Source of the DNA: Lachnospiraceae bacterium
Lineage (GTDB): Bacteria; Bacillota; Clostridia; Lachnospirales; Lachnospiraceae
Assembly: GCA_015057435.1 (NCBI GenBank)
Contig: SVEJ01000017.1
Location: 1-56,225, forward strand
Length of the DNA: 56,225 bases
Reading direction: 5' to 3'
Notes under the pieces: model-generated
Seen by the model: only the letters and a program-made list of their open reading frames with translations
What the model was told of the DNA's origin: nothing
Database searches by the model: none
Shown: piece by piece, positions 1-56,225 of the stretch
Layout: the number at the start of each line of letters is the position of its first letter
How positions within the stretch are numbered: the first letter of the stretch is position 1
Position numbers and translations under genes: made by a program

Positions 1-102
1 AAGGATAGCAAGGTGTCAATCATTTCAGGGGATCATTATCTTCATCAATCCAATCTGCAGGGACTTGTAGATGAAATTACATCATGGGATGTGAGACATT
101 AG
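1..102 (+). CDS. C-terminal end of a probable alpha/beta hydrolase (partial)
   Basis: An open frame runs in from the left edge and stops with TAG at 100-102, giving the last 33 residues of a protein. The residues GDHYLH at positions 11-16 of the fragment resemble the loop that carries the catalytic histidine in alpha/beta hydrolases, and it is followed by a helix-like tail (LQGLVDEITSW) that commonly ends such proteins. The assignment rests only on this motif; the nucleophile and acid residues lie outside the window. A hairpin with a T-run follows 70 bases downstream and would end its transcript. Confidence 0.4.
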   Translation, partial: KDSKVSIISGDHYLHQSNLQGLVDEITSWDVRH

Positions 103-172
103 ATGTCACATAAAATAAAACAGGGTAACTCTAAATAAAACTTCAGGTTGATTAATACTATAATTTTAATTT

Positions 173-210
173 AAGTGGTAAAATCTTTGTGGTTTTACCA
201 CTTGTTTTTT
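173..210 (+). terminator. Rho-independent terminator after the partial hydrolase
   Basis: A perfect 11-base inverted repeat (AAGTGGTAAAA / TTTTACCACTT) with a 9-base loop is followed by G and six T residues. It lies 70 bases after the stop codon at 102 and fits a factor-independent terminator for that gene. Confidence 0.75.
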
Positions 211-314
211 GCAAACAGTAATCACTTAGTGTAGTTCGTTGTAAAGAAGTACGTCCTTAAATATATATTATTTTTTTGGATACTAATCATTTTATATTTT
301 TAAGGAGGTACGCT

Positions 315-559
315 ATGGAGAACTTTTCTAAGGAAGTCATGCAACTAATGCAAGCTAAACTAGGAGATGAAGTAACTATTAAAATCGAGAATATCATTAA
401 AACGAATGATATGAATTTGACTGCAGTGATGATTCATCAAAAGATGATATTCCTACATCAGAGACGATTGTTCATCTGAAGGATTTTGAGTTGATGAAGG
501 ATCGTATAACTATTCGATTACTGAACAAGAAGATGAATGAGGAATATCTTAAGGGGTAG
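315..559 (+). pseudogene. Frameshifted, truncated DUF5688-family remnant
   Basis: A good ribosome binding site (AAGGAGG, 302-308) precedes ATG 315. The first frame gives MENFSKEVMQLMQAKL followed by an EVTIKIENIIKTND stretch, which resembles the start of DUF5688 proteins, and stops at 479. The continuation lies in a shifted frame from about 430 to TAG 557-559, reading IVHLKDFELMKDRITIRL, which resembles the conserved segment with DFE and KDRI that follows in the same family. The two halves therefore look like one gene broken by a small indel. The family is usually around 300 residues, so the rest is missing. This match is from memory of the family. The alternative is a real 54-residue protein ending at 479. 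Confidence 0.55.
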
Positions 560-896
560 GCCAGAAGCAGGATCCTTATTATATCATAAATTTTTGACTT
601 ATATTTGTGATTACCTATTTCGCTACGTTTGTGTTGTTTATGCATCGTATTTTCGAGATGTTAAAAATGCCAACTGTAATCTGAGTGAACTTAAGAAAAA
701 AAGAGCGGTTGTATTTAGAGGCGTTTTTCACTAACATTAGGTTTTACAACTTTCACCATGACTAACTGGTTATTTGTATTATGGAATGTACAATTATTTG
801 ATGGAAATTCACTATTTATGTTAAAATAACGTAGCGTGATATATTGCTTGTCACGCTACGTTATATTATATTATAGGCCTTGAAAGGAGGCAGGAT
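560..896. other. Non-coding or decayed stretch before the MerR gene
   Basis: No convincing gene is visible. One plus-strand frame from about 588 to 640 encodes a hydrophobic run (VITYFATFVLF) and resumes after a stop with charged sequence (KKERLYLEAFF), which could be a remnant of a membrane protein. There is no start codon with a ribosome binding site. A different frame (537-734) is open for 65 codons but has no ribosome binding site and an unusual composition. The perfect palindrome listed separately sits at the right end. Confidence 0.4.
826..864. promoter_or_regulatory. Perfect 14-base inverted repeat upstream of the MerR gene
   Basis: ATAACGTAGCGTGA (826-839) and its exact reverse complement (851-864) flank an 11-base loop. 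The element ends 32 bases before the MerR start codon. There is no clean T-run on either side: the right flank is ATTATATTATAG. It could be a poor terminator for whatever once lay upstream, or a regulatory hairpin or operator for the operon that starts at 897. Confidence 0.5.
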
Positions 897-1625
897 ATGT
901 CATTATATACAACGGGAGAACTTGCAAAGAAGTGTAATGTTTCAGTAAGAACAGTTCAGTACTATGACGAAAGAGGGATTCTTGTGCCAACGGATTTGAC
1001 GGAAGGTGGACGAAGACTTTTCTCTGAAGATGATGTTGCTACATTAGAAACAATTTGTTTCTTAAGAGATTTGGATATCTCTATAAAAGATATTGCTGAA
1101 ATATTGGAATCCGAAGAGTCAAAAAAGGTAATCGAACTTTTGCTTGATGAGCAAGAAAAAAATATTCAGGCGGATGTCAAGAAAAAAACGAAACAATTAG
1201 AAAATATTAAAGGCATAAGAAGTTCTTTGGCTTCTTTCAAGGATGGGTCGCAAAAAACAATTCATGACATATCATCGATTATGGAGGAAAAAGAAAAGCG
1301 AAAGAAAATGTACAAAAAAATGCTGATCATAGCAATTCCGTTAGAAATTGTCGAAATTGTTACTTTTGTGATTGGTATATTAAAAGGAATCTGGTTGCCA
1401 TTTTTTGTGGCTATGGTAGTGCTTATAGTTTGCACAATCTTTATGTTTGACTATTGGTATAAACGGATTGAATATATTTGTCCGGAGTGCCATACCAGAT
1501 TTCAGCCAAAGAAATTAGAAGCATTCTTTGGAAATCATACGCCAAAGACGCGAAAGCTAACTTGCCCTACTTGCAGGAGGAGAATCTGGAGTTTGGAAGT
1601 ATATAGAAAAGAGGTGGATGCATAA
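897..1625 (+). CDS. MerR-family regulator with membrane helices and a C-terminal zinc ribbon
   Basis: The 242-residue product starts with a typical MerR winged helix (residues 3-70: YTTGELAKKCNVSVRTVQYY, then GRRLFSEDD) and a coiled-coil linker (about 75-125). Unlike soluble MerR proteins it then has two hydrophobic helices (about 143-185) and a CPEC...CPTC zinc-ribbon-like end (about 196-232). ATG 897 has a strong ribosome binding site (AAAGGAGG). The stop overlaps the next start by one base (TAATG), so the two genes are translationally coupled. It probably controls the downstream protease and ABC transporter genes, sensing a membrane or zinc-related signal. The ligand is unknown. Confidence 0.85.
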   Translation: MSLYTTGELAKKCNVSVRTVQYYDERGILVPTDLTEGGRRLFSEDDVATLETICFLRDLDISIKDIAEILESEESKKVIELLLDEQEKNIQADVKKKTKQLENIKGIRSSLASFKDGSQKTIHDISSIMEEKEKRKKMYKKMLIIAIPLEIVEIVTFVIGILKGIWLPFFVAMVVLIVCTIFMFDYWYKRIEYICPECHTRFQPKKLEAFFGNHTPKTRKLTCPTCRRRIWSLEVYRKEVDA

Positions 1626-2512
1626 TGGAAACAATTAATTTGAGTAAGAAACAATTTGTGATATACATGACAGTCACATTTGCATTGGCTTGGATTTTAG
1701 AAATGATAGCAAGCATTTTCGCTAACAAAGGAAATCAAATGATGTTTACTATTATAATGCCGATTACCATGTACATGCCTTTTCTTGGTGTACTTGTAGC
1801 AAGAATTCCGTTAAAGGGGATGGGATGGGTGCCGCATTTGAAAGGTAAAATTCGATATGTCTTATTTGCTCTTTGGATGCCGGCAATTCTAAGTATCCTT
1901 GGTGGCGTATTGTTTTTTGTGATTTTCCCGGATACATTTGATTCTGAATTCTTAACGTTGAGAGGAATTTTAGAAGAAGCCGGAGCGTTGGAACAGTTTG
2001 AGGCACAGGGTTTGACAATCCCAATGTATCTGTTGATTACGTCGCTTCAAGCGGTAACAATTGCACCATTTATGAACATGTTCGTCACCCTAGGTGAAGA
2101 GGTCGGTTGGCGAGGTGCACTGTATCCGTATTTGAAGAAGAAGCTTGGTATTAATCTGGGACGAATTGTGGGTGGTGCAATCTGGGGAGCATGGCACTGG
2201 CCGATCATGATTTTTGCCGGCTATGAGTATGGAAAAGAATATATCGGCGCACCGGTACTTGGGCCAATCGTATTCTGTATCTGTACTATTATGATGGGTA
2301 TTTTACATGATTATGTATATGAAAAGACAGAAACCATTTGGTTGCCATCCCTTATGCATGGTGCTACCAATGCATTTACCATCTTTGCATATTTGGTAAA
2401 ACCTGAATATTCCAATATGGCAATTCTAGGTCCAGCATATATTGGTATTATCAGTATGATTCCGATGATTATTATTGCGGCAATGATTTGTTTGAAAAAA
2501 ACAAGAAATTGA
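1625..2512 (+). CDS. CPBP-family intramembrane metalloprotease
   Basis: The 295-residue polytopic membrane protein carries the signature motifs of the CAAX protease/bacteriocin-processing (CPBP, Abi) family. These are EEVGWRG at about residues 158-164, then the histidine motif WGAWHWP at about 188-194, and a last histidine in LMHGATNAF near 248-256. Glutamates and histidines of this kind bind the catalytic metal within the membrane. The substrate is unknown. In operons with ABC transporters such proteins often act in peptide maturation or self-protection. It overlaps the MerR stop by one base and is followed 13 bases later by the ABC ATPase, so all three are likely co-transcribed. Confidence 0.88.
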   Translation: METINLSKKQFVIYMTVTFALAWILEMIASIFANKGNQMMFTIIMPITMYMPFLGVLVARIPLKGMGWVPHLKGKIRYVLFALWMPAILSILGGVLFFVIFPDTFDSEFLTLRGILEEAGALEQFEAQGLTIPMYLLITSLQAVTIAPFMNMFVTLGEEVGWRGALYPYLKKKLGINLGRIVGGAIWGAWHWPIMIFAGYEYGKEYIGAPVLGPIVFCICTIMMGILHDYVYEKTETIWLPSLMHGATNAFTIFAYLVKPEYSNMAILGPAYIGIISMIPMIIIAAMICLKKTRN

Positions 2513-2525
2513 GGAAGGGTACATT

Positions 2526-3242
2526 ATGTTATATATAAAGAATTTGACAAAACATTATAAAGGGAGCACGAAAGGTGTAACGGATCTTAGTTTACACGTA
2601 GAAGCAGGAGACATTTTTGCTTTTATTGGTCACAATGGTGCAGGGAAGACGACTACATTAAAGTGTGTCGCAGGTATTCATAATTTTGATCAGGGAGAAA
2701 TTCAGATTCATGGTTTGTCTATGAAAGAGGAATCCCTAGCATGTAAGAAACAGTTTGCTTATATTCCGGATAATCCGGATTTGTTTGATTATCTGACAGG
2801 AATTCAGTATTTGAATTTTATAGCAGATGTATTTGAGGTGTCGGGTGAGGAAAGAGAAAGACGTATTGAAAAGTATGCAAATGCATTTGGAATTATGGAG
2901 TCTTTAGGAGACTTGATTTCTTCCTATTCTCACGGGATGAAACAGAAATTGGCAATTATTTCGGCATTGCTACATAAGCCGAAACTGCTTATTTTGGATG
3001 AACCTTTTGTGGGATTAGACCCTCAGGCGGCAGTTGTCTTGAAAAATACAATGCGTGAATTATGTGAAGAAGGTGGCGCAATTTTCTTTTCGACGCATGT
3101 GCTTGATGTGGCAGAAAAGCTATGTAATAAGGTGGCAATTATTAAAGAAGGAACTTTGATAAAAAGCGGTAACATGGAAGATGTTGTGAAAGAAGGTATT
3201 TCACTTGAGGACATTTTCATGGAGGTGGTTTGCGATGAATAA
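2526..3242 (+). CDS. ABC transporter ATP-binding protein
   Basis: This 238-residue ATPase has Walker A (GHNGAGKTTT, residues 35-44), a signature in the form YSHGMKQK (about 137-144), Walker B with LLILDEPFVGLDP (about 155-167) and an H-loop (STHV). It is of the drug or multidrug export type that pairs with a separate membrane subunit. The start ATG 2526 follows AGGAAGGG. The stop TAA 3240-3242 overlaps the start of the permease gene at 3235, so the two subunits are coupled. The likely role is export or membrane protection under control of the MerR regulator. Confidence 0.9.
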   Translation: MLYIKNLTKHYKGSTKGVTDLSLHVEAGDIFAFIGHNGAGKTTTLKCVAGIHNFDQGEIQIHGLSMKEESLACKKQFAYIPDNPDLFDYLTGIQYLNFIADVFEVSGEERERRIEKYANAFGIMESLGDLISSYSHGMKQKLAIISALLHKPKLLILDEPFVGLDPQAAVVLKNTMRELCEEGGAIFFSTHVLDVAEKLCNKVAIIKEGTLIKSGNMEDVVKEGISLEDIFMEVVCDE

Positions 3243-4857
3243 TTGCAATTTTACGATGCAACTTGCTACTTTCATAAAACTGCAACTTGTGAATCTCTAT
3301 GGGAAGAATGTATACCGAAATCTAAAAGACCCAAAAGAAAAGAGGAAAAAATTCTGGCTTTATATTGCCTATTTTTTTATCATTATTGTAGTGGCGGGTT
3401 ATGCAGGAGCGATGAGCTATGGTTATGTATACATAGGTCTTGCAAAGATTTTGCCGGCATATTTGATTATGCTGGTAAGTCTCATTATCTTACTGTTTTC
3501 CATATTTAAGGCGGGAGATGTTATTTTTCAAAAGAATTCCTATGATATATTGGTTTCTCTTCCGGTGAAGAACAGCACGATCGTAATCAGTAGATTTGTG
3601 CGTCTTTACGTGGAAAATGTATTACTTGCTGCGACGGTTATGTTGCCGGCAATGGTTGTGTTTGGTATTCTGGAAAGACCATCATGGTCGTTTTATGTAA
3701 TTGGTTTGATTGTAGTATCCTTTATACCGCTTGTCCCAATTACTGTTTCGGTGTTTGTTGGTGCATTGATTAAAGCAATTTCAGCAAGAAGCAGGAATAA
3801 GAATCTCGTAAGCATACTTCTTTCGCTAACTCTTATGATGTGTCTTATGGTTGGTGGTATGCGTTTGTCCGTATCGGCAGAGAACATGGATATCAATGAA
3901 TTAAAAAATCTGCTGGATATGATGTTGCGTGCGATCAATCGTATGTATCCGCCGGCAATTTGGCTTGGTGATGCAATGCTGACAGGAAATTTTGCAGTAT
4001 GTTTTGCATGTGTTTGTGCGGGTTTTGTTGCTTTGTGGATGGTAATTGCTTTCTTGTCAATGAACTATACGAGGATTTGTGATGGAATTTTCAGTACAAG
4101 CGCAAGACATGATTATAAGATGAAACACCTAAAAAGCAGTCATATGCTTGGTGCATTATATAAAAGAGAGTTTAAACGTTATTTTGCTTCTAGTGTCTAT
4201 GTAACCAATACAATTGTTAGTCCTATTATGGGGATGTTGTTTGCGGGAGCGATGCTTTTTGTGACGCCGGAGCAATTAGAAGCTGCAGCAGCAGACTTTT
4301 ATGCACAAAGCGGGATGGTGTTGCAGATGCGGAGTATGTTGCCGATGGCACTTGCCAGTGTGTTTTGTATGATGCCGATTACTGCAGTTTCTATATCTAT
4401 GGAGGGAAAACAGTGGTGGATCGTAAAGACGTTGCCTATTAGCGCAAAGCAACTGCTTGACAGCAAACTCCTCATGAATCTTAGTATACTGGCACCGTGT
4501 TGTGGGGTTTCTGTGATTTTGGTAGCGATTGGACAAAAGGTTACACCTATAGAGTTTGTATGGCTTTTGCTTGTACCTTTTTTGTCTATAGTTTTTTCGT
4601 GTATCTTAGGTCAAACGGTTAATTTGAAATTGCCGGTGTTTGATTGGGAAAATGAAGTGTCTGTAGTGAAACAAAGTGCGTCCACGTTTGTAGGTGGCCT
4701 GCTACCATTTTTAGTAATGATCGTCATGACATTTGGTGTGATGTTGGTTCCGGCGCAATATACGAATTTGATAATGGGCCTGTTATGTATGGTTTTAGGA
4801 ATTGCTGCATTGATGCTGTATCGAAACAATAGCAAGGTGGATTTGCTTTCTATCTAA
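3235..4857 (+). CDS. ABC transporter permease of the ABC-2 type, partner of the preceding ATPase
   Basis: The 540-residue product is mostly hydrophobic, with around 12 predicted membrane segments in two clusters (about residues 45-270 and 340-535) separated by a short soluble stretch. I start it at ATG 3235, preceded by GGAGGTGG at 3220-3227. A longer open frame begins at 3205, inside the ATPase gene, but has no such site. It overlaps the ATPase stop by eight bases. The sequence style is that of single-chain exporter permeases in Firmicutes, but I cannot name a substrate. A strong terminator follows, closing the operon that began at 897. Confidence 0.85.
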   Translation: MNNCNFTMQLATFIKLQLVNLYGKNVYRNLKDPKEKRKKFWLYIAYFFIIIVVAGYAGAMSYGYVYIGLAKILPAYLIMLVSLIILLFSIFKAGDVIFQKNSYDILVSLPVKNSTIVISRFVRLYVENVLLAATVMLPAMVVFGILERPSWSFYVIGLIVVSFIPLVPITVSVFVGALIKAISARSRNKNLVSILLSLTLMMCLMVGGMRLSVSAENMDINELKNLLDMMLRAINRMYPPAIWLGDAMLTGNFAVCFACVCAGFVALWMVIAFLSMNYTRICDGIFSTSARHDYKMKHLKSSHMLGALYKREFKRYFASSVYVTNTIVSPIMGMLFAGAMLFVTPEQLEAAAADFYAQSGMVLQMRSMLPMALASVFCMMPITAVSISMEGKQWWIVKTLPISAKQLLDSKLLMNLSILAPCCGVSVILVAIGQKVTPIEFVWLLLVPFLSIVFSCILGQTVNLKLPVFDWENEVSVVKQSASTFVGGLLPFLVMIVMTFGVMLVPAQYTNLIMGLLCMVLGIAALMLYRNNSKVDLLSI

Positions 4858-4876
4858 AGACAAGACATCTGAGTAT

Positions 4877-4917
4877 AAAAAGGAATGCTTACATTTCGTA
4901 AGTATTCCTTTTTCTTT
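4877..4917 (+). terminator. Terminator closing the MerR-protease-ABC operon
   Basis: AAAAGGAATGCTTAC pairs with GTAAGTATTCCTTTTT across a 5-base loop, followed by a T-rich tract. It begins 20 bases after the permease stop codon. The A-rich left arm would make it partly functional on the minus strand too. Confidence 0.85.
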
Positions 4918-5026
4918 GGTTGTATCTTCGTGGAATAACAGATATCGAAGAACTGATAATACATGTGAAAACAGACAATGATATTTGTGCATAATGTCAA
5001 AAATACAGGCGGTGTTTAAAATGGAA

Positions 5027-5055
5027 TTGTAATTAATTTCCAAAACGATTATCAT
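5027..5055 (+). promoter_or_regulatory. Probable sigma-A promoter of the giant surface-protein gene
   Basis: TTGTAA (5027-5032) and TATCAT (5050-5055) are separated by 17 bases. Transcription would start near 5062, giving a leader of about 45 bases before ATG 5108. Both boxes deviate from consensus, so this is a candidate only. Confidence 0.5.
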
Positions 5056-5107
5056 ATAGATAAGTATGGAAAAGTGCACGTATTCAATGGTTATAGGAGG
5101 GTTTGAC

Positions 5108-8100
5108 ATGTTTTACAAAAAGCAAAGCAAGCGGAAAATACATCTGCTGGCAAGTATAATATTAGGTGCATCCTTGATGGTGGGAACAGTATCACATGCA
5201 ACAAGCAATGAAGAGTCTTCAAAGATGAAGATGGTAGACTTAACTGCAGGCGTTACCTTGATGTATGACGCTACAGATACGGAAAAGGAAACACCGATTG
5301 GTATCAATTTGAATGGTAACTCTGTTGTAATTGAGGTGTCTGAAACGGATACATCTTACAACAACATTTATATTGATGAGAATAAGAACGGAAAAGTTGA
5401 TGAAGGTGAAGCAGCAGTAACTTTTGGGGATACCATAGATGTTTCTGCAGGTTTGCCTATTTATGGTGTTTATGAAAGTAGATCGGAAACACCAATTTCT
5501 ATTACATTGAATAGTGGACATGCACCGAAATTATATGGTGTTTATAATGGTGAAATGGATGTTGCAGAAGGTGTGGCTATCACGATGAATGTGAATGGCG
5601 GAACAATTACCTCTATGTTGACTGCGGCGTATGGATCAAGCGTTACTGCAGCGGGAAATGTTCCTGTTGATGTGAATCTTACAGCAGGCGTTGTTTGCTA
5701 TATGAATGCTGTGGATTTTTCTACTGTAGATGCAGGGGTGAATACGAATGTGGCAGTAGATATAGATGTGACAGGAACAGTTACTGTGCCGAATAATCTG
5801 ATTGCGATTAATGGTAATTATTCTAGTCGATCTGAGGTTATAGGTTCTGTTGATGTGAATATAGATTTGGACAAGGCACCAACCTCAGGTAATAATATAT
5901 ATAGCGTAAAAGGTCTTGCCTATGCGACTGTAGATGGAGATTACAAGATTACTGCCAATAATGCATGGTTATATGAAATCTATGGCATGACATATGCATG
6001 GATAAAGGGAAACTATACATTTGACATGAAACCTACGTGTAGTGCGTCTTATTATACAAAGGCTATGGAGTATTCATCTGTTGATGGGAATGCCGACATT
6101 CGTTTGGTTGGATTTACAGCAGGTACAACAACATATAATTATGTATATGGTATTGAAGAACATAATAGTTCTGTAGCGTATGCAGTAGGTGGAACGTGTA
6201 CAATTGATTATGTGGGTGGATATACGAACAGATTATCAATGATAGATGGTTCGTATCAGAACTCTGTATTTGTAGGAGATATAACCTGTACTGTTAGTGG
6301 AGGAGAGATTTATAACCTGTACGGTGTGAGTGAATTTGATGCCAACAGTAATATTGAAATGATTATTAAGAAAACAGCGAATATCACAGGTTATTGTTAT
6401 GCTGTAAGAAATGGTGATGTTGAGGGGGATGCTACAGTTACTGCTTCGAATGGTAATAAAACCAATAGTTACAGCTACTTTTATGGAGCATATAATATGA
6501 ACATAAAGGGAGATTTGCTCGTTACTGTAGACGGAGGATACTGGTATGACATGTATGGCATATATGGTTCTTCTTCCGGCGGATATGTGATTACGGGCAA
6601 TGCAACGGTTGACTTTAAAAATATCAATGTAAATCAAAAGTCTTTTGGATCTACTTTTAATGGTACGTGTTATGCGGATGTTCAGGGTAATCTGGAAATA
6701 AGTGTTACGGACTCTGAGTTTAGTTCGCTTACAGGAAATTATTACAGTAAAGTAGCTAAGAATTTGATTACAAGATTTGATGGGGTTGATGTTTCGAGCG
6801 AATTATATGGTTCTAAGTCTTATGAAGTTGGTGGAACAGTGACCAATACAATGAACAAAGTAACCGGTCAAAAAGTGTATGGATTTTATTTGCAATCGGG
6901 AGAATGTACAGGCGATGTAACAAGTACAATCAACGATGCGACAGCAACGACAGAATTGTATGGTGTTACTGCTTACAACAGAACAAGATTGTTCAAGGGT
7001 GCAATTCATTCTACGCTGCAAGACAGCAGTTCCTATAAAGCATATGCAATTTATAATGTGGAAGCACAAGGTGAGGCGAGTGCAACGATAATAGGTGGAA
7101 CATATGGTGACAGTACGAAAAATGCGACACTGTTTGGTATGTTTGACCTTTATACACCTGAAAAGTCTACGGTTGAAATCAACGGGACATCGCTTGTGGG
7201 AGAATTGACACCGTACAAAGCTTATTATCAAGCCGGTCAGGGTGATGCGACGGTTTCAATTGAGGGATTAACCATTGATGAAGGTAACCTTACATATAAC
7301 CGAATTACAAACCAACCATATGAAGAACAAAATGTGCATATGACGATTGAGGATTCTACTTTGTCGACAATTACACGAATTCTTCCGGGGTCTGGATATG
7401 GTAAAGGTACAGCAACCTATAACGGCGCATATTATTATGCAGGAAAGTTTGTGTTCGATGAAAATCTAACAAAGGATACAATCTATTTTGTTGCGGGTGA
7501 TTATCATATTCCAAAAGGGGTTACTGTTAAAGCTAACAAAGCATTCTATTATGAAGGTGGAAACATGTTGCTAGAAGGTGACTTAGATGGAAAGTTCGAA
7601 GGCTTAGATGAAACGAAGAATCAATACACAGGCGCGTATATCTTCATGAACGGTGGTACGTTAGATCCGGCGTTGAGTACAATTGGCGGTCTTTATTATC
7701 CATTGAATGTGACAGCTAGTGAGATTGGCGGTAGCATTACGAACAAAAGCACAATATATGCAAAGCGTCATGCATTTGGTGGTGAGCAGTTATTTGGAAG
7801 AGTTGGATATAAGATTGAATATGCAATGACTCCAATCACCGGTTACAAATTAAAGAGTGCAAAATTTACATGCAACGATGTTACAACGGACATAGATGTC
7901 AATGCAGCCGGTGGCACGTTTGGATTTACAATGCCAATGGGTGTAACTTCTTTGGATGTTGTATTTGATGGAAAAGATTTAGTACTTGGTAAAGCGACAA
8001 GCGATCCGGTTTTAAAACTAAATCAGGAATATACGGTAGAAACACCGGCATATGATTTGTCGACGATTATGATTAGTAATGATGCGGAAGACGGCGAAGT

Positions 8101-11100
8101 ATCATTTACTGTTGATGAGAACAAAGGATTGCCGAAAGGATTGTCCTTATCAGAGGATGGAACGAAGATTATTGGTATACCGACTGTTGCAACAGCAGGA
8201 ACGAAAGCTTCTATTTGGGTTACGGGTAAGAATGGCAAAGAAGCCGAACTTGTTTTGAACTTTATTATTTCTGAAGATGGTACAGGTCAGCAGACTAGCC
8301 AAGAAGGCCGTATTGCGGTGGATGAAGAAGGTAAGGCAATTTATCTTTCCGGAAATTCAGTCATCTTAGAAGAAGCAACAGATGGACAGACAGCAATCTA
8401 TCTGGATGATGATAGAGATGGAAAAGCCGATTACGAAGATGCAGTAGCGACTGGAGATTATTCTACGTATACAATGTATGGCGTATCGAATACAGAATGC
8501 AACACGAGTGTAAGAATTACCATGAATGGTGGTAATATGAACACAATCTATGGTGCTTACTATGGAACGATAGGAAAAAGTGGAAGTAAGGTAGATGTTT
8601 ATGTAAATGGCGGAACGGTTTCTACAGTTAGGGTCTTAAGCAATTCTACACTGAATGGAACAGTAAAAATGGTGATTAAACCGGAAGCAACAGTTACAAC
8701 AAAAGCGATAGTAGATAGCTACTCTACGTATTCTGGTTATTATTATGACGTAAATGGTGCAATAAGCATTAATAAGGCATATAACGTGGAAGAGGAAGTA
8801 TCTGCGACAACCATTTCTATTACTGCAGTGGGAAATGTTACTTTCCAAAAACCGGTTACAGCAACCGGCAATATTACAATGAGTGGTTCTTCTGTTAATA
8901 ATGGAAAAGTAGTCTTTATGGATAAGGTGACTGCTGTTTCATCAACAATTACTACACATAATTATGTTACGACCATTTTTAATGGGGATTTGGAAGTTGC
9001 AAAGTTGCAGTTAAATTCCCTTGCAGGAAGAGAGACACAGATAAAAGGCAATATTACAGCTACGGATATTACTTCTGCAAAATCAGCGAGAGCGACATTT
9101 GGCGGAACGGTTGATGTGTCGACATTGAATGTTGGTCAGACATCCATTCTGAACTTTAATGGTAAGACGACAATTGCAGGTGCGGTTTCAACAGCAACAT
9201 CATCCGATACATATTTTAATAGTGAATTGGAAGCAAAGGATAAGGTAACACTTGCTCAAACTGCAACGATGGAGTTCAATGGAACATCAACGATTTATGA
9301 AATTGATGTAACAGGAACTGCAACATTCAACAAAGATGCAACAATTACATTGGTTACGCGTGCACAAGCAAATGGACAGATTTGGATTAATAAGGGTGTT
9401 ACATTTACAACAGAGAACATCTATAAGTATACGGATTCCAAGATTTATCTAAAGGGTGCGTTGAATGTAGGAAGAACATATACAGGAAGCAGTTACTACG
9501 GTCATCTTTACGTGATGGACGGTAGCACATTGGGTATTCCGAAAACAGGTTCCTGGACCTATCTTTATTATCCTGTGACGACAGTTACGGATATAAAGGG
9601 AACACAAATTGCATTAAGTGCAACAGGTACGAATCTTCAGACATTGAAAGACGGCGGACAGACGTTGTCATTTGCCCGTACAAGTTCTAAGATTACTATG
9701 ACGCCGGATGCGGTTCCGGGATATGACTGCGTAATAAGCTTGAATGGTGAGGCCACGGAGGCAACAACTGCTTACATGTCCGGCGAACCACTTACAATTG
9801 CAGCGAATTATGTACCAACCCAGATTACGTTAGAAAAAGGATTTGCAGATCCGGAAGGTGTAGTAGGAACGGAATATACAGATGAACAACCGCTTTATGC
9901 ATTAGGTGATGTGATAATTAATAATGATACAACAGCAGCATATGGAGGAGAAATTGTCTATACATTAGGAAAAGACAGTGAGCTTCCTGAGGGATTATCA
10001 TTAGATGAGAACGGTAATGTTGTAGGTACGCCAACGACAGCTTCTGAAGAAGGAACGACTGTAACATTTGATATCAAGGGAAGAAATGGAACAACTGCTT
10101 CAATAGATGTAAAGATTATTATTCATGAAGCAGGATTCGAAATGGTAGATATTAACGATACGGTTACTTATACAACGGGTGCAGTATATCTCAACGGAAC
10201 ACCGGTTGTAATCTATCAGGATTCCAATAATAGTGCGTTGTGTAGTATATATCCGGATTATGATGGCAATCAGATTCCTGATAATAACATTGCATTCAGA
10301 ATGGGTGATGCGAAAAGCTATAATTTATCGAATAGTGTGATTTATGGATATAATGATGTGGAAAATCCATATGAAGGTGATTTTACCATTTCCCTTGTAA
10401 GCGGTGATGTAGGAACAATCTATGGTGTGAAAGGAACTTCGGATGCTAAGGCAGTTGTAGATGGTAATGTTGGTATATATGTACATGGAGGAACTGTTAA
10501 GAACAACGTCTATGGCGCATATTACGGAACGGTCAATGACCTGACTGTAGAGGCAACTGGTGGTACACACACATATACAGATTTCATAGGTGGTTTCTAC
10601 TCAAACATTAATGGTAATTTGGATTTTACATGTGGTGACGAGATTGTAATCTACGGTGGAGGAAGTTCCGCAAACGAGGCAAAGGTATATGGTGCATGGA
10701 ATACGGTTGTAGAGCAGGATGTCAACCTCAAGGTTGGTGCAATTGATTATGCGCACGGATTGACAAGTAAGAATGCAGGTTCAGGAACGGCATCCGGTTA
10801 TCAAGAGACAAGATTTTCATCATTCAAGGGATTATATAGTGCTACCGTCAAAGGTAATTATAATCTCCTTATAGAGGGATACTGGTATCCAAGATATGAA
10901 ACATTAGGAAATGTATTTGCTTATTCAAGTACAATTGACAAGAATATGTCAGTTCGATTGAAGAATGCAGTGATTAGTAATGCAAGCAGAGCGGTAGAAA
11001 CTTACGTTGCAGACAGAACGACTATTGGCGGGGATTTGGATGTCTATGCAGATGAAGAATCCAAACTTACTACATATAACGAGTTTTATATTTTGGCAGG

Positions 11101-14100
11101 TAATACAAGTTCTGCAAAGAATTTACATGTAAGTGTTCCTGAAAGTTGTAACGGTAACATTGGTAATCTTTACGTGTTTGAGGGGACACCAACAGTTACA
11201 GGCGATTTATATTCTAATAATAAGGGTTATATAGATATTGGTAATTCATATACTTTCAAGGAAGATATTAGCGCGATTCAGATTGAAGTGATGGATGATG
11301 CGAATGTCACGATTGAAGAAGGCGTAACTGTTACGGTGAATGCAAGTGTTGCGCAGTCGATGACAGGAACGAATTCTGTTCTTACCAACTACGGAACCCT
11401 GAATATACAGGCAGATACGTTGATATACGGTAAGCTTGATAACTATGGTGTAATAAACGGAAAATCAAAGAATCTTGCTATTACAGATAATGCGACATTT
11501 ATTAACAGAGAAGGCGCAACAGTAGATACATATACGTTTGCAAGTAACGGAAAAACCTATAATTACGGTACATTCTCTCAGAATAATAAGGATGTGGCAT
11601 TGGGCACCATTTATTCTACAAAACCGTTGAACCTAATGGGTGAGAATAGCGAATATGCGTCGGGATCTACTTTCTACTACCCGGTAACACTTATCTATCC
11701 TAAAAACTGCGTAGAAGAAGTTTCTCTTGCAGAAGACAGTTTGTCTACAATTGATTTTGAGGGTGATGATAATCAATACATTAAGGGTGGAACTGCATTT
11801 GTATTGGCAGTTGGTGAGACGATTAACAAAGATGTAGAATTAACTGCAGTCAAATATGGTGAAGAGACTGCAAGTAAACAATCGGACGGAACATGGACAG
11901 GAACAGTTCCATTTGCACCGTTTGATATTGAATTGGTTTACGAAGCGTCAGATGATGTTGAGAATATTGAATTAGAAACTGCCGCAGCAACGATTGAAAA
12001 CACAGACAGTAACGAGGTATTAGTGTTTGGAAAGACGTTTGATGCGGAAAATCCGTTGTATGACTTAACCAAGATTGGTATTCTTAATGACTTAGAAGAG
12101 GAAACGGGTTCTGTTATGTATGCAGTTGAAACGAACTCTTCATTACCTGCGGGATTAAGTCTTGTTGATGGTAAGATTGTTGGTGAATTGCAAGCGGCAA
12201 CAGACAGTGAACAAGTTGTCAAGTTCATTGTGAAAGGTAAGAATCAGACAACGGCAACATTTACACTTACAATTGGTGCAATTAGCAAGATAGTTCCGGA
12301 ATGGAGTGTACCGACAGGATTTACAGCTAAGGTTGGCGAAGCGTTAAGCAGTGTTGCGTTACCAACTTCTAAGATGGGTACATATGAATGGCCGGATGCA
12401 ACAATTTCGGTTGGTAAAACGGCGACAACAGTTACAGGTGTAGATTTGTTGTTCGAGCCGAAAGATATAGCGAATTATGACTGGGAAAAAGCGGCAGAAA
12501 ATGCAGGAGCAACTTACAAAAATGGTGTGGTTACATGTCAGGTTTCAATCAAGGTTGCGGCAGGTGTGCCGGAGTATGATGAGCCAACGAATGTGACTGC
12601 AACATACGGACAGACATTAAGGGATGTTGAAATTCCTTCCGGTAATAATGATGGTGTGTTTACATGGACGGACAAGCTGTCTACTTCAGTAGGTGAAGCG
12701 GGAACACACTATTTTAACGCAAAATACGTACCGAATGATAAAAACTATGAAACTGTATATGAGATTCCAATCAAGGTAGTGGTTAACAAGGCGCAAGCAA
12801 GCTATGAAACGATAGAAAGTGTTTCGGCAATTTGCGGACAGACGTTAAATGATATTACTTTGCCAACTGTTGCGGGAGGACAGTATCAGTGGATTACATT
12901 GAAGAATACTGTTCCGCAAGATGGCAAGATTTACACCATGGGTTACAAACCAAATGACATCAAGAACTACAATTGGGAAACAATTAAGGGCTGGGATGCA
13001 GCATGGAGCATGGTGAAATTTGATGTGGTTGTTAATTTGACACATACATATGCGGATACATGGACATACGATGAAGAGCAACATTGGCATGCATGTAACG
13101 GTGAAGGTTGTAGTGAAAAAGCACAAGTGGCCGATCATGAATGGGATGACGGAGAAGTCATTACACCTGCAACAGAGACAACAACAGGTCTTAAGAAGTA
13201 TGCGTGTGATTGTGGTGCTACGAAGACAGTAAAGATTCCTGTATTAACACATACTGAGCATGTATATGGAGAGGAATGGAAACATAACAGTACGAAGCAC
13301 TGGCATGTATGTACAACAGATGATTGTAGTGCTACAACGACTCCTGAACTTCACGTCTGGGATGAAGGTGTTGTGATTACACCTGCTACAGAACTTGCTG
13401 AAGGTACCATGAAGTATACTTGTGTATGTGGAGCAAGCAAGACTGAAATTATTGAAAAATTAGAGCATACGAATCATACATTTACGGGAACATGGTCACA
13501 TGATGAAGATGGACACTGGAAGGTATGTACATTTGATGGCTGTGATGAGCAATCTGAAAAAGAAGCACATCAGTGGGACGAAGGCGTTGTGACGAAACTT
13601 CCGACAGAGACGGCGACCGGAACCAGAAAATACACTTGTCTTTGTGGTCGAATCAAAACAGAGACGATTGAAAAATTGGAGCATACAAATCATACATTTA
13701 CGGGAACATGGTCATATGATGAAGATGGACACCAAAGAGCATGTTCTTTCACGGGATGTAAGGAAGTATCTGAAAAAGAGTCGCATGTCTGGGATGAAGG
13801 AACAGTTGTAAAAGACGCAACAGAGGAAGCAACAGGAACAATGAAATATACATGTAAGTGTGGTGCGACGAAGACGGAAGTGATTCCGGTCTTGACACAT
13901 AAGACACATGTATTTGATGACAAATGGTCGTATAATGAACAGTTCCATTGGCATGTATGTACATATGAAGATTGTGTGGCTACATCTGCGAAAGAAACTC
14001 ATATATGGGACGAAGGAGTTATTGTTACACCTGCAACAGAACTTGCAGAGGGTAGCATGAAGTATACTTGTAAGTGTGGTGCAACGAAGACAGAAGTAAT

Positions 14101-16594
14101 TGAAAAATTGGAGCACACAAATCATATCTATGACGGAGCTTGGTTGCACGATGAAACGGGACATTGGAAAGATTGTACATTTGAAGGATGTAATCAACTT
14201 TCTGAAAAGGAATCACATGTGTGGGATGAAGGTGTCGTTATTACAACTGCAACGGAGCTTACAACAGGAAGTAAGAAATACACCTGTAAGTGTGGAGAGA
14301 CCAAGGTAGAAACCATTGATAAATTAGATCATGTGAATCATATTTATGACGGAGCTTGGTTGCACGATGAAACGGGACATTGGAAAGACTGTACATTTGA
14401 AGGATGTAATCAACTTTCTGAAAAGGAATCACATGTCTGGGATGAAGGCGTTGTTGTTACACCTGCTACGGAACTTGCTGAAGGTAGCATGAAATACACA
14501 TGTAAGTGTGGAGAAATCAAATTTGAAGTGATTGAAAAACTAGAACATACAAAGCATACATATGGTGTTACATGGAAGTTTGATGAAGAGTACCACTGGA
14601 AAGAATGTACGTTTGAAGGCTGTGAAGAGGTTGCGTTAAAGAGTGTGCATGCCTGGGATGAAGGTGTTGTAGTAGTAGCACCTACAGAGAAGACAGAAGG
14701 TAGCATGAAGTACACATGTAAGTGTGGTGCAACCAAGACTGAAGTGATTGAAAAGATTGAGCACACGAAGCATACATATGGTGATGAATGGTTCTATGAT
14801 GAGGATAATCATTGGAAAGAATGTACATTTGATGAATGTAAAGAAACAACAGAACCTGAAGAACATACATGGGATGAGGTAGAGATTGTTAAGCAGGCTA
14901 CCGAAACAGAAGCAGGAACGAAGAAGTATACTTGCAAATGCGGAATAACGAAGACGGAAGCTATACCGATTCTGCCACATGCAGATCATACATATGATGA
15001 TAAGTGGATTTTTAATAGCAAAGAACATTGGCATGAATGTACATATGAGGGTTGTAGTGCTGTTACAACTCCTGTTGCACATGAATGGGGCGAAGGTGTA
15101 GAGATTCTTGCACCAACAGAACTTGCAGAGGGCAAGATGGAATACACATGTGAGTGTGGTGCGAAAAAGACTGAAGTAATCGAGAAGCTTGAACATACGA
15201 ATCATGTATATGAAGGTCCGTATGGCTACGATGAAGAATATCACTGGCAACATTGTACGTTTGAAGGTTGTGAAGAGATTTCGGACAAGGTAGAACATGA
15301 CTGGATAGAAGGAGAAACATTAGTTGAACCGACAGAAACTTCAGAAGGAAGCATGGAGTACTTCTGTGAGTGTGGCGCACAAAAGGTTGAAGGATTACCG
15401 ATGTTACCGCATATGAACCATGTATTTGGCGATGAATGGAAATACAATGAGAATTGCCATTGGCAGACATGTACATTTGATGGATGTATCTTTGTAGGAG
15501 ACGCGACTGCACATGAGTGGGATGAGGGTGTGATTGAAACTCCTGCGACAGATGCAGCATCAGGTGTTATGAAATATACATGTAAGATATGTGGAATGAC
15601 AAGAACAGAAACAATCGAACAAGAAGAGCATGTAACGCATGTATACGAGGAAAAATGGACTTTTGATGAGGATGAGCACTGGCATGCATGTACCAATTCA
15701 GATTGTGATGAGACGGCAGATTTGGCAAAGCATATCTATGGCGATCCGGAGGTGGTTGTTGAAGCAACAGAAGATGAAGAGGGAACAAGAAAATATACTT
15801 GTCAGACTTGTGGATACAGCTATACGGAGGAATATGATTTAGAAGAGGATGAAAATGCAGAAAAATTAGAAGTCGACGAAGAGTTTGAAGATGAACTCAA
15901 TAAGATGACTTATGTTGTGACTTCTAAAGACGGAGAAATCGAGTTATCAGCATTCGATAACGACGATGCGGAAGAAGTGACAATTCCGGAAACTGTTACT
16001 TACGGAGAAATGACTTACACAGTTACCTCTATTGCACCGAATGCATTTAAAAATCATAAGAAATTAAAGAAGATTGTCATAGGTGATAATATTCTTTCAA
16101 TTGGAAAGAAAGCATTCTATGGTTGTAAGAAACTTACAACTGTTGTGATGGGGGCAAATGTCAAGACAATTGAAGAAAGTGCATTCCAGAATTGTATTGT
16201 GCTTAAGAAGATTACGCTTCCGTCAACTTTAAAAACAATTGGAAAGAAAGCATTTTATGGTTGCAAGAAGCTTACGACTGTCAAGATGGGTAAGAATGTA
16301 GAAACGATAGGAAACAGTGCATTCCAAAACTGTGTAGCACTTAAGAAGATAGAGATACCTTCTAAGGTGAAGAAGATAGGAAGCAAAGCATTCTATGGTT
16401 GTAAAGCACTTACCAACATTACAATTAAGACGACTAAGCTGAATACAAGCAAAGTAGGAAAGAGTGCCTTTACAAAAGCGGGCAGTAAGAATTACAAGAA
16501 GCTTAAGGTTAAGGTGCCAAAGAAAAAATTAAAGGCATACAAAGCAATGCTTAAAAAGCGCGGACTAAGTGCAAAAGCAAAAGTAACAAAATAA
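5108..16594 (+). CDS. Giant secreted repeat protein (about 3828 residues) with His/Cys repeats and C-terminal LRRs
   Basis: ATG 5108 has the ribosome binding site TAGGAGG seven bases upstream; an earlier in-frame ATG (5066) has none. A signal peptide ends near residue 32 (SHA/TS). Three modules follow. Each opens with a calcium-loop-like stretch (DENKNGKVDEGE near 90; DDDRDGKADYED near 1100; DYDGNQIPDNN near 1718), runs into Gly/Thr/Val-rich repeats with YGVY or YGAYYG motifs resembling beta-helix rungs, and ends in a putative Ig (He_PIG-like) domain (about 957-1058, 1571-1675, 2286-2393). MBG/Ig-like repeats with ATYGQTL follow (2398-2644). Next come 13 repeats of about 72 residues (2646-3579) with conserved H, HWH/HWK, Cys, H, WDEG and CxCG. 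Acidic sequence and BspA-type LRRs (3618-3791) precede a Lys-rich tail. There is no LPXTG motif. The likely role is adhesion or matrix at the cell surface, by inference. Confidence 0.9.
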   Translation: MFYKKQSKRKIHLLASIILGASLMVGTVSHATSNEESSKMKMVDLTAGVTLMYDATDTEKETPIGINLNGNSVVIEVSETDTSYNNIYIDENKNGKVDEGEAAVTFGDTIDVSAGLPIYGVYESRSETPISITLNSGHAPKLYGVYNGEMDVAEGVAITMNVNGGTITSMLTAAYGSSVTAAGNVPVDVNLTAGVVCYMNAVDFSTVDAGVNTNVAVDIDVTGTVTVPNNLIAINGNYSSRSEVIGSVDVNIDLDKAPTSGNNIYSVKGLAYATVDGDYKITANNAWLYEIYGMTYAWIKGNYTFDMKPTCSASYYTKAMEYSSVDGNADIRLVGFTAGTTTYNYVYGIEEHNSSVAYAVGGTCTIDYVGGYTNRLSMIDGSYQNSVFVGDITCTVSGGEIYNLYGVSEFDANSNIEMIIKKTANITGYCYAVRNGDVEGDATVTASNGNKTNSYSYFYGAYNMNIKGDLLVTVDGGYWYDMYGIYGSSSGGYVITGNATVDFKNINVNQKSFGSTFNGTCYADVQGNLEISVTDSEFSSLTGNYYSKVAKNLITRFDGVDVSSELYGSKSYEVGGTVTNTMNKVTGQKVYGFYLQSGECTGDVTSTINDATATTELYGVTAYNRTRLFKGAIHSTLQDSSSYKAYAIYNVEAQGEASATIIGGTYGDSTKNATLFGMFDLYTPEKSTVEINGTSLVGELTPYKAYYQAGQGDATVSIEGLTIDEGNLTYNRITNQPYEEQNVHMTIEDSTLSTITRILPGSGYGKGTATYNGAYYYAGKFVFDENLTKDTIYFVAGDYHIPKGVTVKANKAFYYEGGNMLLEGDLDGKFEGLDETKNQYTGAYIFMNGGTLDPALSTIGGLYYPLNVTASEIGGSITNKSTIYAKRHAFGGEQLFGRVGYKIEYAMTPITGYKLKSAKFTCNDVTTDIDVNAAGGTFGFTMPMGVTSLDVVFDGKDLVLGKATSDPVLKLNQEYTVETPAYDLSTIMISNDAEDGEVSFTVDENKGLPKGLSLSEDGTKIIGIPTVATAGTKASIWVTGKNGKEAELVLNFIISEDGTGQQTSQEGRIAVDEEGKAIYLSGNSVILEEATDGQTAIYLDDDRDGKADYEDAVATGDYSTYTMYGVSNTECNTSVRITMNGGNMNTIYGAYYGTIGKSGSKVDVYVNGGTVSTVRVLSNSTLNGTVKMVIKPEATVTTKAIVDSYSTYSGYYYDVNGAISINKAYNVEEEVSATTISITAVGNVTFQKPVTATGNITMSGSSVNNGKVVFMDKVTAVSSTITTHNYVTTIFNGDLEVAKLQLNSLAGRETQIKGNITATDITSAKSARATFGGTVDVSTLNVGQTSILNFNGKTTIAGAVSTATSSDTYFNSELEAKDKVTLAQTATMEFNGTSTIYEIDVTGTATFNKDATITLVTRAQANGQIWINKGVTFTTENIYKYTDSKIYLKGALNVGRTYTGSSYYGHLYVMDGSTLGIPKTGSWTYLYYPVTTVTDIKGTQIALSATGTNLQTLKDGGQTLSFARTSSKITMTPDAVPGYDCVISLNGEATEATTAYMSGEPLTIAANYVPTQITLEKGFADPEGVVGTEYTDEQPLYALGDVIINNDTTAAYGGEIVYTLGKDSELPEGLSLDENGNVVGTPTTASEEGTTVTFDIKGRNGTTASIDVKIIIHEAGFEMVDINDTVTYTTGAVYLNGTPVVIYQDSNNSALCSIYPDYDGNQIPDNNIAFRMGDAKSYNLSNSVIYGYNDVENPYEGDFTISLVSGDVGTIYGVKGTSDAKAVVDGNVGIYVHGGTVKNNVYGAYYGTVNDLTVEATGGTHTYTDFIGGFYSNINGNLDFTCGDEIVIYGGGSSANEAKVYGAWNTVVEQDVNLKVGAIDYAHGLTSKNAGSGTASGYQETRFSSFKGLYSATVKGNYNLLIEGYWYPRYETLGNVFAYSSTIDKNMSVRLKNAVISNASRAVETYVADRTTIGGDLDVYADEESKLTTYNEFYILAGNTSSAKNLHVSVPESCNGNIGNLYVFEGTPTVTGDLYSNNKGYIDIGNSYTFKEDISAIQIEVMDDANVTIEEGVTVTVNASVAQSMTGTNSVLTNYGTLNIQADTLIYGKLDNYGVINGKSKNLAITDNATFINREGATVDTYTFASNGKTYNYGTFSQNNKDVALGTIYSTKPLNLMGENSEYASGSTFYYPVTLIYPKNCVEEVSLAEDSLSTIDFEGDDNQYIKGGTAFVLAVGETINKDVELTAVKYGEETASKQSDGTWTGTVPFAPFDIELVYEASDDVENIELETAAATIENTDSNEVLVFGKTFDAENPLYDLTKIGILNDLEEETGSVMYAVETNSSLPAGLSLVDGKIVGELQAATDSEQVVKFIVKGKNQTTATFTLTIGAISKIVPEWSVPTGFTAKVGEALSSVALPTSKMGTYEWPDATISVGKTATTVTGVDLLFEPKDIANYDWEKAAENAGATYKNGVVTCQVSIKVAAGVPEYDEPTNVTATYGQTLRDVEIPSGNNDGVFTWTDKLSTSVGEAGTHYFNAKYVPNDKNYETVYEIPIKVVVNKAQASYETIESVSAICGQTLNDITLPTVAGGQYQWITLKNTVPQDGKIYTMGYKPNDIKNYNWETIKGWDAAWSMVKFDVVVNLTHTYADTWTYDEEQHWHACNGEGCSEKAQVADHEWDDGEVITPATETTTGLKKYACDCGATKTVKIPVLTHTEHVYGEEWKHNSTKHWHVCTTDDCSATTTPELHVWDEGVVITPATELAEGTMKYTCVCGASKTEIIEKLEHTNHTFTGTWSHDEDGHWKVCTFDGCDEQSEKEAHQWDEGVVTKLPTETATGTRKYTCLCGRIKTETIEKLEHTNHTFTGTWSYDEDGHQRACSFTGCKEVSEKESHVWDEGTVVKDATEEATGTMKYTCKCGATKTEVIPVLTHKTHVFDDKWSYNEQFHWHVCTYEDCVATSAKETHIWDEGVIVTPATELAEGSMKYTCKCGATKTEVIEKLEHTNHIYDGAWLHDETGHWKDCTFEGCNQLSEKESHVWDEGVVITTATELTTGSKKYTCKCGETKVETIDKLDHVNHIYDGAWLHDETGHWKDCTFEGCNQLSEKESHVWDEGVVVTPATELAEGSMKYTCKCGEIKFEVIEKLEHTKHTYGVTWKFDEEYHWKECTFEGCEEVALKSVHAWDEGVVVVAPTEKTEGSMKYTCKCGATKTEVIEKIEHTKHTYGDEWFYDEDNHWKECTFDECKETTEPEEHTWDEVEIVKQATETEAGTKKYTCKCGITKTEAIPILPHADHTYDDKWIFNSKEHWHECTYEGCSAVTTPVAHEWGEGVEILAPTELAEGKMEYTCECGAKKTEVIEKLEHTNHVYEGPYGYDEEYHWQHCTFEGCEEISDKVEHDWIEGETLVEPTETSEGSMEYFCECGAQKVEGLPMLPHMNHVFGDEWKYNENCHWQTCTFDGCIFVGDATAHEWDEGVIETPATDAASGVMKYTCKICGMTRTETIEQEEHVTHVYEEKWTFDEDEHWHACTNSDCDETADLAKHIYGDPEVVVEATEDEEGTRKYTCQTCGYSYTEEYDLEEDENAEKLEVDEEFEDELNKMTYVVTSKDGEIELSAFDNDDAEEVTIPETVTYGEMTYTVTSIAPNAFKNHKKLKKIVIGDNILSIGKKAFYGCKKLTTVVMGANVKTIEESAFQNCIVLKKITLPSTLKTIGKKAFYGCKKLTTVKMGKNVETIGNSAFQNCVALKKIEIPSKVKKIGSKAFYGCKALTNITIKTTKLNTSKVGKSAFTKAGSKNYKKLKVKVPKKKLKAYKAMLKKRGLSAKAKVTK
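13043..15843 (+). repeat. 13 tandem His/Cys repeats of about 216 bases inside the giant gene
   Basis: Thirteen units of about 72 codons follow each other without gaps. The protein consensus has H-x-Y/F at the start, a HW[HK]xC step about 13 residues later, a second Cys five residues on, then H-x-WDEG near the middle, a TE...G step, and KYTCKCG near the end. Units 12 and 13 have CKICG and CQTCG in place of CxCG. Unit 4 has HQRAC instead of HWxxC. Units 6 and 7 are almost identical at the DNA level. The ligand-like His and Cys residues suggest metal binding, which is not proven. Confidence 0.9.
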
Positions 16595-16627
16595 AAAAGA
16601 AAATCACAATTCATGTGATGAAACAGG

Positions 16628-16658
16628 TCGAGCAGGCATTTGCCTGCTCGATTTTTCT
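16628..16658 (+). terminator. Terminator of the giant gene
   Basis: TCGAGCAGGCA (16628-16638) pairs exactly with TGCCTGCTCGA (16641-16651) and is followed by five T residues and CTTT. It lies 33 bases after the stop codon at 16594. Confidence 0.9.
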
Positions 16659-16707
16659 TTGCAATCAATTAGCGATTTTTTGCTTTTTGTGATAGAATAG
16701 AAATGAT

Positions 16708-16726
16708 GCTGTAATGCAATTACAGC
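16708..16726. promoter_or_regulatory. Palindrome between a -10-like box and the CapA-like gene
   Basis: GCTGTAAT (16708-16715) and ATTACAGC (16719-16726) form an exact 8-base inverted repeat around GCA. A -10-like TAGAAT lies at 16693-16698, without a clear -35. The palindrome would fall in the first bases of the transcript, which suits an operator. No T-run follows, so it is not a terminator. Confidence 0.4.
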
Positions 16727-16759
16727 GTATGAAATGATGGGGTGAAAAAGGAGTTACAT

Positions 16760-18175
16760 ATGAGAAGATGGTGGATTGCTTTCTTTGTTGAGCTATTCAT
16801 TACCGCGTTGTTAGTCGGTGGTTTTTTTGCGTACAGGCATGATTACAATGCGAAGATAATACAGATCGAAACAAAAGAAAAAGAGAAAGAACAAGTTGAA
16901 CAAGAAAAGATAGAGAAAAAGCTTGCTGAACAGGCAGAGATGGAAAACCACATTCAAAAGATTAAGAATGATCTGGTGGAAAGCAGTAGCATGATTGATG
17001 AAACATTTTCTGAGTGGTTATATAACAATTACGAAGAGGTGTGTGAAACACTTGCAGAGGAGATTGAAGCGGGTACGTACGCGGAAAAGATGTGGCATGA
17101 AAAGACGGGAAAATCTCTTCATGTACTTTTTGATGAGAGTCAGGGTATTATGGAATCTGATGAACGCATGAAAGAAGCATCGATCTATGAAAAAACTTGT
17201 GCGGATTCGGAATGTGTTAGTCTTTCTTTTGCGGGAGATATATCATTTTCACATCATTATACACCGGCACAAAACTATACGAATTATGGGATCGATGGGG
17301 CGTTTTCTGAGGAACTGCAGGACACAATGCGAGAGGCTGACATTTTTATGCTCAATAATGAATTTTGTTATACGAATTCTAATACGCCAATCGGTGGGAA
17401 AACCTATACATTTCGCGCTGATCCGAAGTTGGTATCACGACTTGATGAGATGGGAGTAGACATTGTTTCAATCGCTAATAATCATACATATGATTATGGT
17501 GAGCAAGGGATTATTGATACAATGAATACGTTGAAGGATGCCGGCGTACCGTATGTGGGGGCGGGAAAAAATCTTGCAGATGCGAAAAACAACATCGTCT
17601 ATTTTGTTGCTAACGGAATCAAGATTGCATATATTGCGGCAACACAGGTGGAGAGGGATTTGCCGATCTTGACGCAACCGGCAACCGAAACAAGTGCAGG
17701 TGTGATTCGATGTTTCGAACCGGAGCTTGTATGCGATATGATTAAAGAAGCGGACAAGCACAGTGATTTTGTTATTGTATATCCGCATTGGGGAACAGAG
17801 CTTGTGAAACAAATGCAGGCAGACCAACAAGCGTTGGCGTATGCATTTATTGACGCCGGTGCTGATGCGATTGTCGGAGGACATCCCCACTGTCTGCAAG
17901 GGATAGAGTATTATAACGATGTTCCTATTTTTTATTCCATGAGTAATTTTAGTTTTAGCAGTAAGGTAAAGAATAGCTGCGTGTTGAATTTGCGGGTGTC
18001 GATTGACGGAATTCAAAGCGCAAGATACTTACCCTGCAAAGAAAGTAATGGTATAACATATCAATGTGAGAAAGGTGCAACAGATTATGTGCAAATTATT
18101 GACATATTGAACACCTATTCTGCAAATGCAAGCGTAGATGAGGATGGTTATGTGAAAATGGTGCAACCTGAATAG
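16760..18175 (+). CDS. CapA-like (poly-gamma-glutamate type) metallophosphoesterase, membrane anchored
   Basis: ATG 16760 follows AAAAGGAG; an in-frame GTG at 16742 would place the ribosome binding site inside the gene. The 471-residue product has an N-terminal membrane helix (residues 5-25), a Glu/Lys coiled coil (about 32-75), a linker, and then a CapA-type domain from about 155. Recognisable family motifs are LSFAGDIS, NNEF, FRADP, SIANNHTYDYG, YPHWGTE and GGHPHCLQG, with the metal-ligand His/Asp residues intact. CapA homologues act in capsule polymer synthesis or anchoring, but many are of unknown function. No other capB/C/D-type genes are nearby, so the role here is probably a general envelope phosphoesterase-like one. 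Confidence 0.85.
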   Translation: MRRWWIAFFVELFITALLVGGFFAYRHDYNAKIIQIETKEKEKEQVEQEKIEKKLAEQAEMENHIQKIKNDLVESSSMIDETFSEWLYNNYEEVCETLAEEIEAGTYAEKMWHEKTGKSLHVLFDESQGIMESDERMKEASIYEKTCADSECVSLSFAGDISFSHHYTPAQNYTNYGIDGAFSEELQDTMREADIFMLNNEFCYTNSNTPIGGKTYTFRADPKLVSRLDEMGVDIVSIANNHTYDYGEQGIIDTMNTLKDAGVPYVGAGKNLADAKNNIVYFVANGIKIAYIAATQVERDLPILTQPATETSAGVIRCFEPELVCDMIKEADKHSDFVIVYPHWGTELVKQMQADQQALAYAFIDAGADAIVGGHPHCLQGIEYYNDVPIFYSMSNFSFSSKVKNSCVLNLRVSIDGIQSARYLPCKESNGITYQCEKGATDYVQIIDILNTYSANASVDEDGYVKMVQPE

Positions 18176-18224
18176 ATGACGGTTGGTTATTCTTAGTGAT
18201 AGTGTAATTTTTGTGAAAAACCAT

Positions 18225-18252
18225 TTTACAACCATTAAGATTCATGTATAAT
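18225..18252 (+). promoter_or_regulatory. Promoter of the small unknown gene-aroD-hydrolase operon
   Basis: TTTACA (18225-18230) and a consensus TATAAT (18247-18252) are 16 bases apart. Transcription would start near 18259, leaving a leader of about 37 bases to ATG 18296. Confidence 0.65.
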
Positions 18253-18295
18253 GAAGGCAGACCGTGTCGGATGAAAGGAAAAGGAGGAAGGGTCA

Positions 18296-18595
18296 ATGTT
18301 AGAAAGAACGTTAGGACCATGGGATTATAGAATGCAACCGAATAAGTTGCTTGAGTTGGTGAAGAATGTTGGAAATATGGAGCAGGAAGGAACAGGCTAT
18401 TTTGTAGATAGCGAGTCTGAGATGCTTACTATTCTTGCGTATCTTAATTATGGAGAAACGACGAATATTACAGAGTCTATGAGAGAACAGATAGATCAGG
18501 CTGTAAAACAATTAGAAATACGCAGACTTAGAAAGGAATGGGAAGACTTCGCCGGCCCGAAGCTTGGTGATAAAGACGCCTATTATAGAGAGTAA
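18296..18595 (+). CDS. Small protein of unknown function, first gene of the aroD operon
   Basis: The start ATG 18296 has a strong ribosome binding site (AAAAGGAGG) and its own promoter 44 bases upstream, so the 99-residue product is real. It has no signal peptide or membrane segment. It begins LERTLGPWDYRMQPNKLLEL and is rich in charged helices (EQIDQAVKQLE, RRLRKEWEDFAG). I do not recognise the family. It lies 12 bases before the dehydroquinate dehydratase gene and is likely co-transcribed with it. Confidence 0.8.
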   Translation: MLERTLGPWDYRMQPNKLLELVKNVGNMEQEGTGYFVDSESEMLTILAYLNYGETTNITESMREQIDQAVKQLEIRRLRKEWEDFAGPKLGDKDAYYRE

Positions 18596-18607
18596 GAGGA
18601 TAGTGAT

Positions 18608-19375
18608 ATGGTGACAGAAGGATTATCGGTAAAGGGTGTTTTATTTGGAAAAGGAAAACCGAAGATTTGTGTGCCGATTGTGGAAAGGAACAAAGAAACC
18701 ATATTGTCATATGCAGAGAAAGTATTAGAATTACATCCTGATATGATAGAGATTCGTGTCGATTGGTTTGAAGGTGTGAATCAGGTAGAGTCGGTGATGG
18801 CATTGCTTAGAGATTTGCGAATGGTAATAGGCGATACTTTGTTAATGATGACGATTCGTACGAAGAATGAAGGCGGAGAATTCGAGGGCTCGATAGAGGA
18901 TTATCGTACGCTTTGTGTGCGAGGTTGTGAGAGTGGATGGATTGATCTGATAGATGTGGAAGCATTTATGGATGATGAATTGCCGGGAGATATTATCAAG
19001 GTAGCGCATCAATGTGATGTCTATGTTGTTGCAAGCAACCACGATTTTGAAAAAACGCCGGATGAACAAGAAATTGTTCGACGTTTGAAATATATGGATG
19101 AACAGGGAGCCGATTTACCAAAAGTTGCGGTGATGCCGAATTCAGAAAGAGACGTATTAACGTTATTGTCTGCGACATTAAGGTATCGGGAACAAGGTGG
19201 AAAGAAACCAATCATTACAATGTCTATGGATGCAATGGGTTTGGTAAGTCGTTTGATTGGGGAACTTACCGGTTCGGCGGTTACATTTGCTACTGCAGGA
19301 CGTGTTTCGGCACCCGGGCAGATTCATATGAAAGATATGCAGCCAATATTAGAAGTGATGCATTTCGATAGATAG
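18608..19375 (+). CDS. aroD: Type I 3-dehydroquinate dehydratase
   Basis: This 255-residue enzyme dehydrates 3-dehydroquinate to 3-dehydroshikimate, step three of the shikimate pathway. Class I features are present: the IEIRVDWFE-type barrel strand, SNHDFEKTP (about 138-146) with the catalytic histidine, DLPKVAVMP (about 173-181) with the Schiff-base lysine, TMSMDAMG (about 209-216), and the SAPGQI substrate-binding loop near 238-243. Length is normal for the family. It sits between two genes unrelated to aromatic amino acid synthesis, and no other shikimate gene is visible in the window. Its start follows AGAGGATAGTG. Confidence 0.95.
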   Translation: MVTEGLSVKGVLFGKGKPKICVPIVERNKETILSYAEKVLELHPDMIEIRVDWFEGVNQVESVMALLRDLRMVIGDTLLMMTIRTKNEGGEFEGSIEDYRTLCVRGCESGWIDLIDVEAFMDDELPGDIIKVAHQCDVYVVASNHDFEKTPDEQEIVRRLKYMDEQGADLPKVAVMPNSERDVLTLLSATLRYREQGGKKPIITMSMDAMGLVSRLIGELTGSAVTFATAGRVSAPGQIHMKDMQPILEVMHFDR

Positions 19376-19389
19376 TAGGAGGCTTGAAA

Positions 19390-20919
19390 ATGAGTAACAC
19401 AGAAGAAAAGAAGGGTATAGAAGGAAAAAGCATTCCGAGAAATCCTAATATGCCGCTTAAGGATTCTGAGGTGGATGAGCTGTTAAAGAAAGCTGCGCAG
19501 CAGATAGCAGACAAGACGGATGATAAAGATGAAAAGTCACAGCCAGCATCTATTCCGGAATTCAAAAAGAAGGAAGAGAAGAAAGAAGAAAAGAAGGAAG
19601 ACAAGAAGGAAGACAAACGAGAGAACATTGATTTGAAAAAAGATGCAGACGCATCTGCAAAGAAGGAAAAGGATTCAAAGGAAAAGAAGGAAAAGGGTTC
19701 GAAGGAAAAGAAGGAAAAGGGTTCGAAGGAAGAGAAGAAAGAAGAGAAGAAGGCAGAAAAAAAGAAGACAGACGAAAAGACAATTGCTACAAAGGAGGAG
19801 CCTTCTAAGAAAGAAGAAAAGAAGGAACTCTCAAAAAAAGACACTGCTTTGAAGGAAAAGGAATTCAAAGTAGAAGATGATGTTTATGTTACGACGAATA
19901 AGAAGACTGAAAAAAAACCGGTACAGAAGAATTATAAGATGACACCGGGTGAGATATTCGGAACAGTGTTAGAAGGTATTTGGATTGGCATTAAGCTGAT
20001 TGTTCTTGTGACAATTATCACTGCAGTAGTCGGATTTTTTATGTCGCGAGACCTAATGGTTAGAGGTCGTAGCGGAGACATGCTTAGTAAGCAGAATATG
20101 AGCGTTGCACCGGCATCGTTGTCTCAGAGATTACAAGAAAGAAAAGCAGGAAAAGCATGGAATGAGACTGTGAAGAAGACGAAGCTGACGATGGAGTCTG
20201 ATGATGGTAAGATTTTGGTTGCGCAAAAGATTATTGTAGACAAGAAGAGCAAAGACTGGGTTGTTATTTTACATGGACAAGGTGGTAATGTAGAGGATGT
20301 GTATGATCTTGCTTTTGCTTATGCAAAAGAAGGGTATAATATCCTGCTTCCGGATTTGAGAGCACATGGTGAAAGTGAAGGTTCTTATTATGGAATGGGT
20401 TGGTTGGATCGTTTGGATGTAATCAATTGGATTGATGTTGTATTGGAAGAACATTCATCGGCAAACATTTTGATTCATGGTGTTGGTCTGGGTGCAGATA
20501 CTGCGTTAATGTTATCCGGAGAACCATTAAAGGATTCAATTAAAGCGATTATTGCAGAAGGCGCATATACAACAGCTTGGGATGCTGTTAAGAAAGAATA
20601 TAAGGAACGACATCCTGATTGGCCGGTATTTCCGATTATGCATATGTTAAATCCTGTCGCAAAAGTTTGGGGAGGTTATTTCCTTACTGAAGCCGATGCA
20701 GTTACACAGGTTGCAAATGCAAAGATACCGATTTTGCTGATTTACGGAAGCAATGACACATATGCAGATGAAGAAATGGCAAAGGAATTAGATTCGGCGA
20801 TTGCATCAGAACATGAATTGTATATGATTGCAACAGGAACACATGAGGATTGTCGATTTGCTGAGCCGGATAATTATTATGGTAAGGTTTTTGATTTTGC
20901 CAAGACACATCTTAAGTAG
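19390..20919 (+). CDS. Membrane-anchored alpha/beta hydrolase-fold protein lacking the nucleophile serine
   Basis: ATG 19390 follows TAGGAGG (19377-19383). The 509-residue product starts with about 160 residues that are very rich in Lys and Glu (KKEEKKEEKKEDKK-type runs), then one membrane helix (about 200-222), then an alpha/beta hydrolase domain. Motifs of the YqkD-type family are visible: LHGQGGN, LLPDLRAHGESEG, YGMGWLDR, the acid in YGSNDTYAD, and a histidine in TGTHEDC. At the nucleophile elbow, where relatives have HGVSMGAAT, the sequence is HGVGLGADT. The Ser codon is therefore replaced by Gly (residue 366, bases 20485-20487). The protein is probably non-catalytic as a hydrolase or uses another mechanism. 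It is the third gene of the aroD operon. Confidence 0.85.
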   Translation: MSNTEEKKGIEGKSIPRNPNMPLKDSEVDELLKKAAQQIADKTDDKDEKSQPASIPEFKKKEEKKEEKKEDKKEDKRENIDLKKDADASAKKEKDSKEKKEKGSKEKKEKGSKEEKKEEKKAEKKKTDEKTIATKEEPSKKEEKKELSKKDTALKEKEFKVEDDVYVTTNKKTEKKPVQKNYKMTPGEIFGTVLEGIWIGIKLIVLVTIITAVVGFFMSRDLMVRGRSGDMLSKQNMSVAPASLSQRLQERKAGKAWNETVKKTKLTMESDDGKILVAQKIIVDKKSKDWVVILHGQGGNVEDVYDLAFAYAKEGYNILLPDLRAHGESEGSYYGMGWLDRLDVINWIDVVLEEHSSANILIHGVGLGADTALMLSGEPLKDSIKAIIAEGAYTTAWDAVKKEYKERHPDWPVFPIMHMLNPVAKVWGGYFLTEADAVTQVANAKIPILLIYGSNDTYADEEMAKELDSAIASEHELYMIATGTHEDCRFAEPDNYYGKVFDFAKTHLK

Positions 20920-20958
20920 CGTTAGAAGGATAGTATTACAATTAAGAAAAGTATGATG

Positions 20959-20986
20959 AATGGTGCACAATTTGTGCACCATTTTA
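20959..20986 (+). terminator. Probable terminator after the alpha/beta hydrolase gene
   Basis: AATGGTGCACAA (20959-20970) and TTGTGCACCATT (20972-20983) are exact reverse complements around a single T, followed by TTATAT. The T-run is short, so it may only be partial and also act on the opposite strand. Confidence 0.55.
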
Positions 20987-21011
20987 TATCAGGAAAGGTA
21001 ATAGGCATAGG

Positions 21012-22223
21012 ATGGAAAAAAAGAAATACTGTGATTTGTCAGATGAATTGCAACAAAGAATCATGGATGACCGAAAGTGTGGTTATGAAAATCCTTATCG
21101 TACGTCAGATGAGGATGCGATTAGAAGAAAACAGGATTGGGATAAGCATAAGCTTCTTCGTCCTGCGTATGTAAGAGATATAGAAAAGATTATGCATACG
21201 CCTTATTACAATCGTTATGCAGATAAGACGCAAGTATTTTCTTTTTATAAAAATGATGATATTACAAGACGTGCGTTGCATGTACAGCTTGTTTCACGAA
21301 TCGCAAGAAATATAGGTGGCCTTTTGGGGCTTAATCTTGATTTGATTGAGGCAATTGCACTTGGTCATGATATCGGTCATACACCATTTGGTCATGCAGG
21401 GGAACGCTATCTTAGTGAATGCCTACAAGAACATGCAGGTCAATTTTTTAACCATAATGTGCATAGCGTGCGAGTCCTTGATGTTATTTTGAATCGCAAT
21501 ATCAGTTTGCAGACGTTAGACGGAATTCTTTGTCATAATGGAGAGTTTGCGATGCAGGAATATCGTCCGGTGCCGCTAGAGGATTTTTCGAGTTTTACGA
21601 AGAAATATGAGACGTGTTATTTTGATGAAACTGCAATTGGACGATTGGTGCCGTATACGCTTGAAGCTTGTGTTGTTCGTGTGTGCGATATGATTGCATA
21701 TCTTGGTAAGGACAGACAGGATGCAAAACGTGCTAATCTGATAAGTAGCGATTCTATTTTTGATGAGCAGGCATTCGGAAAGAGTAATCCGGAAATAATT
21801 AACAATTTGATTGTCAATATTGTAGAGAATAGTTATGGCAAAGATTGTATTGTTATGGATGACGAGTATTACCGGGCAATTAAGGCGACCAAGAAAGAGA
21901 ATTATGAAAAAATATATTTTAACGAAGCGGTGGAACGTACGTATAAGGAAAGTGTACAGCCGATGTTTCATACCATGTATGATAAGCTGTTGATTGATGC
22001 GAAGGCACAGGATGAGAATTCTATCCTTTATAAACATCACGTTGAGTTTGTGAAGGAAAACACGGCGACTTACGGATACGAGACATACTTAGAAACAACG
22101 ACACCGGAACAACTTGTAGTAGATTATATGGCAAGTATGACGGATGATTATTTTGTAGATTTGTATGGGTATCTATTTCCGAAGAGTTCGCATAAGATAC
22201 AGTATGTTTCGTATTTTGAGTAA
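21012..22223 (+). CDS. dgt: dGTPase-like HD-domain triphosphohydrolase
   Basis: The 403-residue protein fits the deoxyguanosinetriphosphate triphosphohydrolase family, which cleaves dNTPs to the deoxynucleoside and tripolyphosphate. A histidine in TRRALHVQLV (about 74-83), the HD pair in ALGHDIGHTPFGHAGE (about 116-131) and a later CDMIAYLGKD (about 228-237) make up the metal site of HD phosphohydrolases. The N-terminal segment with DELQQRIMDDRKCGYENPYR is typical of the longer bacterial forms. It is preceded by a terminator-like hairpin, so it may be transcribed alone, and ends at a bidirectional terminator. The gene symbol is by family only. Confidence 0.85.
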   Translation: MEKKKYCDLSDELQQRIMDDRKCGYENPYRTSDEDAIRRKQDWDKHKLLRPAYVRDIEKIMHTPYYNRYADKTQVFSFYKNDDITRRALHVQLVSRIARNIGGLLGLNLDLIEAIALGHDIGHTPFGHAGERYLSECLQEHAGQFFNHNVHSVRVLDVILNRNISLQTLDGILCHNGEFAMQEYRPVPLEDFSSFTKKYETCYFDETAIGRLVPYTLEACVVRVCDMIAYLGKDRQDAKRANLISSDSIFDEQAFGKSNPEIINNLIVNIVENSYGKDCIVMDDEYYRAIKATKKENYEKIYFNEAVERTYKESVQPMFHTMYDKLLIDAKAQDENSILYKHHVEFVKENTATYGYETYLETTTPEQLVVDYMASMTDDYFVDLYGYLFPKSSHKIQYVSYFE

Positions 22224-22224
22224 G

Positions 22225-22251
22225 CAAAAGGGACGCGCAAGCGTCCCTTTG
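22225..22251. terminator. Bidirectional terminator between convergent genes
   Basis: CAAAAGGGACGC and GCGTCCCTTTG are complementary around a GCAA loop. The A-run on one side and T-run on the other allow it to serve both the dGTPase gene (stop at 22223) and the minus-strand membrane-protein gene (stop at 22263). Confidence 0.85.
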
Positions 22252-22262
22252 CATATGTAATA

Positions 22263-23171
22263 TTACATATTGTTCAAATAGTCATCTAAATCATCATTAA
22301 GACTATATAAGGTTGCAGGTCTCAAGGTGACATCGCCTGTTTGGAGAGTGCGAACCATGATTACAATATAAACAATGAAACAAATACTAGATAGTCTGAA
22401 GTCGTTTATACTCAGCATGCTTGAGCCGATGGCCCTGATGATGGTTAAGACACTTTGCACATAAAATGAAATCCAGTATAAGGTTGCAAAGGATTCGTTG
22501 GATTTGCATACAGCATTGATAATCAATGCAACCAATGCAAGGAACAACGTCGTAAAGAATAAATTGATAATTGTGAATGGTACAATGAATAATCCGAGGG
22601 AAAATCCTGTCTTTGCCACAAATCCCTTGTAACCATCTAAAATGATATCTTTTGAGAAAGTCCGAATACCCAAAGCATTTAAAAAATTATATAATGGTAA
22701 TTCTATAAATTCACCGGTGTTTTTTTCATAAGTGACCATGGTGGTTTGGCTAATTAGCATAATTTGTGTTGCATTGCTGTTGTCGAGTGCTTTCTGGAAT
22801 TCTTTGTATCCGCCACTGGATGTTTCGAAGGCCTGTTTCTTAAGTGTTGCTAAATCCCATTTCTCTTGGTTCGTATTGATAATCAGGTAAGAATTATCGG
22901 CAGCTAGCACAATCTCTTCTTCTACGTAGAAACTTCCGCTTGCGTATGAGAAATTTGGCAGTTGCAAAAGCTGATTTTCTAATTCTTCGTCTGTGTTAAT
23001 GGTGAAAACTACCCAGCCACATACGATGATAGCTATCAGAATACTAACGATAATAGCGTATAGAATTTTGCCACCTGTGGATTGCTTTCGTAGATTGTAA
23101 AGTGACTCGGGACTATAGACGCCCTTAAACGCTTCAATGATTTGAAGAAATGGGTTGACTTTTGTGTACAT
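22263..23171 (-). CDS. Polytopic membrane protein, DUF1189-like
   Basis: The 302-residue product starts at ATG 23171 (minus strand) behind GGAGGAGG. After a cytoplasmic segment with KVNPFLQIIEAFKGVYSPES, in the style of DUF1189 proteins, it has a membrane helix (about 34-57). A soluble extracytoplasmic part follows (about 58-190) with several Asn-Thr-rich stretches, then four closely spaced membrane helices (about 192-285) and an acidic tail (LNDDLDDYLNNM). The DUF1189 link rests on topology and the N-terminal pattern, not on a search. The function is unknown. It is monocistronic, divergent from the gene at 23398 and convergent with dgt. Confidence 0.7.
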   Translation of the reverse strand: MYTKVNPFLQIIEAFKGVYSPESLYNLRKQSTGGKILYAIIVSILIAIIVCGWVVFTINTDEELENQLLQLPNFSYASGSFYVEEEIVLAADNSYLIINTNQEKWDLATLKKQAFETSSGGYKEFQKALDNSNATQIMLISQTTMVTYEKNTGEFIELPLYNFLNALGIRTFSKDIILDGYKGFVAKTGFSLGLFIVPFTIINLFFTTLFLALVALIINAVCKSNESFATLYWISFYVQSVLTIIRAIGSSMLSINDFRLSSICFIVYIVIMVRTLQTGDVTLRPATLYSLNDDLDDYLNNM

Positions 23172-23397
23172 ATTTCCTCCTCCAATCCCCTTTTTATGTA
23201 ACTAAATTTATCATGTACAGGTGAAATGGGCAAGTGAATCTTTATTTGCAAAGTTATCAAATACCAATTGTTACGTGGAACGTGTCAAAAGTTACATGGG
23301 CGTTTTTTTGACATTTTTTCTGCTAGAATGAGTTGTGTGAAAGGTATGACAGCATTGATACCTTTGTGAAATACTTTACAACGCGAGGAGGATGATG

Positions 23398-24081
23398 ATG
23401 GAAAGTACAAAAGAAATGTTAATGAAAATTAGGTATAAGTCTGTTGGTTTCTATGCGGCAATTGTTGCAGACATACTTTATCTTTTGAATGTAGTATTGT
23501 GTGCGATTATGTTTTTTCGAATCGATACATCTACTTCAGATGGACAGTTTCTAAAGGAACGCGGATTGACGAATTATGTATGGGAATACTATTCTCAACA
23601 AGTTTTGTTTAAAGTCAGTGTAGTTGTCTTGGTAATAGCTGTCATTGCTTTGTTTGTTTCATATCTACTAGAGCGAACAGGGAAGAAAAGAATTGCTATG
23701 GCGATATGTTTCGGTATTATTCTTGTAAGCGGTTTGACTCTGTTTTTAATGAGTCTGGATTTCTCTATTCGTTGGCGTATCAGTGTAATAGGGGTAATCA
23801 TGGAATTGATATCGTTGATTTTAATTGTCGTGTTGTCTCTTGTGGCATTTATTCTTTTTGTTATTGATAGAGAATATAGAAGAGAAGTGCTTATACTGTT
23901 AGCCTCAGGTGCATGGTTCTTACTAGGAATCTTACTTATCACGCTGGCGGTCGCAATTGGAATTGTGGTAATTGTGTTTAAGGTTATATCCATCTTTTCA
24001 GATTCTTCGACTGGAGAACGAATTATTGAGGAGAAAGATGAGTACGGAAATGTAATTCGAAGGTGGCGAGAAGAGAGGTAA
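23398..24081 (+). CDS. Unknown membrane protein with five or so helices
   Basis: Three ATG codons lie in a row (23392, 23395, 23398). The GAGGAG box at 23385-23390 spaces best with the third. The 227-residue product has hydrophobic segments at about 17-40, 65-88, 96-117, 122-150 and 160-188, then a charged cytoplasmic tail (RIIEEKDEYGNVIRRWREER). I recognise no family. A small inverted repeat (AAAGGTAT/ATACCTTT, 23340-23365) lies just upstream. It is followed 34 bases later by another unknown membrane-anchored protein, so the two are probably co-transcribed. Confidence 0.75.
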   Translation: MESTKEMLMKIRYKSVGFYAAIVADILYLLNVVLCAIMFFRIDTSTSDGQFLKERGLTNYVWEYYSQQVLFKVSVVVLVIAVIALFVSYLLERTGKKRIAMAICFGIILVSGLTLFLMSLDFSIRWRISVIGVIMELISLILIVVLSLVAFILFVIDREYRREVLILLASGAWFLLGILLITLAVAIGIVVIVFKVISIFSDSSTGERIIEEKDEYGNVIRRWREER

Positions 24082-24115
24082 AAGGTTGATTGGTAAATGG
24101 CATGGAGAGAGTTTT

Positions 24116-25222
24116 GTGAAAATAATGTTGAAAAAAGTGTTTAGAAGGGATAAAAGTGTTGTGAAGAAAAAAAGTTTGATTATAATATCGGGATTAAGTG
24201 TTTTAGTAGTTGTATTGGTTGTTATTATGGTTCTTGTCATTACAAAAACTAGTGGTCCTGAAACGGTGGCGAAGGAATACTGTGATATTCTGGTAAAAGG
24301 TAATTTTGAAGAAATCATAGATTTAACATATTTTCCGAAAAGTGAATTTATCGGAGAAGAAAAATTGAATGAATTAAAAGATAAATATTATGATAGGATG
24401 TCAAAAGATTATAGTAATGTTGTTAGCTGTACATATACAGAAACGAAGGAGACAGAAAAGACGATAACGTATAAAATTACTATGGAAAAGACGGATGGTA
24501 ATGATACGGAAACTATTGAGGTTGATAAGCAAAGTAATAAAATAATGCAAGATAATTTGTATAGAAAAGTAAAAATAACAGTTCATAAAGGCGCAACGGT
24601 TATGGTCGAGGATAAGGTGATATCTATTGAACCTAAGGCAAAAACGGAAAAAAACGGAACTAATGTAGATGTATATAGTCTTATGGTATTAGATGATGTG
24701 GAATATAATTTAAACATTACACATTCGATTTATGAGTATGATACGGAAGAAATTGGGGAAGAAGGGTTCCATTATTCTTTAAATTGTAAATTAAAGGATG
24801 ATTATTTGGAAAACCTAAAAGAGGATGTCAATAAAGTTTGCAAGGAGTTAGTGACTGTTGTTAAGCAAAAGGGTGATATTGCGTCGGTAAACAAATATTT
24901 TATAAATAGTGATGCTGACAAATTAGTACAAGAAAATGAGTTCTTGAATGGAACATATGATAATCGTGAAATAGACAAGTTCAATTATGAATTTAAAGAA
25001 GTGCTTGACACCCTTATTGAGCAAGAAATCTATATAGAGGATGGTCAGTTGTTGTTATGCACACGCACAACGTATCAAGAAACAGTGTCGAAAAAGAGAG
25101 AAGACCAGTTGATAATTGGTGATGGTGAATTTATAGATTCCTATGTTGATGGATTTGAAGTTGAAATGAAATTATATTGGGTTCTAGATGGGGATGAGTG
25201 GAAAATCTCGCATTGGGAATAG
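24116..25222 (+). CDS. Membrane-anchored extracytoplasmic protein of unknown function
   Basis: I place the start at GTG 24116, six bases after GGAGAG. TTG 24086 in the same frame, behind GAGAGG, is a possible alternative adding ten residues. The product (368 residues) has a basic N-terminus, one membrane helix (about 22-43) and a long extracytoplasmic part. Residues just after the helix (PETVAKEYCDILVKGNFEEI) resemble DUF4878/lumazine-binding-like domains, which are small alpha+beta folds found in many lipoproteins. The rest, to the KLYWVLDGDEWKISHWE end, reads like a second domain of the same general type. No catalytic motif is visible. Confidence 0.7.
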   Translation: MKIMLKKVFRRDKSVVKKKSLIIISGLSVLVVVLVVIMVLVITKTSGPETVAKEYCDILVKGNFEEIIDLTYFPKSEFIGEEKLNELKDKYYDRMSKDYSNVVSCTYTETKETEKTITYKITMEKTDGNDTETIEVDKQSNKIMQDNLYRKVKITVHKGATVMVEDKVISIEPKAKTEKNGTNVDVYSLMVLDDVEYNLNITHSIYEYDTEEIGEEGFHYSLNCKLKDDYLENLKEDVNKVCKELVTVVKQKGDIASVNKYFINSDADKLVQENEFLNGTYDNREIDKFNYEFKEVLDTLIEQEIYIEDGQLLLCTRTTYQETVSKKREDQLIIGDGEFIDSYVDGFEVEMKLYWVLDGDEWKISHWE

Positions 25223-25278
25223 TACATTATGATTTAGGTACGCATCATATATGAAATAATCGAAAGGATAAAACAGTT

Positions 25279-25878
25279 ATGAAGAAAAAAGGTTTGGTTG
25301 TTGTATTATTGTTTATATTGTTTCTGATGATTCCGAGCAATGATGTTGAAGCTGCAAGCAAAAAGAAAGTATACAAGGCGTATTATAGCTGGATGGTAAA
25401 AAAAGCACCAAAATCATACAAGGAATATAGTCTTGTGAAATTGGACAATGATAATATTCCGGAATTGATAGGTCACTACCAGGATGATTATGGCATGCAT
25501 TACTATGTAATATGTTCTTATAATGGCAAAAAGGTTGTAACTAACGAGTTGTATGCCGGGATGGCATATACAAGCTCATATAGAGGATCATTATATTATA
25601 TTCCGAAAAAGGGGAAAATTCTTCAATACACTAGTTATGCAGCGGGAACTCAGAAAAGTGATGAAGTATATAAGCTAAAAAAAGGAAAGCTAAAAGTTGT
25701 TGCAAATGGTACATTCGAATATAGAAATAACAAAAGCATCTACAGATGGAATGATAAGAAGGTTAGTAAATCTACTTATAAGAAAAAGTTGAAAAAGGCA
25801 TTTAATCAATCCAAGGCAAAATCCTTTGGTGACATTCAGTTTTATTCCAAATCAAAGATGAAGAAAAAGTTAAAATGA
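25279..25878 (+). CDS. Small secreted Lys/Tyr-rich protein of unknown function
   Basis: The 199-residue product has a clear signal peptide (MKKKGLVVVLLFILFLMIP, cleavage likely after VEA near residue 26). The mature part is strongly basic and rich in Tyr and Lys. It contains KLDNDNIPELIGHY (about 56-69), a DxNxDGxxEL-like pattern seen in FG-GAP-like secreted proteins of Clostridia, and ends in a run of lysines (SKMKKKLK). No enzyme motif is present. The start follows AAAGGA. It lies 19 bases before the next gene and is probably part of one transcript with it. Confidence 0.75.
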   Translation: MKKKGLVVVLLFILFLMIPSNDVEAASKKKVYKAYYSWMVKKAPKSYKEYSLVKLDNDNIPELIGHYQDDYGMHYYVICSYNGKKVVTNELYAGMAYTSSYRGSLYYIPKKGKILQYTSYAAGTQKSDEVYKLKKGKLKVVANGTFEYRNNKSIYRWNDKKVSKSTYKKKLKKAFNQSKAKSFGDIQFYSKSKMKKKLK

Positions 25879-25897
25879 GAGAGGGATACGAACACAC

Positions 25898-28285
25898 ATG
25901 AGGAATCGAAAAGTTGTATTGCTGTTAGTAGTGCTACTTGTTTGTATTGTAATATGTATACTTTTGGCAAATACTTGGAACAATGATAAGTTAGTAAAAA
26001 ATTCCAGTGATAATGCTATTACTAGATATGAGTGGTTGGTGATGCTGTGTGACCAGTTCGGTGTTGAGCCGGATGAAAAGAACGAACCATATTTTCACGA
26101 TGTAACAAAGGAAGATGTTCATTATGGTTATGTGCAGTCCGCGGTTCAGTGGGAAATGATAGAGGGTGGCGGCACATTTGATGGTGAGAAACCTGCATCT
26201 GGACGCTTTATTGCACTTACAGCAATGAAAGCAATCGGAGAATATAAAGTAAAGATATATTTAGGCGCATTAACAAAAATTAAGGATAAGGACTATTTAC
26301 AGATCGCTGATGATGAAGCGATTATAACGAAAGAGCAATGGAAAGATAACTTTACAAAAAACGAGTGTGAAACTATCTTAGAACAATTCGGGCGTTTGTT
26401 TACTGAAACGATGTGGGGAGAGTCTGTTTCAGAGGTGGTCTATAGCGATAAGGTTGCAGAAGTGCGTGATTGGGATATTGTTAGTTATGTTGGTGATAAT
26501 CAGATAGAAATTAACAAAGAAATTGCAAAAGATTTATCCAAAGATATGATTATTGTGTATCAACAGAAAAATTCGGATTTAAAGGTTGCAAGACGCATAA
26601 CGGATATCAACAAAGGTTTGCTGACATTGGATGAACCTGAAATAAGCGAAGTGATAGATTCCTTAATGGTATCGGATATGACTACAGTTAATGTTGATGA
26701 TATTTTGCAATACAATAATGTTACAGAACCTATATCTGCCAATGCTTCTTATCGTACCCTGTTGGCTGATAATCAGGCTAGTGTCAGAGAAGTGGGTAAT
26801 CTGGTTAATAGCAAAGGCTTTAGCATATCAATTGATTACGAAAGTGGAAGTTCAGAAGCCGCAACTGCAACAATTACCGATAATGATACGAATGTGTCAT
26901 ATGTTTTTCCGGTGGACTTTGGACAAATGGATAAAGAGATGGATACCGATATTCATGCTACTGTAGAGTTTGATAAGATAAAGATTGGTACACAGCTTAT
27001 ATATAGTAGAGAAGATGGTGTTCAATATCTAGACTTACAAACAGATGCAAATATGAAGATGTCTGGTGAGATGCAGTTAGAGGGAGAACAGAAAATTAAG
27101 ATTTTCGAAACAGTAGCTCCTCTAGGCGGATGTGTTGTGGGGGTAAATTTAGAAGTATATTTGGTGTTAAATCAAAGTGGTAACATTTCTTTGCAGGTGG
27201 ACATACCGATGCAGAGTAAGGTGTACTATGAAAAAGATAAGGGCTTTCGTACATATAATTATCCAGACAATGAACCAGACGCATCTATTACTGTGAATTG
27301 TGAGGCAAAACTATTGGACCGTTTAGAAGCGATAGTTGTGATTCTTGGTGTGTGTAATGTTATGGATGCAGAGTTCGATGTGGGTACTGTAGCTACAGCC
27401 GAGATGAAAATTCGTGAAGATGATTCTTTACAATGTATGGACATTGATATAGCATTTCCTGTTGTTACATTACAAGTTTGTGGCGATGATGACAAAGAGA
27501 CTTTTTTGGGAGAACTGGGGTTGTCTGCTGAATGGGAGATGGTAACAGCAGAGGAGGCTTTTTTGAAAGAATCATTACACTACGAATTAACTCCGGAGGG
27601 AAGTGGTTTTGTAGAAGAATGTACATATAAGCAGAATGCTCAAGAAGAAGCGATATTGACGGATAATGAAACATCTCAAAACACGTCTGTGAATTCGAAT
27701 ACTTACCAAACAAAATATGCGGATGTGAACATGATTCCGGCGGCGAAAATGCGATTTGAATATCCAGATAACTGGACGGTTGTTTCGGAAGTTGTTAATG
27801 GTGAACATTATGTAGGCGAAGAGGTTATATTACAAAATGAGAGAGGTGTAACCATTACATTTATTCAGTTGGAAACAACAGTGACAAATTATTCTCGAAT
27901 AATGGGGCGGGTAAAAATAGAAAAGGTTGCGGACTCGTCTTTCATTCCGGGTTGGGTTTCGGGAACGGACCATTCTGAATTGGGATCATTCATGGTGGCA
28001 AAAATTAAGGATACAGGATATTTATTTATGGACACAGATACGGATTTCCACGATGAAGACGGTTCTACATACTATGCAGTTGTTCCGGAAACTTATGTGG
28101 GTGACGAGGTTTCTACAAGACCGTGTGCAGATTATTTGAAAGCATATGATTGTATGTTTTTTGAGTATACTGGGACTTATGCATTTTTTGCAGAAGCTCC
28201 GGATGGAAAATTCTCATCACAGGAAGAAAAAGAAGTGATAGAGATTCTTTCTAGCTTTTATCATTACCAGGAAGTATATGAATAG
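25898..28285 (+). CDS. Membrane-anchored protein with SLH-like N-terminal region
   Basis: The 795-residue product has an N-terminal hydrophobic anchor (about 6-25) that could also be a signal sequence without a clear cleavage site. Residues about 40-115 (ITRYEWLVMLCDQFGV, FHDVTK, YVQSAVQWEMI, then FDGEKPASGRFIALTAM) match the pattern of S-layer homology domains, which often bind wall polymers. The long remainder is beta-rich and unrecognised. It has a KIKIGTQLIYS-type strand region, a Thr/Asn-rich linker near 585-605 and a compact C-terminal domain with FEYPDNWTVVSE. The next gene starts 15 bases after the stop, behind its own AGGAGG. Confidence 0.7.
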   Translation: MRNRKVVLLLVVLLVCIVICILLANTWNNDKLVKNSSDNAITRYEWLVMLCDQFGVEPDEKNEPYFHDVTKEDVHYGYVQSAVQWEMIEGGGTFDGEKPASGRFIALTAMKAIGEYKVKIYLGALTKIKDKDYLQIADDEAIITKEQWKDNFTKNECETILEQFGRLFTETMWGESVSEVVYSDKVAEVRDWDIVSYVGDNQIEINKEIAKDLSKDMIIVYQQKNSDLKVARRITDINKGLLTLDEPEISEVIDSLMVSDMTTVNVDDILQYNNVTEPISANASYRTLLADNQASVREVGNLVNSKGFSISIDYESGSSEAATATITDNDTNVSYVFPVDFGQMDKEMDTDIHATVEFDKIKIGTQLIYSREDGVQYLDLQTDANMKMSGEMQLEGEQKIKIFETVAPLGGCVVGVNLEVYLVLNQSGNISLQVDIPMQSKVYYEKDKGFRTYNYPDNEPDASITVNCEAKLLDRLEAIVVILGVCNVMDAEFDVGTVATAEMKIREDDSLQCMDIDIAFPVVTLQVCGDDDKETFLGELGLSAEWEMVTAEEAFLKESLHYELTPEGSGFVEECTYKQNAQEEAILTDNETSQNTSVNSNTYQTKYADVNMIPAAKMRFEYPDNWTVVSEVVNGEHYVGEEVILQNERGVTITFIQLETTVTNYSRIMGRVKIEKVADSSFIPGWVSGTDHSELGSFMVAKIKDTGYLFMDTDTDFHDEDGSTYYAVVPETYVGDEVSTRPCADYLKAYDCMFFEYTGTYAFFAEAPDGKFSSQEEKEVIEILSSFYHYQEVYE

Positions 28286-28300
28286 GAGGATTTAAATAAA

Positions 28301-30091
28301 ATGAGTAATATTAAAATAATTAAAAAAATGTTGTGTGGAATAACTTTTTTGTTGGCGATAACTTTTATATTTGGTTATGAAGGAAAGTATCAATATGTAA
28401 AGGCAAATGAAATAATAGAAGAGTTGAGTTATGATTATGAACTTACAGAGCCATTTATTGATATTGCAAACAGTAGTGTATCATACAGTGGAGAAATATA
28501 TGATTATGTTGAATGGAAAATCAAATTAGTGCAAGAATATGAAGACGTCAGTCTGGATATGACACTTAGAGCACCTAATGGAAATATAATAAGTATTAAT
28601 AATTCTTCGGATGATTATGAAATAGACGAAAATGGATGCTATACGTTAAGTTATTGGGTTTCAGAATCGGGTGCAGGAGATGGTGTGTATCAAATCAATC
28701 GCATTGAGATAAATGTAGGGGATGATTATTGTACAGTCACTAATGGATATAATGGAATGGATCTTAGTAGTTTAAGTTTTACTGTAAATGGACAGAAACA
28801 AGATATAACCGCACCGGTAATTGACAAAGATAATATTGTGATTTGCAAGGAAGAAAAGTCTTACGGAACACAAGTACAAGTTCAAATTCCGATTAAGGAA
28901 GATGAAAGTGGAATTCAAGAAATGCATGTAGGATATGGCTATTATTCCGAAGATTGGGGAGGTTGGCTTTTTGGAACCTCGCGAGGAACAATTCAAGGTA
29001 GTGTGAGACCAAACCCGTTAGGAGTTGCTACTGAAGGGTTCGATTTGTCGGATTTTGAAGAGGGAATCGTGTATGCAATTAATTTTGTTAAGGTGATTGA
29101 TTGGGCAGGGAATACAACAATAATAAAATTAGCCCCAGACACTATAGATGAGCTTAAGGAAGTAGATGCTGTACCAGAACAATATCGTTTCACGACAGAT
29201 AATCTTCATGTTCATACATATTCTGAGGAATGGACGATTGACATGTTACCAACCTGTTCAGAAGATGGATGGAAGTCTCGTCATTGTACAACACCAGGTT
29301 GTATTGGCGCATGTGATTTTGAGGATTTTTCATATCCAGTTGAACATGTGTATGGAGAATGGAAAGTAATAAAGGAAGCGACTTGTAAGGAAGCCGGATT
29401 AAAAGAAAGCTATTGTTCTGTCTGTGAGAAAAAGATAACAGAAGAGATACCGATAACGGAACAACATGTCTATGGAGAATGGGTGATAACAAAAGAAGCT
29501 ACTTGTAATGAAAATGGTTCAAGAGAAAGAAACTGTTCTGTGTGTGGTACAAAGGAAACAGAAGAGATTACTGCCACCGGTTATACCAAAGGTGTAGAGT
29601 TGGCAAAGGGGAATAATATTTACGTTATTTCAGCAATCAATGGGACAACAGGAGCGGTTACATATAAAGGTGCTACCCAAAAGACAAAAACAGTAAAAGT
29701 ACCTGACACAGTTACAATAGATAGCATTACATACAAAGTAACTGGTATTGTAGACAATGCCCTTGCTAATAATACGAAAGTCACTAAAGTTGTAATTGGA
29801 AAAAATGTAACCTCTATCGGAAAGAATGCATTTAAGAAGTGTACTAAATTAAAGACAGTAGAAATCAAATCTACAAAGCTGAATAAAATTGGTGTAAATG
29901 CGTTCTATGGTGCAAAGAAGCTTACCAAGATTACCTTAAAGACAACAAAGCTTACAAAGAAGTCGATTGGTAAGAATGCGCTGAAAGGAACGAATAAGAA
30001 ATTGGTAATTAAGGTTCCAAAGAGCAAAGTTAAGACGTATAAAACCTATTTCAAGAATAAGGGTAATAAAACCGTGAAGGTGAAGAAATAA
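28301..30091 (+). CDS. Secreted protein with His/Cys repeats and lysine-rich C-terminal LRRs
   Basis: The 596-residue product has a signal sequence (about 10-34). Residues 40-170 are beta-rich. An Ig-like stretch at about 170-285 ends in KVIDWAGNTT, a pattern typical of bacterial Ig folds. Three His/Cys units follow (about 300-425), with HVHTYSEEW, HVYGEWK and HVYGEWV openings, EATC, and CSVCEKK or CSVCGTK closings; these resemble zinc-knuckle-like repeats but are shorter than those in the giant protein. BspA-type LRRs (IGKNAFKKCTKLKTVEI) and a basic tail (residues 450-596) end the protein. A terminator follows. The shared architecture with 5108-16594 suggests a common location at the cell surface. 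Confidence 0.85.
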   Translation: MSNIKIIKKMLCGITFLLAITFIFGYEGKYQYVKANEIIEELSYDYELTEPFIDIANSSVSYSGEIYDYVEWKIKLVQEYEDVSLDMTLRAPNGNIISINNSSDDYEIDENGCYTLSYWVSESGAGDGVYQINRIEINVGDDYCTVTNGYNGMDLSSLSFTVNGQKQDITAPVIDKDNIVICKEEKSYGTQVQVQIPIKEDESGIQEMHVGYGYYSEDWGGWLFGTSRGTIQGSVRPNPLGVATEGFDLSDFEEGIVYAINFVKVIDWAGNTTIIKLAPDTIDELKEVDAVPEQYRFTTDNLHVHTYSEEWTIDMLPTCSEDGWKSRHCTTPGCIGACDFEDFSYPVEHVYGEWKVIKEATCKEAGLKESYCSVCEKKITEEIPITEQHVYGEWVITKEATCNENGSRERNCSVCGTKETEEITATGYTKGVELAKGNNIYVISAINGTTGAVTYKGATQKTKTVKVPDTVTIDSITYKVTGIVDNALANNTKVTKVVIGKNVTSIGKNAFKKCTKLKTVEIKSTKLNKIGVNAFYGAKKLTKITLKTTKLTKKSIGKNALKGTNKKLVIKVPKSKVKTYKTYFKNKGNKTVKVKK

Positions 30092-30142
30092 GATTATTAA
30101 AAATGTGAAAGTGTTAAAATAATACCGTTTATACGAGTTAAT

Positions 30143-30178
30143 AAAGGCAAGTTAGATTTCTCTCAACTTGCCTTTTTA
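30143..30178 (+). terminator. Terminator after the His/Cys-LRR protein gene
   Basis: AAAGGCAAGTT (30143-30153) pairs exactly with AACTTGCCTTT (30165-30175) across an 11-base loop and runs into five T residues. Confidence 0.85.
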
Positions 30179-30190
30179 CACTTTGCTTTC

Positions 30191-30219
30191 TTGACAGAAA
30201 ATGTAGAAACAATCATAAT
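30191..30219 (+). promoter_or_regulatory. Strong sigma-A promoter of the BspA-like gene
   Basis: A perfect TTGACA (30191-30196) is followed after exactly 17 bases by CATAAT (30214-30219). Transcription should start near 30226. This places an in-frame TTG at 30241 too close for a ribosome binding site and supports the GTG start at 30265. Confidence 0.8.
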
Positions 30220-30264
30220 AAGTTTATACATAATAAATGCTTGTTTTTACGGAGGAGAAGAGTT

Positions 30265-32505
30265 GTGAAAAGATACAGTGTATGGATGAGATTGAGTGTT
30301 TTATTGTTAGGGTTATTTACAATCTTTAATTATTCCACAATTAGCCAAGCGGAAGAGATTGATGGAATTGTTTATACAGGAACAGGTAGTATTGTTATCA
30401 CCGATTATACAGGAACTGCATCAAACTTAGATTTGTCTGAATACTTTCAGGAGGCAACAGAGATTACCATCAAGGCTTGGGCTTTTGCAGGTACTACTAT
30501 AACCAGTATTGTGTTACCGGAAAATGTTGTGTCAATTGGAGAAAGCGCCTTTGATTCCAGTAGTATACAAACCATAACCTTTTCGGCTAATACAAAGTCT
30601 TTAGCCTTGGGAAAGAATGTATTTAAGGACTGTGCGAATCTGACAGGGTTGGACATACCAGATTGCGTTACCGTGATTCCGGAAGGTTTGTGTGATGATT
30701 GCACATCCTTATTGAGCGTTTCTTTGCCAGATAATTGTACGTCCATTGGAGGTTCAGCATTTTATAATTGTACTTCTCTAGCTAGCGTGTCAATACCTGC
30801 AACTTGTACTTCTGTTGGTGGTAGTGCATTTTGTTTTTGCAAACAATTACAAAGTGTTATTTTCGAGGAAACTGAAAATAGTGATAGAACATTAATTCTT
30901 GGAACAAAAGTGTTTGAAAGCTGTGATGCGTTAACGACGATTTCTATACCGGAAGGATGTACTAGTATTTCCACCAATGCATTTTGGTCTTGTGATAGTC
31001 TACGTTCTGTTACAATACCAGAGAGCTGTACTTCCATATCCAACAATGTGTTTGCCTATTGCAAATCTTTAAGTCAAATTAATTCGAGCAACCCACAGGA
31101 AGCAATACTTCCTTCAAATTGTACCTCTATTGGTTCCACGGCGTTTCAAGAATGTACAAGTTTGAAAAATATAGAAATACCGGAAGCATGTGCTAGTGTT
31201 GGAACGGAAGCATTTGCAGGTTGTACCGGATTGAATCAGGTTGTGTTTGTAAATGCAGATACGTCTATTGAAGAAGATGCATTTCCAACTACGCAAAAAG
31301 CTCCTGATATAGTGTTCTATTGTACCAATGTTGGAAGCGTTACTATTTATGCAGAGAATGCCAGTCTTAATTGTGAAAGCAGTGTGCAAACCATAACGGT
31401 TACAAGCTTGCCTAATGTAAGAGAATATATGTATAGTGCCAATGGTGAACTGGATTTAACTGGTCTTAAGGTGAAAGCATCTATCCTATCCTTATCTGCG
31501 GAGACTGGTTATGTGAATAAAGAGGTGAACTTAGCTGATTGTATTATTAGTAGCTTTGACAGTACACAGGCAGGAAAACAGATAATTACCATTACATACG
31601 GTGGAAAACAGGCAAGTTTTGATGTAAAGGTTTATTATGATATAAATAATACAACAGTAACCGTTCAACCTGTTACATATACAGGAAGTGCAGTTGTTCC
31701 AAGCTTTGTTGTGTATGGCAATGATACAGAACAGGCATTGGTTTATGAAACGGATTTTCTCTATACTTGTCAGAATAATATCAAAGTGGGAGATGAAGCG
31801 ACAATCACCCTAATTGGAATTGGCGCATATAAAGGCGAGAAGACAGTTACATTTTCAATTGTTTCTAGTGAAGGTTTGAACGAATCTGATGGTAATGGTG
31901 ATTCACAAAATGCAAATAATGGCGAATCAAACGATACAGATAATGGTGGAACATCCTCAAGTGGAACAGACGACGGGGGTAATTCTTCTGGTGGAACAAC
32001 AAACTCTTCAACCCCAGAAACTCCACAAAACGGTAAGACCTATACCTACAAGAAGATGCTCTACAAGGTTACAGGTTCTTCAACAGTCACTTTCGTGAAA
32101 ACTGTTGACAAGAATGTGAAGAAGATTACAATTCCGTCGAAGGTAAAGATCTTAGGCAAGACCTTTAAAGTAACCAAGATTAACAAGAAAGCATGTTATG
32201 GTTGCAAAAAGTTAACGACAGTTACGATTGGTGATAATGTGACGGTTATTGGTAACCAATCATTTGCAAAATGTAAGAAGCTAAAAACTGTGATTGTGGG
32301 AAAAAATGTTACTACGATAGAAAAGCAAGCTTTTGCGAATGATAAGGCGTTAAGAAAATTTAAAATACGAAGCACGAAGCTTAAAACGGTAAAAAAAGGC
32401 GTGTTTAAGGGATTAAATGTAAAAAAAGTTAAAATTAGGGTAACGACAAAAAAAGCACAAAAACCATGTGAAAAATTGTTTGGCAAGAAATCGGTTTGGA
32501 AATAA
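30265..32505 (+). CDS. Secreted BspA-like LRR surface protein
   Basis: GTG 30265 lies seven bases after GGAGGAG. The 746-residue product has a signal peptide (cleavage likely after SQA, about residue 28). BspA-type leucine-rich repeats follow (about 70-340: units such as SIGGSAFYNCTSLASVSIP with conserved N/C at the turn). Next come two bacterial Ig-like domains (about 380-455 with VREYMYSANGELDLTGLKV; 465-540 with VTYTGSAVVPS), a Ser/Gly/Asn/Asp-rich linker (about 542-588), and a second LRR block with a Lys-rich end (about 600-746). BspA proteins are adhesins or host-interaction proteins in oral and gut bacteria. Its stop is one base from the stop of the convergent kinase gene. Confidence 0.9.
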   Translation: MKRYSVWMRLSVLLLGLFTIFNYSTISQAEEIDGIVYTGTGSIVITDYTGTASNLDLSEYFQEATEITIKAWAFAGTTITSIVLPENVVSIGESAFDSSSIQTITFSANTKSLALGKNVFKDCANLTGLDIPDCVTVIPEGLCDDCTSLLSVSLPDNCTSIGGSAFYNCTSLASVSIPATCTSVGGSAFCFCKQLQSVIFEETENSDRTLILGTKVFESCDALTTISIPEGCTSISTNAFWSCDSLRSVTIPESCTSISNNVFAYCKSLSQINSSNPQEAILPSNCTSIGSTAFQECTSLKNIEIPEACASVGTEAFAGCTGLNQVVFVNADTSIEEDAFPTTQKAPDIVFYCTNVGSVTIYAENASLNCESSVQTITVTSLPNVREYMYSANGELDLTGLKVKASILSLSAETGYVNKEVNLADCIISSFDSTQAGKQIITITYGGKQASFDVKVYYDINNTTVTVQPVTYTGSAVVPSFVVYGNDTEQALVYETDFLYTCQNNIKVGDEATITLIGIGAYKGEKTVTFSIVSSEGLNESDGNGDSQNANNGESNDTDNGGTSSSGTDDGGNSSGGTTNSSTPETPQNGKTYTYKKMLYKVTGSSTVTFVKTVDKNVKKITIPSKVKILGKTFKVTKINKKACYGCKKLTTVTIGDNVTVIGNQSFAKCKKLKTVIVGKNVTTIEKQAFANDKALRKFKIRSTKLKTVKKGVFKGLNVKKVKIRVTTKKAQKPCEKLFGKKSVWK

Positions 32506-32506
32506 G

Positions 32507-34057
32507 TTAATTGATGTCAACGGGATATTCATCCGGTTCGACTTGGACGTCTACATCATAGGAGTCATCTTTCTTAGATTTTTTCGAAGTGGTAGTTTTC
32601 GAACTGCCACTTTTTTTATTGGAATTATTCTGTGAAGCAGAAGGCGTATTGTTCGCTGTGTTCGCCTCTGTCTTTTCTTCTGTAGTAGGTTCTGCCCCTT
32701 TGCTGATTGTTAATAAAACACTGTTTACACTGCCTTTCGTGAAATCTGTTCCGCCTTTGATGCTTTGCGCAATAACTGTGTTATAAGGTGCATCATTATA
32801 GATCCATTCTGTCTGTATTTTTATGGAATTATCCATGATAGAAATGGTGTTCTTAGCTGTTTCATAGGTTTTTCCGGTAAAGTCTACCATTGTACAGATT
32901 GTTTCGGCTGGCGTTTGGGTAGAGGCTTGTGCTGTGCTTTCTGTAGTGTTTTCGGATGTAATGGATGTGTTGTTTTGTTCAGTTGTATCTTTGAAATTGC
33001 TTGCCAAGTAAATGCCACCTGCGAAAAGCACAACAAAAAGAAATGCCACAAGAATTGTCTTGTGCCATGCTTTTCGTGACGGTTTCTTCATATCGGCATG
33101 TTTCATGACGGTCTTATTCTCTTCTAACTGCTTTTGATAATCTCTTCGTTTTGAATCCATTTCGATTGGCGGAATGATGAGTGCCTGATAGAGAGATTCC
33201 ATGTTTTGAAAACGCTCGGCAGCATTGATTTTCATACCCTTTTCGATAGCGGCAGCCTGCCAGGAACTAATGTCGGCATGTTCGGCAAGCGGCGGAAGGT
33301 CATCATTTTGTATACGACGAATAGACTCTGAAGGAGCAAATCCTGTAAGCGTCATATACATGGTTGCACAAAGTGCATAGATATCTGTCCATGCGCCTTG
33401 TTTGCCGTCTGAAAGATATTGTTCCGGTGGAGCATATCCTGATTTTAATATAACAGTCATTGTTTTGTCGTCGTGACAATTTTCTATGCTGGCAGCACCA
33501 AAGTCGATTAAGTGTAACTGATTATCGATGCCAACCATCAGATTTTCAGGGCTGATATCACGATGGATCAATCCCTTTTTGTGCACCTGGATTAATGCCT
33601 GAATGACCGGTTTCACAAGCGGCAATAATTCAGCAAATGATAGCGCACCATTTTCTTTGACATACTGCTTCAGTGTGATTCCGTCAATATATTCCATGAC
33701 AAGATAAACAGTACCGTTGGCCTCGATAACATCTTTGACAGAAACGATACTGTTTAAATTCTGAAATTCTTTTAATATACTTGCCTCATTGAGAAAATGA
33801 CGACGTCCTTTTTCGAATGCATCTTTCATTCCGTAAAGCGGAACAACTTGATAGCAAGGTTCGTCATTATATACTCGATGTGCCAGTCCGGTTGGAAAAT
33901 ATTCTTTGATGGCAACACGTTCACCGGTAGTAGTAAATGTTCCGGAATAAGTGATACCAAATCCACCCTCACCTAGAATTTTCTCGATTATGTAATTGTG
34001 CGGTAATACAGTCCCTTCCCCTAATATATGAGAAGGTTGAGCATCCACTGCTTTCAT
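32507..34057 (-). CDS. Hanks-type Ser/Thr protein kinase with one PASTA domain
   Basis: The 516-residue product has a kinase domain (about 20-285). It shows the glycine loop LGEGGFG, the ATP lysine in VAIKEYFP (near 51), the catalytic loop HRDISPENLM (near 165), the metal loop LIDFGAA and the APPEQY P+1 loop. A membrane helix lies at about 333-353. An external part has a Thr/Ser-rich linker and one PASTA-like unit (about 389-459: MVDFTGKTYETAKN..., ending LLTISKGA), then a Ser/Thr/Lys- and Asp-rich tail. PASTA kinases sense muropeptides or lipid II and control wall growth; most have several PASTA units, so one is short. Gene order places two FHA proteins upstream, likely phosphothreonine readers. 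No PP2C phosphatase gene is visible. Confidence 0.9.
   Translation of the reverse strand: MKAVDAQPSHILGEGTVLPHNYIIEKILGEGGFGITYSGTFTTTGERVAIKEYFPTGLAHRVYNDEPCYQVVPLYGMKDAFEKGRRHFLNEASILKEFQNLNSIVSVKDVIEANGTVYLVMEYIDGITLKQYVKENGALSFAELLPLVKPVIQALIQVHKKGLIHRDISPENLMVGIDNQLHLIDFGAASIENCHDDKTMTVILKSGYAPPEQYLSDGKQGAWTDIYALCATMYMTLTGFAPSESIRRIQNDDLPPLAEHADISSWQAAAIEKGMKINAAERFQNMESLYQALIIPPIEMDSKRRDYQKQLEENKTVMKHADMKKPSRKAWHKTILVAFLFVVLFAGGIYLASNFKDTTEQNNTSITSENTTESTAQASTQTPAETICTMVDFTGKTYETAKNTISIMDNSIKIQTEWIYNDAPYNTVIAQSIKGGTDFTKGSVNSVLLTISKGAEPTTEEKTEANTANNTPSASQNNSNKKSGSSKTTTSKKSKKDDSYDVDVQVEPDEYPVDIN
32588..32617 (+). terminator. TTCG-loop terminator of the BspA-like gene, inside the opposing kinase gene
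   Basis: AGTGGTAGTT and AACTGCCACT form a ten-pair stem with one G-U pair across a TTCG tetraloop and run into seven T residues. It lies 82 bases past the stop of the plus-strand gene and within the coding sequence of the minus-strand kinase, where the same bases encode a Ser/Thr/Lys-rich stretch. The reverse strand has an A-rich flank instead of a T-run, so it should act on the plus strand only. Confidence 0.8.
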
Positions 34058-34131
34058 CTATGTAACTCCTGCATTTGTAAAATTTCATGGTTTGTCTTCT
34101 TTGAATAGTAATTTTTCCATCAACCGTTCGT

Positions 34132-34674
34132 TTACTTTTGGGCAGAATCTGTCCAACGAAACTGTTCATCACAAAATGGAATGAAGCATAAATCGCATTC
34201 GCCTAATGTGAGTATATCACGATTTGATAAGATTTGTGTAAATGTTTTTTTGACAGTTTGATGGTTGTATTGCACAGGTGCAACGGTGTTTGGTTCGACG
34301 CAAAGCGTAAAAAGGTTTGTATCGGATTCGTAAGTGATGATTGCATGGTTTTCCCTTGAAACGCTTGGCTCTCGGAATAACGCAACATCCATGTGCGGTG
34401 CACGTCCGATGCGGTTGCTTCCCTCTGTCAATGTGAAACTTTCCCCTTTCATTTCGCCTTCTATGCAGACAAGCCATCCGGTAATGCGTCTGTGTCCGAT
34501 TTTTTGATAATCCCGTAACACAACTTCATCGGGGATGACGGTTTCTATCTTATTCTGGTTTGTGCCAAGTATATTGGAAACTTTGACATCAGCCGCTACG
34601 TTTGCACAGTGTGGGCATGAATCAAATTTATCAGAATCATAATAATGTTCATTTTCGCATTTTATTAGGTTCAT
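34132..34674 (-). CDS. FHA-domain protein with N-terminal zinc-ribbon-like motif
   Basis: The 180-residue protein starts with IKCENEHYYDSDKFDSCPHC (about residues 4-23), a Cys-His-Cys-Cys arrangement resembling a small zinc ribbon. A forkhead-associated domain covers about 64-170. Its phosphothreonine-binding residues are visible as NRIGRAP, then SVSRENHAII, and a later Asn-containing loop, although the usual NG pair before the last strands is not obvious. It lies between the LytTR-FHA gene and the kinase gene on the same strand (gaps of 47 and 74 bases), so it is probably a substrate or adaptor of the kinase. It has no signal peptide. Confidence 0.85.
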   Translation of the reverse strand: MNLIKCENEHYYDSDKFDSCPHCANVAADVKVSNILGTNQNKIETVIPDEVVLRDYQKIGHRRITGWLVCIEGEMKGESFTLTEGSNRIGRAPHMDVALFREPSVSRENHAIITYESDTNLFTLCVEPNTVAPVQYNHQTVKKTFTQILSNRDILTLGECDLCFIPFCDEQFRWTDSAQK

Positions 34675-34721
34675 AAGAATCTCCCTCTCATCAATTGTGT
34701 TCTTCTCCGGTTAGAATTGGA

Positions 34722-35822
34722 TTATCCTAATTTGTAGATGGTTTCACGGTCTCCGAAACATACCTCTGCTCCCGGTTTTAATATATAAGTCTCTTTTGGT
34801 AAAAGTCGCTTATCTCCATTTACAAAAGTTCCGTTGCTGGAATAATCAATAATTTCATATTCACGGCGGTCAGCGTGGTATGTAATTTCACAATGTAAAC
34901 GACTGACCAAAGGAAGATTGACAATCATGTCTGCAACCGTGTTGTCGCGACCGATTCGAATGCATTGTTCGGGTTTGACTCTGATAATTGCACCGAGATA
35001 TGCACCCCTTGTGCAGATGAAAGCACCGGTATCTTCCTGGTTTTGTTGCAAACTGTTGGTAATATAACAGTGCGGAGTTTGTGTTGTTGCTGCTAATTTT
35101 CGGCAAGCAGTATTCGCATCTGTTTTTTCAAACAATTGTCTTATTTCTCTTTGATGCTTGCGACTTACCGGAATATCTTCTGATAACCCATTGATGCTGA
35201 TTGTGTTATTGACATTGTATGATGTAATCAATTCTTTTTGTACGAGATAGCTTTGATGACAACGCACAAATCCGTCTTTATGTAAAATCTGTTCTAACAC
35301 ATCGAGTTTTTCGTAATAGTCATAATCTCTTCGTTTTGTATGGATTGTGATTTTTCTTCGATTGCTTTCAATGTATAGAATGCTGTTAATCGGTATTTTG
35401 CAGTTGGTGCCTCGGATAGATAGGTTGAGACACTTTACATTTACAGATAGTTCGTCCATATAGCGACGCACTTCTTTGCCGATATCGGATGTTGTCAACG
35501 GCTTTAACAGGTATGCAAATGTGTGATACTGAAAACATTCATATACATGCTCTTTCGAATTGGTAATAAAAATAATATCGGTATCAATGTTATGCTCGTA
35601 GATATACTTTGCAAGCTCTAGTCCGTTTCCGTTCTCCATAAAAATGTCGGTAAAGATGAGATTGCAGTCAAAGTCCTCGTTGGCAATTGCTGCTAAGACC
35701 TCTGCACCACTGTGAAAGATGCGCGCTTTCCAATCGGAAATCGGTAGCATGATATCATGTAAAATGCTATATAAATTGTCTGTAAATTGATGATCGTCAT
35801 CACATATTCCTATTGTTATCAT
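34722..35822 (-). CDS. REC-LytTR response regulator fused to a C-terminal FHA domain
   Basis: Three domains are visible in 366 residues. A receiver domain (1-120) has the acidic pocket DDD at 8-10, phospho-acceptor Asp59 in FTDIFMENG, and a lysine near 103 in YLLKPLT. A LytTR DNA-binding domain follows (about 130-230; SIRGTNCKIPINSILYIES, then FVRCHQSYLVQ). A complete FHA domain lies at about 275-366 (IRIGRDNTVADM, SRLHCEI, SSNGTFVNGDKRL). LytTR regulators normally end after the DNA-binding domain, so the FHA extension is unusual. It may let phosphothreonine signals from the neighbouring kinase meet a His-Asp type signal. No histidine kinase is adjacent. It is the first gene of the minus-strand cluster. 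Confidence 0.9.
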   Translation of the reverse strand: MITIGICDDDHQFTDNLYSILHDIMLPISDWKARIFHSGAEVLAAIANEDFDCNLIFTDIFMENGNGLELAKYIYEHNIDTDIIFITNSKEHVYECFQYHTFAYLLKPLTTSDIGKEVRRYMDELSVNVKCLNLSIRGTNCKIPINSILYIESNRRKITIHTKRRDYDYYEKLDVLEQILHKDGFVRCHQSYLVQKELITSYNVNNTISINGLSEDIPVSRKHQREIRQLFEKTDANTACRKLAATTQTPHCYITNSLQQNQEDTGAFICTRGAYLGAIIRVKPEQCIRIGRDNTVADMIVNLPLVSRLHCEITYHADRREYEIIDYSSNGTFVNGDKRLLPKETYILKPGAEVCFGDRETIYKLG

Positions 35823-36028
35823 TTGTAAGAACCTTCCTGTCCATTCTATTTCATTTATATAACTATTCTGTCATGTACAGTTATATTTAAGTATAGCAAA
35901 TAACAAGCTCGTGTGCAATTTTCCTGACTTGTTTTTGCATACCCTAGTATAGCAAAATAGAAGATGAATTTGGCGTGTATGTAACTTTTGGTTAGCAAAA
36001 TGTAAAAAGTTGTAATTTATGAAAAAGG
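35823..36028. promoter_or_regulatory. Divergent intergenic region with short direct repeats
   Basis: This stretch lies between the LytTR-FHA gene (minus) and the DUF4317 gene (plus). AGTATAGCAAA occurs twice (35890-35900 and 35946-35956), 56 bases apart. AAGTTGTAA (36007-36015) recurs as AGGTTGTAA (36026-36034), 19 bases apart, the second copy covering the -35 box of the plus-strand promoter. LytTR proteins bind short direct repeats, so these are candidate sites. No clear promoter for the minus-strand genes could be picked out by eye. Confidence 0.4.
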
Positions 36029-36057
36029 TTGTAAATGAGAATAGAATCAGATAAAAT
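36029..36057 (+). promoter_or_regulatory. Promoter of the DUF4317-DUF815 genes
   Basis: TTGTAA (36029-36034), 17 bases and TAAAAT (36052-36057) make a good promoter. Transcription from about 36064 supports ATG 36125 as start, because an in-frame ATG at 36035 would lie upstream of the transcript. Confidence 0.6.
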
Positions 36058-36124
36058 AATGATATCTGCGTTTTGTTGCAAAACAATGCAAAAAATGGAC
36101 TTACGATATATTCGGGAGGATAGC

Positions 36125-37282
36125 ATGAATAAGAAAGAAATTAATGAAATCAAGAAACAGTTTGCACCGGAAAAATGTACAATTACACGTATCTGTGGTT
36201 GCTATGTAGATGGTGAAAAGAATAAAAAGACAGAGCTTGCACAGACATTTCTAACATTAACGGAAGAAGAGAACTTTAAGTACTTTACAATCTTTAAGAA
36301 TACAATGTCCGGAACGCTTGGTAAGAATCTTCTTAATATGGAATTTCCTATGGAGCAAGAGCAGGCGGGAGGAACACAAGAGTTTTTGTTGCGTCTTAAG
36401 AATTCAAAGTTAGAAGATGCGGCGTTAACGGAGCAGTTTTATGATAAAGTAATTGAGACATATAACTATCCGGAGAATTACTACATAATTTTAATCTATG
36501 CAGCGTACGATGTTCCGGGACAGACGGAAGACGGAATAGAGAACGATGATGCGTCGGATTATGTATATGACTATATTCTTTGTAGTATTTGTCCGGTGAA
36601 GCTTACAGAAGCAGGACTTTGTTATAATGAGAGAAATAACAGCATTGAAAGCAGAATTCGTGATTGGGTTGTTACAGCACCGATTCATGGTTTTTTGTTC
36701 CCTGCATTTAATGATCGTAATACAGATATCCATGGTTTGCTTTATTACACCAGGAATTCTGAGCAGATGCAGGAAGAATTTATCGATAAAGCGTTAGGTT
36801 GTGGAGCACCACTTTCATATAAGGCGCAAAAGGAGACGTTTCAGGATATTATTGAGAATTCCTTAGGAGAACAATGCGATTTTGAAACGGTCAAGACGAT
36901 TCATGAGAATTTGAATGAATATGTAGAGACATATCAGGATGCACCGGAACCGCCTGTTTTAGATAAGATGGACATGAAAAAATTATTGGCTGATAGCGGT
37001 GTGAAACCGGAAGCATTGCAAAGCTTTGAGACAGCATTTGATACGATTGTGTGTGATGAGGAACAACCGAAGTTCACAGCAGCGAATGTGGCAAGTACCA
37101 GAAGCTTTGATATTAAGATGCCGGATGTTGTAATCAAGGTAAAGCCTGAACGAACAGATCTTGTTGAAACAAGAGTGATTGATGGAAGACAGTATATTAT
37201 GATAGAGGTTAATGATAGCGTTGAAGTTAATGGAATTAACATTCGCAATGTGAATGTAGAGACCGGTGAAATAATGGACTGA
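36125..37282 (+). CDS. DUF4317 family protein
   Basis: ATG 36125 follows GGGAGGATAG. The 385-residue soluble protein matches the DUF4317 family common in Lachnospiraceae and Ruminococcaceae: it begins MNKKEINEIKKQFAPEKCTI, continues with RICGCYVDGEKNKK, and has ALGCGAPLSYKAQKETFQ in the middle. The function of the family is unknown. It ends with a beta-rich piece (RQYIMIEVNDSVEVNGINI). No signal peptide or membrane segment is present. It is followed 53 bases later by a DUF815-type ATPase and they may share a transcript. Confidence 0.85.
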   Translation: MNKKEINEIKKQFAPEKCTITRICGCYVDGEKNKKTELAQTFLTLTEEENFKYFTIFKNTMSGTLGKNLLNMEFPMEQEQAGGTQEFLLRLKNSKLEDAALTEQFYDKVIETYNYPENYYIILIYAAYDVPGQTEDGIENDDASDYVYDYILCSICPVKLTEAGLCYNERNNSIESRIRDWVVTAPIHGFLFPAFNDRNTDIHGLLYYTRNSEQMQEEFIDKALGCGAPLSYKAQKETFQDIIENSLGEQCDFETVKTIHENLNEYVETYQDAPEPPVLDKMDMKKLLADSGVKPEALQSFETAFDTIVCDEEQPKFTAANVASTRSFDIKMPDVVIKVKPERTDLVETRVIDGRQYIMIEVNDSVEVNGINIRNVNVETGEIMD

Positions 37283-37335
37283 TTATGAGAATGGCGATAA
37301 CAGATGTCGTGATTTAGAAAGTGAGAATACATAGT

Positions 37336-38751
37336 ATGTACAAACAGGTATCAAAATTAATTGTATATAGAGATTTAGGGGAAGACAGTATTTTAAAACG
37401 GCTGGCTAACATATTTGAAGATTTTGATTGGTATAAGGAGAATGTGCTCGGCAATTCTTCTGCATTTAGTGCTTCGAAGTTAGAAGAAATGAAAGATAAA
37501 AAACATATCAGTAAAGAAACACTGATTACAAGAATCTATGCTGAGATTAAGCGCTTATTGGATTTGGCAACAGACTATGGTTTTGATAAAAACTTATGGC
37601 ATAATTATCTTACGTTCTTATTGATGACCAATGAAAACTCATTTACTTTAACAAGTGAAAAAATTGGTGCAAACGAAGGCAGTGTGAATCATTTTGCTAA
37701 GAATGATTTCAAGATTTTTAAGGAACTGTTTGACTATAATTTCTATGAAATTGAAAAAGAATTGGGGATAGATTGTTTTTCAACGATTTCTAATTATCAG
37801 GCGATTGTTAAAAAGGAACGTATGTATAATTACAATGTTTCACAAAAGGTACAGGCACTGTCTTGCCGATTAGAGCAGTGTGACAATGAGGATGGATTTT
37901 TCAAAGAGGTGACACGGTTTTATGCAGACTATGGTGTTGGTATGTTTGGTCTTAACAAAGCATTTCGTATCCGTCCTGTGGCAGGAGCAGTTTGTAATGA
38001 GGACAGTACGCCGGCAGCGGGAACAGTTGATATCTATCCGATTAACAATACGGAAAATGTGGTGCTTGACGATCTGATTGGCTATGAGATTCAAAAACAG
38101 AAATTGATTGATAATACCGAGGCTTTTGTGGAGGGAAGACCGGCTAACAATTGTCTGTTGTTTGGTGATTCCGGAACAGGAAAGTCTACCTGTATCAAAG
38201 CGATTATCAATGAGTATTATGACCGTGGTCTTCGCATGATAGAAATCTATAAACATCAGTTTAAGGATTTGTCTACGGTGATTGCAATGATTAAGAATCG
38301 GAATTATCGCTTCATCATTTATATGGATGATTTATCCTTTGAAGAGTTTGAGATTGAGTATAAGTTTTTGAAAGCAGTCATTGAAGGCGGCGTGGAGACG
38401 AAACCGGATAATGTGTTAATCTATGCGACGTCGAATCGAAGACATCTGATTAAAGAAACATGGAACGATAGGAATGACTTAGAACATGGTGGCGGCGGTG
38501 AATTGCATCGTTCCGATACAATGCAGGAGAAACTGTCACTCGTGAATCGTTTTGGCGTTACAATTAATTTCTCGAGACCGAATCAAAAGGAATATTTCCA
38601 TATTGTAACAGAGCTTGCAAAGCGAAATCCGCAGATTACTTTGACAGAACAGGAATTGATTGCAGAGGCAAACAAATGGGAACTTTCGCACGGTGGTATA
38701 TCGGGGCGTACAGCGCAACAATTTGTAAACTATGTGGCAGGTAAGGCATAA
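37336..38751 (+). CDS. DUF815-type AAA+ ATPase
   Basis: The 471-residue protein has an alpha-helical N-terminal part (about 1-235) and an ATPase domain. The latter has Walker [10 protein letters not shown] (about 276-284), Walker [12 protein letters not shown] (about 328-338), and a sensor-like ATSNRRHL with [21 protein letters not shown] (last third split across about 365-400), as in DUF815/YpfJ-like proteins. These ATPases are poorly characterised. I prefer ATG 37336; GTG 37321 is in frame but has no ribosome binding site, while the sequence before 37336 (AAAGTGAG) is only weakly complementary. The gene overlaps the upstream leader of the next gene, whose start lies 16 bases past its stop. 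Confidence 0.85.
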
Positions 38752-38767
38752 AGTAAGGGAGCAGCAG

Positions 38768-40573
38768 ATGAAGATTGTTTTGGCGGCATTGAATGCAAAG
38801 TATGTGCATTCAAATCTTGCAGTATATGATATTGCAGCGTATGTAAGAGAACAATGGAAAAAAGAAGATTGCAGGGGAGACGCCCCTGAACTTTTTGTGC
38901 GCGAATATACAATTAATCATAATCTAGACGCAATTTTGCAGTCTATATATCAAGAAAAGGCGGCAGTGGTTGCCTTTTCTTGTTATATCTGGAATATTTA
39001 TGAAATCCTGACAATTGCAAAAGAATTACATAAGGTTGCACCGAATGTGAAAATCTGGCTGGGCGGACCGGAAGTTAGTTTCGACAGTTGTAAGATTTTA
39101 GAAGATAATCCGTTTATAGAAGGTGTCATGAGCGGTGAGGGAGAAGCAACGTTTTACGAGCTGACAGCGTGTTGGTGCGGAAAAAGAGATTTTGATAAAA
39201 AGAAATATGAAGATATATTGGGAATAACGTATCGTGATGCAAATGATACAGTTTGTGAGAACGCTCCACGACCATTAATATCTCTTTCGGATGTACCGTT
39301 TGTGTATCAAGATCTGTCTTTGTTTGAAAATAGAATTTTATATTATGAAACAAGCAGAGGGTGTCCGTTTTCTTGCAGCTATTGTTTGTCGTCTATTGAC
39401 AAACGTGTAAGATTTCGAGATCTGTCTTTGGTGGAGAAGGAATTGCAGTTCTTTTTGGATAACAAGGTTTCGCAGGTGAAATTCATTGACAGGACGTTTA
39501 ACTGCAACAAAGAACATGCGATGGCAATATGGCGTTATATTACAGAACATGATAACGGTGTGACGAATTTTCATTTTGAAGTATCGGCAGACTTGCTTAG
39601 TGAGGAAGAACTTGCGCTCTTTGAAACGATGCGACCGGGGCTTATTCAGCTGGAAATTGGTTTGCAGTCTACCAATCCGGAAACGATTCGGGAAATACGA
39701 AGAAGCATGAATATCGACAGAGTAAAGTCCAACATGCTTGCAATCAGAACGTTTGGTAATATACATCAACATCTGGATTTGATTGCCGGTTTGCCGTATG
39801 AAGATTTTGAAAGCTTTAAGAACTCATTTAATGAGGCGTATGATATGAAACCAAATCAGTTGCAATTGGGATTTTTGAAAGTGTTGAAAGGATCTTATAT
39901 GGAAACGCAAAGTGTCACATATGATCTGCAATACCAGGACTTTCAACCATATGAAGTGTTAGCGACGCGCTGGTTATCGTATGATGAGATTTTGCGACTG
40001 AAATTAGTAGAAGAAATGGTGGAAGTCTATTATAATAGTGATCAGTATGAACATGTATTAGCGTACATTGTGCCGATGTTTGATTCACCTTATTCATTTT
40101 ATGAAGCACTAGGTGCGTATTATAAGAAACATGATTTGTTTGGAATCGGATTCAAACGGGAAAGAAGATACGAGGTGTTGAAGGATTTTTGTGAACAGTG
40201 TTTGGCAGGTAAAGTTTCCATGGAAATCCTGATGAGTTTATTGAATTATGATTATTATCTCAGGGAGAATGCAAAGAGTCGCCCAATTTGGAGTTGCACG
40301 GATCCTATTGAAAAACAGCTGTATCAAAGCTTTTTCAAAAATGGAGGGAATGAAGAGATTCGTTTGGATAAAGAGGGATATGACTCTAAGATGGCAGCGA
40401 GAATGATGCATATTGAACCAATTTCGACAAAAGCGGTTCGATTTATTGTGGAAGAAACGGAAGATATGAATATTTTTGAAGAAATAAACCAGACAGTATA
40501 CTGCCTGTTTGATTATCAGAATAGAAATCCGTTGTCTAAGGATGCAGATGTAGTAATGCTATCGCATTTATAA
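38768..40573 (+). CDS. B12-binding radical SAM protein (DUF4080 type)
   Basis: ATG 38768 follows AAGGGAG. The 601-residue enzyme has a cobalamin-binding-like N-terminal Rossmann part (about 1-135: LAALNAKYVHSNLAVYDIA, WLGGPEVSF, GEGEATF). A radical SAM barrel (about 185-390) carries the iron-sulfur motif CPFSCSYC (C-x3-C-x2-C, about residues 200-207) after ETSRG. A C-terminal DUF4080-like region has FGIGFKRERRYEVLKDF. Members of this class usually carry out radical methylation or rearrangement on an unidentified substrate, often RNA or small molecules. No clear DxHxxG cobalamin-ligand motif is seen, so cobalamin binding may be base-off. It precedes the zinc-ribbon/TPM array by about 60 bases. 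Confidence 0.85.
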   Translation: MKIVLAALNAKYVHSNLAVYDIAAYVREQWKKEDCRGDAPELFVREYTINHNLDAILQSIYQEKAAVVAFSCYIWNIYEILTIAKELHKVAPNVKIWLGGPEVSFDSCKILEDNPFIEGVMSGEGEATFYELTACWCGKRDFDKKKYEDILGITYRDANDTVCENAPRPLISLSDVPFVYQDLSLFENRILYYETSRGCPFSCSYCLSSIDKRVRFRDLSLVEKELQFFLDNKVSQVKFIDRTFNCNKEHAMAIWRYITEHDNGVTNFHFEVSADLLSEEELALFETMRPGLIQLEIGLQSTNPETIREIRRSMNIDRVKSNMLAIRTFGNIHQHLDLIAGLPYEDFESFKNSFNEAYDMKPNQLQLGFLKVLKGSYMETQSVTYDLQYQDFQPYEVLATRWLSYDEILRLKLVEEMVEVYYNSDQYEHVLAYIVPMFDSPYSFYEALGAYYKKHDLFGIGFKRERRYEVLKDFCEQCLAGKVSMEILMSLLNYDYYLRENAKSRPIWSCTDPIEKQLYQSFFKNGGNEEIRLDKEGYDSKMAARMMHIEPISTKAVRFIVEETEDMNIFEEINQTVYCLFDYQNRNPLSKDADVVMLSHL

Positions 40574-40632
40574 TATGAGGTGATAGATAGAATGCGTTAA
40601 CGATGCATTGAATACAGAGGAGGAGAGGGCTT

Positions 40633-42243
40633 ATGTATGCATGTCCGAATTGTAATGCCGGGTTAAAATATGATATTGCATCTGGGATGTTAGGATGTGA
40701 ATACTGTAATACAAAGTATGATCCGTATGAGATGGATGGTCCGCAAACAGCAGTGGAAAATGACACGTTAGAAGTTACAGTGTTTAGCTGTTCGCAATGT
40801 GGAGGTGAGTTATATACAACGGATACTACGGTGGCAGGATTTTGCAGTTTTTGTGGCTCTACAACAGTATTAAACAGTCGTATTGAGAAAACACTTCGTC
40901 CGGATTATATTATTCCGTTCCAAAAGACAAAAGAGGATTGCAAGAATGCATATGCTAAGATGATGTGCTTTGCTATTTTCGCACCAAAGGAACTAAAAAA
41001 CAAAGATTGTATTGATAGCTTTCGCGGCATCTATATGCCGTATTGGATGTATGATGTAAGATATGCAGATCGAGTAGAGATACAAGGCGTACAAGAACGT
41101 ATGGTGGATGAATATAAGGTGGAATCATTTTATAGATTAAGCGGTGACTTGGATGCCGGTTACAAAGGCATTTCTTATGATGGTTCATCTTCCTTTTCAG
41201 ATAATATCAGTGAAAAGATTGCACCATTTGATGTGAAGCATATGAAGGAGTTCACGCCTGCATTTCTCAGTGGATTTTATGGTGATACGGCAGATGTGGC
41301 ATCTGAGGTATATAAAAAAGATGCGTTGCAAAGTGCTGAGAATATGACGGTGAATTACTTGAAGAAACATGAAAAATTCAAGGAATTTGAGATTAGAGAT
41401 AAGGAATCGGTGAGACGCGAATTGAATCCGTCGTCGCAAGATGTGCATCGTGCGATGCTGCCCGTATGGTTTATGTCGTATCGCAATCATGATCGTATTG
41501 CTTATGCAACTGTGAATGGACAGACTGGAAAAGTGGTTGTAGATTTGCCGGTAGATATCAGAAAATATCTATTCGGAACTTTGCTGCTTGCAATACCAAT
41601 CTTTGTCTTGATGAATATGTTTTTTACTGTTACCCCTTCTGTATTGCTCGTTTTAGTCTCTTTGTTTTCTGTTGGTATAGCGGCGTTGCATACTTTGGAA
41701 ATGAAAGAAATTATGGAACGGGATAATTATCAGGATGACCGGGGGATGCTATATAGTCTGGAGGAAGACGAAGATAATGAAAAAGATGATAAAAACGCTT
41801 CCGAAGGAGAGGGCGAGAACATAAAACAAAAGAAGAAAGTACCGATTGCTGTATGGATATTTGGCGCAATATTGTTTTATATCTTTGTGCTTCCTTTTGT
41901 GGGGGACTTTGTGAAGAACATGCAAGTTGAGTGGTTGCTTTGTTTGCCGCTAGTTGCTATGCTGGTTGGCGCAGTGATTGCAGTGGTAAAAAGTGTATCG
42001 TTTATGAAGAAAACAGAATTGAAGAATAAGGTGCCGGCGAATCTTTTTTGCCTGGCGGCCATAATCATGGCGTTCGTTATTGTTTTGTTAAGGCCGATTC
42101 ACGATTGGTGCTACTATCTCGGAACGATTTTATCAATGGGAGCAGTTTTGGTGACATTGATTGACTTGATTCGAAAATATAACGTGTTGTCTACCAGAAA
42201 ACTGCCACAGTTTGATTATAAGGGAGGTGATGACAATGCGTAA
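40633..42243 (+). CDS. Double zinc-ribbon membrane protein, copy 1
   Basis: ATG 40633 follows GGAGGAGAG. The 536-residue product has two zinc ribbons: CPNC/CEYC at about 4-26 and CSQC/CSFC at about 52-75. The globular region that follows has motifs shared by its two paralogues here: DYIIPFQKTKEDCK, SFRGIYMPYWMYDV, GISYDGSSSFSDNISEKIAPF-type sequence and YATVNGQTGKV. Five or so membrane helices make up the rest (about 308-510). Relatives are often labelled TFIIB-type zinc ribbon proteins or, wrongly, PriA helicase. The function is unknown. It overlaps the downstream TPM gene by eight bases (ATG 42236, TAA 42241), so the two products are made together and probably interact. Confidence 0.85.
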   Translation: MYACPNCNAGLKYDIASGMLGCEYCNTKYDPYEMDGPQTAVENDTLEVTVFSCSQCGGELYTTDTTVAGFCSFCGSTTVLNSRIEKTLRPDYIIPFQKTKEDCKNAYAKMMCFAIFAPKELKNKDCIDSFRGIYMPYWMYDVRYADRVEIQGVQERMVDEYKVESFYRLSGDLDAGYKGISYDGSSSFSDNISEKIAPFDVKHMKEFTPAFLSGFYGDTADVASEVYKKDALQSAENMTVNYLKKHEKFKEFEIRDKESVRRELNPSSQDVHRAMLPVWFMSYRNHDRIAYATVNGQTGKVVVDLPVDIRKYLFGTLLLAIPIFVLMNMFFTVTPSVLLVLVSLFSVGIAALHTLEMKEIMERDNYQDDRGMLYSLEEDEDNEKDDKNASEGEGENIKQKKKVPIAVWIFGAILFYIFVLPFVGDFVKNMQVEWLLCLPLVAMLVGAVIAVVKSVSFMKKTELKNKVPANLFCLAAIIMAFVIVLLRPIHDWCYYLGTILSMGAVLVTLIDLIRKYNVLSTRKLPQFDYKGGDDNA

Positions 42244-43108
42244 TTGGAAAAACGATTGTATTGCATTTGTACTTTTGGTTGTGTCCACCGTTTTGTTGTT
42301 TCCTTCTAATGATGTTTTTGCGCAAGTCCTTTATGAAAGCACCAACGGATATGAAGTAGTGATAGATGATGAGGCAGAATTATTAACGGATGATGAGGAA
42401 GCACGGTTATTGCAGTCGATGAAACCCATCACAGAATATGGTAATGTAGCCTTCAAATCTGTAGATGCCGGAACTGAAATTATTGTTGATAAATTTGCAG
42501 ATCTCTATTATCAGGATTTGTGGGGAAGTGAAAGCGGAACTGTGTTTGTGATTGATATGGAAAATCGTATGATTTATATCCATAGTGTAGGGACTGTTTA
42601 CGGAAGTTTGAAAAAATCCTATGCCAATACGATTACAGATAACGTATATACATATGCTACAAAGGGTGATTATGCATCATGTGCCGACAAAGCGTATGAG
42701 CAGATATACACGGTCTTAGAAGGCGGAAGAATTGCGCAGCCAATGAAATATATTAGCAATGCGTTGTTTGCCTTTTTAATGTCGTTTGTGATTTTGTATG
42801 TTATAGTAAAATTGGTTTCCAAAGCAAAAAGACCGTCTAAGTCACAATTGTTTAAAAGCTTGGATGTTTCTCAAACTATGGATAATGTCAAGATTGATTA
42901 CCTGAGTGAAAAGAGAACATATATAGCTGTGCGTGATGGAGAATTCTGGTTAAGTATTTTTTTGGAACTGCTAGAGGCTGTTCTGTTGGGATTTCTCGGC
43001 GGCGGTGGCGGCGGAAGTCGTGGCAGTGGCGGCGGAAGTCGTGGCGGTGGCGGCGGAAGTCGTGGCGGTGGCGGCGGAAGTCGTGGTGGTGGCGGCCACA
43101 GATTCTAA
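42236..43108 (+). CDS. TPM-domain membrane protein with glycine-rich tail, copy 1
   Basis: ATG 42236 lies eight bases after GGGAGG and inside the end of the zinc-ribbon gene. The 290-residue product has a signal sequence (about 8-27). A TPM-phosphatase-like domain follows (about 28-165: VVIDDEAELLTDDEEARLL, FVIDMENRMIYIHS, YANTITDNVY), then a membrane helix (about 183-202). A charged linker, a short second hydrophobic stretch and a tail of GGGGSRGG-type repeats end in GGGGHRF. TPM domains occur in plant photosystem II repair proteins and in many bacterial YgcG-like proteins. The topology suggests the TPM domain is outside the membrane and the Gly tail inside, or in the membrane. The zinc-ribbon protein is its likely partner. 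Confidence 0.85.
   Translation: MRNWKNDCIAFVLLVVSTVLLFPSNDVFAQVLYESTNGYEVVIDDEAELLTDDEEARLLQSMKPITEYGNVAFKSVDAGTEIIVDKFADLYYQDLWGSESGTVFVIDMENRMIYIHSVGTVYGSLKKSYANTITDNVYTYATKGDYASCADKAYEQIYTVLEGGRIAQPMKYISNALFAFLMSFVILYVIVKLVSKAKRPSKSQLFKSLDVSQTMDNVKIDYLSEKRTYIAVRDGEFWLSIFLELLEAVLLGFLGGGGGGSRGSGGGSRGGGGGSRGGGGGSRGGGGHRF
43005..43088 (+). repeat. Four 21-base tandem repeats encoding the glycine-rich tail
   Basis: The unit GTGGCGGCGGAAGTCGTGGC plus one base is repeated four times (43005-43025, 43026-43046, 43047-43067, 43068-43088), with a partial fifth copy before the stop. Only single-base changes separate the units. The local GC content is far above the neighbourhood. The run can change length in multiples of seven codons without a frameshift. 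Confidence 0.85.
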
Positions 43109-43155
43109 AAAGCACGTATAAAGTGGTAGAATGATTATACGAAGGAGGAAGATAA

Positions 43156-44757
43156 ATGTATCAATGTAGTAATTGTAACGGCAATCTTGTGTTTGACATT
43201 GCTTCGCAGAACTTACAATGTGCATATTGTAGTACGCAATATGATCCATATGAGATGGATCAGACAATTCATGCGAATGAAATGGATACAATGGATGTTA
43301 CGGTATATACTTGTTCGCAATGCGGAGGGGAGTTATACACGACAGACACATCGATGACAAGTTTTTGTAGTTTTTGCGGTACGGAAGCGCTGTTGTATAG
43401 TCGTGCATCAAAAGAACAAAAACCGGAATATATTATTCCGTTTAAGAAGACAAAAGAAGATTGTAAACAATTATATAAAAAAATGATGCGTATGGCGATT
43501 TTTGCACCGAAGGAGCTAAAGGATGAGAAATGTATTGATAGCTTCAGAGGTATCTATATGCCATACTGGATGTATGATGTGAATCATGAAAAACCGATGG
43601 ATGTGGCTGGAGAAACAAGTCATAGAAGTGGAGATTATATCTATACGTCTCATTACCGATTAACGGCAGATTTGGATGTACATTATAACGGCATTTCGTA
43701 TGATGGCTCGTCGTCATTTTCGGATAATATCAGCGAGAAGATTGCGCCGTTTCAGGTAGCACATCTAAAGCCGTTTACGCCTGCTTATATGAGTGGGTTT
43801 TATGCAGATACAGCAGATGTAGATGAATCGGTTTATTGTGAAGATGTTACGCGATTTGCTAACGATAAGACAGGAGAATTTATTCGCAAGCATCCTGACT
43901 GCAAAAAGTATGAAATTAGTCAGGAGAGTATTGATATGGATTTGGGGAATGCAATTGAGCGGACACATCGTGCGATGTTTCCGGTATGGTTTATGTCATA
44001 TCAAAAAGACGGACGTGTGACATATGCGACAGTGAATGGACAGACCGGTAAGGTGGTGGCAGATTTGCCGGTGGACTTAGGGAAATACTTAATAGGAACA
44101 TTCGCCTTAGCGTTGCCGATTTTTATATTGTTGAATATGTTTTTAACTGTAACACCGGGTGTTTTGTTGTCGGTTGTATCCGGTATTGCAGCATTTGTCT
44201 CTGTTTTATATGCTATCGAGATTGGAAAAATTGTAAAAAGAGACAACTATGAGGATGACAAAGGAAAACAATCAAAGATAAAACAGGATATGAATGTCGA
44301 ACAAAAGAAGGTAAAAGGGGCTACTATGTCGAAGGAGGTTAAAACTGTGCTTATAGTGGTTGGCGCTACCATTTTAATATCATTCGTAAGTCAGTTTCTT
44401 ATAATTTCTGAGGTGTTGGTTGCAGAAATTTTTGGTGTATCATCATTGAGTGTGATTGTTTGTGGTGTTACACTAATTATTTCGATTGCAGCGTTGGTAT
44501 TTAGTAACATAAGTGCGAAGAAACTGAATGCTACAATAAAAGGACGGTCATCTGTTTTTTGCATGATAGCAACTCTGATAGCGTTGTTGATTGCGATTTT
44601 GAATCCGGTACATGATGCCTTCTATTATATTGGTGCGATGGCGGGGCTTGCGGCAGTGTTTGCTACATTGCTTGACCTAATTAAGAAGTATAATGTGCTT
44701 GCAACAAGAAGATTACCTCAATTTGATTATACAGGAGGTGATAACAATGCGTATTAA
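43156..44757 (+). CDS. Double zinc-ribbon membrane protein, copy 2
   Basis: ATG 43156 follows GAAGGAGG. The 533-residue product is paralogous to the protein at 40633 over its full length, with the same order: ribbon CSNC/CAYC (about 4-26), ribbon CSQC/CSFC (about 52-75), SFRGIYMPYWMYDV, GISYDGSSSFSDNIS, YATVNGQTGKVVADLPVDL, then membrane helices. The loop between the two helix groups differs most from copy 1 (Lys-rich IKQDMNVEQKK against the acidic EDEDNEKDDK). The stop TAA 44755-44757 lies 11 bases inside the next TPM gene, as in the first pair. This close overlap is the main evidence that the two proteins are a functional pair. Confidence 0.85.
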   Translation: MYQCSNCNGNLVFDIASQNLQCAYCSTQYDPYEMDQTIHANEMDTMDVTVYTCSQCGGELYTTDTSMTSFCSFCGTEALLYSRASKEQKPEYIIPFKKTKEDCKQLYKKMMRMAIFAPKELKDEKCIDSFRGIYMPYWMYDVNHEKPMDVAGETSHRSGDYIYTSHYRLTADLDVHYNGISYDGSSSFSDNISEKIAPFQVAHLKPFTPAYMSGFYADTADVDESVYCEDVTRFANDKTGEFIRKHPDCKKYEISQESIDMDLGNAIERTHRAMFPVWFMSYQKDGRVTYATVNGQTGKVVADLPVDLGKYLIGTFALALPIFILLNMFLTVTPGVLLSVVSGIAAFVSVLYAIEIGKIVKRDNYEDDKGKQSKIKQDMNVEQKKVKGATMSKEVKTVLIVVGATILISFVSQFLIISEVLVAEIFGVSSLSVIVCGVTLIISIAALVFSNISAKKLNATIKGRSSVFCMIATLIALLIAILNPVHDAFYYIGAMAGLAAVFATLLDLIKKYNVLATRRLPQFDYTGGDNNAY

Positions 44758-45514
44758 AAACGTTAAGATATTGCTTGCATGTATAGTTGTTAGTTTGGTA
44801 TTGTTTTGTGGGAAACTGACAGTCTGTGCAAATGTTGTTTATCAAAATGATAATGGATTTCAGGTGTATATTAGTGATGAAGCGGATTTGTTGACAGAGC
44901 AAGAAGAAGCGGATTTACAAAAGGTAATGCAACCAATCACAGAATTTGGAAATGTTGCGTTTAAGACGACTTCCAACAATGCTTCTTCAACAGAATATTT
45001 TTCTGAAACCTATTATAAAGGTTTGTGGGGAAGAGAGAGTGGAACCATATTTGTTATTGATATGGCAAACAGATATCTTTATATCTATAGTGATGGAGCA
45101 GTGTATAGAACAATAACGGAGGCTTACGCTAATACGATAACGGATAACGTCTATACGTATGCAACAGATCAGCAGTATTATCTGTGTGCTTCTAAGACAT
45201 TTGAACAGATTGGAACTGTTTTAGAAGGTGGTAAGATTGCACAACCGATGAAATATGCAAGTAATGCATTTTTGGCTGTGATTTTATCATTTATTATCTT
45301 ATATTTCTGGGTAAAGATTGTTTCTGTTGCCAAGAAACCTTCAAAGTCAGAGTTGCTGCTTGGTGTGCAATTCTTGCAATCGATGGGAGCAGTTCATGCA
45401 CAGTTTACACATGAAACCAAAACGTATAGTCCCCAAAGCTCCGGTAGTAGCGGCGGTGGCGGAAGCTCCGGCGGCGGTGGCGGCGGTGGTGGCGGTGGTG
45501 GCCACAGCTTCTAA
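44747..45514 (+). CDS. TPM-domain membrane protein with glycine-rich tail, copy 2
   Basis: ATG 44747 follows AGGAGG (44733-44738) with the usual spacing, and overlaps the upstream gene by 11 bases; an earlier in-frame start (44693) has no ribosome binding site. The 255-residue protein has a signal sequence (about 5-25) and a TPM domain (about 26-165; YISDEADLLTEQEEADLQ, FVIDMANRYLYIYS, YANTITDNVYTYAT). One membrane helix (about 187-207) and a polyglycine tail follow, ending GGGGGHSF. The mature part is close to copy 1. The last residues, Gly-His-basic/polar-Phe, are conserved between the two copies. Confidence 0.85.
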   Translation: MRIKNVKILLACIVVSLVLFCGKLTVCANVVYQNDNGFQVYISDEADLLTEQEEADLQKVMQPITEFGNVAFKTTSNNASSTEYFSETYYKGLWGRESGTIFVIDMANRYLYIYSDGAVYRTITEAYANTITDNVYTYATDQQYYLCASKTFEQIGTVLEGGKIAQPMKYASNAFLAVILSFIILYFWVKIVSVAKKPSKSELLLGVQFLQSMGAVHAQFTHETKTYSPQSSGSSGGGGSSGGGGGGGGGGGHSF

Positions 45515-45553
45515 ATGGAATGACAATAGAATGGATTTGACAGGTGAGAAAAA

Positions 45554-47557
45554 ATGTATGGATGTCCGAATTGCGGTAGCAATTTAAAATATAATATACA
45601 ATTAAAGAAAATGTCTTGCGAACATTGTGATTCGGTATTTAATCCGAATCAATTCGGTGACGCTGAAGGGGCAAAACAGAGTGATTTGGAAGTGACGGTG
45701 TTTACTTGTCCGCAGTGTGCAGGAGAATTATATACGACAGATAATGAAATGGCAGGTTTTTGTAGTTTTTGCGGAGCGTCTACAGTTTTAGAGAGCCGTA
45801 TTGCGAACGAAAAAAGACCGGACTATATTATTCCTTTTCAAAAAACAAAGGAAGATTGTAAAGAAGAGTATCTAAAACGTATACATAAAGTCTTCTTTGT
45901 TCCGAAAGAATTGAAAAGCATGGAGTATGTAGAGGGTTTTCGCGGCATTTATATGCCGTATTGGATTTACGATGTAAAACAAGAAGGTCAGCTCTCTTTT
46001 GATGGCAAGAAGAGAAAGTGGGAATACGATTATGATATTACATCATATTATAAGCTGGAAGGCGAACTTTCGGCACAATATGAAGGAATCAGCTATGATG
46101 CATCATCGTCTTTTCCTGATGATATGAGTAAGAATGTAGCACCTTATAAATTGAATGGGTTGCGTGAGTTTTCTCCTGTATATTTGAGTGGGTTTTATGC
46201 AGATGCTTCAGATTTGGATGCTTCCGTTTATGAAGACGATGTCGTTGGCATGACAGAACAAATGACCGGGGAATATGTGAAAAATCATTATGACTTAGTG
46301 CCGTATATGATTAACAAGAAAGATGAGCAAATAAGAGAACTGATGAATACAACGATAGAAAAAAAGGCACAGGCAATGCTTCCTGTATGGTTTATGTCAT
46401 ATCGAAGTAAAGAGTGGGTTTCTTATGCAGCGGTGAACGGGCAGACCGGAAAGGTTGCGTTTGATTTGCCCATGGATTTTAAGAAATATCTCGTGTTATC
46501 AGTTGTTGTGGCGATTCCGTTATTCTTCTTGGTCGGCTTAGCAGATTCGGCATGCAACATTACCTTGCCGATTTTGTTACAGATGTTATTGGTTTTGGCA
46601 TCGTTTGTCAGTGTTTTGCATGCAGGAAGGATTTTGCGTATTGCCCGCAGGGAAAGATTAAAGGATGATAAAGGTGCACGGGTAGCAAAGCTTAGAAAGA
46701 ATAACAAATCAATAAAGGAAAAAAAGCGCAACAAGAGATTGCGGAGAAAAAAAGACAAAGGGTTCAATTGGGATTTCGGTCCTGAAGGTATTATATTTAT
46801 GGCATTTGTTTTTATATGTTGTGCTGCCTATGAGGATTTTAACGGATTAGTTGCGGTCTTGGAATTCGGGTTGGAATTTTGCAGTATGTTGCTTGGAGGC
46901 ATTCCGTATGAAATGATCCTTTTTGGAATCACAATGTTAGCGAGCGGAATTGCATTTGTTGTAAGTGCGGTTAGCTTGGTGAAGAGCGCGGGATTGAAAT
47001 TGTGGAAGGGTGTTCCGCTTCCACTATGTACGTTAGTGTCTGTGATAGTGTCTGTATTCATTTTATGTGCAGGTAAACTGACTGATATTACTTGTAGTAT
47101 ATGTGTTTTACTATTGGGTAGTGTTCTTATTATCACTATGATTGACCTGATCGGAAAGCATAATGTTTTGAATACAAGACGATTGCCGAGTGCAAGAAGA
47201 GGGTTGTTAAATGTAGCACTCTTTCTGTTGATGTTGTCGGCACCGTCTTTGCAAGTGCAGGCGAAAACCAATTACGTACAACATGTTATGGTTTTAGAAC
47301 AAACAATGGAATATGTCATGTTTAATGAACAAGTAGTTGTTTGTGTGAAATACATCGGTCTGGCTATGTTTTCGCTGATTTTGTCAATGATTTTGATGTA
47401 TCGAATTGCCAATAAATCTTTGAAGAGATATTCCGAGATGGACGAAGAATGGCTGGATGGTATTGTTGTAAAACAGGATATACATAATTTGAAAGAGAAA
47501 TTTCTTTACGAAGATAAAAAATATGCTCCGAAAAAACAACGAAATTCTGATTATTGA
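45554..47557 (+). CDS. Double zinc-ribbon membrane protein, copy 3, fused to a TPM-less partner remnant
   Basis: ATG 45554 follows AGGTGAG. The first 540 residues are paralogous to the proteins at 40633 and 43156 (ribbons CPNC/CEHC and CPQC/CSFC, then GFRGIYMPYWIYDV, YAAVNGQTGKVAFDLP and membrane helices). The usual end LPQFDYxGG is replaced at about 47189-47204, without any stop, by a signal-peptide-like run (LLNVALFLLMLSA to VQAKTN). Then follows MEYVMF...VKYIGLAMFSLILSMILMYRIA and an end with EDKKYAP, which line up with the membrane-helix and tail regions of the TPM proteins. The TPM domain and Gly tail are absent. A natural gene fusion with internal deletion is the simplest reading. The product has 667 residues. 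Confidence 0.85.
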   Translation: MYGCPNCGSNLKYNIQLKKMSCEHCDSVFNPNQFGDAEGAKQSDLEVTVFTCPQCAGELYTTDNEMAGFCSFCGASTVLESRIANEKRPDYIIPFQKTKEDCKEEYLKRIHKVFFVPKELKSMEYVEGFRGIYMPYWIYDVKQEGQLSFDGKKRKWEYDYDITSYYKLEGELSAQYEGISYDASSSFPDDMSKNVAPYKLNGLREFSPVYLSGFYADASDLDASVYEDDVVGMTEQMTGEYVKNHYDLVPYMINKKDEQIRELMNTTIEKKAQAMLPVWFMSYRSKEWVSYAAVNGQTGKVAFDLPMDFKKYLVLSVVVAIPLFFLVGLADSACNITLPILLQMLLVLASFVSVLHAGRILRIARRERLKDDKGARVAKLRKNNKSIKEKKRNKRLRRKKDKGFNWDFGPEGIIFMAFVFICCAAYEDFNGLVAVLEFGLEFCSMLLGGIPYEMILFGITMLASGIAFVVSAVSLVKSAGLKLWKGVPLPLCTLVSVIVSVFILCAGKLTDITCSICVLLLGSVLIITMIDLIGKHNVLNTRRLPSARRGLLNVALFLLMLSAPSLQVQAKTNYVQHVMVLEQTMEYVMFNEQVVVCVKYIGLAMFSLILSMILMYRIANKSLKRYSEMDEEWLDGIVVKQDIHNLKEKFLYEDKKYAPKKQRNSDY

Positions 47558-47589
47558 AATTAATTGTGGATAGAATGAAAAAAAGGGGT

Positions 47590-47595
47590 TATAAT
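47590..47595 (+). promoter_or_regulatory. TATAAT box just before the methyltransferase start
   Basis: A consensus TATAAT lies seven bases before ATG 47603. The spacing would put the transcription start at or next to the start codon. A possible -35, TTGTGG (47564-47569), is 20 bases away, which is long. If active, the message would have no leader; the nearest purine-rich element, AAGGGG, is 14 bases from the ATG. Confidence 0.35.
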
Positions 47596-47602
47596 CATTG
47601 AT

Positions 47603-48382
47603 ATGACTGAATTGGAAAAATATTACAATAAATTTAATGAGGACAAGCGCTTGCTGAGCCGTCATGGTCAAGTGGAATTTATCACGTCTATGAAATATAT
47701 TCATCAGTGTTTGGAAGAGATGGATTCGCCGAAGATTCTTGATATTGGCGCAGGAACAGGACGTTACAGTGTTGCTTTGGCCAATGAAGGCTATGATGTT
47801 ACGGCTGTAGAACTTGTAAAATATAACCTTGGCATTCTTAAGAAAAAGCAAAGCAATGTCAAAGCTTATCAGGGGAATGCGTTGAATCTGAAACGTTTTG
47901 AAGATGAAAGCTTTGATCTTACATTGCTGTTTGGTCCGATGTATCATTTGTATACATTTGAGGACAAATTAAAAGCATTGCAGGAAGCAAAAAGAGTAAC
48001 GAAACCGAATGGAAGAATTCTTGTGGCATATTGTATGAATGAGTATTGCGTATTAACGTATGCATTTAAGGAAAATCATATAAAAGAATGTTTGGAAGAA
48101 AATCGTCTTACAAAAGATTTCCACTCATTAGCGGAAGAAAAGCATCTATATGATTATGTGAGATTAGAGGATATTAATCAGCTGAATGAAGCGGCCGGTC
48201 TTCTACGGGAGCGGATTATATCTCCGGACGGTCCGTCGGATTATATGCGTCCGGTCTTGAATGCCATGGATGAAGAAACATTTCAGATATATATAGATTA
48301 TCATTTGTCGACGTGTGAACGTATGGATTTGATTGGTGCAGGTGCACATACGTTAGATATTTTAAAAAAGGGAATGGAGTAG
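47603..48382 (+). CDS. Class I SAM-dependent methyltransferase
   Basis: The 259-residue protein has the Rossmann-type SAM-binding motif ILDIGAGTGRYSVALA (about residues 39-54), an acidic residue at the end of strand 2 (VTAVELVK), a motif II-like strand FDLTLLFGPMYHL and a motif III region AKRVTKPNGRILVAY. The substrate cannot be inferred. Motif I is complete, so activity is likely. The start ATG 47603 has no close ribosome binding site, which fits the possible leaderless transcript noted at 47590. The downstream sigma-like gene starts six bases after its stop, so both may be co-transcribed. Confidence 0.85.
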   Translation: MTELEKYYNKFNEDKRLLSRHGQVEFITSMKYIHQCLEEMDSPKILDIGAGTGRYSVALANEGYDVTAVELVKYNLGILKKKQSNVKAYQGNALNLKRFEDESFDLTLLFGPMYHLYTFEDKLKALQEAKRVTKPNGRILVAYCMNEYCVLTYAFKENHIKECLEENRLTKDFHSLAEEKHLYDYVRLEDINQLNEAAGLLRERIISPDGPSDYMRPVLNAMDEETFQIYIDYHLSTCERMDLIGAGAHTLDILKKGME

Positions 48383-48387
48383 TAATT

Positions 48388-49119
48388 ATGACAGATCAAA
48401 ATACCTTTATGGAAGTTGTGCGCAATGTGGCAGAGATTGTAAGAACGGCAGAAGTTCCGATGTCAGAGAGCGAAATATTAGCATATTTTTCTGATATGGA
48501 TTTGGATGAGAATCAGAAAAGAATTGTACTTGCGTATATCGAAACGGCACAGAGCGAAGAGACTGAAGAAGGACAACAGGAAGATACAACAGGTGCAGAT
48601 GAAGAAGAACAGGAAGGCAGATCGAAGGTTTTTCAGATGTACTTAGATGAATTATCTTTGCTTCCGTCATTTACTGCAAAAGACAGAGAAAAACTTTACG
48701 AAAGACTATCGTCAGGGGATGAAACGGTTGTTGAGACAATATCCACAGCATGGCTTAAGAAAGTATTGACGCTTGCAGAAAAGTATATGCAACCGAGATT
48801 ACATCTTGAGGATCTTGTGCAAGAGGGAAATATGGCGCTCTTTTTATGTTTGCAGGATATGCTTGGAAAACCGTACAATGAACAGATCGAAGAGGTGTTA
48901 TCCGCGGCGGTTGAAGAAGGGATTATGAACTACTGTTCCGAAATTGTCGGCGAAAGTGAATTGGAAAATACATTGGTTGGAAAAATAAGTCTTGTTCATG
49001 AGGCGAAGAAGATGCTGTCGCTAGAAAAGGGGCAGGCACCTACAATAGAAGAACTTTCAGAGTATACGAAGATGTCAATAGACGAGTTGTCGGAGTTAGA
49101 AGAATATTTGAAACAATGA
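48388..49119 (+). CDS. Sigma-70-like protein lacking regions 2.3-2.4 and 4
   Basis: The 243-residue product has an N-terminal extension with an acidic Glu/Asp stretch (about 50-75). It then has sigma-like region 1.2 (FQMYLDELSLLPSFTAKDREKL, about 78-99), regions 2.1-2.2 (LKKVLTLAEKYMQ... LEDLVQEGNMALF, about 125-155) and region 3-like sequence near the end (EAKKMLSLEKGQAPTIEELSEYT, about 205-230). The -10 recognition and melting segment (2.3-2.4) is replaced by a short unrelated stretch and region 4 is missing. It may bind core polymerase without reading a promoter. The alternative is a decaying sigma factor, but the frame is intact and it follows the methyltransferase gene by six bases. Confidence 0.75.
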   Translation: MTDQNTFMEVVRNVAEIVRTAEVPMSESEILAYFSDMDLDENQKRIVLAYIETAQSEETEEGQQEDTTGADEEEQEGRSKVFQMYLDELSLLPSFTAKDREKLYERLSSGDETVVETISTAWLKKVLTLAEKYMQPRLHLEDLVQEGNMALFLCLQDMLGKPYNEQIEEVLSAAVEEGIMNYCSEIVGESELENTLVGKISLVHEAKKMLSLEKGQAPTIEELSEYTKMSIDELSELEEYLKQ

Positions 49120-49147
49120 TGTATTGATTGCAATGATAGGAGTGCGT

Positions 49148-50326
49148 ATGAATTATCGTAAAGACAAATATGGAAATAACATATCCATTCTGGGTTATGG
49201 CTGTATGCGTTTTGCGCAAACTGCAGGAAAGATTGATTTGGACAAAGCGGAACAAGAAGTAATGACAGCCTATGAGCAGGGCGTGAATTATTATGATACA
49301 GCATACATTTATCCGGGAAGTGAAGTGGCGTTAGGTAAGATTCTTTCTAAGAACGGGATTAGAGACAAGGTGTATATTGCCACAAAGCTTCCGCATTATC
49401 TGATTAAGAATGTGGAAAGTATGGAAAAGACGTTTCAGGAGCAGTTATCTCGTTTGCAGACGGATTATATTGATTATTATCTTATGCATATGCTTACGGA
49501 TATTGCAACGTGGGACAAGCTAAAAAGTCTTGGGATTTTGGAGTGGTTGGAAGAAAAGAAAAAAAGCGGTGTGATTCGCCAAGTCGGTTTTTCCTATCAT
49601 GGTCACACAGATATGTTTTGTCAGTTGGTTGATGCGTATGATTGGGATTTTACCCAGATTCAGTACAATTATCTTGATGAACATACACAAGCCGGAAGAA
49701 GGGGGTTGCATTATGCGGCAGGTAAGGGGATTCCGGTTATTATTATGGAACCGCTTCGCGGTGGTCGCTTGGCAGATCGTCTTCCAAAAGAAGCATTACA
49801 GATAATGGAAAACTATCAGACAAAACGTACACCTGTGCAATGGGCACTCAGATGGTTATGGAATCAGCCGGAAGTGACCTGTGTGTTATCGGGTATGAAT
49901 TCCGTAGAGATGGTCCGGGATAATATTGAAACGGCATCCGATGCATCGGTAGGTGAATTCGGTAAAGAGGATGATGCAATGCTTTCGAAAGTTATTGATG
50001 CGATTCATGCGAAGATGAAGGTTGGATGCACAGGTTGCGGTTATTGTATGCCATGTCCGAAGAATGTAGATATTCCGGGGACGTTTGCAATATATAATAA
50101 CTATTTTTCGGATAAGAAGAAAGCGTTTGAGGAATATATGCTTTGTACAGCAATGAGAAAGGATTCCACGGCGGCATCTAATTGTATAGAGTGCGGAAAA
50201 TGTGAGATGCATTGTCCGCAACAGATTGAAATCAGAAAGAATTTGAAGCAGGCAAGTAAAAAACTTGAAACACCGATTTATAAGATTGCAAGACAATTTA
50301 TAAAATGGTTTAAGCTATATGGATAA
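49148..50326 (+). CDS. Aldo/keto reductase with C-terminal ferredoxin-like clusters
   Basis: ATG 49148 follows TAGGAG. The 392-residue enzyme combines an aldo/keto reductase barrel (about 5-285) with a C-terminal iron-sulfur part. The barrel has the tetrad residues in YYDTAYIYPGSE, YIATKLP and YYLMHML, and an NADPH-binding region around VLSGMNSVEMV. The C-terminal part has CTGCGYCMPCP (about 297-307) and CIECGKCEMHCPQ (about 345-357), which suits two 4Fe-4S clusters. Such fusions are frequent in anaerobes and use ferredoxin or NAD(P)H for reduction of an aldehyde or ketone. The substrate is unknown. It is followed 34 bases later by an orphan response regulator. Confidence 0.9.
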   Translation: MNYRKDKYGNNISILGYGCMRFAQTAGKIDLDKAEQEVMTAYEQGVNYYDTAYIYPGSEVALGKILSKNGIRDKVYIATKLPHYLIKNVESMEKTFQEQLSRLQTDYIDYYLMHMLTDIATWDKLKSLGILEWLEEKKKSGVIRQVGFSYHGHTDMFCQLVDAYDWDFTQIQYNYLDEHTQAGRRGLHYAAGKGIPVIIMEPLRGGRLADRLPKEALQIMENYQTKRTPVQWALRWLWNQPEVTCVLSGMNSVEMVRDNIETASDASVGEFGKEDDAMLSKVIDAIHAKMKVGCTGCGYCMPCPKNVDIPGTFAIYNNYFSDKKKAFEEYMLCTAMRKDSTAASNCIECGKCEMHCPQQIEIRKNLKQASKKLETPIYKIARQFIKWFKLYG

Positions 50327-50360
50327 TAGATATCACAGAACATGAACGGCAGGTGAAAAG

Positions 50361-51080
50361 ATGGAAAATGCACAAAAAATATTAGTAGTTGACGATGCAA
50401 AAGAAATAAGAGAATTATTACGTATCATTTTGTCAGAAGCGGGATATGAAGTTGTTTTGGCACAAGATGGTATAGAGGCACTTGAGAAATTTGATGATAG
50501 TATTCATCTTGTGCTTTTGGATGTGATGATGCCGTTTTGCGACGGAATCGATGCATGTATGCAAATTCGTAAACAGGCGGAAGTTCCGATTCTGTTCCTC
50601 ACATCGAAATCAGATGAATCAGATTTGATAGAGGGATTTGAGGCGGGAGCAGATGATTATCTTGTGAAGCCATTTTCTTGTACGGAGTTAATGTTACGTG
50701 TAAAAGCATTGTTGAGACGTTCACGTACGATAGATAAGAAAACTGTGGAAGAACCGATGAGCAAAATTTATGTTGCGGATCTTGTTGTAGATCCTGAGAT
50801 AGAACAGGTTTTGCGAAATGGTGAAGAACTACCGTTGACGGAAATGGAGTATCGGATTATGTATTTGTTGGCTAGCCACCGGAATCGTATCTTCACGGCA
50901 CGTGAGATTTACGAAAAGGTGTGGGGCACGAAATTCATGAGTAATTCGGCGAATACGGTTATGGTTCATATTAGAAATATTCGTAGAAAGCTTGGGGATA
51001 CCAGTGCGGAAGCAAAGTATATTCATAATATATGGGGTAGAGGCTATCGGCTGTTGCATGATGTGGAAAGTGAGGAATAG
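50361..51080 (+). CDS. OmpR-family response regulator (orphan)
   Basis: The 239-residue regulator has a receiver domain (about 6-118: VVDDAKEIRELL with the acid pair, LLDVMMPFCDG with the phospho-Asp, LFLTSKSDESD, DYLVKPFS with the Lys) and an OmpR-type winged helix (about 135-234: LTEMEYRIMYLLASHRNRIF, VMVHIRNIRRKLGD, GRGYRL). No histidine kinase gene is adjacent, so its sensor must lie elsewhere. The nucleosidase gene starts three bases after its stop. Targets are unknown; the spacing raises the possibility of control over the nucleosidase-luxS pair. Confidence 0.92.
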   Translation: MENAQKILVVDDAKEIRELLRIILSEAGYEVVLAQDGIEALEKFDDSIHLVLLDVMMPFCDGIDACMQIRKQAEVPILFLTSKSDESDLIEGFEAGADDYLVKPFSCTELMLRVKALLRRSRTIDKKTVEEPMSKIYVADLVVDPEIEQVLRNGEELPLTEMEYRIMYLLASHRNRIFTAREIYEKVWGTKFMSNSANTVMVHIRNIRRKLGDTSAEAKYIHNIWGRGYRLLHDVESEE

Positions 51081-51083
51081 GAT

Positions 51084-51776
51084 ATGTTAGGTATTATCGG
51101 TGCTATGGATGAAGAAGTGGCAAAGATAAAGGAACAGATGGAAGATGTACAAGTGATGGAAAAAGCAGGCATGGAATTTTTTGAAGGTGTCTTATCAGGT
51201 AAGAAGGTTGTGGTTGTTCGTTCCGGAATCGGAAAAGTTAATGCTGCACTTTGTACGCAGATTTTAGTGGATACATACGAAGTAGATGCCGTGATTAACA
51301 CCGGAATTGCAGGGTCGTTAAATGCTGATATTAATATTGGTGATATTGTTTTATCTACTGATACGGTAGAACATGATATGGATGCTGTCGCATTCGGATA
51401 TCCGCTTGGTCAGATTCCTCGTATGGACACATTTTCGTTTGAAACAGATTCGGCATTACGTGCCTTGGCGAAACGCGTATGTGAAGAAAAATTGTCAGAG
51501 ATATCGATTTTTGAGGGCAGAGTGGTAAGCGGCGATCAATTTGTTTCTGATAAGACAAAGAAAGAGTGGCTTGTGAGCAACTTTGCAGGATATTGTACAG
51601 AGATGGAAGGTGCGGCGATAGCACATGCTGCATATCTGAATCGGATTCCGTGTTTGATTGTTCGTGCGATTTCTGATAAGGCAGATGATTCGGCGTCTGT
51701 TGACTATCCGACCTTCGAAGCACAGGCGATTCAAAATTCGGTAAAACTTTTGTTGGGTATCTGTGAGAAATTATAA
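51084..51776 (+). CDS. mtnN: 5'-methylthioadenosine/S-adenosylhomocysteine nucleosidase
   Basis: The 230-residue enzyme cleaves adenine from S-adenosylhomocysteine and methylthioadenosine. Family motifs are intact: LGIIGAMDEEV (start, with the Glu-rich loop), VVVRSGIGKVNAA (about 44-56), NTGIAGSLN (about 73-81), GDQFVSD (about 153-159), CTEMEGAAIAHAA (about 171-183) and IRAISDKAD with the catalytic Asp (about 195-203; the Val precedes Arg). Length is normal. It is followed 19 bases later by luxS, so SAH is converted to S-ribosylhomocysteine and then to homocysteine and the AI-2 precursor by the two products in turn. The start ATG 51084 follows GAGGAATAGG. Confidence 0.95.
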   Translation: MLGIIGAMDEEVAKIKEQMEDVQVMEKAGMEFFEGVLSGKKVVVVRSGIGKVNAALCTQILVDTYEVDAVINTGIAGSLNADINIGDIVLSTDTVEHDMDAVAFGYPLGQIPRMDTFSFETDSALRALAKRVCEEKLSEISIFEGRVVSGDQFVSDKTKKEWLVSNFAGYCTEMEGAAIAHAAYLNRIPCLIVRAISDKADDSASVDYPTFEAQAIQNSVKLLLGICEKL

Positions 51777-51795
51777 TGAGCGAGAGGACAGTAGT

Positions 51796-52275
51796 ATGGA
51801 AAAGATAGCAAGCTTTACAGTTAATCATTTGACACTTTTACCGGGAATTTATGTTTCTAGAAAAGATCATGTAGGAAATGAAATTATTACAACGTTTGAT
51901 TTACGTATGACACGACCGAATTTCGAACCGGTTATGAACACAGCTGAGATACACACGTTAGAACATTTGGGTGCTACGTTTTTGAGAAATCATCCAACAT
52001 ACAAAGAAAAGGTTATCTATTTTGGACCGATGGGTTGCAGAACAGGATTTTATCTTTTGTTGGCAGGAGATTATGAATCGAAGGACATTATAGATTTAGT
52101 GAAAGAAATGTATGCATTTATGAAGGACTTTGAAGATGAGGTGCCGGGTGCTTGTGCCAGAGATTGCGGTAATTATTTAGATATGAATCTTCCGATGGCT
52201 CGTTTTGTGGCGAAACGTTATTATGAAGAGGTGTTGTGCAATCTATCAGATGCGTGTTTGATGTATAATGAATAG
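51796..52275 (+). CDS. luxS: S-ribosylhomocysteine lyase
   Basis: ATG 51796 follows GAGAGG; an upstream in-frame ATG at 51763 lies inside the nucleosidase gene and has no suitable site. The 159-residue enzyme splits S-ribosylhomocysteine into homocysteine and 4,5-dihydroxy-2,3-pentanedione, the AI-2 precursor. Metal ligands are present in HTLEH (about 53-57) and in the ARDCGNYLDM segment (Cys about 127). GPMGCRTGFYL carries the catalytic Cys near 83. The N-terminal FTVNHLTLLPGIYVS is typical. The gene is the last of the regulator-mtnN-luxS group, and no terminator is visible before the next promoter at 52327. Confidence 0.95.
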   Translation: MEKIASFTVNHLTLLPGIYVSRKDHVGNEIITTFDLRMTRPNFEPVMNTAEIHTLEHLGATFLRNHPTYKEKVIYFGPMGCRTGFYLLLAGDYESKDIIDLVKEMYAFMKDFEDEVPGACARDCGNYLDMNLPMARFVAKRYYEEVLCNLSDACLMYNE

Positions 52276-52326
52276 GTAAAAAGTTCTTCAAATGTTACGA
52301 AAATGTTACAAATATTTCAAAAACAC

Positions 52327-52354
52327 TTGCAAAATGTAAAAAATGTGTTAAAAT
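52327..52354 (+). promoter_or_regulatory. Promoter of the NlpC/P60 gene
   Basis: TTGCAA (52327-52332), 16 bases and TAAAAT (52349-52354) precede ATG 52394 by about 40 bases. The region also contains repeated AATGTTAC and AATGTAAAA words, which may be chance in AT-rich DNA. Confidence 0.55.
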
Positions 52355-52393
52355 GTAAAACATAGACAGAGAAAAACGAAGGGAAGTTTTACT

Positions 52394-53125
52394 ATGAATC
52401 GTAAGTTTTTGATATGTTTTACAGTATTTGTTACATTTGTTACAATTTTATTGTTTCCATCAGAGAGTATGGCTGCAAAAGCAGTTTCTTTGAATAAGAA
52501 AAAGTTAGTTTTGGCAAAAGATTCTACATATACACTGCAAGTTAAGAATACCAAGAAAAAGGTAAAATGGTCGACTTCTAACAAAAAAATTGTGAAAGTT
52601 AAGAAAGGTGTATTGACTCCGGTTTCGGTTGGTACGGCAACAGTAACAGCGAAAGTGTCCGGAAAGAAATATACATGTAAGGTGACAGTTGCAGATTTTT
52701 CGGGTATGTCGAAGGAACAAAAAGAAGTTGTAAGTTATGCATTACAATTTGTAGGTAATCGATATCGCTATGGAGGGACGAGTCTTACGAATGGAACAGA
52801 TTGTTCCGGTTTTACTTATTCAGTCTATCGCGATTTGGGATATGATATGAAACGTACGGCGTATCAACAATTGTGTGATACGAAGCGTGTTAAGAAAAAG
52901 AACTTGAAACCGGGCGATTTGATCTTCTACGGCAGCAGCAAAGCAAGTTGTTCGCATGTTGCCTTGTACATAGGTAATAAGAAGGTGGTACATGCCTCTA
53001 CGGAAAGTACAGGTATTGTGGTATCTGATTATGATTATAGAAAAGCAGTGGGATATGGACGCGTATTGAAGAAAGCGACGTATCCAAAGGATGTGGATTG
53101 TAATGTGCCATCCTATGCAAAATAA
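52394..53125 (+). CDS. Secreted NlpC/P60 peptidoglycan hydrolase with an N-terminal Ig-like (Big_2) domain
   Basis: ATG 52394 follows GAAGGGAAG. The 243-residue product has a signal peptide (about 1-26, cleavage near MAA/KA). A Big_2-like domain follows (about 28-101: SLNKKKLVLAKDSTYTLQV, VKWSTSNKKIVKV, GTATVTAKVSGKKYTCKV), then a linker and an NlpC/P60 domain (about 110-235). The catalytic Cys is in GTDCSGFTYSVYRDLGY, the His in CSHVALYIGNKKVVHAST and the third polar residue after it. This class cleaves peptide stems of peptidoglycan. A hairpin after the stop ends the transcript. Confidence 0.9.
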   Translation: MNRKFLICFTVFVTFVTILLFPSESMAAKAVSLNKKKLVLAKDSTYTLQVKNTKKKVKWSTSNKKIVKVKKGVLTPVSVGTATVTAKVSGKKYTCKVTVADFSGMSKEQKEVVSYALQFVGNRYRYGGTSLTNGTDCSGFTYSVYRDLGYDMKRTAYQQLCDTKRVKKKNLKPGDLIFYGSSKASCSHVALYIGNKKVVHASTESTGIVVSDYDYRKAVGYGRVLKKATYPKDVDCNVPSYAK

Positions 53126-53157
53126 ATAGTCCCTTATGAGATACTCTATATATAAAG

Positions 53158-53195
53158 AATAGACGGTGGGTTATAGATAGCCCCCGTCTATTTTT
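53158..53195 (+). terminator. Terminator of the NlpC/P60 gene overlapping the end of the SDR gene
   Basis: AATAGACGG and CCGTCTATT (53158-53166 / 53184-53192) extend by GGG/CCC past a one-base bulge to a 10-base loop, followed by TTTAT. The right arm lies within the last codons of the minus-strand gene (stop at 53171), so the bases serve both purposes. Confidence 0.75.
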
Positions 53196-53899
53196 ATGAT
53201 TTCTCCGGTAAGATAAAGCGGCGTGTTGTATAATTGCCATACGGTCTGTGCGATTTCTTCCGGTTTGCCGAGACGGCATACAGGAATGTCGTCACATAAT
53301 GTCTCTATCTCTTCTTTAGAAAAATCTGCGTTCATATCTGTCTCAATTGCGCCGCATGCTAAAGCGTTAACTCTGACGTTACTTGGCGCAAGTTCTTTTG
53401 CAAGTGCTTTTGTAAATGCGTTCACACCGCCTTTTGTGGCACTGTATGCGACTTCGCATGAGGCACCGCTTATGCCCCACATAGAAGAAATATTGATGAT
53501 GTGTCCGTGTCGATTGTTGACCATGTGCGGAATGATTGGTTTGCAGCAGTTGAACACGGATGTAAGATTCGTTGATACGATGGCATTCCATTCATCAATT
53601 GTCATATCTGACAAAAGACCAATGTGAGATATACCTGCGTTGTTAACCAAAAGTTCGATGGATATTGGCTCTTGTAGTACAGATTGCATTATGGCGTTTA
53701 CAAAGTGGTAATCGCCGACATCTCCTAAAAATGAGAGACAGCGGGCACCGTTTGCTTCTATTAAAGCGCGAGTTTCGTTGAGCGCATTGCCGTTCGTACG
53801 ACAATTAATAATTATCACATCAAAATGTTTGGAAAGTTCGATAGCAATTGCTTTTCCGATTCCGCGGGATGCCCCGGTTACAAATGCAGCACGTTCCAT
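53171..53899 (-). CDS. Short-chain dehydrogenase/reductase, FabG-like
   Basis: The minus-strand ATG at 53899 follows GGAGGAGAAG; an in-frame start at 53941 lacks a site. The 242-residue enzyme has the NAD(P)-binding TGASRGIGKAIA (about 8-19), a NNAGISH strand (about 86-92), the catalytic Ser in ISSMWG, and Tyr/Lys in YSATKGG (about 151-157). The end IIKIDGGYL is typical of FabG-like 3-oxoacyl-ACP reductases, but the family also includes sugar and steroid reductases. It stands alone with no fatty-acid synthesis genes next to it, so I leave the exact substrate open. It is convergent with the NlpC/P60 gene. Confidence 0.88.
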   Translation of the reverse strand: MERAAFVTGASRGIGKAIAIELSKHFDVIIINCRTNGNALNETRALIEANGARCLSFLGDVGDYHFVNAIMQSVLQEPISIELLVNNAGISHIGLLSDMTIDEWNAIVSTNLTSVFNCCKPIIPHMVNNRHGHIINISSMWGISGASCEVAYSATKGGVNAFTKALAKELAPSNVRVNALACGAIETDMNADFSKEEIETLCDDIPVCRLGKPEEIAQTVWQLYNTPLYLTGEIIKIDGGYL

Positions 53900-54014
53900 A
53901 ATATCTTCTCCTCCTTGGATGTTCTTTTGGTAGTATATCATGAAAAACTTGAAATGGAAATCTTATTCTGTTATACTAAGTAGCGATTATTGATTTTTTT
54001 TAGGAGGCATGATT

Positions 54015-54617
54015 ATGGATAAAAAGACCATGTTGAAATTGTTTGGAGAAGCTTTTTTACGCTCTTTGGTTGTTTTGATGGCAATTGCAATTATTGGCTT
54101 TTCAGCATTCTTTGTTATTAAGGTCAATTCAGATAAAAAGGTATTAGCAGAAGCAGAGGCGAAGATTAACACTACGGAATATTCGGAAGATCAGCTTCAT
54201 GACATGTTAGAGGAAGAAAATGCAAAGGATACGGAGCATAAGAAAGAAGAACCTGTGACAGAAGAAGTGACAACGGAAGAGGCAACTACGGAGGTGCAAG
54301 AGATTCCGTCTACCGATAAGAATATTTTGATTTTGAACAGTACAAGTGTATCCGGACTTGCAGGTGCATGGAGCAATAAGATGAATGGTGCAGGGTTTGC
54401 CAATACAGCAGTTGGTAATTACAAGTCTGGAACAGAAACGCAGACTAAGATTTATGTAAGCGAAGAAGGCATGGGAGAAGACTTGAAGGCATATTTCAGT
54501 GATGCGACGATTGTTGTTGGTTCGCTTGATGCATCACAGTATACGATTATCAAAGGTTCTCTTTCTACGATTGATATCTTCATTGTAATAGGAAGCAGTG
54601 ACACAACGGTACAATAA
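54015..54617 (+). CDS. LytR C-terminal domain protein, membrane anchored
   Basis: I start at ATG 54015, seven bases after AGGAGG; ATG 54009 is only one base from the same site. The 200-residue product has a membrane helix (about 15-38), a Glu/Thr-rich linker (about 60-95, EEPVTEEVTTEEATTE), and a C-terminal domain (about 100-195) with NILILNSTSVSGLAGAWSNKM, which resembles LytR_C domains. LytR_C proteins are often found near cell-wall ligases or alone. No LytR-CpsA-Psr catalytic domain is fused to it. The next gene starts 13 bases later. Confidence 0.8.
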   Translation: MDKKTMLKLFGEAFLRSLVVLMAIAIIGFSAFFVIKVNSDKKVLAEAEAKINTTEYSEDQLHDMLEEENAKDTEHKKEEPVTEEVTTEEATTEVQEIPSTDKNILILNSTSVSGLAGAWSNKMNGAGFANTAVGNYKSGTETQTKIYVSEEGMGEDLKAYFSDATIVVGSLDASQYTIIKGSLSTIDIFIVIGSSDTTVQ

Positions 54618-54630
54618 TTGAGGTGTAGAT

Positions 54631-55365
54631 ATGCAAGATAGAATACAATTGCTCAATGTTGCGGTAGATATTGCATCTACAGGGATGGCAAGCGAAGCTA
54701 CGATTGATTACTTGAAAACAGAGGGCAGTCGTGTTGTGTATTTTTTGAATAGCGAAACGTTGCTGACACTTGGAGAAGATGATGCATTGCGAGAGACGGT
54801 GGAAAGCTGTAATCTTGTGTTGCCGGGCACTGCCAGTGTTAACCAAAGCATTAATGATGTCTTAGGTCACAGACGCGATGCGTTTTTTGTGGAGAGTTAT
54901 TTTGATGCATTGTTTGATTATGTGGTCGAAACAGGATTAGAGGTTTTGGTTGTTGCACAGACAAAGGAGCGTCTGCAATCTATTGAAGAACATATCAACG
55001 CAAAGCACGAGTTTATTACATTGAGTGGAATTTGCCTGCAACAACAGGATGAGTCCACGAGCCATATTGTGAATGAGATTAATTCAGTGGCCCCGGATGT
55101 ATTATTGGTGGCATTAGAAGAAAAGACGCAATTAGAGCTGTTAGAAAAATATAGAAGGCAGATAAATGCCTCGCTCATGGTTTTTACCGGAACCATATTA
55201 TATAATCGGGTTGTATCTGAGGCGCAAGTGCCTGAAAAGATACAGCGGCTAAGGATTGATAATCTATACAAATGGTATCGAAAAGATGGCAGAATCCGAT
55301 CCTTTTTTAGCAATATCAGAATGAAAATGAAGATAAAAAAACACAAGAATGAACAAGAATCCTAG
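54631..55365 (+). CDS. WecG/TagA-like glycosyltransferase, probably inactive
   Basis: The 244-residue product follows the WecG/TagA/CpsF pattern in order: an N-terminal strand and helix with RIQLLNVAVDIASTGMA, FLNSETLLTL in place of the usual TPN-containing motif, VLPGTASVNQSI where relatives have a VxxDGxG loop, a VLVVAQTKERLQS strand, APDVLLVALEEKTQLELLEKYR, and a basic tail (RMKMKIKKHKNEQES). The usual catalytic Asp of the DG motif is missing (VLPG). The N-terminal Thr motif is also changed. I therefore think it has lost or altered transferase activity. It lies 13 bases after the LytR_C gene and is probably co-transcribed. Confidence 0.7.
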   Translation: MQDRIQLLNVAVDIASTGMASEATIDYLKTEGSRVVYFLNSETLLTLGEDDALRETVESCNLVLPGTASVNQSINDVLGHRRDAFFVESYFDALFDYVVETGLEVLVVAQTKERLQSIEEHINAKHEFITLSGICLQQQDESTSHIVNEINSVAPDVLLVALEEKTQLELLEKYRRQINASLMVFTGTILYNRVVSEAQVPEKIQRLRIDNLYKWYRKDGRIRSFFSNIRMKMKIKKHKNEQES

Positions 55366-55390
55366 TGCTTGGGACTCTTGTTCATTTTAT
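55348..55390 (+). terminator. Terminator after the WecG/TagA-like gene
   Basis: AATGAACAAGAATCCTA (55348-55364) and TGGGACTCTTGTTCATT (55370-55386) pair over 17 bases with two weak positions, around a 5-base loop, and run into TTAT. The left arm includes the last codons and the stop. Confidence 0.75.
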
Positions 55391-55569
55391 ATAATAAAGC
55401 ATAGAAAAAAATGTGCATTTTAATGGGAATCGAATCCTTTATGACAAAATGAACAAAGATTTTTCGATTTATTTGTTGAATAGTAATATTTCATTTAAAG
55501 GACAAATGATGTATTATATCTTTATGATTTTAGTCAGAAAAGAATATAAACCCAAGGAGGAATTTTAAA
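55391..55569. other. Leader region of the ABC ATPase gene
   Basis: No gene is visible. The stretch is AT-rich, with several TATTAT/TAATATT words that could serve as -10 boxes (for example TATTAT near 55512), but no -35 box stands out at a standard spacing. The ribosome binding site AAGGAGG (55554-55560) is strong. No recognised riboswitch or attenuator was seen by eye. Confidence 0.4.
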
Positions 55570-56225
55570 ATGGCTAGTTTATCACTCAAAAATATTTATA
55601 AGATTTATCCTAACGGATTTAACGCTGTTAAGGACTTCAACCTTGAGATTGAAGACAAAGAGTTCGTTATTTTCGTAGGACCTTCAGGTTGTGGTAAGTC
55701 TACAACACTTCGTATGATCGCAGGTCTTGAGGACATCAGTGCCGGTGAATTATGGATTGGTGACAAGATGGTTAATGATGTAGAGCCTAAGGACAGAGAT
55801 ATCGCAATGGTATTCCAGAACTACGCTTTGTATCCACATATGTCAGTATACGACAATATGGCATTTGGTCTTAAGTTAAGAAAAGTTCCAAAGGAGAGAA
55901 TTGATAAGCAGGTACATGAAGCTGCTAAGATTCTTGATATCGAGCACTTGCTTGACAGAAAGCCTAAGGCTTTGTCAGGTGGTCAGAGACAGCGTGTGGC
56001 TATGGGCCGTGCTATCGTTCGTGAGCCTAAGGTATTCTTGATGGATGAGCCTTTATCAAACTTGGATGCTAAGTTAAGAGTACAGATGCGTGTTGAGATT
56101 TCTAAGTTACATCAGAGATTACAGTCAACAATTATTTACGTAACACATGACCAGACAGAGGCTATGACTCTTGGTACAAGAATCGTAGTTATGAAGGATG
56201 GTATTATTCAGCAGGTAGATACACC
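55570..56225 (+). CDS. Sugar ABC transporter ATP-binding protein of the MsmK/UgpC type (partial, 3' end missing)
   Basis: ATG 55570 follows AAGGAGG. The first 218 residues are present, up to the right edge of the window. Walker A is [10 protein letters not shown] (about 37-46), the Q-loop is [13 protein letters not shown] (about 81-93), the signature is [14 protein letters not shown] (about 135-148), Walker B is [14 protein letters not shown] (about 156-169) and the H-loop is [10 protein letters not shown] (about 190-199). This is the CUT1-type sugar importer ATPase with a regulatory C-terminal domain normally ending near residue 370, which is off the window. Such ATPases often serve several sugar uptake systems. 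Codon use looks biased to highly expressed genes (GCT, CTT, GGT, AAG). Confidence 0.92.

Follow-up and report, generated by a model that had tools for sequence, protein, structure and literature searches.

A tandem array of YdjG-family zinc-ribbon and TPM genes in a Lachnospiraceae bacterium, ending in an apparent fusion without the TPM domain

Gene layout and protein identity

The window (the whole analysed stretch of 56,225 nucleotides from a Lachnospiraceae bacterium) carried two pairs of a zinc-ribbon (ZR) gene and a TPM gene, followed by a third ZR gene. All lay head to tail on the plus strand, and all five open reading frames were intact. ZR1 (40633..42243) encoded a YdjG-family protein of 536 aa with two zinc ribbons, a soluble domain and six predicted transmembrane (TM) helices. 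TPM1 (42236..43108; 290 aa from its ATG) was composed of a signal/TM segment, a TPM domain, a TM anchor, a juxtamembrane segment and a Gly-rich tail. The second pair consisted of another YdjG-family gene, ZR2 (43156..44757; 533 aa), and another TPM gene, TPM2 (44747..45514; 255 aa from its ATG), and ZR3 (45554..47557; 667 aa, nine hydropathy peaks) closed the array. The overlaps were 8 bases for ZR1/TPM1 and 11 bases for ZR2/TPM2, both with SD sites. The ribosome-binding site of TPM1, GGAGGTG (42223..42229, plus strand), stood closely 5' of the ATG and within the end of ZR1, where it coded part of the C-terminal GGD. The identity to ZR1 was 52% for ZR2 and 42% for ZR3, and TPM1 and TPM2 were 56% identical. 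This layout agreed with an earlier note on the same DNA, and the local amplification proposed there was supported.

The slot was bordered on the left by a B12-binding radical SAM gene with DUF4080 (38732..40573, plus strand), the same neighbour as in L123, L124 and L125, and on the right by a class I methyltransferase gene (47603..48382, plus strand), which 10 of 47 searched loci shared. The scan for promoter-like sites gave 27 against 25.1 in shuffles, which was no excess; terminator-like sites were little in excess (7 against 4.2, sd 2.1) and were not used.

ZR1 matched YdjG of Bacillus spizizenii with 27% identity over 341 positions (E=6e-40), and the match spanned the ribbons and the soluble domain. 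The eight ribbon cysteines were invariant in the three ZR paralogs and two Bacillus YdjG proteins. The earlier statement that the zinc-ribbon protein lacks a known role was therefore wrong, since YdjG has been characterised in B. subtilis (PMC8581546, available part). TPM2 matched YdjH (E=2e-6), and both TPM proteins exceeded the 22.1-bit cut-off of the TPM domain family PF04536 (YgcG-like) with 38.7 and 45.0 bits. Compared with that family, however, TPM1 and TPM2 scored below many short-type partners, and several related copies had no such domain. The available text of PMC12419801 calls a phosphatase or ATPase activity of the TPM domain unlikely, and that of PMC11237479 sets out competing hypotheses. 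An MFS match of ZR1 was rejected as generic TM similarity (26.1 bits, below the cut-off of 33.4). The search for a relative of solved structure with the ZR profile found none (best E 0.29), and that for TPM2 gave matches only at the Gly-rich end, mostly antibody scFv chains. The single-chain structure prediction was too poor to use (mean pLDDT 40.3).

Pairing and translational coupling in the family

The pairing was examined in a sample of 200 family genomes, using 150 ZR rows and 150 TPM rows among the matches listed. At least 108 of the 150 listed ZR rows had a listed TPM match 0–2000 bases downstream on the same strand; adjacency, a check called for in the earlier note, was thus usual in the family. 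Among the matches listed, a TPM gene was found upstream in 3 of the 150 ZR rows, all within arrays, and on the opposite strand within 4 kb in none of the 150. The ZR–TPM arrangement is not due to chance. By partner type, the 150 listed rows comprised 117 with a TPM gene downstream, 21 with a small membrane partner that had no TPM domain, 9 with the anchor in cis, and 3 others. Strict counting gave 115/126 for ZR and 42/450 for controls, with three TM allowed for the former and two for the latter, and the looser counts were relied on.

For ZR proteins of at least 440 aa, the partner's start lay no further downstream than the last base of the ZR stop codon in 46 of 50 pairs, with the 8-base overlap the commonest. 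Furthermore, all 50 pairs had an SD match of 4 bases or more, an outcome that the best-start rule favours. The C-terminal GG codons of these ZR genes were GGAGG in 45/51 cases, against 51/233 GG pairs in gene bodies. Together with the overlaps and SD sites of the array, the start positions of the long pairs supported the earlier suggestion of coupled translation. Moreover, the ZR and TPM distances were correlated in 48 long pairs (r=0.81; best of 200 shuffles 0.40), and the nearest TPM protein fell within its own class in 48/48 long and 30/30 short-type cases, the short-type TPM proteins forming a separate class. The fine branching of the two families was not mirrored (same nearest neighbour in 24/78).

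The fused third gene and TPM-less relatives

ZR3 was new here: read from its sequence, it is a ZR–TPM fusion in which the TPM domain has been lost and the TPM protein's anchor kept. The earlier note had recognised this third ZR gene and overlooked the in-frame remnant of a TPM gene at its end. The protein reaches 667 aa because this remnant forms its last ~120 residues. The first part (47195..47335, plus strand) is a remnant of the signal/TM segment with a short outside loop; it showed 37% identity over 41 aa (E=3e-4), in a match that takes in some residues before 47195. The second part (47336..47554, plus strand) corresponds to the anchor, with a TM helix and a cytosolic juxtamembrane segment. 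It matched the anchor profile at E=3.6e-12 and the separate TPM gene of the sister species G209 with 38% identity over 63 aa (E=3e-15). This sister species has its separate TPM gene at the position of ZR3.

TPM-less forms recurred in Lachnospiraceae. A profile built from 29 canonical partners recognised the fused tails in 7 of 9 cases at E<=1e-5, with the eighth at 0.046, and matched the small protein of L179 at E=2.7e-13. In the held-out set, eight of the nine proteins with no partner gene had the fused form, one of the eight being weak, so that the reading of some ZR genes as partnerless was overturned for these eight. It was kept for L166 and for the short single-TM ZR genes of other Clostridia. 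A full ZR–TPM fusion of 869 aa was found in one case (L051); in L081 the TPM gene ended at the contig end, and L196_4532 was a divergent second ZR.

Homology to the anchor was shown for few of the 21 small TPM-less partners. Those of the array type were tied to the TPM anchor by position and motif only, and the ones listed by the long-type anchor profile had E of 0.067 to 19. That profile did not list the PLD partners, one of which ties to a 65-aa partner. The Pfam scan of nine small partners gave no match above any cut-off. In six comparisons, the small partners had pN of 0.16–0.39 and pS of 0.37–0.83 and looked selected as proteins. In several relatives the ZR half persists while the TPM protein is reduced to its anchor, fused or replaced, a hint as to the part that the complex requires. 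The pattern failed in other Clostridia: in some, a short ZR gene adjoins an SPFH gene and has no recognisable partner, which indicates that a partner is not needed everywhere.

Comparison with known systems and proposed function

In B. subtilis, YdjG binds YdjH in two-hybrid assays, and the SPFH protein YdjI and PspA, which belong to a membrane-stress system, reach the membrane only with both YdjG and YdjH (PMC8581546, available part). Compared with the pspA-ydjGHI operon (through B. spizizenii, L040), the array had the same two zinc ribbons and soluble domain, a TPM partner directly downstream in an overlapping gene, and a Gly/Ser-rich C-terminus with a final F. It was different in its six predicted TM helices, against one in Bacillus YdjG, and in its several copies, one of them fused and TPM-less. 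In addition, the genome, which is 92.8% complete so that PspA could be missed, gave no PF04012 match, a cut-off passed by 61 of the 200 family genomes. No SPFH or PspA gene adjoined the array; the one YdjI-type SPFH match of the genome (PF13421) lay on a different contig, next to a short YdjG (L038). Filing the array as a PspA phage-shock system of the pspA-ydjGHI type was rejected because PspA in the genome and an SPFH gene in the operon were both looked for and not found.

Closer at hand, the short-type operons of Lachnospiraceae (SPFH–YdjG–TPM) contained both families in the same order at 18 loci of L074–L092, with SPFH within the fetched stretch in 11 of the 18, but their ZR proteins had at most one predicted TM helix, unlike those of the array. 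Among the long pairs fetched, SPFH was seen only in L073. In 3 of 26 genus loci (L041, L123 and L125) the pair had a nearby ECF sigma gene of the type seen in G209; the search of the window for such a gene found none.

Each pair probably encodes a complex of the YdjG/YdjH type, with a ZR platform, an anchor-docked TPM partner and SPFH recruitment. Homology, coupled order, conserved overlap and co-divergence were observed, and YdjG–YdjH binding was taken from the literature; the membrane-stress setting proposed earlier was supported. The ZR protein would be a cytosolic platform, with its ribbons and soluble domain inside and, in this branch, six TM helices. It may dock the TPM protein through the latter's TM helix and following cytosolic segment; the TPM domain, on the outer side of the membrane, would serve in sensing or as a chaperone, with the Gly-rich tail reaching into the cytosol. 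The complex would recruit the YdjI-type SPFH protein of the genome rather than PspA. The platform may need the docking piece and not the TPM domain, so that copies such as ZR3 could drop the latter and retain only the anchor, in cis.

It is unlikely, although the array has no neighbouring SPFH or PspA gene, that the pair is instead a membrane-protein assembly or quality-control factor apart from SPFH/PspA recruitment, with TPM as a chaperone outside the membrane. A chaperone-like assembly role has been proposed for TPM proteins of photosystems and respiratory complexes (PMC11237479, available part), but the nearest characterised relatives work with SPFH/PspA, and several relatives keep the anchor without the TPM domain, a loss that would abolish chaperone activity. 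That ZR3 and the other TPM-less copies are decaying pseudogenes, with the anchor merely not yet lost, is very unlikely. ZR3 has neither a TPM domain nor a separate partner start, two intact pairs adjoin it, and the rows obtained from 26 genus genomes included no second fused ZR3; however, its frame is open over 667 codons, and both the apparent selection on small partners and the held-out fused forms argue against decay. Still less probable is a signalling or competition array with members diversifying against each other: ZR tandem arrays recur (L045, L046 and L047), and identity to three sister species was 92–94% for the flanking DUF815 gene against 64–69% for the radical SAM neighbour and 61–65% for the nearest ZR, but no toxin, immunity or secretion genes were seen among the flanking genes identified, and PADLOC matched ZR1 twice, both times weakly, and left the remaining four proteins of the array unmatched. 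A search of the gaps in three sister loci revealed no remnants of extra ZR/TPM copies (best E 0.15).

Beyond the YdjG/YdjH-type complex, there is about an even chance of a wider reading, in which the YdjG family is a constant membrane platform with an exchangeable, translationally coupled single-pass partner, docked by its TM-plus-juxtamembrane segment. The attached domain would then set what the platform senses or delivers. In Lachnospiraceae a TPM protein would be one choice among several; the partner could also be a bare anchor-like protein (~57–158 aa), a one-TM protein carrying a PLD-like domain that appears inactive, or an anchor joined to the platform itself. If this is true, the small partners would form a protein family not yet described. 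The result bears on how YdjG/YdjH perceive membrane damage (PMC8581546, available part). Natural variants that lack precisely one domain give an indication of what can be spared, namely the TPM domain in several lineages and the anchor less so. Moreover, the pair is a candidate SPFH-recruiting complex for Lachnospiraceae without PspA.

Array genes, embedded ribosome-binding sites and Bacillus relatives

On re-reading the sequence, the five array genes (40633-47557) were intact and stood at the positions claimed in the earlier note: two pairs of a YdjG-type zinc-ribbon (ZR) protein and a YdjH-type TPM-domain protein (ZR1/TPM1 and ZR2/TPM2), and a third ZR gene (ZR3, 667 aa). The ATG starts of TPM1 and TPM2 were each preceded by a strong ribosome-binding site located within the upstream ZR gene, and therefore each TPM gene begins before the upstream ZR gene has ended, with overlaps of 8 and 11 bases as the note had stated. 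The embedded site doubles as coding sequence for the C-terminal GGD of the ZR protein. Of 51 long-type ZR genes (at least 440 aa) with GG near the end, 45 used GGAGG codons there, versus 51 of 233 for GG pairs within the gene bodies. With partner starts assigned by a best-start rule, the partner began no later than the last base of the ZR stop codon in 46/50 pairs with long ZRs, most commonly with an 8-base overlap, and in 10/30 pairs with shorter ones; thus, the overlap is a trait mainly of the long-ZR branch.

ZR1 matched B. spizizenii YdjG at 27% over 341 positions (E = 6e-40), spanning the ribbons and the soluble domain, and TPM2 matched YdjH (E = 2e-6). The gene order of the B. spizizenii locus was pspA, ydjG, ydjH and ydjI (names assigned by homology and order), with a ydjG/ydjH overlap of 4 bases from the first of two candidate ATG codons or 1 base from the second. 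Literature searches turned up studies of YdjG and YdjH in Bacillus, surveys comparing Psp systems, and unrelated E. coli genes that share the names. According to the available portions of PMC8581546, two-hybrid tests show that YdjG interacts with YdjH; without either protein, YdjI and PspA no longer form foci or reach the membrane, and the mutants show abnormal cell shape under alkali stress. The accessible text of PMC11237479 describes YdjG as having two ribbons, a single TM helix and an NTF2-like domain related to YpeB, and favours a chaperone-like role for TPM; a phosphatase role is considered unlikely in the accessible part of PMC12419801. In contrast to the single TM of YdjG, ZR1 and ZR2 each had six predicted TM helices by hydropathy count. 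Six-TM YdjG proteins, TPM-less partners and fusions were not mentioned in the available portions of the YdjG/YdjH and Psp papers (PMC8581546, PMC12419801, PMC11237479, PMC9239133).

Furthermore, no PspA match was found in the window genome. The single PF13421 SPFH match of the window genome, on contig 36, adjoined a short one-TM YdjG. The third gene of that locus (L038:4695-5459 (-)), in the position of the TPM gene, encoded a one-TM protein with a zinc ribbon at its C-terminus and a sub-cut-off Tim44-like match; similar genes, again in the TPM position of the SPFH-YdjG operon, were present elsewhere in the genus (L152-L156). An additional ZR gene was located on contig 9. Across 200 Lachnospiraceae genomes, matches at the search thresholds were obtained for ZR in 136, TPM in 133 and PF13421 SPFH in 147, and PspA exceeded its own cut-off in 61.

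Partners of the zinc-ribbon genes

The pairing counts cover the matches listed, 150 ZR and 150 TPM rows. A TPM gene lay downstream of ZR in at least 108 of these ZR rows, and the remaining 42 were each inspected. Nineteen fell in the first set of loci: TPM was present after all in 5, and the others had a TPM-less small membrane protein (12), a Tim44-like gene (1) or were ZR3 (1). The other 23, a held-out set, comprised 4 with TPM, 9 with a small membrane partner lacking TPM (57-79 aa in eight, 141 aa in L179), 9 without a partner gene and 1 cut by a contig end. In seven of the nine without a partner gene, the ZR C-terminus carried the anchor of a TPM protein, that is, its TM helix and cytosolic juxtamembrane segment, at E ≤ 1e-5; L170 matched more weakly (0.046), and the L166 tail was not matched by the anchor profile. 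These tails were first spotted by eye and then searched with a profile built from 29 canonical TPM partners only, against 114 ZR tails and 3805 background ORFs. No ZR tail other than the nine scored below E = 1, and the best background ORFs were the small partners of L179 (2.7e-13) and L150 (0.3) and another ORF (0.4). In total, the 150 ZR rows comprised 117 with TPM, 21 with a small partner, 9 with the anchor in cis (including ZR3 and the weak L170), 1 Tim44-like, 1 without a recognised partner or anchor (L166) and 1 cut by a contig end. With the same criterion applied to both groups, an ORF with a TM started -60 to +150 from the stop of 118/126 ZR genes versus 146/450 other genes; 3 ZR genes truncated at contig ends were set aside, a few loci overlap, and two of the 118 (L174, L177) were followed by unrelated membrane genes.

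The distances of ZR and TPM were correlated, with r = 0.81 for 48 long pairs, 0.38 for 30 short pairs and 0.88 for all 78 (highest r in 200 shuffles: 0.40, 0.25 and 0.17, respectively). Only 24 of the 78 pairs shared the same nearest neighbour, and therefore the fine branching is not mirrored. The TPM protein ended in F in 71 of 89 distinct sequences.

In the wider class (Clostridia), YdjG was matched in 119 of 291 genomes. Among the best 30 loci, a set biased to the Bacillus type and including one from Lachnospiraceae, a TPM gene was found in 28 by profile and in one more by eye (L201); L223 had none. Among 20 further loci picked for variety, TPM was present in 3 and a small one-TM partner in 2; a recognisable partner was absent in 10 (L231, L233, L237, L240, L243, L244, L246-L249), six of which had an SPFH gene in the locus, and the other 5 had longer tails unmatched by the anchor profiles. 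The anchor pattern is therefore shown for Lachnospiraceae only.

ZR3, slot amplification and loss of the TPM domain

The earlier note had proposed local amplification, and the corresponding loci of relatives bear this out. In the sister species G209 and in L123, L124 and L125, the slot occupied by the array (DUF815 ATPase, radical SAM, pair, methyltransferase) contains a single pair; the window array is therefore an amplified version. The window radical SAM DUF4080 gene (38732-40573) was 64-69% identical to those of three sister species, and the neighbouring DUF815 gene 92-94%. An LD-carboxypeptidase (S66) stood beside the pair in L123 (3241-6242 (-) region), L124 and L041, and an ECF sigma factor, a small membrane protein and a PLDc_N/zinc-ribbon-like membrane protein in L123, L125 and L041; none of these was found in the window. 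The gene at window 48388-49119 weakly matched sigma-70 regions 2 and 3, in both cases under the cut-off; it followed the methyltransferase, as did such a gene in 10 of 47 loci searched.

In G209, the pair comprised the closest relative of ZR3 (identity 65% in the tree alignment and 56% by search over 550 residues; sisters in the tree, SH-aLRT 100) and a stand-alone TPM gene encoding 260 aa, with no Gly tail (24.0 bits vs cut-off 22.1). The extra C-terminus of ZR3 matched this TPM gene at its signal/TM end (E = 3e-4) and its anchor end (38% over 63 aa, E = 3e-15), with the TPM domain absent between the two matches. Hydropathy of ZR3 gave nine peaks, two of them within the fused part. A second fused ZR3 was not seen among rows from 26 genus genomes.

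In addition, three loci of the window's genus (L130, L139, L144) had an overlapping partner with one TM and a PLD-like domain (PF13091, 42.5-47.6 bits vs 27). The HxK motif associated with PLD domains was not seen by eye in the three sequences, so the domain is probably inactive. The partner in L145 and L146 was a one-TM protein of 65-66 aa, and the L139 and L146 partners matched over the TM and following segment (E = 3e-9). In the tree, the two groups fell into a single clade (100) within the long clade (98). Behind the 65-66-aa partner lay another membrane gene, of 201-220 aa, matching no Pfam family over cut-off (L145:6294-6896; L146:124-783 (-)). Genome G091 had partners of 72 and 158 aa alongside TPM-bearing copies, with E = 1.6e-3 and 1.8e-5 against the anchor profile of the long type. 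In nine partner comparisons (6 small, 3 PLD), pN (0.11-0.39) was below pS (0.37-0.83) in each.

Array-type ZR genes (L045, L046, L047, contig 9 of the window genome and others) had small partners of 57-108 aa, which shared a motif among themselves by eye. In L045-L047, two to four short ZR genes stood in tandem, each with its own one-TM gene of 62-108 aa behind it, and these small genes differed in length within one array. ZR and TPM were joined in a single 869-aa protein in L051. One frame with three TPM matches (L198:3809-5797) and two consecutive TPM genes after one YdjG (L199:3538-6203) were also observed.

If the ancestral partner was a TPM protein, as in Bacillus, this quick, midpoint-rooted tree would require several separate losses of the TPM domain: in ZR3, in G091, in the PLD/65-66-aa clade and in the fused group, for which at least two label changes are needed on the starred branches.
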